DNA of 64,000 nt from Gammaproteobacteria bacterium (GTDB lineage: Bacteria; Pseudomonadota; Gammaproteobacteria; Thiohalomonadales; Thiohalomonadaceae), in assembly GCA_024709225.1 (NCBI GenBank), contig JANJXC010000042.1:50438-114437 (forward strand). The letters run 5' to 3'. Positions 1 through 64,000 of the stretch are shown piece by piece. Each line of letters opens with the position of its first letter. Position 1 is the first letter of the stretch. The notes under the pieces were generated by a model that saw nothing but the letters and a program-made list of their open reading frames with translations, was not told the origin of the DNA and ran no database searches. Made by a program: the position numbers and the translations under genes.

Positions 1-296
1 ATTGCCTTGGCCCGTTGCGAAATATCGTAGATGTCGGGGCGCAGCAGCGGCTCACCGCCGGACAGGATCAGTACCGGCACCTTGAACCCTTTCAGATCGT
101 CCAGCACTGTGTAGACCTCGGCGGTGGAGAGTTCGCCGGCGAAGTCCTTGTCTGCGGAGGTGGCGTAACAGTGCTTGCAGGTGAGGTTGCAGCGCCGCAC
201 CAGGTTCCAGATCACCACCGGACCAGCGGGCTTGCGCGCCGGCATGATGGGGGCGGGGTGCAGCAGGTGCTCCATAAACTGGGAAAGTCGGAACAT
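1..296 (-). CDS. nirJ: Haem d1 biosynthesis radical SAM protein NirJ (N-terminal part, truncated by window edge)
   Basis: Minus-strand translation from ATG at 296: MFRLSQFMEHLLHPAPIMPARKPAGPVVIWNLVRRCNLTCKHCYATSA...LSGGEPLLRPD; radical SAM CxxxCxxC (CNLTCKHC) and GGEP motif; directly follows nirH. Confidence 0.93.
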   Translation of the reverse strand, partial: MFRLSQFMEHLLHPAPIMPARKPAGPVVIWNLVRRCNLTCKHCYATSADKDFAGELSTAEVYTVLDDLKGFKVPVLILSGGEPLLRPDIYDISQRAKA

Positions 297-299
297 GGG

Positions 300-809
300 T
301 CAGTCTCCGCGATTGCCTAGGCGCAAGCCGGTTTTCTTCAGGATGCGCGTGCTGTACAGCACGGCGTGGCCGCGATTGTCCGCGCCCAGCAGGTGGGCAA
401 TCTCCTCCACCTGGGCATCGGTCTCGGCACGGCTGCGGCCGTGCACCATGGCGAACAGGTTGTAGGGCCAGTCGGGCAGATAGCGCGGGCGACGATAGCA
501 ATGGCTGACGAAGGGCAGGGCGCCGAGGCGTGGGCCGAGGATGTGGATGCGTTCATCGGGCACGTCCCATACCGTCATGCCGTTGAAGGTGTAGCCCAGG
601 GCATAGTGATTGGGCACCAGACCGATGCGGCGGATGATGCCGTTCTGCTGCATGCGCGTCAGTCGTTCCATCACCTCGGTGGCGCTGATGCCGAGCCGTT
701 CAGCCAGCTCATGATAGGGGCGCGGCACCAGCGGCAGTCCGGACTGGGTGGCGACGATGAGGGCGCGATCGGTGGCGTCGGGCAAGGCGATGATGGTGGC
801 GCTGGTCAT
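300..809 (-). CDS. nirH: Siroheme decarboxylase subunit NirH (AsnC/Lrp-type)
   Basis: MTSATIIALPDATDRALIVATQSGLPLVPRPYHELAERLG...CYRRPRYLPDWPYNLFAMVHG; position in nirFDLGHJ order; start at 809 rather than upstream ORF start. Confidence 0.85.
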   Translation of the reverse strand: MTSATIIALPDATDRALIVATQSGLPLVPRPYHELAERLGISATEVMERLTRMQQNGIIRRIGLVPNHYALGYTFNGMTVWDVPDERIHILGPRLGALPFVSHCYRRPRYLPDWPYNLFAMVHGRSRAETDAQVEEIAHLLGADNRGHAVLYSTRILKKTGLRLGNRGD

Positions 810-1249
810 ACGGCAAACCTCAGGTTGAGGTAATACTCTTCCAGCTTGGGCATGTTGTAGACCGGATAACCGGTCTCGGCCTCGATGGCGCGCAAGGTGG
901 CCTGCAGTTCCTCCTCGGTTTCCGTCGCCAGCACGAACCACATGTTGAAGGCATGAGCGCGTTCGTAGTTGTGTGCCACCTCCGCATGGGCGTTGACCAG
1001 GGCGGCGACACGGTCGAAGTCCTCGGCCGGGATGCGCATCGCCACCAGGCTGAGGGCGCCGCCCAGACGCTCGGCATGAAACAGCGGGCCGAAGCGGGTG
1101 ATGGTCTTCTGTTCGCGCAGTGCCGCGAGGCGCTGCAGCAGGTCATCTTCCGTGATGCCAAGTTGTTCCGCCGCTGCGGCATACGGGCGTTCGCACACAG
1201 GAAACCCTTCCTGCAGGGCGTTGATGATGGCGCGGTCGACGGCGTCCAC
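806..1249 (-). CDS. nirG: Siroheme decarboxylase subunit NirG (AsnC/Lrp-type)
   Basis: GTG start overlapping the nirL stop (TAGTG); ...RAIINALQEGFPVCERPYAAAAEQLGITEDDLLQRL...NYERAHAFNMWFVLATE; position in nirDLGH. Confidence 0.82.
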   Translation of the reverse strand: MDAVDRAIINALQEGFPVCERPYAAAAEQLGITEDDLLQRLAALREQKTITRFGPLFHAERLGGALSLVAMRIPAEDFDRVAALVNAHAEVAHNYERAHAFNMWFVLATETEEELQATLRAIEAETGYPVYNMPKLEEYYLNLRFAV

Positions 1250-1782
1250 TACCGCGGCATCCCGCTCTGCACCGGTGCATAGAGAGCGCCGCGCTGCTTG
1301 AAGCGGCGGCGGCTGAACAGCACCTCGTGGGGCACCTTCGCCAGGCCACAGTGCTGCTCGATCTGGCGCACCCGCTCCAGTACGGCCTCGCGATCCTGGC
1401 CGTGGATCATGCAGAACAGGTTGTAGGGCCAGGCCGGCAGGCGGCGCGGGCGGCGATAGCACAGGGTGACGAAATCGAAGCGGCCGATGCAATGGCCCAG
1501 TTCGCTGACCTTGGCATCGTCGATGTCCCACACCACCATGGCGTTGGCGCGGTAGCCCAGCTCACGGTGGCGCACCACCACGCCGAGGCGCTTGATGGTG
1601 CCATCGGCCAGCAGGGCAGCGAGGCGGTTGATGACCTCGCCCTCGCTCAGCCCACACTGCGCGCCCAGCTCGGCGTAGGGATGCGACACCAGCGGCAGGC
1701 CATGCTGGATGGCGGCGACCAGGCGGCGATCGGCCTCGGTCAGGTTGTCGGGATGCATGCGCGGCAGTACGTTCATGTCCAT
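1249..1782 (-). CDS. nirL: Siroheme decarboxylase subunit NirL (AsnC/Lrp-type)
   Basis: MDMNVLPRMHPDNLTEADRRLVAAIQHGLPLVSHPYAELG...CYRRPRRLPAWPYNLFCMIHG; D/L/G/H assignment by order and alternating subtype. Confidence 0.82.
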   Translation of the reverse strand: MDMNVLPRMHPDNLTEADRRLVAAIQHGLPLVSHPYAELGAQCGLSEGEVINRLAALLADGTIKRLGVVVRHRELGYRANAMVVWDIDDAKVSELGHCIGRFDFVTLCYRRPRRLPAWPYNLFCMIHGQDREAVLERVRQIEQHCGLAKVPHEVLFSRRRFKQRGALYAPVQSGMPR

Positions 1783-2255
1783 TTCAGCTCGAACCCCAGG
1801 TCGATGTGAAAGTCTTCCAGCATCGGCAGGGCCATGACGGCGATGCCGCTGCGCTGTTCGATGTCGTCCAGTACCTGCGTCAACTGTTTTTCATCTGCGG
1901 CGGTAGCGACGAACCACAGGTTGATGCGGTGCTCGCGCTCGTAGTTGTGGTTTACCGCATCGTAGCCGCTGACCAGCGCCGCCACTTCCTCCAGTCGCTC
2001 CGGCGGCACCGCCATGGCGGCCAGGGTGCTGGCGCCGACACGATGGGTGCGGAACACGGCGCCGACACGGCTCACCGCACCGGCCCCCTGCAACTCGTGC
2101 AGTGCCGCCAGTACCGCTTCCTCGCTGGTACCGAGCTTGGCCGCGATATCCGCATAGGGGGTCGGCGTCAGCGGCAGGTGATGCTGGAAATCATTGAGCA
2201 GCTGCCGTTCCAGGGTGCCCAGCTCCAGCGTTTCGGTGTGGCGCGTGCGGTGCAT
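1773..2255 (-). CDS. nirD: Siroheme decarboxylase subunit NirD (AsnC/Lrp-type)
   Basis: LNDFQHHLPLTPTPYADIAAKLGTSEEAVLAAL...NYEREHRINLWFVATA; immediately downstream of nirF. Confidence 0.85.
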   Translation of the reverse strand: MHRTRHTETLELGTLERQLLNDFQHHLPLTPTPYADIAAKLGTSEEAVLAALHELQGAGAVSRVGAVFRTHRVGASTLAAMAVPPERLEEVAALVSGYDAVNHNYEREHRINLWFVATAADEKQLTQVLDDIEQRSGIAVMALPMLEDFHIDLGFELKWT

Positions 2256-2263
2256 GATGCCTC

Positions 2264-3436
2264 CTACAGGCCGATGCGATGGGCGCGGGCGGTGAAGAAT
2301 ATGCCGCTGGGATTGCGCACCGGCAGGCTGCCGAGGTGCTGCAGGGTGCGGGTGTCATAGATATCCACCCGGTTGTCGTCGCGTGCCGACAGCCAGATAT
2401 GCTCGCCGCGCGGCGTGAATTCCATGTGCAGCACTGCCTTGCCGGGTTTCAGCGTGGCGATGACCTGGTGCGTCACGGTGTCGATCACCTGCACCGTATC
2501 GTTGTGCGGATGGGCGAAGTTCACCCACAGCTGGCGGCCGTCGGGACGGGCCATGGCGAATACCGGCTGGCCATGCACGGCGACACGGCCGGCCTCCTTC
2601 CAGTTGTGGCGATCGACGATGAGTACCTCGTGGCGGCCGATGGCCGGGAGATAGGCATGCTCCTCGCTCAGGGCCCAGCCCTCCAGGTGCGGCATCTTGT
2701 ACACCGGCAGCGGCTGTTCGCCGCGGCCGTAGTTGTCGAGGATGCGCTGTACGCCGCGCTCGGGCCGCCACAGGTCGAGTAGGGCCAGGCCATCCTCGCC
2801 GAACAGGCCGGCGATGTAGTGGCGGCCGTCCATGCTGACCAAGGCGTCATAGGGTTGACGGCCGATGTTGCGGAATTTTTCTATCACCGGATTGCGCGCA
2901 TCGCGCAGATCCATCACCCAGATCTCGCCGGCATCGTACAGGCTGAAGGCGAAGCGGTTGTCGGTGGTGTCCTCCAGGCCGACCACCTTGGAGAACTTGC
3001 CGTCACCGTAGGCGGCGGGGATGTCAGCCAGCAGTTCCAGTGTGTCGGCATCGAACACCTTGACGCCGCCCGGCTCGTAATTGGCCACCGCTACCAGGCG
3101 GCCGTCCTGGGAGATGGCACCGCCGATGCTGTTGCCGGATTGCATCACGCGCCCGACGATTTTGTGCCCCAGCATGTCCACCTTGGTCAGGGCACCGTCG
3201 CGACCGAATACGTAGGCGTAGCGTTCGTCACGCGAATACACCACCGAGGCATGGGACAGGTCCCCCAGGCCCTCGATGCGCGCCAGCGTCTGTTGATGCG
3301 TACTCTCAACGATGAGCACGCTGCCGTCGGCGCGCTCGATGATGAGACCGAGGTCGCCGGTACCGCGCAGCGTCGTGGTAGCACAGCCACCGAGCAGCAG
3401 GGACAGCAGCGAGAGGAGAAGCAGGCTACGGTGCAT
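2264..3436 (-). CDS. nirF: Haem d1 biosynthesis protein NirF (NirS-like beta-propeller, lipoprotein signal)
   Basis: 390 aa, lipobox LLLGGC near N-terminus, cytochrome cd1-like propeller repeats, located directly upstream of nirD. Confidence 0.92.
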   Translation of the reverse strand: MHRSLLLLSLLSLLLGGCATTTLRGTGDLGLIIERADGSVLIVESTHQQTLARIEGLGDLSHASVVYSRDERYAYVFGRDGALTKVDMLGHKIVGRVMQSGNSIGGAISQDGRLVAVANYEPGGVKVFDADTLELLADIPAAYGDGKFSKVVGLEDTTDNRFAFSLYDAGEIWVMDLRDARNPVIEKFRNIGRQPYDALVSMDGRHYIAGLFGEDGLALLDLWRPERGVQRILDNYGRGEQPLPVYKMPHLEGWALSEEHAYLPAIGRHEVLIVDRHNWKEAGRVAVHGQPVFAMARPDGRQLWVNFAHPHNDTVQVIDTVTHQVIATLKPGKAVLHMEFTPRGEHIWLSARDDNRVDIYDTRTLQHLGSLPVRNPSGIFFTARAHRIGL

Positions 3437-3764
3437 CGGGAACTCCTTTCATCAGCAGGGCAACCAGCCAGGCCACTTCTTCTTCAGTGAGCAGTCCGTG
3501 CCAGGGCGGCATCGGCGTGCCGGCACGGCCATAGAGTACGGTAGCCTCCAGTGTGGCCGCCGGTTTTCCGGCCAGCGCTTGGGGCAGCAGGGTAGGGCCG
3601 AGACCACCCTTCAGCGTCATGCCATGGCAGGAGCCGCAGTCATGACGCAGGAGATGCAACAGCTCCCGCTGGCGCGCGGGTTCGATCTCGGCCGTGGCCT
3701 GGGACGGTGCAGCACCGAGTAGCAGCACGACAGCAAGAAGGGAAAGGAGGGAGCGTTGCAGCAT
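3426..3764 (-). CDS. Small periplasmic c-type cytochrome (NirC-like)
   Basis: MLQRSLLSLLAVVLLLGAAPSQATA signal; one CxxCH (HDCGSCHGMTLKGG) with distal Met region TPMPPW; position as nirC upstream of nirF. Confidence 0.82.
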   Translation of the reverse strand: MLQRSLLSLLAVVLLLGAAPSQATAEIEPARQRELLHLLRHDCGSCHGMTLKGGLGPTLLPQALAGKPAATLEATVLYGRAGTPMPPWHGLLTEEEVAWLVALLMKGVPDAP

Positions 3765-3766
3765 AT

Positions 3767-4099
3767 TCACTCCACCACGCGGATCACGCCGCGCATGTGG
3801 TCCATGTGCGGCTGGCAGACATAGGGGAACACACCGACGGTGTCGAACTTGCGTTCGTAGGTGTCTTCGGGAAACAGGTATTCGCCCGGCTCTTCGCCGG
3901 CCTCGCGAAACCAGATGCTGTGAAACTGGCGTTTTTCCTTGTTGACCCAGCGCACCGTGGTGCCGCGCTTGATGGTGAGGTCTTCCGGAATGAACTTGAA
4001 GGCCGACATTTCGATGACCACCGCCTCGTCGGCAGCGCAGGCATTGGCGAGTGAAAACAGCAGGATGAGGCTCAGGCTCCAGGATGTCAGACGCTGCAT
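3767..4099 (-). CDS. Secreted cupredoxin (plastocyanin/amicyanin-like)
   Basis: MQRLTSWSLSLILLFSLANACA signal; AFKFIPEDLTIKRGTTVRWVNKEKRQFHSI...YVCQPHMDHMRGVIRV type-1 Cu-like motif; alternative start at 4117. Confidence 0.82.
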   Translation of the reverse strand: MQRLTSWSLSLILLFSLANACAADEAVVIEMSAFKFIPEDLTIKRGTTVRWVNKEKRQFHSIWFREAGEEPGEYLFPEDTYERKFDTVGVFPYVCQPHMDHMRGVIRVVE

Positions 4100-4140
4100 G
4101 ACAACCACCTCTCTCAACTATGCCGTCCTTCCCTGGGGGG

Positions 4141-4169
4141 AGCCGGGTTGGCGGTGAGCCAACCCGGCG
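4141..4169. other. Hairpin in front of the cupredoxin gene
   Basis: GCCGGGTTGGC-ggtga-GCCAACCCGGC inverted repeat. Confidence 0.6.
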
Positions 4170-4177
4170 TTTTTGCT

Positions 4178-4209
4178 GCATGGCTACAGCATGCGTGCTG
4201 TAGCCATGC
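4178..4209. other. Perfect 14-bp inverted repeat with 4-nt loop
   Basis: GCATGGCTACAGCA-TGCG-TGCTGTAGCCATGC. Confidence 0.7.
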
Positions 4210-4215
4210 CCTACC

Positions 4216-4229
4216 TTGATGGAAGTCAA
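4216..4229 (-). promoter_or_regulatory. Near-consensus FNR/DNR-type box upstream of the cupredoxin gene
   Basis: TTGAT-GGAA-GTCAA (one mismatch to TTGAT-N4-ATCAA). Confidence 0.55.
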
Positions 4230-4248
4230 TTTTAGGCCGACTTCCTGA

Positions 4249-5940
4249 TTACTGCTTGGTGGCGTTGATCTCGGCCTCGGGGTTGTCGAAGCCCAGCTTG
4301 TAGCCCAGCGATACATGGTGATAGCGGCCGTTGGTATGGTCGTCATGGATCGCAAAGCCGATGTTGTACATCTGATCCAGCGCGAGGCTGTGATCACCGG
4401 CGGCAGAGGAACTCAGCTTGCGCTTCATGCTCACCACCCAGTTGCCACCCTGCTTCTCGCCGACAAACTCGACGCCCTGACCACCTTCCATCACGCGATC
4501 AGCCAGCAGATAGCCGTCCTCGGACTTGCCGCTGCCGGCCTTGTAGCGCAGCAGGTCCATGAAGTGGCCGGCCTTCAGCTCGGCGGTAATATCGCCGTCA
4601 GACTTGCGCTTGTCCCAACCACCCATCGGTTCGCTGGTGGAGAGCTCCGTGCGGCTCTCGGCGATGTATTTGGTGACATTCTTGCCGGCTGGCGCGTCAG
4701 GCATGCCGTTGGCATCGTGGTGGCAAGTACCCCAGCAGCCGGCCTGCGCCGCTTCCTGCACATCATCGTTGGCGATCATCAGGGCGAGTTTGACAGCATT
4801 TTCCTTGTCCATCATGCCGCCATCGACGAAGGGTACCGGCACGTGGGCGGTATCCGGCCAGGTGAAGCGCATGTACAGGTGATCACCGTCATGGGTGGCC
4901 TGAATCTGTACCGGTACGCCGGGACGCTTGCCGGGGATCGGCGTGGTCTCGGCCTTTTCGCCAGTGACCATCTTGGTGCCCATGGCCTCCTGTTCGCCCT
5001 CGTGGCAGGCAACGCAGCGATCGCCGACCTTTTTGTAGACGCGGGCACCACCGTGCTTGGAGCCGGTGAGGGCCCACTCCATGGAGGTCTGGCCCGGATA
5101 GAACAGCATCACGTCACGGCTGGAGGCCTTGCTCCAGTCGACCTTGATGCCGCCGCCGGAGGCGGCTTTGGTCGGGGCCTTGGCGGCCGGCGCGGCAGCG
5201 GTCTGGGCCGGTGCCGGGGCAGACTCCACAGCGGGCGCCGCCGCGGCAACCGGTGCCGGTGCAGGTGCTGCGGCCGGGGCATTCATCTTTTCGCGGTAGG
5301 CCACCCACTGCGGCGGCAGCTCACGCTTGTAGGCCGCATTGGGCTTCTCCAGTGCCTCGACCTCTTCATCGGTCAGCTGATCATTGACCTTCTTGTGGGC
5401 GATGCCCTTGTGGCAGTCGATGCAGGTCTGGCCCTGCTCCATGGCGAAGATGTGCTGTTTGGCCGAGCGCTGCTTCTGGTTCTCCGGATTCATGGAGTCC
5501 CAGTCGTGGCAGTTGCGGCATTCGCGTGAATCCGTGTTCTTCATCGCCTTCCAGACGTTCTGCGCCAGGCGCATGCGATGCTGGTCAAATTTTTCCGGCG
5601 TGTCGACGGTGCCGAGGATCTTGTGCAGGACCTCGTTGCTCGCCTGGATCTTGCGCACCATCTTGTGCACCCAGGGATCCGGCACGTGGCAATCGGGGCA
5701 GGTGGCGCGTACGCCGCTGCGGTTGGTGAAATGCACCGTATGGGTGTATTCCTGATAGACGTTCTGCTCCATCTCATGACAGGAGATGCAGAATTCCATA
5801 TTGTTCGTGGCTTCCATGGCGGTGTTGAAACCGCCCCAGAAGATGACGCCAACTACCATGAAAAACAGTGCCGCGCCGATGGTTGCACCGAACAGCACTT
5901 TGCGCGAAAAGAAGGGCGTTTTTTGCTTTAAATTGTCCAT
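4249..5940 (-). CDS. NapC/NirT-family tetrahaem cytochrome with C-terminal haem-binding domain (ethylbenzene-dehydrogenase-like), six haem-binding motifs in total
   Basis: N-terminal TM anchor and four CxxCH (CISCH, CPDCH, CRNCH, CIDCH); Ala/Pro-rich linker; C-terminal part with CVACH and CX3CH (CWGTCH). Confidence 0.85.
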   Translation of the reverse strand: MDNLKQKTPFFSRKVLFGATIGAALFFMVVGVIFWGGFNTAMEATNNMEFCISCHEMEQNVYQEYTHTVHFTNRSGVRATCPDCHVPDPWVHKMVRKIQASNEVLHKILGTVDTPEKFDQHRMRLAQNVWKAMKNTDSRECRNCHDWDSMNPENQKQRSAKQHIFAMEQGQTCIDCHKGIAHKKVNDQLTDEEVEALEKPNAAYKRELPPQWVAYREKMNAPAAAPAPAPVAAAAPAVESAPAPAQTAAAPAAKAPTKAASGGGIKVDWSKASSRDVMLFYPGQTSMEWALTGSKHGGARVYKKVGDRCVACHEGEQEAMGTKMVTGEKAETTPIPGKRPGVPVQIQATHDGDHLYMRFTWPDTAHVPVPFVDGGMMDKENAVKLALMIANDDVQEAAQAGCWGTCHHDANGMPDAPAGKNVTKYIAESRTELSTSEPMGGWDKRKSDGDITAELKAGHFMDLLRYKAGSGKSEDGYLLADRVMEGGQGVEFVGEKQGGNWVVSMKRKLSSSAAGDHSLALDQMYNIGFAIHDDHTNGRYHHVSLGYKLGFDNPEAEINATKQ

Positions 5941-5979
5941 GCTGAATTTCCCCCGGACGTAGGCACTGATTTACGGCAG

Positions 5980-6009
5980 AAAAAAGGCGGGATGATCGCT
6001 CATCCCGCC
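5980..6009 (-). terminator. Intrinsic terminator downstream of nirS
   Basis: Minus strand GGCGGGATGA-GCGA-TCATCCCGCC followed by T6; lies between nirS stop and the NirT-like gene. Confidence 0.8.
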
Positions 6010-6028
6010 TTGTATTATGCCTACACCA

Positions 6029-7687
6029 TTAAGTCACATGGTGGCTGCGGTTGTGGACGTTGAACTTGCCGGTCGGCGCAAAGAGACCCTTGATGCGCTT
6101 TTTCTCCTGCAGGGTCTTGGCGTCGAACACGACGATTTCACCGTTGTCGGTCTTGGAGTCCTTGCGGTTCCAGACCGAGGCCCACACTTCGCTGCCGTCG
6201 GCGTTGAACTCGAAGTGCACCGCGACGTAGCCTTCCGTGTTGGTCAGGCGGATGGTCTTGGCGACCTTGCCGGTCTTCTTGTCGATGACCTTGACGGACT
6301 GCTGGATCTCCGGCTCCGGATGCAGGGTCTGGTCAACCCACACGTAGTCGCTCTTCGGATGGGTACGCACGAACAGGCCCGGGCCATCGGTCTGCGTTTC
6401 GTAGCAGATCTTCCACGCCTTGTCCTTGTTCTTGGCCGGGTCGTTGCCCCACACGGTCAGCTTGCCGACGCCGAGGTGCGGCGTGCCGCCCACCGGACCG
6501 CACTTGGGATCGTTCCAGTTGGCGCCGGGACCCGGATGCGGACGCTTGTCGGTATCGATGATCGCTTCCAGCTTGCGGGTCTTGCTGTCAATGACCACCA
6601 TCTGGTTGGAGGCATTGGCAGCGATCTGGAAGTAGCGACCGGTCGGATCGAAGAAACCATCGTGCAGGAACTTGGAGTTGTCGATCTTGTCGATGCGCAG
6701 ATTGTCGATGTCGGAGTAGTCCACCTGCCAGGTCTGGCCCAGCTCCTTCATGTTGACCAACCAGGTCGGGGCGTTGGGCGTATCGTAGATAGCCGCGACG
6801 CGCGACTCGTTGACGTAGTCGCCATCAACGTTGACACCGCGGGAGGACACCACCTTGAGCGGGTCCAGGGTCTTGGCATCCATGATGACGAAGTGCGGCG
6901 GCCAGTAACCGCCACCGACCACGTACTTGCCATCACCGGATACGGCGATGTCGCGGGCGTCATAGGCGATCTGGGTCTCGGCGACCAGCATCTTGTCGGG
7001 GGTCTGCCACAGGTCGATCTTGGTCACCTTGCCGTCACGGCCCATGGTGTACCAGAAGCGGCCGATGTCCTTCGGGTTCTCCGGCTTGACCACCTTGTTG
7101 GCTTCCAGCGCCTTCAGCACGTGCACGGCGTAGCCGGTGGGGATGTGGGTGATGACTTCCTTCTTGTCGCCGTCGATAACGGCCACCTTGCCGACGTCAC
7201 GCTCGATGACGACGAAGAAGTTTTCCCAGTTGCGACCGTGCAGCGGCTTGGTCGGGTAGTCCTTCAGCGGAACGTGGACCTTGGTGCGGGCCTTCATCTG
7301 CGCCAGCGACATCTCGGGCGGAACCGGTGCCTCCATCTGGATGTAGGTGGCCAGCATCTTGATGTCTTCCTTCGACATGATGCCGTCGAAGTTGTTCATG
7401 CCGCCCTCAGTACCGAAGGCGATGATGCGTTCCAGACGCTGCTGACCGAGCTTCTTGGTGTTGGCCGGCTCGAGGTTCTTGCCGGTGGCACCCTTGCGCA
7501 GCACGCCATGGCAACCTGCGCACTGCTGGAAGTACAGCAGCTTGGCACGTTCGAAATCCGCCTCGGAGAGGGTGGGGCCTGCAGCAGCGGCGGCAGCGGC
7601 ACCGCCGCTGAACGTCACTGCGCCGCCCACCAACAAAGCGGACAGTACAGCTGAGTAGGTCTTGCTTAGCTTCAATTTCCTTGACAT
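6029..7687 (-). CDS. nirS: Cytochrome cd1 nitrite reductase
   Basis: MSRKLKLSKTYSAVLSALLVGG signal; CAGCHG haem c; long cd1 propeller (GRDGKVTKIDLW, HLGVGKLTVWGNDP, LFAPTGKFNVHNRSHHVT); start at 7687 after AGGGGG-type SD. Confidence 0.97.
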   Translation of the reverse strand: MSRKLKLSKTYSAVLSALLVGGAVTFSGGAAAAAAAGPTLSEADFERAKLLYFQQCAGCHGVLRKGATGKNLEPANTKKLGQQRLERIIAFGTEGGMNNFDGIMSKEDIKMLATYIQMEAPVPPEMSLAQMKARTKVHVPLKDYPTKPLHGRNWENFFVVIERDVGKVAVIDGDKKEVITHIPTGYAVHVLKALEANKVVKPENPKDIGRFWYTMGRDGKVTKIDLWQTPDKMLVAETQIAYDARDIAVSGDGKYVVGGGYWPPHFVIMDAKTLDPLKVVSSRGVNVDGDYVNESRVAAIYDTPNAPTWLVNMKELGQTWQVDYSDIDNLRIDKIDNSKFLHDGFFDPTGRYFQIAANASNQMVVIDSKTRKLEAIIDTDKRPHPGPGANWNDPKCGPVGGTPHLGVGKLTVWGNDPAKNKDKAWKICYETQTDGPGLFVRTHPKSDYVWVDQTLHPEPEIQQSVKVIDKKTGKVAKTIRLTNTEGYVAVHFEFNADGSEVWASVWNRKDSKTDNGEIVVFDAKTLQEKKRIKGLFAPTGKFNVHNRSHHVT

Positions 7688-7777
7688 GGTTGTTGCCCCC
7701 TGCGGGTTGTGGAAAGTCCGTGACAAAAAGCCTCGTTTGTTCTGTGACTTTTTTACTCAGCTAAAAGACCTACAGCC

Positions 7778-7791
7778 TTGATGTGTATCAA
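7778..7791 (-). promoter_or_regulatory. FNR/DNR box upstream of nirS
   Basis: Perfect TTGAT-GTGT-ATCAA palindrome about 90 bp upstream of the nirS start. Confidence 0.88.
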
Positions 7792-7901
7792 TTGGATCAG
7801 TAAAAAATTTTATCCCGTCTAAATCGTTTGCTATGAGTAACAGAACAATAAGGCATTAAATGTGACATTGCGCAATTAATGCGTGATTTTTTGTTTCTGC
7901 A

Positions 7902-8675
7902 TCACGTTGCATTGATGTTGTTGAGGCCCGCGATAACGCGAATTGCATCAATGTCGCGCAACTCCACATGACGTCCGTGTACCTCGAGCAGGTCCATGGA
8001 CTGAAAGCGCTGGAACATGCGGCTGACGGTTTCAACGGCCAGGCCAAGGTAGTTGGCAATGTCATGACGCGACATGGGCAGCTTGAAGCGCACGCTGGGC
8101 AGCTCATGCTCGGCGAAGCGTGCCGACAGGCTGAGCAGGAAGGTGGCGGTACGCTGTTCGGCATTTTGCGCGCCCATCAACAGCGGCACCCACTGGTCCT
8201 GGCGCGCCCGTTTGCTCAAGGCGTTTATCAGTTGTTTCTGAAATTCACCCAGGCGCTCACCCAGCACATTCAGCTTGGAAAAATCCAGGCGACAGACGCT
8301 GCTTGCCTCCAGGGCCTCCACCGTGTGCGGATAGCTGCCTTCGCTGAGTCCTTCCAGGCCGATCAGTTCGCCGGGGAAATAGAAATCGATGATCTGCTGT
8401 TCACCGCTGGCCATCGTGACATAGGTCTTGAAGGAGCCGGACTTGACGGCATAGATCTCGCCGAAAGTGGCGCCCGCGGCGATGACGTTCTGACCTACTG
8501 CGACCGGCTCGCGCCGGCCGACGATTTCGTCGATGAGGTCGGGGACCGGTGCATCCAGCCCCGCAACCTTGCACATGCCGTAGAGGCCGCATGACTCACA
8601 TTCCACGACATTGTTCTTGCGGCGTGACGAGGCGCGCGGCGTGGGACAGCAGGTATCACGTTCTTTGGTGTGCAT
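7902..8675 (-). CDS. FNR-type CRP-family transcriptional regulator with predicted [4Fe-4S] cluster
   Basis: MHTKERD...CESCGLYGMC plus internal Cys (SSVCRLDF), cNMP fold, HTH MSRHDIANYLGLAVETVSRMFQRF with E-xx-SR recognition signature. Confidence 0.9.
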   Translation of the reverse strand: MHTKERDTCCPTPRASSRRKNNVVECESCGLYGMCKVAGLDAPVPDLIDEIVGRREPVAVGQNVIAAGATFGEIYAVKSGSFKTYVTMASGEQQIIDFYFPGELIGLEGLSEGSYPHTVEALEASSVCRLDFSKLNVLGERLGEFQKQLINALSKRARQDQWVPLLMGAQNAEQRTATFLLSLSARFAEHELPSVRFKLPMSRHDIANYLGLAVETVSRMFQRFQSMDLLEVHGRHVELRDIDAIRVIAGLNNINAT

Positions 8676-8748
8676 GGTGGTGTTCCTTACGGGGTGTAGG
8701 AGGTGAGGTGTAGCGGCCTTGCTGGAGGCATGATGGTCGGTCATGACG

Positions 8749-9960
8749 CTAGCCCGGTCTTCCGTCCAGCCGCGGACGCAGGTAGATGACGGCGTACTTG
8801 GCTGACCAGAGCACGGCAATGAGCAGCCAGGCGAGCGCGGCCAGCAGGTTGAAATGGGGGCCAAAGGGCAATTCGGCGACAATTCGCAATATTGCGACAC
8901 CGGACAAACCCCAGAACAATACCCAGGTAGTGGTATCGGCCTTCAGTTCGCGACCGGAGTGTCCCAGTGTCACGCGACTGGCCATGGCCAGCGTGATGGA
9001 CAGCAAGAAGCCGATGGCAACCGCGTGCAATGGCGCACGGCCCAGGAATGGTCCGAAGTTGAAGAACAGTGCTAGGCTGTTGATGGCATACAGCGCCATG
9101 GCAATGGATAGCCAGGCGAAGGCCACGTGCAGGATCGCGAGCAGACGCACGGCGAAGGTGCGGCGGAACTGCCATTTCCAGCTGTGCAATGCAGCGAGCA
9201 TCAGCAGGGGAAGATCGACCAGCCACAGCCAGCGGTGCAGCGCGAGCAACTCCAGCAGGCCATGCAGCGCCAGCAACACCAGCATCGGCACCAGCGTGCC
9301 CCTGGGCTGGTACATCTGGTAGCCGGGCAACACGGTCACGCTGAAGAACGGGATCATGCGGTGACCGACGGTGACGGCGATCGGCAGGAGAAACCACCAG
9401 AGCCCCGCCTGCAAGGACAGTTGCAGCCAGAAGGGATTGTCGCCCACGAGCCAGGCCAGATAGGCCGCCACGCCAATTGCGCCGCCGCTCAGCGCGGCAT
9501 TGAGACAGGTCTCATAAAACTTGTCGTGTGCCGGTGCCTCGCGGTAGACGCGCCACAGCGCGTGCAACCCGCCGGCGTAGCCGGCAAGCAGCAGGGCCAC
9601 GCCGATGAGCGTCAGGGGGCGGGAGAAGAACAGGCCGCAGTAGAACAGCAGCACGCCGCCGGCCAGCAGCAGGAACGTGGTCTGATAACGCTGCAGCGGT
9701 ATCGGTGTGCCGCTCATCCAGCGCGGATAGGTCGTCATCAGGAAACCGAAGATGAAGAACGGAAACAGCGTGTACTGCATCAGGAAGCCATGGGCGAAGA
9801 TGCCCGGCAGGGTGGTGGTGGGGCTGGGCCACAGTCCGGTATAGCGCCCGGTGAGTTCGATGCTCCAGTACAGCAGTACTGCGATGAACTGCACGGCGCC
9901 ACCAAACATCATCATGCGATGCGGCGCGGAGCTGAAGGTTTGCCAGAAGGTGCCTGCCAT
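8749..9960 (-). CDS. nnrS: NnrS family membrane protein
   Basis: Polytopic ~400-aa protein starting MAGTFWQTFSSAPHRMMMFGG; HGFLMQYTLFPFFIFGFLMTTYPRW, GHRMIPFF, HAVAIGFLLSITLAMASRVTLGHSGR. Confidence 0.92.
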   Translation of the reverse strand: MAGTFWQTFSSAPHRMMMFGGAVQFIAVLLYWSIELTGRYTGLWPSPTTTLPGIFAHGFLMQYTLFPFFIFGFLMTTYPRWMSGTPIPLQRYQTTFLLLAGGVLLFYCGLFFSRPLTLIGVALLLAGYAGGLHALWRVYREAPAHDKFYETCLNAALSGGAIGVAAYLAWLVGDNPFWLQLSLQAGLWWFLLPIAVTVGHRMIPFFSVTVLPGYQMYQPRGTLVPMLVLLALHGLLELLALHRWLWLVDLPLLMLAALHSWKWQFRRTFAVRLLAILHVAFAWLSIAMALYAINSLALFFNFGPFLGRAPLHAVAIGFLLSITLAMASRVTLGHSGRELKADTTTWVLFWGLSGVAILRIVAELPFGPHFNLLAALAWLLIAVLWSAKYAVIYLRPRLDGRPG

Positions 9961-10016
9961 GACGATTCCCAATTAAATCAGTCGTCATTTTTTAACAGGC
10001 TGGGGTGGTGCGGGCT

Positions 10017-10030
10017 TTGACATAGGTCAA
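10017..10030 (-). promoter_or_regulatory. FNR/DNR-like palindrome upstream of nnrS
   Basis: TTGAC-ATAG-GTCAA perfect dyad, ~57 bp before the nnrS start. Confidence 0.65.
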
Positions 10031-10202
10031 ACCCTAGCCGTTAGAGAATAAAAAGCAATTAACGGCCACAGGCGGCAATGACATTTCACCTCGCAGAGAT
10101 GAGGCTGTATTAGTGCGCCATAATTTGATTAATTACTGTTTCACGCTGGACGCGCCGCACGATCGTGTCGCTCTGCCGCGGCCGGCGGCGCCGGCAACGC
10201 GA

Positions 10203-12032
10203 TCAATTCCCGGTCAAGCGGGCATAGAGCAAGGGCAGCTGCCGCGGCAGCTCGTCCGGGCGGCGGATCACCACATAGTTGCCGGGACCGAACAGATGCG
10301 GCAGGTAGTCGCCGGCCTTGTGGTCGATGGTGACACAGAAGGGATAGAAACCCTCCTGGCGTGCCTCGTGCAAGGCTTGGCGCGTGTCTTCGATGCCGTA
10401 GCGGCCTTCATAGTGGTCCAAATCATTGGGCTTGCCATCGGTGAGCAACAGCAGCAGCTGGCGGCCGGCGCGCTCCTTCTCCAGCAGGCGGCTGGCCTGC
10501 CGCAGCGCGGCGCCCATGCGCGTGTAGTAGCCCGGGCGGATGGCCTGGATACGGCCGCGGATGGTGCCGTCATAGCCCTCGTCGAAGGCCTTGAGGGTGT
10601 GGAAGCGCACGTGCTCGCGCTTGCGTGACGAGAATCCGTACATCGCAAAGCGATCGCCGGCCGCGGACAGCGCCTCGGCGAACAGAAACAGACTGTCGCG
10701 GATCACGTCGATGACCTTCTGTTCGTTGTTGACAGCGGCATCGGTGGACAGCGACAGATCGGCCAGCAGCAGGCAGGCAAGGTCGCGCTGGTTGTTGCGG
10801 AAGTCGCGGTACAGGCCCTGCTCGCGGTGCGGCAGGCCGCTGTGGCGCGCTACGGCAAAATCGAGCCAGGCGCTGAGGTCCATCTCGCTGCCGTCGGGTT
10901 GGCCGCGCAGCCAGGTGCGGTTCTGCGTCAGGGCCTCGAACTGGCGGCGCAGATGATGGGCGGTGCGGCGCAGGTGTGGCGGCAGATCCAGCGCCACGGC
11001 ATCGCGCGCCAGCATGGGTTGCAGGTGGCAATAGGCGGGACGCAGGGCACGGCGGCGGTAGTCCCACTCGGGCAACAGTATGTCGCCCTCGAGTTGGTGA
11101 TCGTCGTATTCGCTGGAGGGCAGATCGAGATCGAAGCGCAGGCGGCTGGCGACGGTGCGCTTGTTGCGCGTGATGCTCAGGGTTTCCATCTCGGCGGCCA
11201 CGCTGCTGCCATCTTCGTCTTCTTCGGTCTCGCGGTTGACGTTGACGAATTCGCCCCAGGTAAGGATGTTTTCCATGCGCAGGGCGATCATCCCGGCCTC
11301 GCGCTCGGTGGCATCCACGCGCTCGCCATGGCGTTTGCGTGTCTCATCGTCGCGGGTCTGGCCGTCGCCTTCATCGCTGTCGTCGTCGTCGCTGCCGCCG
11401 ACCGCCTGTTGCAGCGGCGGCGAGGGGTGCAGCCACAGGTAGACGGGTTGCGGGGCATGTCGCGCCGGAGGGAGCGCAACGACACTGCCCGGCTCGCGCA
11501 AGGCCTGCTGGATCGCCTGTTCCTGCAGCGCCTCGTCACCCTGCAGTGCGCTGGTCTGCGGTCGCAAGGCCAGCTGCGCCGCGCACAGGCGTGTGTAGCG
11601 CGGCTGCAGACCGGGGTAGCGCTTCAGCACCCGCCTGGTAAGCAACTGATTGCGCGCCAGCCAGGGGCGCGGCAGCGTTTCTTCGTCAGCGGCGCTGGCC
11701 GCCAGCGCCGCGAGCCACAGATAGAGATCACGATTCAGGCCGCGGTCGGGAAACAAGGCCACTTGCGCGGGCAGGCGCAGGGTTTCGCCGTCGCGCCAGG
11801 CCAGTTCGACGCTGGCGCCGCTGCCGGCGATACGCTGCAGCCAGCGTCGCCGCGCGCCATGCTCGGTGGCCGAGGCCGTTTCCACACGCAGGCCGCCATC
11901 GCCGCCGAGGGCACGGAACATCACCCCCACCGCGGTGCGCATCTCTTCCAGCGTCACGGCTGCTTCCGCGTGCGTCTGATCCGCCGCGCGGGAGATGAGC
12001 TTGTGCCAGAGTTTGCCGACGAGTTCTTCCAT
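10203..12032 (-). CDS. norD: Nitric oxide reductase activation protein NorD (VWA domain)
   Basis: 609 aa, acidic central region, C-terminal VWA domain (LACLLLADLSLSTDAAVN, LLLLTDGKPNDLDHYEGRYGIEDT). Confidence 0.93.
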   Translation of the reverse strand: MEELVGKLWHKLISRAADQTHAEAAVTLEEMRTAVGVMFRALGGDGGLRVETASATEHGARRRWLQRIAGSGASVELAWRDGETLRLPAQVALFPDRGLNRDLYLWLAALAASAADEETLPRPWLARNQLLTRRVLKRYPGLQPRYTRLCAAQLALRPQTSALQGDEALQEQAIQQALREPGSVVALPPARHAPQPVYLWLHPSPPLQQAVGGSDDDDSDEGDGQTRDDETRKRHGERVDATEREAGMIALRMENILTWGEFVNVNRETEEDEDGSSVAAEMETLSITRNKRTVASRLRFDLDLPSSEYDDHQLEGDILLPEWDYRRRALRPAYCHLQPMLARDAVALDLPPHLRRTAHHLRRQFEALTQNRTWLRGQPDGSEMDLSAWLDFAVARHSGLPHREQGLYRDFRNNQRDLACLLLADLSLSTDAAVNNEQKVIDVIRDSLFLFAEALSAAGDRFAMYGFSSRKREHVRFHTLKAFDEGYDGTIRGRIQAIRPGYYTRMGAALRQASRLLEKERAGRQLLLLLTDGKPNDLDHYEGRYGIEDTRQALHEARQEGFYPFCVTIDHKAGDYLPHLFGPGNYVVIRRPDELPRQLPLLYARLTGN

Positions 12033-12076
12033 ATCAATTCAGATACAAGTTGCAAGATACAAGAGAAAAGCAGACA

Positions 12077-13009
12077 TCATTCGCCTTTCCGGCCGAAGTC
12101 GCGCGCCGAGACATCAAGGGCGTCGGTATTCTGCACCCACTTTAACAGCGCTCCCTGTGGGTTGTCTTTCTGTACCTGGTCACAGGCCTGCAGGCAGCGG
12201 GCGCATTGGGTGCAGGTGAACATGTGGCGCTTGGTGGAGCGCGGCTTGAGGCGCATGGGACAGGCGTTGTCGCAGGCGGCGTTGCAGTCGACGCAGGACT
12301 CGACGCGTTCGCGTTCGAAGCCCACCACCATGGCGCGCTTGTTGGCCATCCAGGCCAGGCTCTGGAACAGGCCGATGGCGCAGCCGAAGCGGCAGAACAG
12401 GTGACGCGCCAGCAGGAACTCGATGACGAAGACGATGGTGGCCGCGGTGAGAAAGATGAACTGGAAACGGGTCAGTTCGCCCTGCCATAGGTTGCCGTAG
12501 ACCTCGAACGGCGGCCACATGTAGGTAAGCAGGGAGATGGCCCACAAGAAGGCGAAGCCCAGGATGGCGCTACCCACCGCCAGCCAGTACAGCGGGTTGG
12601 GCGCCACACGGCGGCCATCGGGCAGGTCTTCCGGCAAGGCATGCGGGTCCCATAGCGTGGGACGGCCGAAGGCGCGCCGCATCAGGGCGTTGATGGTTTC
12701 CACGACGGAGAAATGCGGGCACAGCCAGCCGCAGTAGAGGCGGCCGTATTTCCACGACACCCATACGCCGGTGCCGATGATCAGCGCGATGGGCAGGAAG
12801 CCGCGCAGCAACAGGTTGGCGAAGGCCTGGCCGGTGCTGGCCTCGCCGCGCAGGAAGTCATCCAGCCCCAGGGTCCAGTACTGGCCGAACAGGATGAAAT
12901 GGCCGAGCTTGAGATCAAGGCGGAAGATATCGAGCGGCGGCGCCAGCACGAACAGGGCGAAGAAGGCGATGCGCGCCCACAGGCGCAGGTTTTGCAGTCT
13001 AGCCGTCAC
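12077..13009 (-). CDS. 4Fe-4S polyferredoxin membrane protein (NapH/CcoG-like)
   Basis: Several TM segments; CGWLCPH, CRFGCAIGLFQS, CVDCNAACDNACP and CTQCARCLQAC cysteine motifs. Confidence 0.85.
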   Translation of the reverse strand: MTARLQNLRLWARIAFFALFVLAPPLDIFRLDLKLGHFILFGQYWTLGLDDFLRGEASTGQAFANLLLRGFLPIALIIGTGVWVSWKYGRLYCGWLCPHFSVVETINALMRRAFGRPTLWDPHALPEDLPDGRRVAPNPLYWLAVGSAILGFAFLWAISLLTYMWPPFEVYGNLWQGELTRFQFIFLTAATIVFVIEFLLARHLFCRFGCAIGLFQSLAWMANKRAMVVGFERERVESCVDCNAACDNACPMRLKPRSTKRHMFTCTQCARCLQACDQVQKDNPQGALLKWVQNTDALDVSARDFGRKGE

Positions 13010-13391
13010 AGTGCACTCCCAGGAGCGGATAACGCCAGGATTTGCCTGCCATGGCCTTCGCCAGGCCTACCATCCCGAGCAGGATGAGTGTGCTGTGGCC
13101 GGCGGTGAAATAGATGATCACGTACATCCATACATTGGCGGATTGCCAGCCGCCGCCCAGCAGGATCAGGGCATTGACGATGACCAGGATCACGCCGGCC
13201 CACAGGCTGGCCACCACGGTCTGGCGCAGGTGGCAGCGGGCGAGGGCGGGGCCGGCTGTGCGGTGGCGGAAATACAGCCACAGCAGCGCCAGAAAGCAGA
13301 CGCCGGGCAACAGCAGCAGGTTGGCGAGATACAGCGCCTCGGCGGCAACGGCAATGCCCTGGCCGGGAGCGGAATCGGTCTGTGCGTTCAT
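12999..13391 (-). CDS. Small integral membrane protein of unknown function in the norD operon
   Basis: 131-codon ORF from ATG at 13391, ~4 hydrophobic helices, overlaps polyferredoxin start. Confidence 0.7.
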   Translation of the reverse strand: MNAQTDSAPGQGIAVAAEALYLANLLLLPGVCFLALLWLYFRHRTAGPALARCHLRQTVVASLWAGVILVIVNALILLGGGWQSANVWMYVIIYFTAGHSTLILLGMVGLAKAMAGKSWRYPLLGVHCDG

Positions 13392-13545
13392 GCTGACACC
13401 TCCGCGGAGTATCACGATACAAGGGATTGGGGGCTGAGCTCGCTGCGCTCGTGCTGCCTTCGCGTTCAACCGTATCGCGCACCTTGTTCCTCGTATCGGT
13501 CTGCCTGCTGGATACCGACGATACGGCGGACAAAGGGGGAGCGCG

Positions 13546-13559
13546 CTGATCTATATCAA
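13546..13559 (-). promoter_or_regulatory. FNR/DNR box upstream of the membrane protein-polyferredoxin-norD operon
   Basis: CTGAT-CTAT-ATCAA (one mismatch). Confidence 0.7.
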
Positions 13560-13762
13560 TTCTGTAGGTTATTTTGCGCTATGCAAGAAATCCCGCAAGG
13601 TATGCGGTGTTTTGGCGGCGTGCGATCGCTGCAGGGGCGCAGCATGGCGGGGGCCGGATTCACCAGGCGACGGTTGTGTCGCCCGGTGCCCCGGACGCCT
13701 GCAGACAGGGGGAAGGGAAACCCGCAGCCTGCCCATCATGGGCCTGATGCGGGCGGGCCGCC

Positions 13763-14596
13763 TCAACGCCCGAAGCTGGCCTCGGCCACTTCCATCAGGG
13801 CCTGCACCGTCTCCAGATCATCGCTCAGCGGCTCGGCCAGGGCGGCGCGGCAGGCGGCCAAGGGGTCGCAGCCATTCTTGATCAGGGTGGCGGTATAGAC
13901 CAGCAGGCGGGTGGAGGCACCTTCCTCGAGGTCATGGTCCTGCAGCTTGCGCAGCGATTGCGCGAGGTTAACCAGGCGCGCCGCCAGATTGGCGTCGATG
14001 CCGGTCTCACCCATGAGGATCTCCTGCTCGGTCTTCGCGTCGGGGTAGTCGAAGCGCAGGGCGACGAAACGCTGCCGCGTACTCGGCTTCATGCCCTTGA
14101 GCAGGTGCTGATAACCGGGGTTGTAGGACACTACCAGCATGAATTCTTTCGGGGCCTGCAACAGCTCGCCGGTACGTTCGATGGGCAGGATGCGCCGATC
14201 ATCGGACAGCGGGTGCAGCACCACGGTGGTGTCCTTGCGCGCCTCGACCACTTCATCCAGGTAGCAGATGGCGCCTTCGCGCACGGCCCGGGTGAGCGGG
14301 CCGTCCTGCCAGTAGGTGGCGCCGTCACCGATGAGGTGGCGGCCGACCAGATCGGCGGCGGTGAGGTCGTCGTGACAGGACACGGTGTAGACCGGACGCC
14401 CCAGGCGGGCTGCCATATAGGAGATGAAGCGGGTCTTGCCGCAGCCGGTCGGGCCTTTGATCAGCACCGGCAGCTGATTGTTGTAGGCGTATTCGAACAG
14501 CGTAATCTCGTCACCCTGCGGCTGGTAGAACGGCGTGTCGCTGTTCGCGGCAACGGCGGTGTCACGGTGCAGTGCAGAAGCTGTCATGCGGGTCAT
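13763..14596 (-). CDS. norQ: MoxR-type AAA ATPase NorQ
   Basis: Walker A GPTGCGKT; HDDLTAADLVGRHLIGDGATYWQDGPLTRAVREGAICYLDE; nor cluster context. Confidence 0.94.
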   Translation of the reverse strand: MTRMTASALHRDTAVAANSDTPFYQPQGDEITLFEYAYNNQLPVLIKGPTGCGKTRFISYMAARLGRPVYTVSCHDDLTAADLVGRHLIGDGATYWQDGPLTRAVREGAICYLDEVVEARKDTTVVLHPLSDDRRILPIERTGELLQAPKEFMLVVSYNPGYQHLLKGMKPSTRQRFVALRFDYPDAKTEQEILMGETGIDANLAARLVNLAQSLRKLQDHDLEEGASTRLLVYTATLIKNGCDPLAACRAALAEPLSDDLETVQALMEVAEASFGR

Positions 14597-14609
14597 CTCC
14601 CGTGAGTTG

Positions 14610-14882
14610 TCAGGTGAGGCTGATGTAATAGGCTACGCCGATCATGCCACATACCAGCAGCAAATAGCCGAACAGCAGGCCGCGCCAGGCGGCGCGCACG
14701 TGCTTCAGACCCATGAAATAGTCCACCACCATCTGGCTCTTGAACAGCGTGGTGGCGAGCACGAAGCCCACGATGGCCATGCCGGTGATGCCGGACTCGC
14801 CGATGAACCAGGTCAGCCCGGTGAGGGCGAGCAGTATCAGCCAGACGAGGGTGCAGGGACGGATGAGTGGCGTCTTAGTCAT
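14610..14882 (-). CDS. norF: Cytochrome c oxidase subunit IV-like membrane protein (NorF-like)
   Basis: 90 aa, three hydrophobic helices, adjacent to norE and norQ. Confidence 0.75.
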   Translation of the reverse strand: MTKTPLIRPCTLVWLILLALTGLTWFIGESGITGMAIVGFVLATTLFKSQMVVDYFMGLKHVRAAWRGLLFGYLLLVCGMIGVAYYISLT

Positions 14883-14885
14883 GGC

Positions 14886-15464
14886 TCAATGAATAACATA
14901 GACCAGAGGGAAAAGGATCAACCACACCAGATCGACCATGTGCCAGTAGGAGGCGCCGGTCTCGACACCGGTATGGTTGGCGGCGCTGTAGCCGCCGCTG
15001 CGCGCCTTGAGCAGCACGGCGGCGAGAATCACGATGCCGAGTATGACATGCATGAAGTGGAAGAAGGTCAGCGACAGATAAAACATGAAAAACGTGTTGG
15101 TGCTGAGCGAAATGCCGGCAGAAAATTTCTCGCCGAACTCGAACATCTTGATTACCAGAAACACGCTGCCCATGCCGATGGCGGACAGCAGCCAGTGGCC
15201 GCAGCGCCTGGCATTGTCGGCGCGGATGGCGGCAACGGCACGTACCACGAAATAGCTGCTGGTGAGCAGCACTACGGTGTTGGCGGCACCTGCAATACGA
15301 TTGAGGTGCAGCTGGGATTCGTTGAACAACTCGACGTTGTTGGCGCGGGAAAAGGCATAGGCCAGAAAGAACACACCGAACACCAGCAGTTCGGCGAAGA
15401 TGAAGATCCAGATGGCAAAATCACCGGGCAGGCCGCCGGCATCATGTTTCCGGGAAGTGGTCAT
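14886..15464 (-). CDS. norE: Cytochrome c oxidase subunit III-like protein NorE
   Basis: MTTSRKHDAGGLPGDFAIWIFIFAELLVFGVFFLAYAF...FHFMHVILGIVIL...YWHMVDLVWLILFPLVYVIH. Confidence 0.88.
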   Translation of the reverse strand: MTTSRKHDAGGLPGDFAIWIFIFAELLVFGVFFLAYAFSRANNVELFNESQLHLNRIAGAANTVVLLTSSYFVVRAVAAIRADNARRCGHWLLSAIGMGSVFLVIKMFEFGEKFSAGISLSTNTFFMFYLSLTFFHFMHVILGIVILAAVLLKARSGGYSAANHTGVETGASYWHMVDLVWLILFPLVYVIH

Positions 15465-15529
15465 GGTGAATTCCGTCGCGCCGTGGCGTGAAAACAGGGC
15501 GGTGCATCCGGCACCAAGAGGGACTGCAG

Positions 15530-15558
15530 AAAAAAAAAGGGGGGCGCAAGCGCCCCCC
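15530..15558 (-). terminator. Intrinsic terminator downstream of norB
   Basis: Minus strand GGGGGGCG-CTTG-CGCCCCCC followed by a run of T; separates norCB from norEFQ. Confidence 0.82.
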
Positions 15559-15570
15559 ACAAGAGCTCCA

Positions 15571-16968
<1,398 letters not shown>

Positions 16969-17403
16969 TTAACCCTGGACGTTTGGCGGCCAATTGGCGG
17001 CATTGATCTCTGAGGTGTACTTCAGGAACTCAGCCACGGCCTCCAACTCTTCGTTGGAAAGGTTGAACTGCGGCATGCTGCGCCGACCCGGAATGCCTTC
17101 TACCGGGCGGCTGGCGATGAAGCCCATGATGGCTTCCTTGCTGCCGCCGAAACGGGTGTAGACATTACCCAGTTCCGGTGCGAAGTAGGCGCCTTCACCC
17201 AACAGGGTATGGCAACCCAGACAATTGTTTTCCTCCCATACTTTCTTGCCCAATGCCACCTGCGGCGTGATGTTCTGACGATTATCACGCTTGGGCAGCG
17301 CCCCTAATGTGTCGAAAGACAAGGCCAGAAACAGGAGGAAGAAAAATACACTGCCCCCCAGATATATGTTTCTGGCCATGCTTTTTGTAAAGGTTTCACT
17401 CAT
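16969..17403 (-). CDS. norC: Nitric oxide reductase cytochrome c subunit
   Basis: N-terminal TM anchor, NNCLGCHTLLGEGAYFAPELGNVYTR, directly upstream of norB. Confidence 0.96.
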   Translation of the reverse strand: MSETFTKSMARNIYLGGSVFFFLLFLALSFDTLGALPKRDNRQNITPQVALGKKVWEENNCLGCHTLLGEGAYFAPELGNVYTRFGGSKEAIMGFIASRPVEGIPGRRSMPQFNLSNEELEAVAEFLKYTSEINAANWPPNVQG

Positions 17404-17501
17404 TATGATTCCTCCTTGGCCGCCGGTTGTTGTTACCGCTGGACGCCATCGAGACTGCTATGGCCGGGTGAAGTTATAGTTAAATAGCTGACTGACTTAC
17501 C

Positions 17502-17515
17502 TTGATTTACATCAA
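17502..17515 (-). promoter_or_regulatory. FNR/DNR box upstream of norCB
   Basis: Perfect TTGAT-TTAC-ATCAA about 100 bp upstream of norC start. Confidence 0.88.
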
Positions 17516-17671
17516 ATTGGTTTTATAGAGATTCATGTGATGCGGGCATATACCTCTTCAGAGGCATGACACAACCGGCGTATCCCGCTGTATTTGTGGC
17601 GTTTTTCAAAGTGTTATCAGAATCTTCTAACATACTCATCCGCTAACTCTTCATACCCGCCAGCCATCACG

Positions 17672-19099
17672 ATGCCATCGACCTGTTTTCCACTGCCTTA
17701 TCCCGCGGATGTCCTGACGTTGTTCCGTCCGCTTGCGGCCCAACCCTGGGCGCAGTGGCTGGACAGCGCCGGGCGCGACCGCTACGACATCATCGTCGCC
17801 GCGCCGCGGGTTACGCTGGTCACGCGCGGCGCTGACACCCGCATCTGTCGCGGCAAGGCGTGCCAGGTCAGCGGCGACGACCCGTTGCTGCTGCTGCGCC
17901 GGGAACTGGCGCGCCAGCCGGTCCCCGGCGGACTGCCGCCGTTCAGCGGCGGCGCGCTGGGTTACTTCGGCTATGACCTGGCGCGCCGCCTCGGCGACCT
18001 GCCCGGGTCCGCCGTCGATGATCTGGCCTGGCCCGAGATGGCGGTGGGTATCTATGCCTGGGCGGTGGTGGTCGATCATCAGGAGCGCCGTTGCTGGCTG
18101 GCCGGCGATGCCGACGCACTGCGCGAGTGGCAGGCGTTGACCGCGCAGTCGATGCCGCCGGGTGAGTTCCTGGTGACGGATGCGCCGCGCAGCGACCTGA
18201 GCGAGGCGCGTTATGCGCAGGCCTTTGCCCGTGTGCAGCACTATCTGCGCGAGGGCGACTGCTATCAGGTCAATCTGGCGCAGCGCTTCTGCGCGCCGGC
18301 GCGGGGCGATGCCTTTGCCCTGTATGCCAGCCTGCGACGGGAAAATCCCGCGCCCTTTGCCGCCTGGCTCAATTTTCCCTTCGGCCAGGTGTTGAGCGCC
18401 TCGCCGGAACGCTTCCTGCGCGTGCAGGGCAGGCAGGTGGAGACCAAGCCCATCAAGGGTACGCGCCCGCGTCTTGCCGATGCGCAGGCGGATCGGGCGC
18501 AGGCCGAGGCGCTGCGCGCCAGCCCCAAGGATCGCGCCGAGAACCTGATGATCGTCGACCTGCTGCGCAACGACCTGGGCAAGAGCTGCAGCCCCGGCAG
18601 CGTGCAGGTGCCGCGCCTGTTCGCGGTGGAAAGCTTCGCCACCGTGCATCATCTGGTCAGCACCGTGCAAGGCGCGCTGGCGCCGGAACATGACGCCATC
18701 GACCTGCTGCGCGGCTGCTTCCCCGGCGGCTCCATCACCGGCGCGCCCAAGCGCCGCGCCATGGAGATCATTGAGGAACTGGAGCCGCACCGCCGCGGCG
18801 TCTACTGCGGCGCCATCGGCTACATCGGCTTCGACGGCAACATGGACAGCAACATCGCCATCCGTACCCTGGTGCACGGCGCAGGCCAGGTCTGCTTCGC
18901 CGCCGGCGGCGGCATCGTCACCGACTCCACCGCCGCCGAGGAATATCAGGAAAGCCTGGACAAGGCCGCCGCCCTGCTGCGCGTACTGGAGCGGCACCGC
19001 GAGCCCCATGGAAGTTTGTCGGAGCGAATCGTATTCGCGACCCCGCCTGAAGCAGCGCACAAGTCCCGAGCATTCGGCTCAGGCGAAGAGGGGACTTGA
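17672..19099 (+). CDS. pabB: Aminodeoxychorismate synthase component I
   Basis: Chorismate-binding motifs: GDCYQVNLAQRF, SASPERFLRV, ETKPIKGTRPR, ENLMIVDLLRNDLGK, PGGSITGAPKRRAMEIIEELE, YCGAIGYIG, GGGIVTDS. Confidence 0.93.
   Translation: MPSTCFPLPYPADVLTLFRPLAAQPWAQWLDSAGRDRYDIIVAAPRVTLVTRGADTRICRGKACQVSGDDPLLLLRRELARQPVPGGLPPFSGGALGYFGYDLARRLGDLPGSAVDDLAWPEMAVGIYAWAVVVDHQERRCWLAGDADALREWQALTAQSMPPGEFLVTDAPRSDLSEARYAQAFARVQHYLREGDCYQVNLAQRFCAPARGDAFALYASLRRENPAPFAAWLNFPFGQVLSASPERFLRVQGRQVETKPIKGTRPRLADAQADRAQAEALRASPKDRAENLMIVDLLRNDLGKSCSPGSVQVPRLFAVESFATVHHLVSTVQGALAPEHDAIDLLRGCFPGGSITGAPKRRAMEIIEELEPHRRGVYCGAIGYIGFDGNMDSNIAIRTLVHGAGQVCFAAGGGIVTDSTAAEEYQESLDKAAALLRVLERHREPHGSLSERIVFATPPEAAHKSRAFGSGEEGT
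19019..19042 (+). repeat. Half-copy of the GTAGGAGCGAATCGTATTCGCGA palindromic repeat, within the pabB 3' end
   Basis: tcGGAGCGAATCGTATTCGCGACC, same core as the repeats at 21704-22052. Confidence 0.75.
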
Positions 19100-19209
19100 T
19101 CGCACGCCCGATTTTCGCCTTAATGGCCCGCAGCACGCCGCGTCCTGCAGGGCGCTCCGACAACACGGGATGTTGATGCGCGGCGCCACCAGAACTGCAT
19201 AACAACAAC

Positions 19210-19785
19210 ATGTCGGGGGCAACAATGGGGCGCATCACCCACCAGCAGGACATCATCGAGCGGCAGATCGTTGCCATGAACATCGCCCGTTTCGATGTCG
19301 CCACGCGCAAGAAGAGCGGCTCCATCCTGACCCACGACGGCCTCTATCTCGCCCAGCTCTGGGGACTTGTCGACCTGCTGCGCGAACAGAACCAGGCCGG
19401 CCACGCCGTCCTCATCCGCCCGCACGGCGAACACGGCATGACCCTGCTCAGCGGCCTCGACAACTCCCGCCTGACCAAACTCCGCGTCGAAGGCTTCGAG
19501 CCCGCCGTCGTCGTGCAATACGGCAAGGACCTGTTCCAGGCCTGGCTCAAGCACGACCGCAAGCTCGACCAGACCACCAGCGAAAAGGTCGCCAAATGCC
19601 TCGCCGAGATCGCCGGCGTCGATGCCTCCACCTCCCACTGGGACAGCTACGGCTACCTCGCCAACTTCCTCATCCCCGCCTGGGTCCAGGGCGAGGAGCA
19701 GGAGGCCTACCTGATCGAAGACCGCGGCATCGTCTACAGCGCCGCACCGCAACTGCTGTCGAAATACTGCGCTGCGGCAAGCTGA
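19210..19785 (+). CDS. Orphan RepB-type DNA primase domain-like protein (plasmid/mobilisation-type)
   Basis: MNIARFDVATR...LIRPHGEHGMTLLSGLDNSRLTKLRVEGFEPAVVVQYGKDLFQAWLKH...HWDSYGYLANFLIP; pattern resembles RepB-like primase domains. Confidence 0.6.
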   Translation: MSGATMGRITHQQDIIERQIVAMNIARFDVATRKKSGSILTHDGLYLAQLWGLVDLLREQNQAGHAVLIRPHGEHGMTLLSGLDNSRLTKLRVEGFEPAVVVQYGKDLFQAWLKHDRKLDQTTSEKVAKCLAEIAGVDASTSHWDSYGYLANFLIPAWVQGEEQEAYLIEDRGIVYSAAPQLLSKYCAAAS

Positions 19786-20077
19786 CTGCCTAGCACATGG
19801 ACGTGACAAGCAACCCCAATCCGACGAACCCGCAGCTGTTTAGGGATCTGCCTACAGACAGCGGGGCAGGGCTATCCTCGGCAAAAGGGGGCAGATTTAA
19901 TTACGACTACGAACGTCCGCTTCATGGTCGATAGCAGCCAGTCACGTTGTGCAGAGGCCCCCTGGCTGTAGGTGTCCTGGTTCCCGCTAACCTCCCATAG
20001 CCACCCCGCTTGATTGATGCACCCTTGCGGCAGTCAGCTATGCTGCCCTTATGTGCCGTTTCCAGAGGTACAGGGTC

Positions 20078-20914
20078 ATGGGGCATGCCGTTCTGACCGC
20101 CGTGGGTGCCTATGTCGCGTTGGTGCTGTTCCTGTATTTTGCGCAGGGCAGTCTGCTGTATCTGCCCGGTATTCCGTCGCGGGAGCTGGTGGCCAGCCCG
20201 CGGGACATCGGATTTGGTTACGAGGATGTGCGCCTGGAAACCGCGGATGGCGTGGGGCTGCACGGCTGGTATGTTCCAGCCGGGGAGGCGCGCGGGACGC
20301 TGCTGTTCTTCCACGGCAACGCCGGCAACATCTCCCACCGGCTGGATTCTCTGCGCATCTTTCACCGCCTCGGACTCAACGTCCTGATCTTCGATTACCG
20401 CGGTTATGGCCGCAGCGAGGGTACACCCAGCGAGGAGGGGACGCAGCAGGATGCGCTGGCGGCCTGGAACCATCTCGTTACGGCGCGTGGCGAGGCACCG
20501 GAGCGCATCGTGCTGTTCGGCCGCTCCCTCGGCGCCGCGCTGGCCGCCTGGCTGGCGACGCGGGAGCGGCCGGGCGCGCTGATTCTGGAGTCGGCCTTCA
20601 TCTCGGTGCCGGAACTGGCGGGAGATTTGTACTGGTGGCTGCCGGCCCGGCGGCTGGCGCGGTTGCGCTACGACACCCGGGAATATCTGGCCGGGGTGCA
20701 GTGCCCGGTGCTGGTGGTGCACAGTCCGGACGATGAAATCATCCCCTACCGCCACGGCCTGGCGCTGTATGAAGCGGCGCGGCCGCCCAAAACGTTCCTG
20801 CAGCTGCGCGGTGATCACAACAGGGGGTTTCTTTTGAGCGGCGCCGAGTATGTGCGGGGGCTGGATGCGTTTCTCGCCACGCATCCGGCTGACCATGCAG
20901 CGGCAGCTCGTTAG
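20078..20914 (+). CDS. Alpha/beta hydrolase (BEM46/YfhR-like)
   Basis: N-terminal TM; LFFHGNAGNISHRLD, DYRGYGRSEG, nucleophile elbow GRSLGAALAA, catalytic D/H regions HSPDDEIIPY and RGDHNRG. Confidence 0.88.
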   Translation: MGHAVLTAVGAYVALVLFLYFAQGSLLYLPGIPSRELVASPRDIGFGYEDVRLETADGVGLHGWYVPAGEARGTLLFFHGNAGNISHRLDSLRIFHRLGLNVLIFDYRGYGRSEGTPSEEGTQQDALAAWNHLVTARGEAPERIVLFGRSLGAALAAWLATRERPGALILESAFISVPELAGDLYWWLPARRLARLRYDTREYLAGVQCPVLVVHSPDDEIIPYRHGLALYEAARPPKTFLQLRGDHNRGFLLSGAEYVRGLDAFLATHPADHAAAAR

Positions 20915-21653
20915 CGGCCTGCTGGCGCTGCTCACCGTTGCCGTGGCGGCGACGGTTATTCTCCTGCCTGCCGTTGCCCAACCGCCAGACTATCACCGCT
21001 TCGCCGATGACCGCGCCTGGCTCGGTGTGCCCAACTTTCTCAACGTGGTGTCCAATGCGCCGTTTTTTCTGGTGGCCGTGCTGGGAGTGCGTGCATTGTG
21101 GTATCCGGAGGGCGGCGCGCCTGGCGCCGCGTTCTATCGTGCACCCTATGCGCTGTTGTTTCTGGCGCTGGCCGCGATCAGCCTGGGCTCTGCTTATTAT
21201 CACCTCGCGCCGGACAATGCGCGGCTGGTGTGGGACCGTCTGCCGATGAGTGTGGCTTTCGCCGCCTTCGTCGCGGCCATTGCCGCCGAACGCTGGAATC
21301 CAATGGCCGGCCGCTGGCTGCTTGCGCCGCTGGTGGCGACGGGCGTGGGGACGGTGTTGTGGTGGCGCCTGAGCGCGGGTTGGAGCGCTGAAAACGTATT
21401 GCCGTATTTTGCCTTTCAGGGCTGGGCGTTTCTGGTGGTGCTGCTGATGATGGCGATGCCGCTGGGGCTGCGGCGGGGTTCCTGTGTGAAAGCGGTATTG
21501 GTGCTTTATGGTGCTGCGTTGGGCGCCGAACTGTTCGATCGCACGATCTTCGCCTTTGGGCAGGTGGTGAGCGGACATACGCTCAAGCATCTGCTGGCGG
21601 CGCTGGCCGTATACCAGGTGGTGCGGATGCTGCGGGCTGGGGATGGGCGGTAG
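20895..21653 (+). CDS. Ceramidase-like/alkaline ceramidase-fold integral membrane protein
   Basis: Multi-TM; FLNVVSNAPFFLVAVLG, LGSAYYHLAPDNARLVWDRLPM, GHTLKHLLAALAVYQVVRML. Confidence 0.78.
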   Translation: MQRQLVSGLLALLTVAVAATVILLPAVAQPPDYHRFADDRAWLGVPNFLNVVSNAPFFLVAVLGVRALWYPEGGAPGAAFYRAPYALLFLALAAISLGSAYYHLAPDNARLVWDRLPMSVAFAAFVAAIAAERWNPMAGRWLLAPLVATGVGTVLWWRLSAGWSAENVLPYFAFQGWAFLVVLLMMAMPLGLRRGSCVKAVLVLYGAALGAELFDRTIFAFGQVVSGHTLKHLLAALAVYQVVRMLRAGDGR

Positions 21654-21703
21654 AGGGGCGGTGATGGGGTTCGCTGCGCGCACCCATCCGGGTGGTGTGT
21701 TTG

Positions 21704-21775
21704 GTAGGAGCGAATCGTATTCGCGGGGGTCTGTGCCTGTCCCGGCGTTTTATCGCGGATATGATCCGCTCCTAC
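21704..21775. repeat. 72-bp imperfect palindromic repeat, copy 1 of 3 in tandem
   Basis: GTAGGAGCGAATCGTATTCGCG...ATCGCGGATATGATCCGCTCCTAC. Confidence 0.9.
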
Positions 21776-21841
21776 AGGTGCGGGCCTTGCGCAATTCGTA
21801 GCCCGCCGCTACGCAGGAAATTCATCCGTTGGGCGTGTTTT

Positions 21842-21913
21842 GTAGGAGCGAATCGTATTCGCGAGGATCTGTGCCTGCCCTGGCGTTTTATCGCGGATAC
21901 GATCCGCTCCTAC
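21842..21913. repeat. 72-bp imperfect palindromic repeat, copy 2 of 3
   Basis: GTAGGAGCGAATCGTATTCGCGAGG...ATCGCGGATACGATCCGCTCCTAC. Confidence 0.9.
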
Positions 21914-21980
21914 CAGTACGGGCCTCGTGCGATCCATCGCCCGCCGCTATGCCCAGGAACCCATCCGTGGGGTGTGTCTG

Positions 21981-22052
21981 GTAGGAGCGAATCGTATTCG
22001 CGAGGGTCTGTGCCTGTCCCAGCGTTTTATCGCGGATACGATCCGCTCCTAC
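21981..22052. repeat. 72-bp imperfect palindromic repeat, copy 3 of 3
   Basis: GTAGGAGCGAATCGTATTCGCGAGG...ATCGCGGATACGATCCGCTCCTAC; unit period 138-139 bp. Confidence 0.9.
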
Positions 22053-22110
22053 GGGTCCGGGCCTCGCAGAGGGACAGCGTTCAGAAAAACCCATGGAACA
22101 GGGGCATTGC

Positions 22111-22809
22111 TTACCACGGGATCTCCGAACCATCGAAGCGGAAGAAGCGCCCGCTGTGTTCGAGGCGGAACTCTTCGGCGAGGCGGCGCATGCCGCGCAC
22201 GCTTTCTTCGGGATGATGCGGGGCGTCGGGGCCGCCCATGCGGGTGTTGACCCAGCCGGGGTGGAGCAGCAGCACGCCGATGCCGCGTGGCTTCAGTTCG
22301 AGGGAAATGCCTTTCATGGCGGCGTTGAGTGCCGCCTTGCTGGAGCGATAGGCATAATTGCGGCCGCCGCCGATTTCGGCGATGGAGCCCATATGCGAGG
22401 TGATCGCCAGTACCAGCCGGCGGTCGCTGCGCGCCACGTGTTCCACCAGCGCTTCGGTGACACGCACGGCGCCCAGGGTGTTCACGCGCAGGGTCTCCTC
22501 CCAGGCAGCGTATTCGATGCTGCCCAACGGGTCTTTGTCCCAGCGTTCGAAATAGACACCGGCGTTGTTGATCAACAGGTCGATGCCGGCGGTGCGGATT
22601 TCTTGCGTCAGGGCAGTAAGCTCGTCTTCGCGGGTGACATCGAGCCGGTGCACGCGGATACCAGCGTGCTTGAGCGCCAGTTGCTGCAGGTCGCCGGCGT
22701 CAGCGGGCCGACGGCAGGTGGCGTGGACCTGCCAGCCGGCGTCTGCCAGCTGGCGTACCCATTCCAGGCCGAGGCCGCGGTTGCTGCCGGTGATGAGCGC
22801 TGTGGGCAT
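22111..22809 (-). CDS. Short-chain dehydrogenase/reductase
   Basis: MPTALITGSNRGLGLEWVRQL (TGxxxGxG), NNAG, YRSSKAALN. Confidence 0.9.
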   Translation of the reverse strand: MPTALITGSNRGLGLEWVRQLADAGWQVHATCRRPADAGDLQQLALKHAGIRVHRLDVTREDELTALTQEIRTAGIDLLINNAGVYFERWDKDPLGSIEYAAWEETLRVNTLGAVRVTEALVEHVARSDRRLVLAITSHMGSIAEIGGGRNYAYRSSKAALNAAMKGISLELKPRGIGVLLLHPGWVNTRMGGPDAPHHPEESVRGMRRLAEEFRLEHSGRFFRFDGSEIPW

Positions 22810-22927
22810 GGGATATCTCTGTCGCGGGTGGTAAGCAAAAAAATAGCACGGGATTTTGTGCATCGGAAAAGGGCGACAGGGGCAGATTTGGGGCACAATA
22901 AAACCATTCACTGCCGGTGACACTGCC

Positions 22928-23584
22928 ATGCCCTTCCTGTACCCCTATGCCGTTCTGCTTCTGTTTGCGTTCACCTTGCCGGCACAAGCCGAGGAGCTGT
23001 TTGCCGCGCTGTATTTCCAGCGCGACGAGATGACCCTGCGCAGCGGCGGGACGGATGTGGATACCCGCATCGGCCGCTTCGGCGTGAGCATCACCAGTGT
23101 TTATAACCGGTATCTGGATGCCAGCCTGGACATCGGCCATGCCAGCCTGACCCAGGCGGGAAATCCGGCGACGCAGGGGATGAGCCTGCCTGGTGAATAC
23201 ATGGGTATTGCCGTGCGCGCCTGGCCGCTACGCAGCCGCTACCTGGATGCCTGGGTGCAGGGCGATTACACCTTTCTTTCCGTCTCCGGCACGAGCGGCG
23301 GGCAGGGTGCCGAAATTGAGCTGGACGAGGCCGGTGCATCCGCCGGTGTGGTGGTCCATGCCGGTCCCGTGGACCTGCTCGCCGGCGTGCATCATGCCAG
23401 CGTGAGCGGTGACGAGATTGCCAGCGGTACGGTGACCTATACCCGCAGCGTGCGGCTGGAAGACAAGACAACCGTCTGGGGCGGCGTGGACCTGTTGGTC
23501 GACGACCGCGGCGGCACCATCGGCGTGCTGTTCAGCAGCGGCGGGCGCAGCGGGGTCACGCTGCGCTTTGCGCGCAGGTTTTAG
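22928..23584 (+). CDS. Outer-membrane beta-barrel-like protein with signal peptide (YfaZ-like)
   Basis: Signal MPFLYPYAVLLLFAFTLPAQAEE; alternating amphipathic strands; terminal ...GVTLRFARRF (aromatic C-terminus). Confidence 0.6.
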   Translation: MPFLYPYAVLLLFAFTLPAQAEELFAALYFQRDEMTLRSGGTDVDTRIGRFGVSITSVYNRYLDASLDIGHASLTQAGNPATQGMSLPGEYMGIAVRAWPLRSRYLDAWVQGDYTFLSVSGTSGGQGAEIELDEAGASAGVVVHAGPVDLLAGVHHASVSGDEIASGTVTYTRSVRLEDKTTVWGGVDLLVDDRGGTIGVLFSSGGRSGVTLRFARRF

Positions 23585-23618
23585 GCTGCAGCCTCCGCGG
23601 CCGGCTCAAGGTACATAA

Positions 23619-24625
23619 TCAAATACCCGCGGCGGGCAGATAGCTGTCCAGCAGTTGCAGATAGTTGGCGCGGGCGTAGGCCGAGGCGTTGCCGGTATGC
23701 CGCTGGCTCAACACCCCCTTCAGTTGTTCCACCGACTCGTACGGACTTTCCTCCAGCCACTGTTCCATGCCGCGCAGGATCTGCGTCAGGCGTTGCGGGC
23801 CGTGCAGCAGCAGGGCGCTGCACAGGTGCACCACATCGGCGCCGGCAAGCAGCATCTTCACGGCGTCGGCAGGGGTGTGCACGCCGCCGGTGGCGGCCAG
23901 GGTGAGTTTGACGTGGCCGTGCAGGATGGCTATCCAGCGCATGGCCAGCAGGGACTCGGCGGAGGTGGACAGGTGCAGCTGCGGCGCCACGCGCAGGCTG
24001 TCGATATCGATGTCCGGCTGGTAGAAGCGATTGAACAGGCTGACGCCATTGGCCCCGGCCTGTTCCAGCCGGCGCACCATGTTGGCCACCGAGCTGAATT
24101 GCGGCGACAGCTTCATGGCGATGGGCAGGCTGACGTGCCGGCGCAGTTCGGTGAGCAGGTCGACGTAGCGTTGCTCCACCTCGGCGCCGCTGACCTCCGT
24201 GTCGCCTGCCACGTAATACACATTCAGCTCCAGCGCATCGGCGCCGGCCTGCTGCAGTGCCGTGCCATAGTCGATCCAGCCGCCGGGCGTGATGCCGTTG
24301 AGGCTGGCGACGACGGGGATATCCAGGCTCTGTTTCAGGCGCTGCAACTGCTCCAGATAGCGCTCCTGCTTCGACGGCATGTCGCCATGCAGGGGCAGGA
24401 AGCTGGTGGCCTCGGCGTGGCCCAGGCTCTGGTTGTGGAGGTATTCATCCATCACCATGTGGTCGTGCTGCATCTCCTCTTCGAACACCGAATACATCAC
24501 CAGCGCGGCGGCGCCGGCATCCTCCAGCCGCCTGGCGGCATCGAGGCTGCGCGACAGCGGCGAGGCCGAAGGCACCAGCGGGTTTTTCAGTTCCAGGCCG
24601 AGATAGCTTGTGCGCAGGTCCATGA

Positions 24626-24629
<4 letters not shown>
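23619..24629 (-). CDS. Dihydroorotate dehydrogenase-like (class 1) flavoprotein
   Basis: MDLRTSYLGLELKNPLVPSASPLSRSLD; KLSPQFSSVANMVRRLEQAGANGVSLFNRF; TGGVHTPADAVKMLLAGADVV; overlaps nifJ end. Confidence 0.88.
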
Positions 24630-28225
<3,596 letters not shown>

Positions 28226-28306
28226 CGTATCCTCCGTTGTTGTGCGGACCGTTGTGTCCGGTCCTGCGGCCAAGCATAGCCCAGATCGGCGGTATTAACT
28301 CATCGG

Positions 28307-28444
28307 TCGCGGATGCGATCCGCTCCTACGGTACGTGGCCCATGCCGGGGCGCATGGCATTCGCGCTGGAGCGGTGGCTCCGCCCGGCGGTGTATCGCCG
28401 ATGCGATCCGTGCAGCCCATGTAGGAGCGAATCGTATTCGCGAC
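28307..28444. repeat. Two half-copies of the GTAGGAGCGA palindromic repeat flanking a diverged spacer
   Basis: TCGCGGATGCGATCCGCTCCTAC (28307-28329) and GTAGGAGCGAATCGTATTCGCGA (28421-28443). Confidence 0.75.
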
Positions 28445-28461
28445 AGCCGGAGCCTCGATGC

Positions 28462-29391
28462 TCAATGCACCCCCATCAGCACCTTGATGTGCGCAGCGGC
28501 GCTGCGGCCCAGGGCATTCATCACGTAGCCGCCCTCCAGTGTCGAGACGACGCGGTTTGCGCAGTGGACGGCGGCGAGATCCATGATGCGCTCGGTGACC
28601 CAGGCGTAGTCGGTGTCGAGCAGGTTGAGGCCGGACATGTCGTCCTCGAAGTGAGCATCGAAGCCGGCGGAGACCAGGATCAGCTGCGGCTTGAAGCGGT
28701 CGACCGCGGGCAGCCACTGTTCGGTGATCGCCTGCTGGAACTCCTCGCTGTAGGCGCCGTTGCGCAGCTTGCTGTGGATCAGGTGGGGGCGTTCGGCCAG
28801 CGGCGTGTCCGGATAGAACGGGTGCTGGAAGCTGGAGCAGAACAGCACGCGCGGGTTGTCCCTGAAGATGTCTTCGGTGCCGTTGCCGTGGTGGGCATCG
28901 AAGTCGAGGATGGCAACCCGTTGCAGACCGTGGTGCTCCAGTGCGTGGGCGGCAGCGACGGCGATGTTGTTGAAGAAGCAGAAGCCCATGGCGCGGTGGC
29001 GTTCCGCATGGTGGCCGGGCGGGCGCACGCCGCAGAAGGCGGTTTCCATTTCCCCGCTCATCACCAGGTCGACGCCGAGTACGGCGGCACCGGCGGCGTG
29101 CAGTGCGGCCTCGAGGGTGTGCGGCGCGAGCCAGGTGTCGGGGTCGAGCATGACCGGTGACTGGCCGGGCGGCGGCGCGCGGGTGAACAGGTCGTCGACA
29201 TAGGCGGCGTCATGCACGCGCAACAGCTGGGCGCGTTCGGCGCGGGGCGCATCGTAATGACGCAACAGCGGCATCAGCTGCGAGGCCACCAGCCGATCCT
29301 CGATGGCGTGCAGCCGTTCGGGGCTTTCCGGATGGAAGCCACCCATGTCGTGTAACAGACAGTCGCGGTGGGAAATATAGGCAGTGCGCAT
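28462..29391 (-). CDS. Histone deacetylase-family (AcuC/class II-like) deacetylase
   Basis: FHPESPERLHAI, FCGVRPPGHHAERHRAMGFCFFNNIAVAA, ILDFDAHHGNGTEDIF, LILVSAGFDAHFEDDMSGLNL. Confidence 0.93.
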   Translation of the reverse strand: MRTAYISHRDCLLHDMGGFHPESPERLHAIEDRLVASQLMPLLRHYDAPRAERAQLLRVHDAAYVDDLFTRAPPPGQSPVMLDPDTWLAPHTLEAALHAAGAAVLGVDLVMSGEMETAFCGVRPPGHHAERHRAMGFCFFNNIAVAAAHALEHHGLQRVAILDFDAHHGNGTEDIFRDNPRVLFCSSFQHPFYPDTPLAERPHLIHSKLRNGAYSEEFQQAITEQWLPAVDRFKPQLILVSAGFDAHFEDDMSGLNLLDTDYAWVTERIMDLAAVHCANRVVSTLEGGYVMNALGRSAAAHIKVLMGVH

Positions 29392-29517
29392 GGGGTCGGC
29401 CGGACGTGGGGGTACGTTTCAAGGTATCACCGGCATCGGTATCTGGCTACCACGGAATTCGATCCGGGCGAGGCAGATTTGTGGTGATCAACTGTGCTTA
29501 AATGAAGGCTTGCCTGA

Positions 29518-32220
29518 ATGATAGAAAAACTGGGGAACGTCATGGGACAACATTTTCTGAAAAAGCTTTTCGAACCCAAATCCGTGGTTATTTTCGGCGC
29601 CAGCGATCGCCCCGATGCGGTGGGCGCGCTGGTGTTCAAGAACATGCTGGAAAGCGGTTTCAAGGGCGATGTCTATCCCATCAATCCCAAGCGTGACGTG
29701 GTGCAGGGGCAGAAGGCCTATCCCTCGCTGGAGGCGCTGGGCAAGACCATCGACCTGGCCGTCATCACCACTCCGGCCCACACCATTCCCGCCATCATCG
29801 AGGACTGCGGCCAGCACGGCGTCAAGGCGGCGGTGATCATCTCCGCCGGTTTCCGCGAGGTGGGGCCGCAGGGCATGAAGCTGGAGAAGGCGGTGCTGGA
29901 GAATGCGCGCCGCTACGGCATCCGCTTCATCGGCCCCAACTGTCTCGGCATCATGCGCCCCGACATCGGCCTCGACGTCACCTTCAACAAGGGCGGCGCG
30001 AGGCCGGGCAACGTGGCCCTGGTGTCCCAGTCCGGCGCCATCTGCACCGCCATCCTCGACTGGGCGGCGCCCAACGGCATCGGCTTCTCCGCTGTGGTGT
30101 CCACCGGCATCTCCGCCGACCTCGATTTCGGCGACGTGCTCGACTACCTGGTCAACGACCCCAAGACCGACAGCATCCTGCTGTACATCGAGGGCATCCA
30201 CAATTCGCGCACCTTCATGAGCGCCGTGCGCGCCGCCTCGCGCGTGAAGCCGGTGCTGGCGCTCAAGGTGGGCCGCCATACCTCGGGTTCCAAGGCCGCC
30301 ATGTCCCATACCGGCGCCCTGGCCGGGGCCGATGATGTGTTCGATGCGGCGCTGCGCCGCGCCGGCGCGGTGCGCGGCATGCGCATCGGTCACCTGTTCT
30401 CCAACGCCAGCACGCTGGATGCGGGATTCCGCGCCAGGGGCGAGCGGCTGTGCATCCTGACCAACGGCGGCGGGCCGGGCGTGATGGCATCGGACCGCGC
30501 GGCGGACCTGGGCATTCCCTTGGCTGAACTGACGGAGGCCACCCTGGCCCGTCTCAACGAGGCGCTGCCGGCCACCTGGTCCCACGGCAACCCGGTGGAT
30601 GTCATCGGTGATGCCACGGCGGAACGCTATTCCGCCGCGGTCGATGCCTGCCTGGCCGATCCCGGCGTGGATGGTCTGCTGGTGATCCTGACGCCGCAGG
30701 CGATGACGGCGCCCAACGAGGTGGCCGCCGCGGTGGGGGCCATTGCCCGCCAGCACAAAAAACCGGTGCTGTGTTCCTGGATGGGACAGACCCAGGTGGC
30801 GGAAGGCCGCGCCACGCTGGTGCAGGCGGGACTGCCCATCTTCCATACCCCGGAGGCGGCAGTGGAGGCCTTCGCCTCGCTGACGGCGTATTACCGCAAC
30901 CAGCAGCTGCTGCTGCAGGCACCGGGTCCCATCTGGCAGAGCGTGCCGCCCGACGTGGAGGGCGCGCGCCTGATCATCGAGGGCGCCCTGGGCGAGGGAC
31001 GCAAGGTGCTGTCGGAAAGTGAATCCAAGGCGATCCTCGGCTGCTTCCACATCCCCTCGGCGCGGGCGGTGGTGGTGCGTTCGCCCAACGAGGCCCTGGT
31101 GCAGGCCGCCTCCATGGGGCTGCCGGTGGCCATGAAGATCAACTCGCCCGACATCACCCACAAATCGGACTCCGGCGGCGTGCGCCTCGGCATCAACACC
31201 GCCCAGGGCGTGCGCAGTGCCTATAACGACATCATCACCGCCGTGCGGCGCAACCGGCCCGAGGCGCGCATCGATGGCATCACCGTCGAGCCGATGCTGC
31301 AACGCCCCAACGGCCGCGAGCTGCTGGTGGGCATCTCCACCGACGCGGTGTTCGGCCCGGTGATCACCTTCGGCGCTGGTGGCATCACGGTGGAGGTGAT
31401 GGGCGACCGCGCGGTGATGCTGCCGCCGCTCAATCGCTTCCTGGCCAAGGATCTGATCCAGCGCACCAAAGTGGCCAAGATGCTGGCCGCCTTCCGCCAC
31501 ATGCCGGCGGCGGACATGCTGGCGCTGGAGAATGTGCTGCTGCGCGTATCGGAGATCGCCTGTGAGCTGCCCTGGGTCAAGGAGCTGGACATCAACCCGC
31601 TGATCGTTGACGACAGCGGCGCCATCGCGGTGGATGCACGCGTGGTGGTCGATTATCACAACGCGACCCACGAGCGCTATGACCACATGGCGATCTATCC
31701 CTATCCGAACCAGCTGGTCACCCGCTGGCAGCTGCCCGACGGCACCGACCTGGTGATCCGGCCAATCCGGCCGGAGGATGCAGAGATCGAACAGGAGTTC
31801 GTGCGCAAGCTGTCCGATCAGACCAAGTACTTCCGCTTCATGCAGACCATCGACGAGCTGACGCCGTCGATGCTGGCCCGCTTCACCCAAATCGATTACG
31901 ACCGCGAGATGGCCTTCATCGCGGTGGTGGAGAAGGATGGTGGCGAGGAGGAGATCGGCGTATCGCGCTATGTCACCAATCCCGATCGCACTACCTGCGA
32001 GTTCGCCGTCGTGGTCTCCGATGCCTGGCAGCGCAAGGGCATCGCCCACCGCCTGATGGATGCGCTGATCGAAACCGCGCGCCTGCGCGGCCTGCGCCTG
32101 ATGGAGGGGGAGGTGCTGGGGAACAACCACGACATGCTGTCCTTCGTGCGTGCCCTGGGCTTCTCGGTCAGCACCAGTGTGGAAGACCCGGCCATCAAGT
32201 ATGTGTGCAAGGAGCTGTGA
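29518..32220 (+). CDS. ADP-forming acyl-CoA synthetase/GNAT acetyltransferase fusion (Pat-like)
   Basis: CoA-binding domain (SVVIFGASDRPDAVG), succinyl-CoA ligase-like SHTGALAG, ATP-grasp region, C-terminal GNAT (WQRKGIAHRLMDALIETARLRGL); 900 aa. Confidence 0.92.
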   Translation: MIEKLGNVMGQHFLKKLFEPKSVVIFGASDRPDAVGALVFKNMLESGFKGDVYPINPKRDVVQGQKAYPSLEALGKTIDLAVITTPAHTIPAIIEDCGQHGVKAAVIISAGFREVGPQGMKLEKAVLENARRYGIRFIGPNCLGIMRPDIGLDVTFNKGGARPGNVALVSQSGAICTAILDWAAPNGIGFSAVVSTGISADLDFGDVLDYLVNDPKTDSILLYIEGIHNSRTFMSAVRAASRVKPVLALKVGRHTSGSKAAMSHTGALAGADDVFDAALRRAGAVRGMRIGHLFSNASTLDAGFRARGERLCILTNGGGPGVMASDRAADLGIPLAELTEATLARLNEALPATWSHGNPVDVIGDATAERYSAAVDACLADPGVDGLLVILTPQAMTAPNEVAAAVGAIARQHKKPVLCSWMGQTQVAEGRATLVQAGLPIFHTPEAAVEAFASLTAYYRNQQLLLQAPGPIWQSVPPDVEGARLIIEGALGEGRKVLSESESKAILGCFHIPSARAVVVRSPNEALVQAASMGLPVAMKINSPDITHKSDSGGVRLGINTAQGVRSAYNDIITAVRRNRPEARIDGITVEPMLQRPNGRELLVGISTDAVFGPVITFGAGGITVEVMGDRAVMLPPLNRFLAKDLIQRTKVAKMLAAFRHMPAADMLALENVLLRVSEIACELPWVKELDINPLIVDDSGAIAVDARVVVDYHNATHERYDHMAIYPYPNQLVTRWQLPDGTDLVIRPIRPEDAEIEQEFVRKLSDQTKYFRFMQTIDELTPSMLARFTQIDYDREMAFIAVVEKDGGEEEIGVSRYVTNPDRTTCEFAVVVSDAWQRKGIAHRLMDALIETARLRGLRLMEGEVLGNNHDMLSFVRALGFSVSTSVEDPAIKYVCKEL

Positions 32221-32301
32221 CCGGTGTGCAATCACCGTCCCTGGCACTCATGCCGGGGGCGGTGGGTACGCGGGGAATGCAATTCAGGGAGGATATACAC
32301 C

Positions 32302-34146
32302 ATGGCGGTCTGGTCACGGTTGTTGCTGTTGGGCATGGGGGGATTGCTGCTGGCCGGTTGTGATGGCGAGTGGCCATGGCAGGAACGCCAGTCCGCCGAT
32401 GCCGGACCACCCGTAGCCGCGGCGGTGAGTGCTGCGCACGAAGAGATTCTTGCCCTGGCCGGGGCAGACAGCACGCGCACCGCGGCCATCCATGCCGAAT
32501 TCGCGGCCTGGAAGGCCACCCGCAGCACCTATTGCACGTCCCGTTACGGCAGCGGTGCGGCCAATGATGCGGCCCTGGGCGAGTGCTACACGTCCCTCGA
32601 CGCCAACAAACTGCAGAGTTTGTTGCGCGACAAATTCCTGTTGCTGCTGGATGTCCCGCGTCAGACCGTCCCGCGGCCGGAGACGCGTCTGGCCACGGTG
32701 TTCCGTGCCGAGGGGGCCTTCAACCGCGCTGGGGCAGGGCTGTCCCACGACCGCACATTGCTGGCCAATGGCGGTGTCGACGGCAGTGTGGAGGTGTACG
32801 ATCTCGTCACCAAACGTCAGCTGTTTTCCGCCAAGCCATTCGACGCCTATTCGACCCTGCTCCAATTCAGTGCCAATGATCGACTGTTGGCCGTCGGCAG
32901 TCCGCAGCACAAGGATTTGGTGTTTTTCGATGCCCGTAGCGGGGCGCACTACCTGACCATCCGGAAGGGGGCCGGCCCGTTCCATCTGTTGAACGGCGGA
33001 CGTTTCGTGCTGACCGCAGAACGTGGGCAACTGCAGCTCATCAACGTGCTCACCGACGCCCGTCATGTCGAGAGGCTGGCGGGCAGCGCCACGATCTCGC
33101 GTCTCCACGTCGGCGAACAGGACTCCCTGATCGTGGTGAGCAAACACGATGCCGAGATGGAGCTTTGGCGCCTCGATACCGCCAACCCGACCCGGCCATT
33201 GCAGTTCCTGTCCGCCATGTTGCCCGGCAGCGACAAGAAGACTGTCGCCACTGGGTTGGCCATCGCCGAGGATGGCGCGTTCATGTATGCAACCACCTCC
33301 GACGGTTGGTTGCGGCAATGGAGTCTGCCCGCGCTCGAACAGCGATTGTTGATGCAGTTGGACAATGCGTCCTGCGGACAGATCAGGCAGTGGCAGGATA
33401 CCTATCTGGCTACATGCTTCACAAAAAAGGAGCGTTACAACTTCCTGTACCTGTTTCGTCCACGGGATAGTCGGGCTGCCAAACTCATGCTGCCAAACCT
33501 CTCGATGCGGGCGGCATTCCCCTATGAGGATGGCATACTCCTGGTTCAGGACAGGGAGCTGTCCGAAATGCCCTGGCCCGAGTTGACGGAAGAACTGGTG
33601 CCGCAAGTTGTGTACAGCTCACAGGCGCCGCTGCCGACGCCCACCACCGGGGCGAGTGTACCGGCCGCTGCCGCAGAGGCCGGGCGATTGCGGGTGGAGG
33701 CCATAGGTGTCTACGAAGGCAGCTATGCGCGGCAGCGAGGTTTTCAGGAACATTTGCAGGGGACGGTGGAAATTGTGGTCGGCGACGTCCGCGAGCCCCT
33801 GGCCCTGGTGCTGTCGTCTTACGAGGCCGTGCAGTGGAATATCCAGCAGCAACGCCGCGGCTCGGTGAAATATGTGCTGCTGAACAGTTATTATCCGAGC
33901 ACCGTTGTCGGGGCGGATGGTGCGGAGATCATCCGATTCAACACCAGTCACCCGTATTCGATCCAGCATCAGGATTACCACAGGTTCAAGCGCGCGGTCG
34001 TTGCCCAGTTGAAGCAGGAGTTGCGCCAGTTCCAGGGGAGTTACCAAGGGGCGAGTTTCAGCATCGGTCCGGTCGGCGGCAATCTCGATTCGCGCATCGT
34101 CAGAAAACGCGAAGCCGATGGTAAGCCGTCGTTTAGCGATCGCTAG
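32302..34146 (+). CDS. Beta-propeller (WD40-like) lipoprotein with C-terminal conserved domain
   Basis: Lipobox LLLAGC; repeated propeller segments; C-terminal GVYEGSYARQRGFQEHLQGTVEI... Confidence 0.7.
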   Translation: MAVWSRLLLLGMGGLLLAGCDGEWPWQERQSADAGPPVAAAVSAAHEEILALAGADSTRTAAIHAEFAAWKATRSTYCTSRYGSGAANDAALGECYTSLDANKLQSLLRDKFLLLLDVPRQTVPRPETRLATVFRAEGAFNRAGAGLSHDRTLLANGGVDGSVEVYDLVTKRQLFSAKPFDAYSTLLQFSANDRLLAVGSPQHKDLVFFDARSGAHYLTIRKGAGPFHLLNGGRFVLTAERGQLQLINVLTDARHVERLAGSATISRLHVGEQDSLIVVSKHDAEMELWRLDTANPTRPLQFLSAMLPGSDKKTVATGLAIAEDGAFMYATTSDGWLRQWSLPALEQRLLMQLDNASCGQIRQWQDTYLATCFTKKERYNFLYLFRPRDSRAAKLMLPNLSMRAAFPYEDGILLVQDRELSEMPWPELTEELVPQVVYSSQAPLPTPTTGASVPAAAAEAGRLRVEAIGVYEGSYARQRGFQEHLQGTVEIVVGDVREPLALVLSSYEAVQWNIQQQRRGSVKYVLLNSYYPSTVVGADGAEIIRFNTSHPYSIQHQDYHRFKRAVVAQLKQELRQFQGSYQGASFSIGPVGGNLDSRIVRKREADGKPSFSDR

Positions 34147-34215
34147 CGCCCCGATGATGTCCGCGAGTCTATCGCGCGCGAGATAGCCGGGTGAGCCAGG
34201 GGCCATGTCATACAC

Positions 34216-35490
34216 ATGAATTACATCTTCTACTTCCTTGTTGCCTCCGCCTTCGCCACCGCCGCCTGGCATCAGCTGAGTTGGGGCGGCGCCGGTACCG
34301 CGCCGATGGACGCGCTGTCGACGGCGATGGTCGAATCGGCCACAGGCTCGGTGGAACTGGCCCTGGGTCTGGTCGGCGTGATGACGCTGTTTCTTGGCCT
34401 GATGAAGGTGGCCGAGGCGGGCGGCCTGCTCACCATCATTGCCCGTCTGATCCGGCCGCTGATGGTGCGGCTGTTTCCCTCGGTGCCGGCGGAGCATCCG
34501 GCCATGGGGGCGATGATCCTCAATCTTTCGGCCAATGCGCTGGGGCTGGGCAATGCCGCCACGCCCTTCGGCATCCGCGCCATGCAGGAGCTGGAGCGGC
34601 TCAACACCCGGCCCGGCACGGCGACGGATGCGATGGTGCTGTTTCTTGCCATCAACACCTCCAGCGTGACCCTGTTGCCCACCGGCGTCATCGCCCTGCG
34701 CGCGGCCGCCGGTTCCGCCGACCCGGCGGGGATTCTGCCCACCACGCTGTTTGCCACCTTCTGCGCCACCGCGGCGGCGATCATCGCCGCCTTCGCCTAT
34801 CGCCGGTTCTTTCCGCTCGAGGCGGCGCCGGCGGCCACGGCAATCGAACTGCCGGCAGAAGCGGAGGTGCTGCCGGCCGAGGCAGGGCAGGCCTATCCGC
34901 TGTGGGTGTCGATGCTGGCATTGGGGACCCTGCTGGCGCTGATTCCGTTCAGCGTGCTGTATGGCCGTGTCATCGCGCCATGGATCCTCCCGGGCCTGAT
35001 GCTGGGCTTCCTTACCTTCGGCCTGTTGCGCGGGGTGCGCATCTACGAGGTGTTCGTGGAGGGGGCCAAGGAGGGATTCCAGGTGGCGATCCGCATCATT
35101 CCCTATCTGGTGGCGATCCTGGTGGCGGTGGCAATGCTGCGCGCCAGCGGCGCGCTGGAGGCGGCGGTCAGCGTGCTCGCCCCCTGGACCGGTGCCGTCG
35201 GCCTGCCGGCCGAGGCGTTGCCCATGGCCTTGCTGCGGCCCTTGTCCGGCTCGGGGGCCTACGGCGTGCTGGCATCGATCATCAATGACCCCGCCATCGG
35301 TCCCGACAGCTACACCGGCTATCTGGTCAGCACCCTGCAGGGCTCCACGGAAACCACCTTCTATGTGCTGGCGGTGTATTTCGGTGCGGTGCAGGTCCGC
35401 CGCATCCGCCACGCCCTGCTGGCGGCGCTGACCGCCGACGTCGTGGCGGTATTTGCCGCCGTGTTTGCCTGCACCTATTTCCTGCTGTAG
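34216..35490 (+). CDS. Nucleoside-recognition (SpmA/SpmB-like) integral membrane protein
   Basis: Fused SpmA/SpmB architecture: NLSANALGLGNAATPFGIRAMQEL and GSTETTFYVLAVYFGAVQVRRIRHALLAAL. Confidence 0.88.
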   Translation: MNYIFYFLVASAFATAAWHQLSWGGAGTAPMDALSTAMVESATGSVELALGLVGVMTLFLGLMKVAEAGGLLTIIARLIRPLMVRLFPSVPAEHPAMGAMILNLSANALGLGNAATPFGIRAMQELERLNTRPGTATDAMVLFLAINTSSVTLLPTGVIALRAAAGSADPAGILPTTLFATFCATAAAIIAAFAYRRFFPLEAAPAATAIELPAEAEVLPAEAGQAYPLWVSMLALGTLLALIPFSVLYGRVIAPWILPGLMLGFLTFGLLRGVRIYEVFVEGAKEGFQVAIRIIPYLVAILVAVAMLRASGALEAAVSVLAPWTGAVGLPAEALPMALLRPLSGSGAYGVLASIINDPAIGPDSYTGYLVSTLQGSTETTFYVLAVYFGAVQVRRIRHALLAALTADVVAVFAAVFACTYFLL

Positions 35491-35566
35491 GCCGACCGCC
35501 GGGCTATACTTCAAATATCCTAAGCTTTTAGTTGGATATTGGTGGTGCCTGAAGGAGGTGAGCAAG

Positions 35567-35938
35567 ATGGGTCATGTCGACATCAGCAAATACATACACG
35601 CTGAGGAGGCGGTCCGCCGCGACCCGGAGGGCCATATGTTCGACCTGCCGGCCTGGGACGAGGCGGAGGCAGAACGGCTGGCGCGTGAAGAGGGCATCAC
35701 GCTTACCGCGGCCCACTGGGATGTGCTGCGGTTCGTGCGCGAACATTACCGCCGCCACGGGCGGGCGGAAAGCGGTCGTGTGCTGTCCGGGGCGCTGGAC
35801 CAGGCCTTTCATGACCACGGCGGGCGCCGCTGGCTGTACACCCTGTTTCCCCACGGCCCGGTGGCCCAGGCATCGCGCATCGCCGGCCTGCCGTTGCCAC
35901 CCTATACCACCGATGCATCGTTCGGCAGCTCAGGGTAG
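35567..35938 (+). CDS. DsrC/TusE-family protein lacking the C-terminal cysteines
   Basis: DLPAWDEAEAERLAREEGITLTAAHWDVLRFVREHYRRHG...LYTLFPHGPVAQASRIAGLPLPPYTTDASFGSSG; strong SD (GAAGGAGGTGAGCAAG). Confidence 0.85.
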   Translation: MGHVDISKYIHAEEAVRRDPEGHMFDLPAWDEAEAERLAREEGITLTAAHWDVLRFVREHYRRHGRAESGRVLSGALDQAFHDHGGRRWLYTLFPHGPVAQASRIAGLPLPPYTTDASFGSSG

Positions 35939-36107
35939 TGCCGGCAAGTGACCTGTGGTTGCCGCAGGCAGAGGCGGCGGTTTTTTAACGCGTCGCTAGC
36001 GGGTTGAGGCCGTGTGCACAGATTGCCGGCCGGCAATGCCCTGCGCAGCAGCGCCGATGAGCCTCCATCAGATGCCGCCGGCAGGCTGATGAGTCCGGGA
36101 CGGTTGA

Positions 36108-36554
36108 TCAGATCAGGGCGGCGACGTCGTGCTCGTCCATCTGCATGACCTCCTGCTCCAGCAGTTCGATGGCGGCGAGCAGGGTCTTGGACATTTCCAC
36201 CAGGCTGTTGAGCAGGGTATTGAGCTGCTCCTTGCGGTCGTCGCGTCGTTTCGAGGCGCCGATCAGCTTCTGGAAGAACCCCCTTTCCTCGGTATCGAAA
36301 ATCAGCTTGAACATCTGCATGTAGATGGCGTGCAGCGTTTCGTGCGGCGTCTCGATGGCCTGGAAGGAGGGCAGGCCGGACAGTTTCTGGCCGGTGCCGT
36401 AGTACCACTTGCCGAAGGCACAGTCGGTGTGAATGACCGGTACCTGGTCCTCGCTGACCGGAAGTCCGGCGGCGATGGCCTGGGCATAGGAGCGCCATTT
36501 GATGTGGGCTGACTTGGCGGCACGCAAATGGGAGATAACCTGTTTCTTATCCAT
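36108..36554 (-). CDS. Stand-alone CZB (chemoreceptor zinc-binding) domain protein, copy 1
   Basis: MDKKQVISHLRAAKSAHIKWRSYAQAI...HTDCAFGKWYYGTGQKL...IETPHETLHAIY: conserved His/Cys zinc set. Confidence 0.85.
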   Translation of the reverse strand: MDKKQVISHLRAAKSAHIKWRSYAQAIAAGLPVSEDQVPVIHTDCAFGKWYYGTGQKLSGLPSFQAIETPHETLHAIYMQMFKLIFDTEERGFFQKLIGASKRRDDRKEQLNTLLNSLVEMSKTLLAAIELLEQEVMQMDEHDVAALI

Positions 36555-36887
36555 GATTCGTTCTGAATAAATACATAACCAAGGGTGGGCGTCGGGATTG
36601 CGGATGATACCGATGGAGGTTTTGGCGGGCAACCGTGCCAGCGGCGGGAGGGCGTGGCACGGCGCGCATGTTTTTGCTTAAAGACAGAATATCCACCCTG
36701 TCGCTGGCATGATGCTCCCCGGCGTGAGCCGGAACCACATCCCTAGGCCATGATTTATAAAGAAATATCTTATGGCTGAGGCGGCATCGCTGCGGCGCCG
36801 GGAGGTGGCGGGGAAAATGGTGGATATGTGAAGTGATTCAAGTTTTGCGCCCGGCCGCCATACGATGACTGGTGGCCGGGCTTGCGC

Positions 36888-37334
36888 TTAAATCAGCTCC
36901 GCCACTTCCTCATCGTTCATCCGCAACACCTCCTGCTCCAGCAGCTCGATGGCGGCGAGCAGGGTCTTGGACATCTCGATCAGGCTGTTGAGCATGGTGT
37001 TGAGCTGCTCGCGGCGGTCGTCACGTTTTTTGCTGGTGCCGATCAGCTTCCGGAAGAAGCCCACCTCTTCGGTCTCGAACAGCAGTTTGAAGATTTGCAT
37101 GTAGATGCCGTGCAGGGCTTCGTGCGGCGTTTCGATGGCCTGGAAGCCCGGTAGCGACGACAGCTTCTGGCCGGGGCCGTAATACCACTTGCCGAAGGCG
37201 CAGTCGGTATGGATGACCGGGACCTGGTCTTCACTGATGGGCAGTCCGGCGACGATGGCCTGGGCGTAGGAGCGCCATTTGATGTGGGCGGATTTGGCGG
37301 CGCGCAGGTGTGTAACGACTTGTTTCTTGTCCAT
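36888..37334 (-). CDS. Stand-alone CZB domain protein, copy 2
   Basis: MDKKQVVTHLRAAKSAHIKWRSYAQAIVAGLPISEDQVPVIHTDCAFGKWYYGPGQKL...; high identity to the preceding ORF. Confidence 0.85.
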   Translation of the reverse strand: MDKKQVVTHLRAAKSAHIKWRSYAQAIVAGLPISEDQVPVIHTDCAFGKWYYGPGQKLSSLPGFQAIETPHEALHGIYMQIFKLLFETEEVGFFRKLIGTSKKRDDRREQLNTMLNSLIEMSKTLLAAIELLEQEVLRMNDEEVAELI

Positions 37335-37524
37335 GTTTTCGTCCTTGAATGATTCCGAAAGGCTCCGTATGCAACCAGGCTTATTGCCATATGTCGGATA
37401 GGCCTGTTGCGCGTAAGGATGTTACCTAGTTCACATCTTGCGGGCAAGAGGGTACGACGGCACCCAGCCTAACGGGGGCTCATGACCGCCGGATGACGGG
37501 AATCGGCCTCCGTGCCGCAGGGGG

Positions 37525-38793
37525 TTAGGATGCCTTGCGTTCCAGCGCCGCCGCAAAGAAGCCGTCGGTGTTGTGGCGGTGCGGCCACAGACGCAGCATG
37601 TCGCCCATGTCGGCGAGGGGGATGTTGCGCCGCGCCAGGATCTCGCCGGCAGGGACCAGGGTGAAGTCGGGGTGTGCGGCGAGGAAGGCCTGCACCACGT
37701 CCTCGTTTTCCTCCCGCAGCAGGCTGCAGGTGGCGTAGACCAGGCGGCCGCCGGGGCGTACCAGGGTGGCGGCAGTGTCCAGAATCCTGCGCTGGGTGGC
37801 GGTGATGGCGTCGAGGTCCAGTGGGCGCCACTTGATGTCCGGATTGCGGCGCACGGTGCCGCTGCCGCTGCACGGCGCGTCCACTAGCACGCGGTCGGCC
37901 TTGCCGGCGAGGCGGCGCACGCGGTCGTCGCGTTCGGGGGAGATCACCACCGTCCGCACGTTGTCCAGCCCGGCGCGGGCCAGGCGCGGCTTCAGTTTTT
38001 CCAGCCGCTTGGCTACGATGTCGAAGGCGTACAGCGTGCCGCTGTTGGCCATCAAGGCGCCCAGTTCCAGGGTCTTGCCGCCGGCGCCGGCGCAGTAGTC
38101 CACCACCATCTCGCGCCGCTTCGGTTCCAGCAGCAGGCCGAGCAACTGGCTGCCCTCGTCCTGCACCTCGAACAGGCCGCCCTGAAAGGTGGGACTCTTG
38201 AACAACGGCGCGCGATCGGCGCGGCGCAGGCCGAGCGGTGAGTAGGGAGTGGGTTCCAGGGCGTGGCCTTCCGCGGCCAGCTTCGCCTGCACCGTGGCGC
38301 GGTCGGCCTTGAGGGTGTTGACGCGCAGGTCCAGGGTGGCCGGCTGGTTCAGGGCTGCAGCCAGTTGCAAGGTTTCCTCTTCGCCCAGCTGGGCCACCAG
38401 CCGTTCCGCCAGCCAGGTCGGCAGATTGGTGCGCACCTCCAGCGGCAGGTCGGCCGCGTTCAGGGTGCGTGCGCGCTCCGCCAGGGTGCGTGCCTCGAAA
38501 CCGGGGCGTTCGGGATAACCGGCCTGCTCCAGTACGCGCGCACTCCAGCCCTCGGTCAGCAATTGCACCGCCACCAGCGCGGAGGCCGGGGCCTCGCTGC
38601 CGGCCGCATGGCGTAACAGGGCGAGGCGGCGCAGGCAGGCATAGACATTTTCCGCCACCGCGCCGCGATCGCGTACGCCCATTTCGCGGTGTTCGCGGAA
38701 ATAGCGCTCCATGGCCTTGTCCGCAGCGGAGGTGCCGTTGATGATGGAGGCGAGCAGGGCGGAGGCGTGTTTGAGCAGGGCGTCGTGTTTCAT
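37525..38793 (-). CDS. RsmB/NOP-family RNA m5C methyltransferase
   Basis: DYCAGAGGKTLELGALM, VLVDAPCSGSGTVRRNPDIKWR, LVYATCSLLREENEDVV. Confidence 0.92.
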   Translation of the reverse strand: MKHDALLKHASALLASIINGTSAADKAMERYFREHREMGVRDRGAVAENVYACLRRLALLRHAAGSEAPASALVAVQLLTEGWSARVLEQAGYPERPGFEARTLAERARTLNAADLPLEVRTNLPTWLAERLVAQLGEEETLQLAAALNQPATLDLRVNTLKADRATVQAKLAAEGHALEPTPYSPLGLRRADRAPLFKSPTFQGGLFEVQDEGSQLLGLLLEPKRREMVVDYCAGAGGKTLELGALMANSGTLYAFDIVAKRLEKLKPRLARAGLDNVRTVVISPERDDRVRRLAGKADRVLVDAPCSGSGTVRRNPDIKWRPLDLDAITATQRRILDTAATLVRPGGRLVYATCSLLREENEDVVQAFLAAHPDFTLVPAGEILARRNIPLADMGDMLRLWPHRHNTDGFFAAALERKAS

Positions 38794-38798
38794 TTTTT

Positions 38799-38887
38799 AA
38801 GTCGCAAGTTCCAAGTTACAAGTTGCAAGCAAAAAAATTACACGGCAAGACGTTTTCTTGTCACTTGTAACTTGTCACTTGCAACTG
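38799..38887. repeat. Degenerate AAGTT/CAAG-rich inverted repeat
   Basis: ...GTCGCAAGTTCCAAGTTACAAGTTGCAAGC...TTGTCACTTGTAACTTGTCACTTGCAACT. Confidence 0.65.
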
Positions 38888-38891
38888 GGGT

Positions 38892-39521
38892 TCAATGGGT
38901 CGTCTGCGCCAGCAGGCGCTGCGCCTCGGTGAGAAAGGCCTTGCGCTTGAACAGCAGTTGCAGCCGGCCGCCGCCGCTCTGGTTCCACAGCACGGCGGCG
39001 CGCATGCCGGCCAGCAGCAGGGCGCGCACGCGGTTGGCGGTGTCCGGGTTTTGCAGGTGGCCGTGTTCGCCGGTGACCATGATACGTGGCTGCAGGGTGC
39101 TGACGGTGTTGACATAGATATCGGCCAGTGCGGCGATGACGGTGTCATGGGTGGTGTGGAAGTGCTCCCGCTGCCGTTCGGCCTTCTGCAGCCCCTCGCT
39201 GATGGTGGCGAGCAGGTCCTTGCGCGCCGCCAGCTTGCGCTCCAGGGTGAGCAGGGACAGGGCGTAGCGGGTCAGCTCCAGGTCGCGCTCTTCGCCGCTG
39301 CTGCCCATCTGACGCTGCAGCACCTGCAGGCCGTGGCGCAGGGCGGACAGGTCACCGTAGATGTCGACCGTGGCCTCGGCATCAACCACGAACAGGCTGC
39401 GGATCACCGCCTCGAAGGGCGCCTGCTCCACCATGCCGCGGCGGGCGGTCTGCGCCACCAGGGACACGGCCTGGAACAGGCCGGCCAGCGCCAGGGTACG
39501 GTCGGTAATGGTCTTGCTCAT
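38892..39521 (-). CDS. hflD: High frequency lysogenization protein HflD homologue
   Basis: DRTLALAGLFQAVSLVAQTARRG...; adjacent to mnmA as in E. coli. Confidence 0.88.
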   Translation of the reverse strand: MSKTITDRTLALAGLFQAVSLVAQTARRGMVEQAPFEAVIRSLFVVDAEATVDIYGDLSALRHGLQVLQRQMGSSGEERDLELTRYALSLLTLERKLAARKDLLATISEGLQKAERQREHFHTTHDTVIAALADIYVNTVSTLQPRIMVTGEHGHLQNPDTANRVRALLLAGMRAAVLWNQSGGGRLQLLFKRKAFLTEAQRLLAQTTH

Positions 39522-39533
39522 AAACTCAATAAC

Positions 39534-40637
39534 TCAAGCCGGAAATGCGGGGGAGGTCTGTTCGATGATGCCGCCGCCGAGGCAGATGTCGCCGTCGTAG
39601 AACACCACGGACTGTCCCGGGGTGACGGCGCGCTGGGCCTGGGCGAAGTCCACCCGGCAACTGTCGGCACTCAGGGCGCTGATGGTACAGGGTTGATCGC
39701 CCTGACGGTAGCGCACCTTTGCCAGACAGGCATGGGGCAGCGCTGGCGGCCGGCCTGCCACCCAGTGCAGCTGGCCGGCCTCCAGGGCGCGGCTGAACAG
39801 CCGTGGATGGTCGTGGCCCTGGTCCACCAGCAGCACGTTGTGCGCCACATCCTTGCCGACCACGTACCATGGCGCCTCGCCATGCTCCTTGCGCCCGCCC
39901 AGCCCCAGGCCCTGGCGCTGGCCCAGGGTGTAGTACATCAGGCCGTCATGGCGCCCCAGCAGTTCGCCGGCCGGGGTGCGCATCTCGCCGGGGCGGGCCG
40001 GCAGGTAACGGGCGAGGAAGTCCTTGAAGCGCCGCTCGCCGATGAAGCAGATGCCGGTGCTGTCCTTCTTGTCGTGGGTGATGAGGTCGTGCTCCTGCGC
40101 CAACTGGCGTACCGCGCTCTTGCGCAGCTCACCGACCGGAAACAGGGCGCGGGAGAGCTGCTCCTGTTGCAGGGTGTAAAGGAAGTAGCTCTGGTCCTTG
40201 TCCGGGTCGAGCCCCTTCAGGAGTTGAAAGTCCCCCTGGTCACTCTTGCGCACGCGGGCGTAGTGGCCGGTGGCGATGGCATCGGCGCCGAGTCCCAGCG
40301 CATGGTCGAGAAAGGCGCGGAACTTGATCTCCTTGTTGCACAGGATATCCGGGTTGGGGGTGCGCCCGGCGCTGTATTCGGCCAGGAAGTGGCTGAACAC
40401 GCGCTCCCAGTATTCGGCGGAGAAGTTGATGGTGTGCAGCGGGATGCCCAGCCTGTCGCACACCGCGCGCGCGTCGGCCAGGTCGACGGCGGCGGCGCAG
40501 TATTCCTGGTCGTCATCCTCCTCCCAGTTCTTCATGAACAGGCCCTCCACGCGATACCCCTGTTGCAGCAGCAACAGGGCGGCGACGGAGGAGTCGACGC
40601 CGCCGGACATGCCGACGATGACGTAGGGGCGGCTCAT
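39534..40637 (-). CDS. mnmA: tRNA-specific 2-thiouridylase
   Basis: [67 protein letters not shown]. Confidence 0.96.
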
Positions 40638-40688
40638 GCCGCGGTTTCCGCCCTGCGGGGCGGCACGTCAAATAACCGACAAAATATT

Positions 40689-40750
40689 GCCGCGGAGACG
40701 CGGAGGGCACAGAGAAAGCCGTTCCACGTATTCTCTGTGGCCCTGCGCCT
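40689..40750. repeat. CGCGGAG...CTCTGTGGC inverted-repeat element
   Basis: gcggagacgcggagGGCACAGAGAAagccgttccacgtaTTCTCTGTGGCC. Confidence 0.6.
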
Positions 40751-40827
40751 GGGAAATATGCTCCAGACATTTCCAACCGACTGAGTGCATGCAGCCGTCT
40801 GCGGCAGGTTGTGGCAGTTTATCCAGT

Positions 40828-40895
40828 CCGTAGGGTGCGCATTGCGCACCGCGCGGCGGTGGGGCGGGGCTTGGTGCGCGGTGCGCACACTACGG
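40828..40895. repeat. Inverted repeat CCGTAGGGTGCGC...GTGCGCACACTACGG
   Basis: CCGTAGGGTGCGCATTGCGCACCGCGCGG...TTGGTGCGCGGTGCGCACACTACGG. Confidence 0.75.
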
Positions 40896-40914
40896 GAAGA
40901 TGTGGTCACGTCCA

Positions 40915-41361
40915 TCACATCTCGGTCAGCAGTGCCAGCGGATAGCGCTTGCCGGCGATGTAGTCGTCGATGCAGCGCAGCACCAGCGGGCTGCGCAGGG
41001 CGCTGCCCAGTGCCGCGACTTCGTCGCGGCTGAACCACACCGCGCGCAGGATGCCGGTGTCGAGCGGGCGCGCGGGTTCATGGCCGGTGATGCGGCCGGT
41101 GAAGGCGAAGCGCAGGTAGGTGATGTCGCTGTCGGGCTTGCGCCAGCGGTAGACGCCCAGCACGGCCTCGGGCAGGAAGGTGTACGCGGTTTCTTCCAGG
41201 GTTTCGCGTACCGCGCCGGTGAGCGGGCTTTCGTCTTCCTCCAGGTGACCGGCGGGCTGGTTATACACCACGCAACCGTCGACCTCTTCCTCCACCAAGA
41301 GGAACTTGCCGTCCTGCTCCAGCACGCTGGCCACGGTGACGTGGGGTTTCCAGATTTCCAT
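40915..41361 (-). CDS. nudJ: NUDIX hydrolase (phosphatase NudJ)
   Basis: Nudix box [25 protein letters not shown]; mnmA/rluE synteny. Confidence 0.92.
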
Positions 41362-41932
41362 CTTTTCTTTCCTGTAACAGGGTTGCGTATTCGTGCGGCG
41401 CCAGTTCGCGCCACTGGCCCGGTGCCAGTCCCGCCAGCGTCCAGGGACCGATGGCCCAGCGCACCAGGCGCAGGGTAGGGTAGCCCACCGCTGCGGTCAT
41501 GCGCCGCACCTGGCGATTGCGCCCCTCGCTGATCTCCAGTTCTATCCAGCGGGTCGGGATCGCGGCGCGGTAGCGGATCGGCGGGTCACGCGGCCAGAGC
41601 CCAGGTTCCTCCAGCAGCCGGGTCCGGGCCGGCGCGGTGGGGCCGTCATTGAGCTGTATCCCACGGCGCAGCCGCTCCAGCGCCGTCTCATCCGGCACCC
41701 CCTCGACCTGTACCCAATAGGTCTTGGTCAGCTTGTGGCGCGGATGGCTGATGCGGTGCTGCAGCGCGCCGTCGTCGGTGAGCAGCATCAGGCCCTCGCT
41801 GTCGCGGTCCAGCCGGCCTGCCGGGTGAATGTCGGGCTGCGGCAGATAGGCGGCCAGGGTCGGTCGGCCCTCCGTGTCGGTGAACTGCGGCAGGACGCCG
41901 TAAGGCTTGTTGAACAGGACGACGGTGGTCAC
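41261..41932 (-). CDS. rluE: 23S rRNA pseudouridine synthase RluE (GTG start; 3' end overlaps nudJ by ~100 bp)
   Basis: [62 protein letters not shown]. Confidence 0.92.
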
Positions 41933-42039
41933 GGCAAGGGCGGCGGTCGGGATGCGTGGCGTGTAATGCTGGGCGTATGGTACCGTTGGGCGGTTGCCAA
42001 TACTACATTTCACCCACAATACCTAACAAGAAGAAGGCC

Positions 42040-44910
42040 ATGTCGTACGGGTTGCGCAGCATACGCCGGCGTATTATCGCGCTGTCGCTGGTCTTGGCGG
42101 TGCTGCTGCTGGGGGCGGTGCTGCATACCGAAGGACGTGTGCGTGCAGCGGTGGACCACTCCCTGGAGGGCGTGGCGCGCCAACAGGCGTTCAATGCCGG
42201 GTTTGCCGAGCTGAAGAACCGGGTCTATTCCATGGAGGGCGGCCTGTATCGCTACGCCGTGCTGCAGGACGATACGGCGCGTGAGGGGGTGGAACTGCTG
42301 TTGCAGGAAATCGGGCAGCGCCGCGCGCTGTTGCGTGAATCGAGTGTGCTGGCCCAAGACGATGATGTGCGGCGCAGTTTCGACACCCTGTTGATCACCC
42401 TGGGCCTGCTCGACCGCGAGGTGCGGGACCTGCTGGAAATCATCGGTACGCTGGAACGGCGTTTTCCCGCCTCGCCGATCATCACCGACAAGCTCTACCC
42501 CCTGAACATTGCCTTTGTCACCGCCCTGGACGAGGCCATGCTGGACCTCGAGCTCGAGCTCGAGTACGTCGGCCCCATGCCCCGCGACATGCAGCGCCGG
42601 CTGCAGGACATGCGTTATCTGTGGTCGCAGCAGATCAGTACCGGACGCATGTATATCGCCAACCGTTCCGGGGTGTTCGGTTCGCCCGAGGCGGGCATGC
42701 AGCAGCAGCTCAACGCGCGGGCCGACTATATTATCGCGATTCGCCGTCACCTGGATGCCCTGCAGCGGCAGGCGCGTGCGGCGCAGATGGCCTTGCTGCA
42801 GGACTCGCTCGGCAGCATGGAACGGATAGTCAGCACCTATGAGCAGCACTTTGGCGAGGTGGTCTCAATCTATCAATCGGGGGCCTGGCGCGGCGACGTC
42901 GCTGACTTGCGCAACACGATACAGCCCCTGCTGACGGAGGTGCGGCGCGGTTTTGGCGCGGTCGAGGCGCGACTGGGAGAGCTCGGCTCCAAGGGCGTGA
43001 TGGTGTCGCTGCGTCTGGCGGAGGACCTCACGGCATTTTTGTGGCGCGTCACCGGGGCCCTGGTGGTCTTGCTGATCGTAGGCTATCTCACCTATGAGCT
43101 GACCATCCGCCGCCCCATCGATCAGGTCATCATGGCCCTGCAGGCGCTGGGCAAGGGCGAGGCCTATACGCCCTTGCTGAAAACCTCGGCCCATGAGACC
43201 GAATCGCTGTTGCACGCCTTCCGTGACATGCAGAACCAGGTGCATGGCCGTGAAATGCGCCTGACCTCCATCCTGGACAATGCCAGTGACGGCATCATCA
43301 CCATCAATGAGCAGGGTATCATCGAAACCTTCAATGCCGCGGCCGAGACGCTGTTTCGCTATTCGGCCGAGGAGGTGATCGGGCAGAAGGTGAATCTGCT
43401 GATGCCGCATCCCATGCGCGATGAGCATGACAATTACATCCGCCGTTATGTCGAAACCGGCGAACAGCGCATCATCGGCAACGAAATGAACGTCAATGCG
43501 CAGCGCAAGGATGGCACGGTCTTCCCAATGTCCATCAAGGTCGGCGAGATGATGCTGGATGGGCACCGTTATTTCACCGCCATCGTCTCCGATATCAGCG
43601 AACGCAAGGCGATGCTCGACCATCTGCGGCATCTGGCCGAGCATGATTCGTTGACCGGCTTGTACAATCGCCAGTATTTCACCGATGAGCTGGAGCGGGT
43701 GATGCAGCGCTCCATGCGCCAGCAGGGGCTCAACTGTGCGCTGCTCTATATCGATTTGGACAACTTCAAGTTCGTCAATGACACCCTGGGGCATCTTGCC
43801 GGGGACCGGGTGTTGATAGAGGTGGCCGGCTTGATCACCAAACGCAGTCGCAAGAGCGACATGATCGCACGGTTGGGCGGTGATGAATTCGCGGTCCTGC
43901 TCTACGATGTCGATCTGGAACATGCCCAATTCACGGCGGAGAGCTATCGCCAGCTGATGGCCGACTACAACTTCCGTCATGAGGGCCGGGTGGTGGATAT
44001 CGGCTGTTCCATCGGTCTGGCCATGTTCGAGCGCGACGTGACCTCGCGTGAGGATCTGATGGCGCGGGCAGACATCGCCTGCCATATGGCCAAGCGGGCC
44101 GGGCGCAACTGCGTGCACATCTACCAGGCGGATGATCGCGCCAACATGGACACCATGTTTGCCGACATGGGCTGGGCACGCAGCATCAAGCAGGCCATCG
44201 AGCAGGATGGGTTCGTCTTTGCGCTGCAGCCTATCGTCACCATCCCTCACCGCTCCATCGTCAGCTATGAGCTGCTGTTGCGCATGCGGGGCGAGAACGG
44301 CGAGCTGATCATGCCCTCCGGCTTCATGCCCTCGGCGGAGCGCTTCGGACTGATTCTGGAGATTGATCGCTGGGTGGTGCGCAATGCCATACGCCTGCTG
44401 GTCGACGGCAGGATTGAACCCTCCGCCCGGCTGTCGATCAATCTTTCGGCCATGGCCATCGGCGATGCGGACGTATTGCGCCTGATTACCTCAGAGCTGG
44501 CGTTGCAGCAGATCGATGCCGAGCGCCTGACCTTCGAGATTACGGAAACCATTGCCATGGCCGATCTCTCCGCCGCAGTGGATTTCCTGGCCAGCCTGCG
44601 CACGCTGGGTTGCGCCACGGCGCTGGATGATTTTGGCGTGGGTTACAGTTCCTTCGCCTACCTCAAGGACCTGCCGGTGGATTACGTCAAGATTGACGGC
44701 TCCTTCGTGCGCGATATCGCCAAGGATACGGTACAGCTGGCCATGGTGAAGTCGATGAACGAGATCGCCCATGCCATGGGCAAGCGCACCGTAGCCGAGT
44801 ATGTGGATAACGACGAGGTGTTGCGTCTGTTGGGGGAGATCGGCGTGGATTTCGCCCAGGGCTATCTCACCGGCAAGCCGCGTCTGGTCGACGCGCCGGC
44901 GGACGCCTGA
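42040..44910 (+). CDS. Membrane PAS-GGDEF-EAL cyclic-di-GMP signalling protein
   Basis: Two TM segments flanking a periplasmic helical region, PAS (LDNASDGIITINEQGIIETFNAAAE), RLGGDEFAVLLYD, EAL-type YELLLRMRG and DDFGVGYSSFAYLKDLPVDYVKIDGSFV. Confidence 0.95.
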   Translation: MSYGLRSIRRRIIALSLVLAVLLLGAVLHTEGRVRAAVDHSLEGVARQQAFNAGFAELKNRVYSMEGGLYRYAVLQDDTAREGVELLLQEIGQRRALLRESSVLAQDDDVRRSFDTLLITLGLLDREVRDLLEIIGTLERRFPASPIITDKLYPLNIAFVTALDEAMLDLELELEYVGPMPRDMQRRLQDMRYLWSQQISTGRMYIANRSGVFGSPEAGMQQQLNARADYIIAIRRHLDALQRQARAAQMALLQDSLGSMERIVSTYEQHFGEVVSIYQSGAWRGDVADLRNTIQPLLTEVRRGFGAVEARLGELGSKGVMVSLRLAEDLTAFLWRVTGALVVLLIVGYLTYELTIRRPIDQVIMALQALGKGEAYTPLLKTSAHETESLLHAFRDMQNQVHGREMRLTSILDNASDGIITINEQGIIETFNAAAETLFRYSAEEVIGQKVNLLMPHPMRDEHDNYIRRYVETGEQRIIGNEMNVNAQRKDGTVFPMSIKVGEMMLDGHRYFTAIVSDISERKAMLDHLRHLAEHDSLTGLYNRQYFTDELERVMQRSMRQQGLNCALLYIDLDNFKFVNDTLGHLAGDRVLIEVAGLITKRSRKSDMIARLGGDEFAVLLYDVDLEHAQFTAESYRQLMADYNFRHEGRVVDIGCSIGLAMFERDVTSREDLMARADIACHMAKRAGRNCVHIYQADDRANMDTMFADMGWARSIKQAIEQDGFVFALQPIVTIPHRSIVSYELLLRMRGENGELIMPSGFMPSAERFGLILEIDRWVVRNAIRLLVDGRIEPSARLSINLSAMAIGDADVLRLITSELALQQIDAERLTFEITETIAMADLSAAVDFLASLRTLGCATALDDFGVGYSSFAYLKDLPVDYVKIDGSFVRDIAKDTVQLAMVKSMNEIAHAMGKRTVAEYVDNDEVLRLLGEIGVDFAQGYLTGKPRLVDAPADA

Positions 44911-44987
44911 GCCCGCAACAACTTACGCCGCCCGGCGCCGGGTGGTAGAATCCCGCCTCATTTTTCCCGCTATCCCACGGAGCAGTC

Positions 44988-46244
<1,257 letters not shown>

Positions 46245-46444
46245 GCGTGCCGTTGCCGGAATGCACCGGGGTCTGGGCGCCCCCGGTGCAACCTGGATTC
46301 AGCGGCAGGACACACGGATTCTGAGACAAGGAAGTGTTGCCGTGTTGCCAGCCGAGGCAAACCAGAAATACATCTCTGCTCCACCCCGCTGGTGCATAGA
46401 AGCACCGCCATCCGATGGTGTGCGCGTTCTTCCCGCTCTCGCCG

Positions 46445-46654
46445 TTAACGGCTGCCGCGCAATCGCCGCAGGCGCTGCTCGCATTCCTGCAGCCGCTGCC
46501 GCAATGCCGACGGGCTGAGGTGGCGCAGCGATCCTGTCTTGCGCGTCGCCTCGGCGAGCATGGCCTTGTAGTAAAGGATGTCGTTGCGCAGGGTTTCTTC
46601 CGATGCATCTTCCAGTAGTGCACTTGGCAGTGGGGTCATCAATACAGGAATCAT
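46445..46654 (-). CDS. Hypothetical small protein
   Basis: 69-aa helical ORF MIPVLMTPLPSALLEDASEETLRNDILYYKAMLAEATRKTG...; possible coding only. Confidence 0.4.
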   Translation of the reverse strand: MIPVLMTPLPSALLEDASEETLRNDILYYKAMLAEATRKTGSLRHLSPSALRQRLQECEQRLRRLRGSR

Positions 46655-46896
46655 GGCGTAGCCCTCGCTGTTTTGCTGCGGTCGGGCCAAGACTAGAACA
46701 AGGGCTGTTGCAGGTGCAGGGATAGGCGGCGGCTATTTTGGGATAGACAGTTGGCACCGAACCGCGGAATCCTGCCTAACACCCCGTCAGCAAAGATTTT
46801 TTGCGTTCGTCAAAAAACTGCGTGTTCAGTGCCACCACGCCCCATGCGGGAGTGGCGATCCGCACGGCGGCGCGGTGAGGGCGCGGGGCCTTTCCG

Positions 46897-47403
46897 CTAC
46901 GAAGTCTGCAGGGCCTGCAGGATCCCCTGCATCAGGGCCAGCGGTGTGGGCGGACAGCCGGGAATGACGGCATCCACCGGGATGACATTGCTCACGGCAC
47001 CGCGGCTGGCATAGGAACAGCCGAACTCGCCGCCGCAGGCGGCACAGTCGCCGGCGGCGATCACCAGCTTGGGGGCCGGCGTGGCCTCCCAGGTGCGCAG
47101 CAGGGCGGTTTCCATGTGCACCGACACCGGCCCGGTGACCAGCAGCACATCGGCGTGGCGCGGCGAGGCGACGAAGTGGACGCCGAAACGTTCAATGTCG
47201 TAGTAGCCGTTGTTGAGGGCGTGGATCTCCAGCTCGCAGGCGTTGCAGGAACCGGCATCCACCTGGCGGATGGCGAGGCTGCCCTGAAACTGCCGGGCGA
47301 TACCCGCGCGCAACTGTGCACCCACCTGTTCCAGCACCGGCTCGCGCGGCAGGTCTTCGGTGATGAGCCCGGTCTGACGGATCTTGTTGAGGATTCTTAG
47401 CAT
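46897..47403 (-). CDS. Group-4 hydrogenase-type small subunit (HyfI/HycG/NuoB-like)
   Basis: GSCNACELEIHALNNGYYDIERFG, AAGDCAACGG, GCPPTPLALMQGIL: proximal 4Fe-4S cluster cysteines retained. Confidence 0.92.
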   Translation of the reverse strand: MLRILNKIRQTGLITEDLPREPVLEQVGAQLRAGIARQFQGSLAIRQVDAGSCNACELEIHALNNGYYDIERFGVHFVASPRHADVLLVTGPVSVHMETALLRTWEATPAPKLVIAAGDCAACGGEFGCSYASRGAVSNVIPVDAVIPGCPPTPLALMQGILQALQTS

Positions 47404-47429
47404 CGGCGATTACCGGGGGTAAAAAAAAC

Positions 47430-47532
47430 TGTCGCAGAGGCGCAGAGATGCGGAGATTGGAATACAGATGCTCGGGTAACGCAGCGTGAGTGTTCGAACA
47501 ACCAACTCTGCGGCTCCGCGCCTCTGCGGCAA
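47430..47532. repeat. CGCAGAGGCGC inverted-repeat element between the two hydrogenase-like subunit genes
   Basis: GTCGCAGAGGCGCAGAGATGCGGAG...CTCTGCGGCTCCGCGCCTCTGCGGC. Confidence 0.75.
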
Positions 47533-47549
47533 TTGTGTGTTCCCATACA

Positions 47550-49133
47550 TCACAGGTCGTGCCCCGAGTAGGAACCATTCACCGATTTGTTGCAGACGGG
47601 GAAGTCGGGGACGATGTTGCCGTGAATGAGCAGTTCCAGTGCCGGCCAGTTGAACCAGCTCGGGTCGCGCGGGAAGTAGCGGGCGATGCGGCCGTCGCTG
47701 CCGAAACGCACGTAGCTCAGGATCTCGCCGCGCCAGCCTTCCACTAGGCCGATGCCCTCGCTGCCGGCGGCAGGCGCCTGCCACGGTACCTGCACCGCGC
47801 CGTCGGGCAGGGTATCGAGCAGCACCACCAGCAGTTCCAGCGAGTCGAGGATCTCCTGCATGCGCACCTGCATGCGCGCCGCCACGTCACCGGTGGTGAA
47901 TAGCGGTGAGCTGACGTGCAGGCGGTCATACGGGGCGTAGGGATGGTCGCGGCGCAGGTCGTGGTCCTGGCCGCTGGCCTTGCCCACGTAGCCTAGGCAG
48001 CCGAGGCGTTGGGCCTGTTCGGCGCTCAGCACGCCGGTGGTGGCGAGACGGTCCTCCAGCGAGGGGTGGTCGTCGAGGATCGGGTACAGCGCGGCCAGTT
48101 CACGGCGCAGCGGGTCGATGGCGGCACGCAGCTGCGCAATCTGCGCAGCGGACGGATCGGTGGCGAGGCCGCCGGGAACGATGCAGTCCATCAGCATGCG
48201 ATGGCCAAAACAGGCGGCATTGTCACGCAGCCACAGTTCGCGCAGGCGGGCGAACTGCTGCCAGGCGAAGGTGAAGGCGACGTCGTTGCAGATGGCGCCG
48301 ATGTCGCCGAGATGATTGTGTATGCGCTCGCGTTCGGCCAGCACGGCACGCAGGGCCTGCGCGCGTGGCGGCACGGCGAGGTGCGCCGCGCGCTCCATCG
48401 CCATGCAGGCAGACCAGGCGTAGTGCACCGTGCTGTCGCCGGACACGCGGCCGGCGAGGCGTGCGAGCCCCTGCGCGTCGCGCCCTTCGGCGATCTTCTC
48501 GATGCCCTTGTGCACGTAGCCGAGGCGCTGCTCCAGGTTGAGCACCGTCTCGCCCACCGCCTGAAAGCGGAAGTGCCCCGGCTCGATGATGCCGGCGTGT
48601 ACCGGCCCCACCGGAATTTCATAGGCACCGGCGCCCTGGGTCTGTATGAACGGATAATCCTGTTCCGGCGCGGCGGGCAGCGGTGCGCTGCCGACGGCGA
48701 ACTCCTTGCGCAGCGGATAGCTGTCGGCGGCCCAGCGGTTGTGGCGGCTCCAGCGGCGCGGATCGGGATGGTCGCTGAACACCAGGCCGTGCATGTTCTG
48801 CACGTGGCGCTCCATGCGATCGGCGCCGGGGTAGTACTGGGTGTGCGAGGGCAGCAGCGGCGTGCTCAGTGGTACCTGGGTGCGCAGCAGCAGGTGATCG
48901 CCATCGCGTGCCAGCGCTGCCGTAACCATCAGTTCCGCATCGCGCTGCTCGGCCCACACCCCGGCCCAGCGGCAGGCATAGCCGGCCGCCACCTGTGCGG
49001 CGCGGCCCCAGTCTTCCGGATCGATTTCCAGCAGGTGCGCCGGCGCCAGCGCCGTGGCCGCGCCGCGCCGCACCAGGATGTGTTCGTCCTGATAGCGGGC
49101 GAGGAGTTCGGACAACCAGTCGAAGTGGCTCAT
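47550..49133 (-). CDS. Group-4 hydrogenase-type large subunit lacking Ni ligands (HyfG/HycE-like, Ehr-type)
   Basis: N-terminal NuoC-like plus large-subunit domain (GPVHAGIIEPGHFRF, LGYVHKGIEKIAEGRD); L1 RVCGIC replaced by RVSGDS, C-terminal DPCxxC replaced by NGSYSG. Confidence 0.9.
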   Translation of the reverse strand: MSHFDWLSELLARYQDEHILVRRGAATALAPAHLLEIDPEDWGRAAQVAAGYACRWAGVWAEQRDAELMVTAALARDGDHLLLRTQVPLSTPLLPSHTQYYPGADRMERHVQNMHGLVFSDHPDPRRWSRHNRWAADSYPLRKEFAVGSAPLPAAPEQDYPFIQTQGAGAYEIPVGPVHAGIIEPGHFRFQAVGETVLNLEQRLGYVHKGIEKIAEGRDAQGLARLAGRVSGDSTVHYAWSACMAMERAAHLAVPPRAQALRAVLAERERIHNHLGDIGAICNDVAFTFAWQQFARLRELWLRDNAACFGHRMLMDCIVPGGLATDPSAAQIAQLRAAIDPLRRELAALYPILDDHPSLEDRLATTGVLSAEQAQRLGCLGYVGKASGQDHDLRRDHPYAPYDRLHVSSPLFTTGDVAARMQVRMQEILDSLELLVVLLDTLPDGAVQVPWQAPAAGSEGIGLVEGWRGEILSYVRFGSDGRIARYFPRDPSWFNWPALELLIHGNIVPDFPVCNKSVNGSYSGHDL

Positions 49134-49144
49134 GGTTTACACCT

Positions 49145-49216
49145 GTAGGAGCGAGTCGTATTCGCGACCGGCGTGCCTCCGCCCGACGCTGTATCGCGGA
49201 TGCGATCCGCTCCTAC
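49145..49216. repeat. 72-bp GTAGGAGCGA palindromic repeat
   Basis: GTAGGAGCGAGTCGTATTCGCGACC...TATCGCGGATGCGATCCGCTCCTAC. Confidence 0.88.
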
Positions 49217-49227
49217 TATGTAAGCAC

Positions 49228-50709
49228 TCATAACACCCCCTGGCCGGCGATGAGCTGCGTGGCCTGATCGAACCACTGCGCCAGCACGGCGGGGATGGCA
49301 AGGCCGAACCACAGCGCCAGCAGCAGGTGCAGGTACACCGGCAGCATGTTGGCCTTCACCGGTTGCTGGCCGTCGGGCTGGTTGCCATAGACCATCGGAT
49401 GAATGTGGCGGAACAGGCCGGCGAAGGCGATGGCAAGGCCCGACAGCAGGGCCACGGTGAGCCACGGCCAGCTTTGCATGGTGGCGATGAGCAGCAGAAA
49501 TTCGCTGACGAACAGGCCGAAGGGCGGGAAGCCGGCGATGGCGGCAGTACCGAGCAGCAGGCCCCAACCGACGGTGGGCTGGGTGCGGATCAGGCCGCGG
49601 ATCTTGTCGATGGCCTGGCTACCGGCGATGTGCGTGGCATGGCCGACGGTGACGAAGATGGCGGACTTGACCAGCGAGTGCATGGTCATGTGCAGCAGGG
49701 CGGCAAAGGTGGCGAGCGGACCACCCAGGCCGAAGGCGAAGGTCATCAGCCCCATGTGCTCGATGGAGGAATAGCTGAACATGCGCTTGATGTCACGCTG
49801 ACGGTGCAGGAACAGCCCGGCCACCAGGAAGGAGAGCAGGCCGAAGGCCATCATCAGGTAACCGGCCAGTTGCGGCGTGTTGGACACGCCGTGCAGTGCA
49901 CCATCCACCAGCATCTTGGTGCGTACCACCGCGTACAGCGCCACGTTGAGCAGCAGGCCGGAGAGCACCGCCGACATGGGTGTTGGGCCTTCGGAGTGCG
50001 CATCGGGCAGCCAGTTGTGCAGCGGCACCAGGCCGACCTTGGTGCCGTAGCCCACCAGCAGGAACACGAAGGCGATGCTCATCACCGTGGGGTCGAGCTG
50101 GCCGGCGATGCCGTGCAGCGTGGTCCACAGCAGGCCGTCCTCCGGTACGGTCAGCACCGAGGCGGCGGAAAAATACAGCAGTACCGTGCCGAACAGTGCC
50201 TGCGCGATACCGACGCCGCAGAGGATGAAATACTTCCACGCCGCCTCCACCGATTCCGGTGTGCGGTACAGCGACACCAGCAGCACGGTGGCCAGGGTAG
50301 CGCCTTCCAGCGCCACCCACAGGATGCCCAGATTGTTGGTGGACAGCGCCAGCAGCATGGTGAACAGAAAGCCCTGATACATGGCGTGGTACAGGCGCAT
50401 GCGGCGGCTGTTGACACGGCCCAGTGCCAGCTCGTGGTCCATGTAGGGACGGGAGAAGATGGCGGTGGTGGTGGCGACGAAGGCGGTGAGCACCAGCAGG
50501 TAGACATTGAAGGCATCGACGTAGAAGAACTTGCCGTTCGACAGCAGCGGCCCGTCACGCAACACCTCGAGTGCGAGCACCACCGAGGCCAGCGTAGTGG
50601 CGGCGGCGAAGGCCACATTGATCCAGCCGGCGATGCGGCAGCGCGGCACCGCCGCCATCAGCAGCGTGCCGAGCAGGGGGATGAGCAAGGTAGCGAGCAG
50701 GGCGTTCAT
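49228..50709 (-). CDS. Proton-translocating NuoN/HyfF-like membrane subunit
   Basis: PLHNWLPDAHSEGPTPMSAVLSGLLLNVALYAVVRT, SSIEHMGLMTFAFGLGG, FPPFGLFVSEFLLL. Confidence 0.92.
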   Translation of the reverse strand: MNALLATLLIPLLGTLLMAAVPRCRIAGWINVAFAAATTLASVVLALEVLRDGPLLSNGKFFYVDAFNVYLLVLTAFVATTTAIFSRPYMDHELALGRVNSRRMRLYHAMYQGFLFTMLLALSTNNLGILWVALEGATLATVLLVSLYRTPESVEAAWKYFILCGVGIAQALFGTVLLYFSAASVLTVPEDGLLWTTLHGIAGQLDPTVMSIAFVFLLVGYGTKVGLVPLHNWLPDAHSEGPTPMSAVLSGLLLNVALYAVVRTKMLVDGALHGVSNTPQLAGYLMMAFGLLSFLVAGLFLHRQRDIKRMFSYSSIEHMGLMTFAFGLGGPLATFAALLHMTMHSLVKSAIFVTVGHATHIAGSQAIDKIRGLIRTQPTVGWGLLLGTAAIAGFPPFGLFVSEFLLLIATMQSWPWLTVALLSGLAIAFAGLFRHIHPMVYGNQPDGQQPVKANMLPVYLHLLLALWFGLAIPAVLAQWFDQATQLIAGQGVL

Positions 50710-51410
50710 TCGCGCTCTTCCTGCGGTTCGTCCAGTTCAGAGGTCTCCGCCAGGCGGCTCAAGCGGTCCACGTCCAGCGAGTCGATGCTCTGGCGGATCT
50801 GGAAGAAGAACACGCCGAAGATCACCGTCGCCACCAGCAGGTCGAAGGCCACGCCCAGTTCCACCACCATCGGCATGCCGTGGGTGGACACCACCGCGGC
50901 GAAAAACAGACCGTTTTCCATCGACATGAAACCCACCACCTGGGTGATGGCCTGACGTCGCGTCACCATGATCAGCATGCCGAGCAGCACCACGGCCATG
51001 CTGATGGCGATGGTGTTGCGCGTGGCCAGGGTGGAGAGTTTCTCCACCGGCAGCGCGACGTAATAGCTGAAGGCCACCAGCGCGGCGGCAGCGAGCAGCA
51101 CCAGCGCGGGATTGACCACGGTTTCCACCTCGCGCGTGATCTCCAGCTTCACCACGATACGGTGCAGGACCCATGGAATCAGCACGGCCTTGAGTGCCAG
51201 GGTGATCAGCGCCGACACATACAGATGATGTTGATTGGCGACCAGGGCTACCATCGCGGTGGCAGCAGCGACCAGCGCACCTTGCCAGGCGAAGGCGTGG
51301 ATGCAGGCGATGATGCGTGTCTGCGCCAGCAAGGCGAAGGAGGCGAATAGCACCAGGGCGGCGAGGATCACCACGCCCTGTTCCTGCAGGGTGAACTGGG
51401 CGAAGTTCAT
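50706..51410 (-). CDS. HyfE-like membrane subunit
   Basis: MNFAQFTLQEQGVVILAALVLFASFALLAQ...VGFMSMENGLFFAAVVSTHGMPMVVELGVAFDLLVATVIFGVFFFQI. Confidence 0.9.
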   Translation of the reverse strand: MNFAQFTLQEQGVVILAALVLFASFALLAQTRIIACIHAFAWQGALVAAATAMVALVANQHHLYVSALITLALKAVLIPWVLHRIVVKLEITREVETVVNPALVLLAAAALVAFSYYVALPVEKLSTLATRNTIAISMAVVLLGMLIMVTRRQAITQVVGFMSMENGLFFAAVVSTHGMPMVVELGVAFDLLVATVIFGVFFFQIRQSIDSLDVDRLSRLAETSELDEPQEERE

Positions 51411-52372
51411 GCCCCCACCTCCAGGATCACATGGCTCAGCATGCCGAGCAGGGCGAACAGGAAGGCGAGGTTGAGATAGCCCGGCACGCGGAACAGGCGC
51501 ATCTTGGCGAGCACGGTTTCCGACACCGCCAGCACCACGCACAGCAGCATCAGCTTGCCGGCGATGGCGCCGAGGCCGACTAGCAGGGCGGTGGGGGTGT
51601 TTTCCACGGCGATGCCCCAGGGTAAGAAGATGTTGGCGATGAGCACGCCGTAGATCATCAGCTTGAGCTGCGCCGCCCATTCCATCAGGGCGAGGTGGCG
51701 GCCGCTGTATTCGAGGATCATCGCCTCGTGCACCATGGTCAGTTCCAGGTGGGTGGTGGGATTGTCCACCGGCACGCGCCCGGTCTCCGCCACCGCCACC
51801 AGCAGCAGGGCGAGCAGGGCGAACATGAACGAGGGGCGCAGCACGACGCCTTGCGCCAGCAGGAAGTCGATGGCGTGGGAGAGGTTGGTGCTCTGCGCCG
51901 TCATGGTGAGGGTGAACACGGCCATCAACATGGCCGGCTCGGCCAGCGACGCGATGGTCATCTCGCGCGACGAGCCCATGCCGCCGAAGGCGGTGCCCGC
52001 ATCCATGCCGGCGAGGGCGAGAAAGAAACGGGCCAGGCCGAGAAAACCCACCAGCACAATGACGTCGGCGATGATGGCGGTGGGCAGATGCACGGCCAGC
52101 AGCGGAATCACCGCGGCAGTGACCACGGTGGCGGAGAACACCACATAGGGCGCGGCACGGAACAGCGGCGAAGCGGTGTCGGCAACGATGGCCTCCTTGC
52201 GGAACAGCTTGGTGAGGTCGCGGTAGGGCTGGGTCAGTGCCGGGGCACGGCGGTTCTGCAGGCGTGCCTTGAGCAGGCGCAGCCAGCCCACCAGCAGCGG
52301 TGCCGCGGTGACGAACAGCGCCGTTTGCAGCAACGCCAGCAGCCAGCCTTGCAGGTTCAGGAGATCAGCCAT
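51407..52372 (-). CDS. HycD/HyfC/NuoH-like membrane subunit
   Basis: MADLLNLQGWLLALLQTALFVTAAPLLVGWLRLLKARLQNRRAPALTQPYRDLTKLFRKE...ETGRVPVDNPTTHLELTMVHEAMILEYSGRHLALMEWA. Confidence 0.94.
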   Translation of the reverse strand: MADLLNLQGWLLALLQTALFVTAAPLLVGWLRLLKARLQNRRAPALTQPYRDLTKLFRKEAIVADTASPLFRAAPYVVFSATVVTAAVIPLLAVHLPTAIIADVIVLVGFLGLARFFLALAGMDAGTAFGGMGSSREMTIASLAEPAMLMAVFTLTMTAQSTNLSHAIDFLLAQGVVLRPSFMFALLALLLVAVAETGRVPVDNPTTHLELTMVHEAMILEYSGRHLALMEWAAQLKLMIYGVLIANIFLPWGIAVENTPTALLVGLGAIAGKLMLLCVVLAVSETVLAKMRLFRVPGYLNLAFLFALLGMLSHVILEVGA

Positions 52373-54372
52373 AGCAGGAAGATCAATGTGAAGAAGGAGT
52401 ATGACAGGTAGGTGCGCACGTTGCCGCTTTGCAGCAGGGCGATACGGCGTGCGGCACTGATTACCCAGCGGCCGGCAGGTTCGTACAGGACCTTCCAGCT
52501 GCGGTCGGTCACCAGCAATTGATGACGCAGGCTGGTGAGCTGGCCGCTCTTGTCGTCGCTGAGGCGTTCCACCTTTTCCTCCAGCAGCCACACCGGCTGG
52601 AAGATGCGTCGCACCGGCTGGGCAAAGGCGGTGGCGGTGTATTGCATGCGCGGACTCAGCGGGCCGAAGCCGCAGTCCCAGGGATGGATGCGGCGCACGC
52701 GCTGGTGGTTGCGGCCGTGCAGCAGCAGATAGAACAGCAGCCAGGCGAGTCCCAGACCGAGCAGCACCAGCGGTGCGCTGTAGCTGGCGGCCGCCGCCGA
52801 GACCGGCGTCAGCCACAGCCAGCCCTGACCGGTGATGCCCGGCTCGGGCAGGCCGCCCAGGGCCTGGGGAATGGCGCCCATCACGTCGATGCTCAGGGCC
52901 GGCAGTACGCCGAGCAGCAGGCACAACAGCGCCAGCAGACCTTGGGCGGCGCGCATGCCGAAGGAAGGCAGGTGGGCCTGACGTGCCTGGCGCGTGCGCG
53001 GCTGGCCGAGGAAGGCGATGCCGTACAGGCGCACGAACAGCATGGCGCCGAGGGCGGCGGTGAGCGCCAGCATGGCGGCGGTGACCGGGATGACGATGCG
53101 CAGCACGCCACTGTCCAGCACCACGCCCTGCAGGGCGGTCTGCAGGGTCAGCCACTCGGAGGCGAAGCCGTTGAACGGCGGCAGCGAGGCGATGCTGAGG
53201 CAGCCGATGAGGAAAAAGGTACCGGTGTAGGGCAGACGCTTCAGCAGGCCGCCCATGTGTTCCAGGCTGTGCTGGTGGGTCTGCTGGATCACCGCACCGG
53301 CGCCGAGGAACAGCAGGCTCTTGAACAGGGCGTGGTTGAGGGCGTGATACAGCGCGGCGATGAGGCCCAGGCTGCCGAGCAGCGGGTGGCCGGAGGCGAG
53401 GAAGATAATGGCCAGTCCCAGGGCCATGAAGATCACGCCGACGTTCTCGATGGATGAGTAGGCCAGCAGGCGCTTGATGTCGGTCTGCTGCATGGCGTAG
53501 AGCACGCCGAGCAGGGCGGAGAGGCTGCCTGCCAGCAGCACGATGACGCCCCAGTCCACCTGCACCGTGCCGATGAGATCGAAGGTGACGCGCACGAAGC
53601 CGTAGATCGCCACCTTGAGCATCACGCCGGACATCAGCGCCGAGATGTGCGACGGCGCCACCGGATGGGCCTCGGGCAGCCAGGCATGCAGTGGCACCAG
53701 GCCGGCTTTCATGCCGAAGCCGAAGAAGGCGAGGGCGAAGGCCACGCCGGCCCACAGCTGCGGCAGCTCCGCGGCGCGCATCGCCTCGAAGGTGAAGCCG
53801 CCGCCGAAGGCGGCCAGCACGCCGTAGCCGAGCAGGATGGCGAGGCCACCGACGTGGGCCATCAGCAGATACAGGAAGGCGGCGCGGCGGTTGGCGGCAT
53901 TCTCGTGCTGGAAGGCCACGAGGAAGTAGCTGGACAGCGACATCAGCTCCCACGCCACCATGAACATAAAGGCGTCGTCGGCGATGACCACCAGCTGCAT
54001 GCCGGCCACGAACAGACCGGTGAACACGCCGAGGGCGGCAAGGGAGTGGCGTCCGTGCAGGAACTCGCGGGTGTAGCCGGGACCGAAGACGGCAACGGCG
54101 AATACCACCACGCCGATGAGCAGCAGGATGAAGCCGGCGAGGGCATCGACCCGCACCGACCAGGCCAGCCAGGGCAGGCCGAGGGGGAGCTGGGCGGCGG
54201 CGGGTTCACCGGTCAGCGCCAGCAGACCACCGGTGGCGGCGGCCAGACCGGACAGCCCAAGCAGGGGGAAGCAGGCCCAGCGCAGTAGCTGCCGGTAGCG
54301 GCTGGCGGCCAGCCCCACGACTCCCGACAACAGGGACAGCGCCACGGCATAGGCAATCAGCTGCAGGGCCAC
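52357..54372 (-). CDS. HyfB/HycC/NuoL-like antiporter-type membrane subunit
   Basis: 671 aa; ELMSLSSYFLVAFQ, PLHAWLPEAHPVAPSHISALMSGVMLKVAIYGFVRV, YSSIENVGVIFMALGLA, LPPFNGFASEWLTLQ. Confidence 0.94.
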   Translation of the reverse strand: MALQLIAYAVALSLLSGVVGLAASRYRQLLRWACFPLLGLSGLAAATGGLLALTGEPAAAQLPLGLPWLAWSVRVDALAGFILLLIGVVVFAVAVFGPGYTREFLHGRHSLAALGVFTGLFVAGMQLVVIADDAFMFMVAWELMSLSSYFLVAFQHENAANRRAAFLYLLMAHVGGLAILLGYGVLAAFGGGFTFEAMRAAELPQLWAGVAFALAFFGFGMKAGLVPLHAWLPEAHPVAPSHISALMSGVMLKVAIYGFVRVTFDLIGTVQVDWGVIVLLAGSLSALLGVLYAMQQTDIKRLLAYSSIENVGVIFMALGLAIIFLASGHPLLGSLGLIAALYHALNHALFKSLLFLGAGAVIQQTHQHSLEHMGGLLKRLPYTGTFFLIGCLSIASLPPFNGFASEWLTLQTALQGVVLDSGVLRIVIPVTAAMLALTAALGAMLFVRLYGIAFLGQPRTRQARQAHLPSFGMRAAQGLLALLCLLLGVLPALSIDVMGAIPQALGGLPEPGITGQGWLWLTPVSAAAASYSAPLVLLGLGLAWLLFYLLLHGRNHQRVRRIHPWDCGFGPLSPRMQYTATAFAQPVRRIFQPVWLLEEKVERLSDDKSGQLTSLRHQLLVTDRSWKVLYEPAGRWVISAARRIALLQSGNVRTYLSYSFFTLIFLLWLIS

Positions 54373-54649
54373 GTCGGGTCAGGCTCCGGAAGGTGTTGGA
54401 TTACACAAGCAAAAGATTATGGTCATTATAAGCATTTTGTTGTTTGTGGCGATGAGGCGATAAGTTTTATTTTGTAGCCTCTTCCTGGCTGCAACCCCAC
54501 CGGCAGATCCTGTGTAACAATGTAAAGCTATTGATTTATATACTAAAGTTTACGTAACGCACAGGAAGAAAAATCAGATTTTTCCTACATACATGCCCTG
54601 CGCCGCTTGCTACCTTGATTGGGAATCCGTTCCTTGTGGAGCTGACATC

Positions 54650-54916
54650 ATGGATGGTCACATCATGGACTGCACTTCCTGTGTGGTGCCGCGTTACGGT
54701 GAGGCGAGCGAGCGTTTTTGCAGCAAGTGCCGCCACCATCTCCTGCAGAAAAGCTACTGCGTTGCCTTGCGTGAGGCCGACGAATCGCTGATGCCGTTTA
54801 TCGCTCTGGATGATGCCGTGCAGGCCACGGAGTATGCCGGACGTCTGGGCCGCCAGGGCATTTCCCATGTCATTTTGAGCTGGAATCCCGAGCAGCAGAA
54901 TTTTTCCCTCTACTGA
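54650..54916 (+). CDS. Small zinc-ribbon-like protein of unknown function
   Basis: MDGHIMDCTSCVVPRYGEASERFCSKCRHHLLQKSYCVALREADESLMPF...; two CxxC; SD-like GTGGAG; alternative start at 54593. Confidence 0.6.
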   Translation: MDGHIMDCTSCVVPRYGEASERFCSKCRHHLLQKSYCVALREADESLMPFIALDDAVQATEYAGRLGRQGISHVILSWNPEQQNFSLY

Positions 54917-54920
54917 GAGC

Positions 54921-55145
54921 TCAGTCCAGCGCCGGTCCCGGTGTGAATTCCACCGTGCTGAAGCCGTGATCCTCCAGGGTCGCGGCGAGTTCTTCCCAGC
55001 GCCATTCCTTCAGTTCCTCCTGCGCCTCGGCGATCAGGGCTGTCACGCGGCGCACCGCGTCGCGCTCGCTGTAATCGTCCGGGATGCGGATCAGGCGGAT
55101 GCGTTCGAAGTCGCGGGCGGGCAGCAGCATCAGTCGGTCCGGCAT
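54921..55145 (-). CDS. Small conserved-type hypothetical protein
   Basis: 74 aa MPDRLMLLPARDFERIRLIRIPDDYSERDAVRRVTALIAEAQEELKEWRWEELAATLEDHGFSTVEFTPGPALD. Confidence 0.6.
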   Translation of the reverse strand: MPDRLMLLPARDFERIRLIRIPDDYSERDAVRRVTALIAEAQEELKEWRWEELAATLEDHGFSTVEFTPGPALD

Positions 55146-55171
55146 GATGTTCTCCTGTATCGGCAAGAAAC

Positions 55172-55280
55172 CTCCGCAGAGGCGCGAAGGCACGCAGGGG
55201 AGTATAGAACGATGTGCCCCGAAAAATGCGCACAAACTGCGTGGTCAGTCAACGTGGTGTACTGGCGGCCTCTGCGGGGG
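55172..55280. repeat. CCGCAGAGGCGC inverted-repeat element
   Basis: CTCCGCAGAGGCGCGAAGGCACGCAGGGG...GGCGGCCTCTGCGGGGG. Confidence 0.6.
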
Positions 55281-55287
55281 TGTCCGT

Positions 55288-55779
55288 TCAGTAGATGGGG
55301 ATCATCGCGTAGCCCTGCGCCTGATATCCGGTGAGGGAGACGAAGGTGTTGCCGACGGGGGAGATGCCTTCGAGCAGGGTGGCGTTGTCGACCTGGAACA
55401 GGCGGGTGGCGATGGAGCAGCCTTCCATGCGCACGCCAAGTCGGCGCAGGGCGGCGATCTGCTCCGCCACCTGATCGAGCTGCTCGAATTCGGTCAGTTC
55501 GAAGCGCTCGCGGTCGCTGGAAACCAGGGTGACGGCCAGGCCGCGGAAGGCGAGGATGATGTCCGGACGTACGCCCTGGCGCTTGAGGTCGTCATGGGTC
55601 TCGCGGATAACCGCGAGATACAGGTTCAACCGTCTGGCGTCGGAGGCGTTGATATCGAATACCACCTTGCCGTGCTTGACGCCGTGCAGTGCGGTGGCGT
55701 CATTGGGCTTGTCAGCCAGGGCCATGTTGGTGGACAGGGCCAGGACGAGGGAAACCAACCAATACCTTAACGAATTCAT
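55288..55779 (-). CDS. Exported DsrE-family-like protein
   Basis: Signal MNSLRYWLVSLVLALSTNMALA; KVVFDINASDARRLNLYLAVIRETHDDLKRQGVRPDIILAFRGLAVTLV...LGVRMEGCSIA. Confidence 0.7.
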   Translation of the reverse strand: MNSLRYWLVSLVLALSTNMALADKPNDATALHGVKHGKVVFDINASDARRLNLYLAVIRETHDDLKRQGVRPDIILAFRGLAVTLVSSDRERFELTEFEQLDQVAEQIAALRRLGVRMEGCSIATRLFQVDNATLLEGISPVGNTFVSLTGYQAQGYAMIPIY

Positions 55780-55805
55780 CAGCTATCTCCTGTGTTGTTT
55801 TGAAA

Positions 55806-55819
55806 CGAACGTTCGTTCT
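55806..55819. promoter_or_regulatory. Predicted TetR operator, site 1 (upstream of the DsrE-like gene)
   Basis: CGAACGTTCGTTCT, identical to 56463-56476; contains CGAACGTTCG palindrome. Confidence 0.75.
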
Positions 55820-55855
55820 GTTTGTGGGGAAAATTTTCCGGTGTGGTTTCTTGGG

Positions 55856-56449
55856 TTAAATACGGATGGCGCGCCAGGCACACTCCTGCGTCTGGGTCAG
55901 GTAGTGCTTCAGCTGCTGTTCCAGTACACCATCCAGGTACAGCTGGATCATGCGGATGGCGCCGCCGAAGGCGGCGGTGGCGGCGACCCATGGATCGAGC
56001 GGCCGTACCGCGCCGGACCTGATGCCGCCCTCAATACACTGGCGCATCAGCACGAAGGGGCGTGAGGAGCACAACGGCTTTTCCGTCGGCATGAATTCGC
56101 GGTGCTTGGCATCGAGGATGAAGCGCATCATCTCCGGCGACTGTTCGGCCGTGTCGAACATGAAGGCGATGATTGCGTCACAGCGCTTGTGGCAGGTGGC
56201 GTGGCGGTTCAGGATGTCGTCCAGAGCCATCTCCAGGTGGGCCAGCAGGTCGTCGTAGAGAGCCTTGGCTAGGCTCTCCTTATTGGCGAAGTGGTGGTAG
56301 ATGGCACCGATGGAGACGCCGGCCTCGCGGCGGATGTCATGGATGGAGGTGTTGAAATAGCCGTGTTGGCTGAACAGGCGCAGGGCGGTGTCCAGGACCA
56401 GGGCGCGCAGCTCGTCGCCGCGCGGTGTTTTTTTTGGGGTGGCTGGCAT
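55856..56449 (-). CDS. TetR/AcrR-family transcriptional regulator
   Basis: LVLDTALRLFSQHGYFNTSIHDIRREAGVSIGAIYHHFANKESLAKALYDD. Confidence 0.92.
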   Translation of the reverse strand: MPATPKKTPRGDELRALVLDTALRLFSQHGYFNTSIHDIRREAGVSIGAIYHHFANKESLAKALYDDLLAHLEMALDDILNRHATCHKRCDAIIAFMFDTAEQSPEMMRFILDAKHREFMPTEKPLCSSRPFVLMRQCIEGGIRSGAVRPLDPWVAATAAFGGAIRMIQLYLDGVLEQQLKHYLTQTQECAWRAIRI

Positions 56450-56462
56450 GGTGTCATCGAAA

Positions 56463-56476
56463 CCGAACGTTCGTTC
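56463..56476. promoter_or_regulatory. Predicted TetR operator, site 2 (upstream of tetR)
   Basis: CGAACGTTCGTTCT, 14 bp upstream of the tetR start. Confidence 0.78.
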
Positions 56477-56709
56477 TAACTTAGGCCAGGGTGGCCTCAC
56501 GGTCAAGGGTGATGGGGAGGCGGAATGCTGCTGATTGAGTTGGTGGTGCTGGCCGCGCTGGTGGTGCTGGTGGTGTGGGCCATCCGGCCGCCGCGGTGAG
56601 GGGATGCCGGGAGAGAGCGGGTGAATGCAGCGCAACCCATCAAAGCCTGCGAGAAAACACACGGCGGTATCGGGCGACACCTGCCGGACACCGCTGCGCT
56701 GTGTCCGCC

Positions 56710-59433
56710 CTATGGCACTCGTGTCCTTCGGTGTTCGACCCGGCGCCGCACCAACCATTTCTCCAATTCCACCAGTGGGAACACGGTGGCAGCGACGAGG
56801 ACGATCTGCATCCAGGTTTTCGCATCCAGGGGCACGGTGCCGAACAGGTGCTGCATGGGGGGGGTGTAGGTGAACACCACCTGCAGGCCCAGCACCAGCC
56901 CGGCGGCATAGAGCACGTAGCGGTTGCCGAACAGTGCCTCACGGCTCAGGGACGGCTCCAGGATGTAGCGGCTACTGAAAACGTAGAACACTTCGAACAT
57001 TACCAGGGTGTTGACCGCGATGGTGCGCGCCTCCTCCAACGAGGTGCCGTGGGCGCGGTGCCACAGGAACAGGCCGAAGGTTCCGGCCACCAGGATGACG
57101 GAGACGAACAGGATGCGCCAGGCGAGAAAACCGCTGAGCAGTGGTTCACTGGCGCGACGCGGCGGACGGCGCATCACGTTGGGCTCCGCCGGCTCGAAGG
57201 CCAGGGCCAGGGCCAGAGTAACGGCGGTGACCATGTTGACCCACAGGATCTGCAGCGGCGAGATGGGTAGATGCCGCCCGAGCAGAATGGCCGCGACGAT
57301 GGTGAAGGCCTGGCCGCCGTTGGTGGGCAGGATGAACATGATCGACTTGCGGATGTTGTCGTAGACGGTGCGGCCTTCCTCCACAGCGTGCGCGATGGAG
57401 GCGAAGTTGTCGTCGGTGAGGACCATCTCCGCCGCCTCCTTGGCCGCCTCGGTACCGGTGACGCCCATGGCCACGCCCACATCGGCGCGCTTGAGCGCAG
57501 GCGCATCATTCACGCCATCGCCGGTCATGGCGACGATCTTGCCCTCGGCCTGCAGGGCCTCCACCAGGCGTAGTTTGTGCTCGGGGCTGGCACGGGCGAA
57601 TACGTCGATTTCCAGGGCGGCACGGCGCAGGGCTGCGTCGTCCAACTGCTCGATCTCCTTGCCGGTGAGGGCGCGAGCGCCGTCACCAATGCCCATTTGG
57701 GCGCCGATGGCTCGGGCAGTGGCGTCGTGGTCGCCGGTGATCATCTTGACGCGGATGCCGGCGTCGCGGCACTTGGCCACAGCGCGGATCGCCTCGTCGC
57801 GCGGCGGGTCGATGAGGCCGACCAGACCGAGCAGGGTCAGGCCACCTTCCACGTCGTCGAAGGTCAGTTCGCGGCGCCCGTCATTGCCGGTTGGCTTGGT
57901 GGCGATGGCGAGGACGCGCTGTCCCTGCGCCGCCAACTCTTCGATGCTCGCGTGCCAGTAGGTGACATCGAGGGGGTGATCGTCGCCATTCAGCCGCTGC
58001 GCATTGCACGCCGCCAGTACCCGCTCCGGTGCGCCCTTGAGCAGGATGAATCCGTTGCCGGCGTGGTCGTGATGCAGGGTTGCCATGAAACGGTGTTCGG
58101 ACTCGAACGGGATGGTATCTGTACGGGGGAATTCCTTCTGTACCGTGGCCGGGTCCAGGCAGGCCTTGAGACCGAGGGTGATGAGTGCTCCCTCGGTGGG
58201 GTCGCCCTGAAGCCGGTAATGACCGTTTTCTTCGCTGATGGTGGCGTCGTTGCAGAGCACGGCGGCGCGGCAGATCTCCAGCAGGGTCGGTCGCTGCTCG
58301 GGTGTCACCTCTTCATTGCCGCGGGAGAAACCGCCGTGGGGATCGTAGCCAACGCCGCTGACGTGGTAGCTGCGATGCTGCGTCACCACGGTCTGGACGG
58401 TCATTTCGTTGCGGGTGAGGGTGCCGGTCTTGTCGCTGCAAATGACCGACACCGAGCCCAGGGTCTCCACCGCCGGCAGGCGGCGGATGATGGCATTGCG
58501 CCCGGCCATGCGCTGTACGCCGATGGCGAGAGTAATGGTGATGATGGCGGGCAGGCCCTCAGGGATCGCGGCAACCGCCAGGCCCACCGCCGCCATAAAT
58601 ACCTGTTCGGCGCTCTGGCTGTACACCACCACGCCGACGGCGAAGGTGGCGGCGGCGATGGCGGCGATCCAGAGGCTGAGCAGGCGACCGAAGCGGTCCA
58701 CCTGACGCAGCAGCGGCGTGGTCAGCGTCTCTACCTCGGTGAGCATGGCGCTGATGCGGCCGATCTCGGTCCGGCCGCCGGTGGCGACCACCAGGCCGGT
58801 GCCCTGGCCGTAGGTGACCAGGGTACTGGAATAGGCCATGGCACTGCGGTCGCCCAGTTCGGCATCCTGAGCCACCGGATCGGCGGCCTTTTCCACTGGC
58901 ACCGACTCGCCGGTCAGGGCAGCCTCTTCGATCTGCAGGTTGCGCACCTTGATGAGGCGCAGGTCCGCCGGAACCTTGTCGCCCGATTGCAGCAGCACCA
59001 CGTCGCCCGGTACCAGTTCCTCCGCCGGGACTTCCCGACGATGGCCGTCGCGCAGCACCACCGCCTTCTGCGACAGCATCGAGCGGATGGCATCCAGCGC
59101 CTTTTCCGCCTTGCCCTCCTGGATGAAGCCGATGAGGGCGTTGATTACCACCACGCCGATGATTACCGCGGTGTCCACCCAGTGGCCGAGCAGGGCGGTG
59201 ACCACTGCCGCCAGCATCAGGGCATAGATCAGGATATTGTGGAATTGCATCAGAATGCGCATGAAGGCGCTGCGCCGGCGCGGTTGCGGCAGGTGGTTGT
59301 GGCCATACTCTTCCAGCCGGCGTTGTACCTCGGCGGCGCTGAGGCCTGTGGCCCGGCTGTCAAGCAAGGCGAGCGCCTCCGCGGCAGGAATAGTGTGCCA
59401 GTGGCGGGGCTCGGGCGTGACCGGTACGGGCAT
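56710..59433 (-). CDS. Cation-transporting P-type ATPase (P2, Ca2+/Na+-like)
   Basis: 907 aa; TGES, ICSDKTGTLTRNEMTVQ, MITGDHDATA, MTGDGVNDAPALKRADVGVAMG. Confidence 0.95.
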   Translation of the reverse strand: MPVPVTPEPRHWHTIPAAEALALLDSRATGLSAAEVQRRLEEYGHNHLPQPRRRSAFMRILMQFHNILIYALMLAAVVTALLGHWVDTAVIIGVVVINALIGFIQEGKAEKALDAIRSMLSQKAVVLRDGHRREVPAEELVPGDVVLLQSGDKVPADLRLIKVRNLQIEEAALTGESVPVEKAADPVAQDAELGDRSAMAYSSTLVTYGQGTGLVVATGGRTEIGRISAMLTEVETLTTPLLRQVDRFGRLLSLWIAAIAAATFAVGVVVYSQSAEQVFMAAVGLAVAAIPEGLPAIITITLAIGVQRMAGRNAIIRRLPAVETLGSVSVICSDKTGTLTRNEMTVQTVVTQHRSYHVSGVGYDPHGGFSRGNEEVTPEQRPTLLEICRAAVLCNDATISEENGHYRLQGDPTEGALITLGLKACLDPATVQKEFPRTDTIPFESEHRFMATLHHDHAGNGFILLKGAPERVLAACNAQRLNGDDHPLDVTYWHASIEELAAQGQRVLAIATKPTGNDGRRELTFDDVEGGLTLLGLVGLIDPPRDEAIRAVAKCRDAGIRVKMITGDHDATARAIGAQMGIGDGARALTGKEIEQLDDAALRRAALEIDVFARASPEHKLRLVEALQAEGKIVAMTGDGVNDAPALKRADVGVAMGVTGTEAAKEAAEMVLTDDNFASIAHAVEEGRTVYDNIRKSIMFILPTNGGQAFTIVAAILLGRHLPISPLQILWVNMVTAVTLALALAFEPAEPNVMRRPPRRASEPLLSGFLAWRILFVSVILVAGTFGLFLWHRAHGTSLEEARTIAVNTLVMFEVFYVFSSRYILEPSLSREALFGNRYVLYAAGLVLGLQVVFTYTPPMQHLFGTVPLDAKTWMQIVLVAATVFPLVELEKWLVRRRVEHRRTRVP

Positions 59434-59547
59434 GGATTGGACTCCTTGGCGGCTCTTGTCGGCTGTTAAAGGTATGATGCGCTAGCGGCTGCGAAGTTTC
59501 ATCCACCTGATTTTTGCGGCCCAACTCGCTACACTGTGCGCCTTCCG

Positions 59548-59619
59548 ATAGGAGCGGATCGTATCCGTGATAACCCACACGGTTGTTGCCGGGGTGGTCG
59601 CGAATGCGGCTCGCTCCTG
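59548..59619. repeat. Diverged copy of the 72-bp palindromic repeat
   Basis: ATAGGAGCGGATCGTATCCGTGA...GGTCGCGAATGCGGCTCGCTCCTG. Confidence 0.7.
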
Positions 59620-59706
59620 CGCAAGGAAGGCGGGTGCAGGACCGAGTTCGCTCGGCAACATCGTCAGTAGGAATCCTTTCGCCCGCTGCAGCGGACTCCT
59701 ACAGCA

Positions 59707-60600
59707 TTGAATATATCGTCTGCGGAGAATTTCGTGTCGCTTATCATCCAGCGTTTGCACGAGTACGTGCGCCTCACCCGCCTCGATCGCCCCATCGGCA
59801 TCTATCTGGTGATGTGGCCGATGCTGTGGGCGCTGTGGGTGGCGGGTGAGGGCAAGCCGGACCTGCTGGTGTTCGTGGTGTTCATGCTCGGCACCGTGCT
59901 GATGCGCTCCGCCGGCTGTGCCATCAACGACTACGCCGATCGCCACATCGACCTGCACGTCACACGTACCAAACAGCGCCCTCTGGCCGCCGGCACCATC
60001 CGCCCGCGCGAGGCGGTGTGGGTGTTTGCCGTGCTGTCGCTGCTCGCTTTTGGGCTGGTGCTGCTGATGAACCCGCTCACCATCCAGCTCTCCGTCATCG
60101 GCGTGCTGCTCGCCGCCAGCTATCCGTTCACCAAGCGCTACACCTATCTGCCGCAGGCCTATCTGGGTGTGGCCTTCGGCTGGGCCATACCCATGGCCTT
60201 TGCGGCGCAGGCCAATGCGCTGCCGCCGGTGGCCTGGCTGCTGTTCATCGCCAATGTGCTGTGGTCGCTGATCTACGACACCATGTACGCCATGGCGGAC
60301 CGCGCGGATGACCTGAAGATCGGCGTGAAGTCCTCGGCCATCCTGTTCGGGCACCATGATCGCCTGATCATCGGCGTGATGCAGGTGATAATGTTCGGGC
60401 TGTTCATCCTCGCCGGCCTGACCCTGGCCATGAGCCTGTGGTACTACCTCGGCCTGCTGGCGGCGGCCGGCTTTGCCGTGTACGAGCAGTACCTGATCCG
60501 CGGTCGTGAGGCACAGCAATGCTTCCGCGCCTTTCTCAACAACCACTATCTCGGCGCGGCGATCTTCATCGGCATCGCGCTGCACTACCTGCTGACATGA
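59707..60600 (+). CDS. ubiA: 4-hydroxybenzoate octaprenyltransferase
   Basis: [82 protein letters not shown]. Confidence 0.95.
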
Positions 60601-61985
60601 ACAACCACGACTGGGCCAGACGCGATCTGTCGGTGGTGTGGCATCCCTGCACCCAGATGAAAGATCACGAGCAGCTGCCGCTGATCCCCATTCGCCGTGG
60701 CGAAGGGGTATGGCTGGAGGACTTCGAGGGACGGCGCTATCTCGATGCCATCAGTTCCTGGTGGGTGAATCTGTTCGGTCACGCCAATCCGCGCATCAAC
60801 AACGTGGTCAAGGCGCAGCTCGATCAGCTGGAACATGTGATCCTCGCCGGTTTCACCCACGAGCCGGTGGTGCGCCTGTCCGAGCGCCTGATCGAGCTGA
60901 CGCCGCCGGGACTCAATCATTGTTTCTATGCCGACAACGGTTCCGCCGCCATCGAAGTGGCGCTCAAGATGAGCTTCCACTACTGGCGCAACCTGGGCAA
61001 GACGAACAAGACACGCTTCATCAATCTGGCCGGCAGCTATCACGGCGAAACCCTGGGCGCGCTGTCGGTGGGCGACGTGTCGCTGTTCAAGGAAACCTAT
61101 CAGCCGCTGCTGCTCACCCCGATCACCGTGCCGTCACCGGACTGCTATCAGCGTGAGGCGGGTGAGAGCTGCGCTGATTACTCCACCCGCGCCTTTGCCC
61201 ACATGGAACAGGCACTGGCGCAGCACGCGCATGAGGTGTGCGCGGTGATCGTCGAACCGCTGGTGCAGTGCGCCGGCGGCATGCGCATGTACGACCCGGT
61301 GTATCTCAAGCTGCTGCGCGAGGCCTGCGACCGTCACGGCGTGCATCTCATCGCCGACGAAATCGCCGTCGGCTTCGGCCGCACCGGCACGCTGTTCGCC
61401 TGCGAGCAGGCCGCCATCACGCCGGACTTCATGTGCCTGTCCAAGGGGCTTACCGGCGGCTATCTGCCGATGTCGGTGGTAATGACACATGACACGGTGT
61501 ATCAGGCGTTCTATGACGATTACGCGCGCCTCTCCGCCTTCCTGCACTCGCATTCCTATACCGGCAACCCACTGGCCTGCAGCGCGGCGCTGGCCACGCT
61601 GGATATCTTCGCGGAAGACGACGTCATCGAGCGCAACAAGGCGCTCGCCGCCGAGATGGCCAGCGCCACGGCACACCTGCGCGACCATCCGCACGTGGCC
61701 GAGGTGCGCCAGATGGGCATGATCCTGGCGGTGGAGATGGTGAAGGACAAGGCCAGCCGCACGCCGTATCCGTGGCAGGAGCGGCGCGGCGTGCGCCTGT
61801 ATCAGCACGCCCTGTCGCGCGGCGCCATGCTGCGCCCACTGGGCAACGTCAGCTACCTGATGCCGCCCTATGTCGTCACGCCGGAGCAGATCCGGTTCCT
61901 GGCCGAGGTGATGACGGAGAGCATCGACGTTGCCGTGAACGACGGGCCGGATGCGCCGAGCGCCACGGCGACGATGTTGTTCTGA
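60597..61985 (+). CDS. bioA: Adenosylmethionine-8-amino-7-oxononanoate aminotransferase
   Basis: [84 protein letters not shown] overlap with ubiA. Confidence 0.95.
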
Positions 61986-61994
61986 AGCTGTTGG

Positions 61995-62069
61995 TAGGTT
62001 GGGCTGAGAAACGAAGTCCAACATTTTTTTGCTGATGTGTTGGGCTTCCTGTCGTCAGCCCAACCTACA
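61995..62069. repeat. Inverted repeat GTAGGTTGGGCTGA...TCAGCCCAACCTAC
   Basis: Arms GTAGGTTGGGCTGA/TCAGCCCAACCTAC with inner AAGTCCAACA/TGTTGGGCTT. Confidence 0.85.
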
Positions 62070-62100
62070 AAAAAAAGGGGGAGCCGTTGGCTCCCCCTTC
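62070..62100 (-). terminator. Intrinsic terminator of the host-attachment-type gene
   Basis: Minus strand GGGGGAGCC-AAC-GGCTCCCCC followed by T-run. Confidence 0.8.
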
Positions 62101-62112
62101 GATTGCAGCCGG

Positions 62113-62571
62113 TCAGGAGACCAGCGGGAACAGGTGCGGTTCGAGCTGGCCGAGCAGCTCGCGTTCGTTGACCTTGGTGTAGTCCTTGTCGATCTGGTGG
62201 GCAACGAGTTTCTTCACCTGATCGTTCATGTGCTTGTTGAGCAGGCCGCGGAAGGCGGAGGGGGCGACGACGGCCAGCTTGCCGTAGCTGTTGGCGGTGC
62301 GGCCGCTGTTGAGGATGCCGGCCAGCTCGTGGGCGAAGCGGTCGATCTCGTAATCCTTGGGCGAGGTGGCCTCTTCGTAGCCGCTGGCGCTGCCCATGCT
62401 GTTGCTGTCGCCCATATAGGTGCCGGGCCGATCCGAGGCCAGTTGGTCGCCCTTCATACGGCTGGCGGGATGGAGGTGTTCGCTGACCAGTTTCAGCCCG
62501 TCGCTGCGCTTGGTCAGATTGAATACGCGTGCTTCACTGCCGTTGGCAACCAGAACCCAGGTGTTTTCCAT
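62113..62571 (-). CDS. Host attachment-type protein (PF10116-like)
   Basis: MENTWVLVANGSEARVFNLTKRSDGLKLVSEHLHPASRMKGDQLASDRPG...FAHELAGILNSGR...LVVAPSAFRGLL-like. Confidence 0.85.
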   Translation of the reverse strand: MENTWVLVANGSEARVFNLTKRSDGLKLVSEHLHPASRMKGDQLASDRPGTYMGDSNSMGSASGYEEATSPKDYEIDRFAHELAGILNSGRTANSYGKLAVVAPSAFRGLLNKHMNDQVKKLVAHQIDKDYTKVNERELLGQLEPHLFPLVS

Positions 62572-62684
62572 ACGACTCTCCTTTCACGGTACGCTGTACT
62601 GCATGGGAAGTTCGTTAGGCCAAGCTTGGCACAAAAAACTCGCCCGATCACCCGTAGAGAAAACAGGCTCACTGTAAAGTTCCC

Positions 62685-64000
62685 ATGTACCCGTTACCGA
62701 TCCACGCCATCCTGCCGGATATCAAAAAACAGCTCGGCGCGGGCCGCCGGCTGGTGTTGCAGGCGCCGCCCGGCGCCGGCAAGACCACGGCCGTTCCCCT
62801 GGCCCTGCTGGATGAACCCTGGCTGGCCGGGAAGACCATCCTGATGCTGGAGCCGCGCCGGCTGGCGGCGCGTGCGGCGGCGGCGCGCATGGCCGCCCTG
62901 CTGGGCGAGGCGGTGGGGGAGACGGTGGGCTACCGGGTGCGCTTCGAGCACAAGGTCTCCGCCCGTACCCGCATTGAGGTGGTGACCGAGGGCATCCTCA
63001 CCCGGCGCCTGCAGACCGAACCCGAGCTCTCCGGCGTCGGCCTGGTCATCTTCGACGAATTCCACGAGCGCCACCTGCACAGCGACCTCGCCCTGGCCCT
63101 GTGCCTGGACGCCGGCGAGGCGCTGCGCGACGACCTCGCCCTGCTGGTCATGTCCGCCACCCTGGATGGCGCCGCCATCGCCAAACTGCTCGACGCGCCG
63201 ATCCTCACCAGCGAGGGCCGCGCCTGGCCGGTGGACGTCCGTTACCTCAACCAGGAGCCGGACGGCCGCCCGGCGGACATCGCCGCCGCCGCCGTGCGCC
63301 GCGCCCTGGGCGAGACGGAGGGGGACGTGCTGGTATTCCTGCCCGGCTCCGGCGAGATCCGCCGCGTGGCGGAGCTGCTGGCCGACATGCCGGCACAGCT
63401 GCACCCGCTCTACGGCGACCTGCCGCTGCCCGAGCAGCAGCGCGCCATCCTCCCCGACCCGGCGGGAAGGCGGAAGGTGGTCCTCGCCACCAACATCGCC
63501 GAGACCTCGCTCACCATCGAGGGTGTGCGCGTGGTGGTGGACAGCGGCTGGGCGCGGGTGCCCCGCTTCGACCCGCGCAGCGGCCTGACCCGCCTGGAAC
63601 TGGTGCGCGTCTCCCGCGCCAGCGCCGACCAGCGCGCCGGCCGCGCCGGCCGCCTCGGCCCCGGCGTGTGCTACCGGCTGTGGGGCGAGGGGACCCAGCG
63701 CGGCCTGATCCCCTTTGCCGTGCCGGAGATCGCCAGCGCCGACCTGGCCCCGCTGGCCCTGGACCTGGCGCAGTGGGGCGTGCGCGATGCCGCCGCCCTG
63801 CGCTGGCTCGATGCCCCGCCCGCCGGTGCCCTGAGTCAGGCCCACGCGCTGCTCACCGAACTGGAGGCGCTGGACGGCGAGGGCCGCATCACCGCCCTGG
63901 GCCGCGAGATGGCGGCGCTGCCGCTGCACCCGCGCCTGTCCCACATGCTGCTGCGCGCCAAACCCCTCGGCCTCGCCGGGCTGGCCTGCGACGTGGCGGC
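62685..64000 (+). CDS. hrpB: ATP-dependent helicase HrpB (truncated by window edge)
   Basis: MYPLPIHAILPDIKKQLGAGRRLVLQAPPGAGKTTAVPLALL; DEFHERHLHSDLALAL; GRAGRLGPGVCYRLW. Confidence 0.94.
   Translation, partial: MYPLPIHAILPDIKKQLGAGRRLVLQAPPGAGKTTAVPLALLDEPWLAGKTILMLEPRRLAARAAAARMAALLGEAVGETVGYRVRFEHKVSARTRIEVVTEGILTRRLQTEPELSGVGLVIFDEFHERHLHSDLALALCLDAGEALRDDLALLVMSATLDGAAIAKLLDAPILTSEGRAWPVDVRYLNQEPDGRPADIAAAAVRRALGETEGDVLVFLPGSGEIRRVAELLADMPAQLHPLYGDLPLPEQQRAILPDPAGRRKVVLATNIAETSLTIEGVRVVVDSGWARVPRFDPRSGLTRLELVRVSRASADQRAGRAGRLGPGVCYRLWGEGTQRGLIPFAVPEIASADLAPLALDLAQWGVRDAAALRWLDAPPAGALSQAHALLTELEALDGEGRITALGREMAALPLHPRLSHMLLRAKPLGLAGLACDVA

Follow-up and report, generated by a model that had tools for sequence, protein, structure and literature searches.

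A Hyf-type membrane complex of the Ehr family predicted to lack the NiFe site, and comparative clues linking it to ferredoxin chemistry

What a hydrogenase-like membrane complex may do once its large subunit has lost every nickel ligand is the question raised by a minus-strand block at positions 46897–54372 of the window, the 64,000-nt stretch of contig JANJXC010000042.1 that was analysed and to which all coordinates refer. Six genes had been described there by the first-pass annotation, in the order HyfB-, HycD-, HyfE-, HyfF-, HyfG- and HyfI-like, and the Pfam and NCBIfam profiles, together with the open reading frames, returned the same coordinates, strand, order and motifs. The features are as follows.

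52357–54372, minus strand: ehrA, HyfB-like antiporter-type membrane subunit, 671 aa, GTG start (NF005086, hydrogenase 4 subunit B, 1.9e-247, above cut-off)
51407–52372, minus strand: ehrB, HycD (NuoH)-like membrane anchor, 321 aa (PF00146, NADHdh, 1.4e-38)
50706–51410, minus strand: ehrC, HyfE-like membrane subunit, 234 aa (NF008556, 2.5e-24, below its cut-off)
49228–50709, minus strand: ehrD, HyfF-like antiporter-type membrane subunit, 493 aa (NF005045, hydrogenase 4 subunit F, 1.1e-227, above cut-off)
47550–49133, minus strand: ehrL, HyfG-HycE-like large subunit with NuoC and NuoD domains, 527 aa (PF00329, Complex1_30kDa, and PF00346, Complex1_49kDa)
46897–47403, minus strand: ehrS, HyfI-HycG (NuoB)-like small subunit, 168 aa (PF01058, Oxidored_q6, 3e-29)
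48432–48449, minus strand: L1 motif RVSGDS, EhrL residues 229–234, in place of RVCGIC
47562–47579, minus strand: L2 motif NGSYSG, EhrL residues 519–524, in place of DPCYSC
48582–48584, minus strand: codon of EhrL E184, the equivalent of MbhL E21 and HycE E193 by alignment
54425–54452, minus strand: possible sigma-70 promoter TCGCCA-16-TATAAT, 53 nt before ehrA (1 found, 1.3 expected)

The true start of ehrB was placed at the ATG at 52372 and that of ehrC at 51410, both of them inside longer mechanical open reading frames. Neighbouring genes overlap by 4–16 nt from ehrA through ehrD; ehrL follows after a gap of 94 nt and ehrS after one of 146 nt. As the number of promoter matches does not exceed expectation, the candidate sigma-70 promoter of ehrA is favoured by its position alone.

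A profile built from 31 EhrL homologues was run against solved (PDB) structures, and the best match was found to be E. coli HycE (7z0s_E, 7.6e-103), above MbhL and NuoD. In the profile alignment, and in the family alignment to which E. coli HycE and HyfG were added, C241, C244, C531 and C534 of HycE correspond to S231, S234, S521 and G524 of EhrL. The earlier claim that the four nickel-ligating cysteines had become Ser, Ser, Ser and Gly was thereby confirmed, and in the alignment of the 47550–49133 product with HycE, MbhL and NuoD neither the L1 nor the L2 CxxC was intact. The sister genome (G125), with a large subunit 88% identical to EhrL, and other homologues of an unbiased sample carry closely similar motifs, so that the substitutions are attributable neither to chance nor to a sequencing error concealing Cys codons. 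The last residue of EhrL, L527, aligns with HycE R537 in the family alignment, HycE running 32 residues further; we take the C-terminal extension of HycE to be cleaved after R537. Since it ends at the equivalent position, EhrL is predicted to lack the C-terminal maturation extension and to be made at the already 'processed' length. The AlphaFold2 model of EhrL (mean pLDDT 87.5) superposes on HycE across its whole length with a TM score of 0.93. The catalytic-site glutamate of group 4 hydrogenases, E184, whose role is taken from that of MbhL E21 (PMC7684303), is present in all 31 aligned, unbiased EhrL sequences.

In the alignments the substituted nickel site is itself conserved. R229 and D233 do not vary among 118 homologues; Ser stands at position 231 in 92% and at 521 in 89%, Ser or Thr at 234 in 96%, and Gly at 524 in 98%, and Cys occurs at the four former ligand positions in 2, 2, 0 and 0 sequences, respectively. 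Eighty named loci were retrieved by the patterns HAG[IT]IEPG and DFP[VL][CI]NKS, and conservation of those stretches in the named loci is therefore partly by construction; the same E184, RVSGDS-like and SYSG-like motifs were found in the unbiased sample of 369 genomes of the class. The family is present in 45 of these 369 genomes, the scan of named genomes yielded at least 574 confirmed relatives, and Ehr is widespread in Proteobacteria and Nitrospirota. In the large-subunit tree, EhrL homologues form one group (99/99) apart from HyfG/HycE, and a second nickel-less family (L076–L078) branches as the sister of EhrL, with long branches. All six ehr genes are under purifying selection, with dN/dS values of 0.07–0.16 against the sister genome (0.15 for ehrA and 0.07 for ehrB).

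The small subunit had been said to retain its proximal-cluster cysteines, and C53, C56, C120 and C150 of EhrS, the proximal [4Fe-4S] ligands, were found to be invariant in 28 and in 36 aligned small subunits. The spacing is that of the hydrogenase-type CxxC (CNAC) and EhrS aligns with MbhJ without gaps, which, together with C120 and C150, predicts four Cys ligands by the criterion of PMC7684303. In the fold search EhrS showed 45% identity to MbhJ and 42% to HycG, and its predicted structure matches HycG, MbhJ and NuoB. In the membrane arm, EhrA is 39% identical to E. coli HyfB, with E142, K222, K253 and E406 aligning with HyfB E142, K221, K252 and E407; EhrB is 33–35% identical to HycD/HyfC and keeps the E-channel residues E196, D203, E210, E216 and E221; K74, E165 and E184 of EhrC align with HyfE K68, E159 and E178; and EhrD, 42% identical to E. 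coli HyfF, keeps E135, K224 and E403. The E-channel Glu/Asp and the Glu/Lys of both antiporter-like subunits are thus conserved as in E. coli Hyf, which is consistent with the ion-translocating, non-hydrogenase module proposed at the outset. That proposal had offered a redox and a non-redox function equally; the evidence leans towards redox.

No HyfH/HycF-like or hyp gene adjoins the operon, as the first-pass annotation had noted, and no protease gene is linked to it. A genome-wide search gave a single NuoI-family match above cut-off, which belongs to the complex I operon of contig C97, and placed HypD on contig C26 with a full-length [NiFe] hydrogenase large subunit; a second hydrogenase-like locus lies on contig C28. 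An orphan HyfH partner elsewhere in the genome was sought and rejected, generic ferredoxins alone turning up besides the lone NuoI. Across about 115 loci (40 loci and a further 80 named ones inspected), no redox partner gene was conserved beside the operon. A linked formate dehydrogenase, proposed for other Ehr complexes (PMC6349859), was absent from the listed neighbour families of the ehr loci, and the DsrE-like gene at 55288–55779, 0.9 kb upstream of the operon, was set aside as a partner on its recurrence in just 3 of 41 loci. Spermine_synth is among the families neighbouring ehr loci. A small HTH regulator lies upstream in 21 loci, usually less than 20 nt from ehrA. A PFOR gene is found in the same window (24626–28273).

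Co-occurrence was evaluated in the 369 genomes of the class, 45 with Ehr and 324 without, by tests that are partly post hoc and ignore the tree. NifH was found in 12/45 Ehr genomes and 19/324 others (27% vs 6%, p = 6.5e-5), and, when collapsed by family, in 12/30 with Ehr and 12/152 without (p = 3.5e-5). PFOR followed the same direction (16/45 vs 46/324, 36% vs 14%, p = 0.001), and [NiFe] hydrogenase was present in 38% of Ehr genomes and 20% of others. RuBisCO showed no difference in these genomes (51% vs 47%) and urease was not enriched with Ehr (9/40 vs 14/35 controls). RnfC was rarer with Ehr (22/40) than in controls drawn from RuBisCO carriers (33/35, p = 1.5e-4), and among RuBisCO-positive Ehr genomes alone it was found in 15/23. 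The association with nitrogenase and PFOR is correlational, with phylogeny and lifestyle as confounders, and this genome itself gave no NifH match.

As read from its sequence, the operon is intact, with the nickel site and maturation tail lost and the four-Cys cluster, E184 and the proton-channel residues kept. The best explanation, one that we hold tentatively and at somewhat under even confidence, is that Ehr derives from a Hyf-type (group 4a-like) enzyme and now works, without making H2, as an oxidoreductase that is linked to ferredoxin and translocates ions. The electron carrier, either reduced ferredoxin or some other soluble donor of low potential, would dock directly on EhrS at the place of HyfH. 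Through the proximal [4Fe-4S] cluster the electrons would reach a mobile partner, probably quinone-like, in the cavity that NiFe once occupied, lined by S231, D233, S234, S521, Y522 and K516. Protons would be delivered via E184, and the redox step would drive H+ or Na+ through the E-channel, HyfE, HyfF and HyfB. A reverse mode may also exist, in which the membrane gradient reduces ferredoxin for nitrogenase and similar enzymes. The ferredoxin-linked reading is favoured by the invariant cluster Cys, E184, R229/D233, the channel Glu/Lys, the dN/dS values, the co-occurrence with NifH and PFOR, the rarer RnfC and the PFOR gene of the window. In L077 and L078, of the sister nickel-less family, a two-cluster ferredoxin domain is fused to the small subunit, pointing to a ferredoxin-type input in a near relative and favouring, though not proving, ferredoxin as the donor of Ehr. 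The same reading is weakened by the lack of a conserved partner gene, the missing HyfH/NuoI, the absent complex I quinone ligands and the lack of NifH here.

The main rival, possible but rather unlikely, is a non-redox or redox-sensed ion transporter. Its hydrogenase-like arm would survive as a relic with a structural or regulatory part, and its membrane arm would act as an antiporter of the Mrp kind or power the uptake of anions such as bicarbonate or sulfate, together with pH homeostasis. This rival owes its rank to the absent partner genes, the six genes forming a closed unit, and to a linkage with SulP/SLC26 transporters, the commonest upstream Pfam family (11/99 neighbours); ehr has also been listed among pH-homeostasis candidates (PMC6688271). 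In 8 Methylococcales loci the gene immediately upstream, in the same orientation and placed as if part of the operon (gap −3 to 257 nt), belongs to one SulP subfamily; a second SulP subfamily takes this place in one Thiobacillus MAG, with a gap of 7 nt, and in one betaproteobacterial MAG. If 2–4 SulP genes per 3500 are assumed, finding three such adjacencies independently among 92 loci has a P of about 2e-4 to 1e-3. Nevertheless, most ehr loci, this one included, have no SulP gene nearby, both subfamilies score far under the BicA and DauA cut-offs, and the invariant cluster Cys and cavity residues suggest continued redox chemistry. A role in autotrophy or CO2 concentration is disfavoured despite the SulP linkage, owing to the absent RuBisCO association.

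It is unlikely that Ehr is a ferredoxin:quinone oxidoreductase whose quinone site is genuinely like that of complex I, which would make it a simplified analogue of photosynthetic NDH or Fpo. The NuoC/D/B/H-like arm joined to an antiporter arm, the loss of the four nickel ligands as in complex I, the strong match of the NuoD profile to EhrL and the TM scores of 0.82–0.89 between the EhrL model and E. coli NuoCD would all fit such an enzyme. Against it, Nqo4 H38 and Y87 correspond to I183 and G232 of EhrL in a gap-free alignment, so that EhrL has neither quinone-headgroup ligand of complex I; the EhrL profile scores 348 bits with HycE and about 175–190 bits with NuoD, the small subunit has the hydrogenase-type CxxC and not the adjacent CC of complex I, and no NuoI accompanies the operon. 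More doubtful still is the idea that Ehr stands in for Rnf as a quinol:ferredoxin reductase driven by the gradient, which would feed nitrogenase and other ferredoxin enzymes in bacteria using high-potential donors, with direct docking on EhrS and the R229/D233 cavity replacing NiFe. An MBS-like enzyme whose proximal cluster itself reduces polysulfide or other sulfur species is improbable: MBS is likewise a nickel-less group-4 relative without quinone ligands (PMC7684303) and a DsrE-like gene lies 0.9 kb upstream, but that chemistry needs a motif three residues shorter, leaving one Fe without Cys, and was rejected on the full-length CxxC of EhrS; moreover, the E21 equivalent missing from MBS is kept in EhrL, and MbsN has no counterpart here. 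That the complex is a working [NiFe] hydrogenase, either misread because of an error or relying on different ligands, has nothing beyond family resemblance in its favour and is hardly conceivable, given that the sister genome and all homologues examined share the substitutions, that the C-terminal extension and linked hyp or protease genes are lacking, and that real hydrogenases are encoded elsewhere.

Ehr complexes are often annotated as hydrogenases or dismissed; the conserved replacement motif, the gate Glu, the cluster ligands and the low dN/dS argue that Ehr is a working enzyme. New here are the association with nitrogenase and PFOR, the lower Rnf frequency, the SulP linkage and a sister family with ferredoxin fused to its small subunit. 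These comparative clues connect Ehr with ferredoxin chemistry and, in a subset of bacteria, with an anion transporter, and give specific, testable predictions for a complex long filed as 'function unknown'.

The complex belongs, with near certainty on sequence grounds, to the known Ehr family, where the first-pass annotation had filed it: it shares the six-subunit set ehrABCDLS (naming per PMC6688271) and a group-4-like large subunit without either nickel-binding CxxC. Earlier literature, known through citations, includes Marreiros 2013 and Coppi 2005. Descriptions of Ehr cover Geobacter (PMC7894505; Coppi 2005, cited by PMC13194489), Methylacidiphilum (PMC6688271), Sulfobacillus (PMC4378227) and comammox Nitrospira (PMC10284858); for the Geobacter prototype, compared by description only, the cluster is given as GSU0739-45 and contains two EhrA-type genes. 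The function of Ehr was left open in PMC6349859, PMC10284858, PMC10432482, PMC4378227, PMC6688271 and PMC7894505, and it is called nonfunctional in PMC13194489; a search of the literature turned up no relevant work on ehr mutants. The name 'Ehr' is applied as well to NiFe-less families whose gene sets differ, such as the L076–L078 type and Mbx/MBS. The closest characterised relatives are Hyf/Hyc (group 4a), as the fold of HycE indicates, with which Ehr shares the HyfB/HyfF-type membrane arm, the four-Cys proximal cluster and the gate Glu. It differs from them in having none of the hallmarks of [NiFe] group 4 hydrogenases (four NiFe Cys in L1/L2, C-terminal extension, HyfH/HycF ferredoxin subunit), nor equivalents of HyfA and HyfD, assembly proteins or a protease. 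With complex I, a true copy of which is encoded elsewhere in this genome (contig C97), Ehr has in common a homologous Q-module and membrane arm and the lack of NiFe Cys, but it has no NuoEFGI, no His38/Tyr87 and no adjacent CC. The MBS (Mbx) of Pyrococcus resembles Ehr as a relative of group 4 that lacks NiFe and carries an arm for ion pumping (PMC7684303), whereas its two remaining Cys of four, its three-Cys proximal cluster on a shortened loop and its ferredoxin subunit MbsN are all absent from Ehr, which keeps E184.

A DsrE-like protein gene was found close to ehrA, the first gene of the Ehr operon (ehrABCDLS), and a PFOR/NifJ gene was found at a greater distance.
Window 55288-55779: DsrE-like protein gene, 0.9 kb upstream of ehrA
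Window 24626-28273: PFOR/NifJ gene
The N terminus of the DsrE-like protein resembles a signal peptide, and such a gene also adjoins ehr in two further genomes (loci L043 and L046). The PFOR/NifJ gene is grouped, at window 23619-32220, with DHO_dh-like and histone-deacetylase-family genes and with an ADP-forming acyl-CoA synthetase carrying a GNAT domain at its C-terminal end. Some 15-20 kb separate this group from the Ehr operon, and it is likely a pyruvate-to-acetate plus reduced-ferredoxin cluster. The host is probably a denitrifier, since window 4249-7726 and 15571-17403 encode a protein of the cytochrome cd1 type and a cytochrome of the NapC/NirT type, the latter bearing an ethylbenzene-dehydrogenase-like domain, and NorC/NorB-like genes were recognized only by eye.

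Among homologous loci, the Methylococcales ehr operons (L099:2094-13482, with L105 and L094 syntenic) have a SulP transporter on the upstream side, and a DUF2490 gene and a histidine kinase/response regulator downstream. In two betaproteobacterial MAGs (L109:1074-3627 and L116:398-2617), a small conserved protein (cluster 96) is followed by SulP and then directly by ehrA. In L136, L139 and L146, an extra large-plus-small Ehr subunit pair lies immediately upstream of the full operon (pattern 0-3, then 2-5-4-1-0-3), possibly reflecting operon duplication.

Three loci represent a second NiFe-less group-4-like family (identity about 33%), with the following large subunits.
L076:10345-11934: large subunit
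L077:7070-8629: large subunit
L078:6924-8471: large subunit
In L077, a DUF190 gene is found close by. The small subunit carries a fused ferredoxin domain in L077 and L078, and the gene order of the family differs from that of the Ehr operon.
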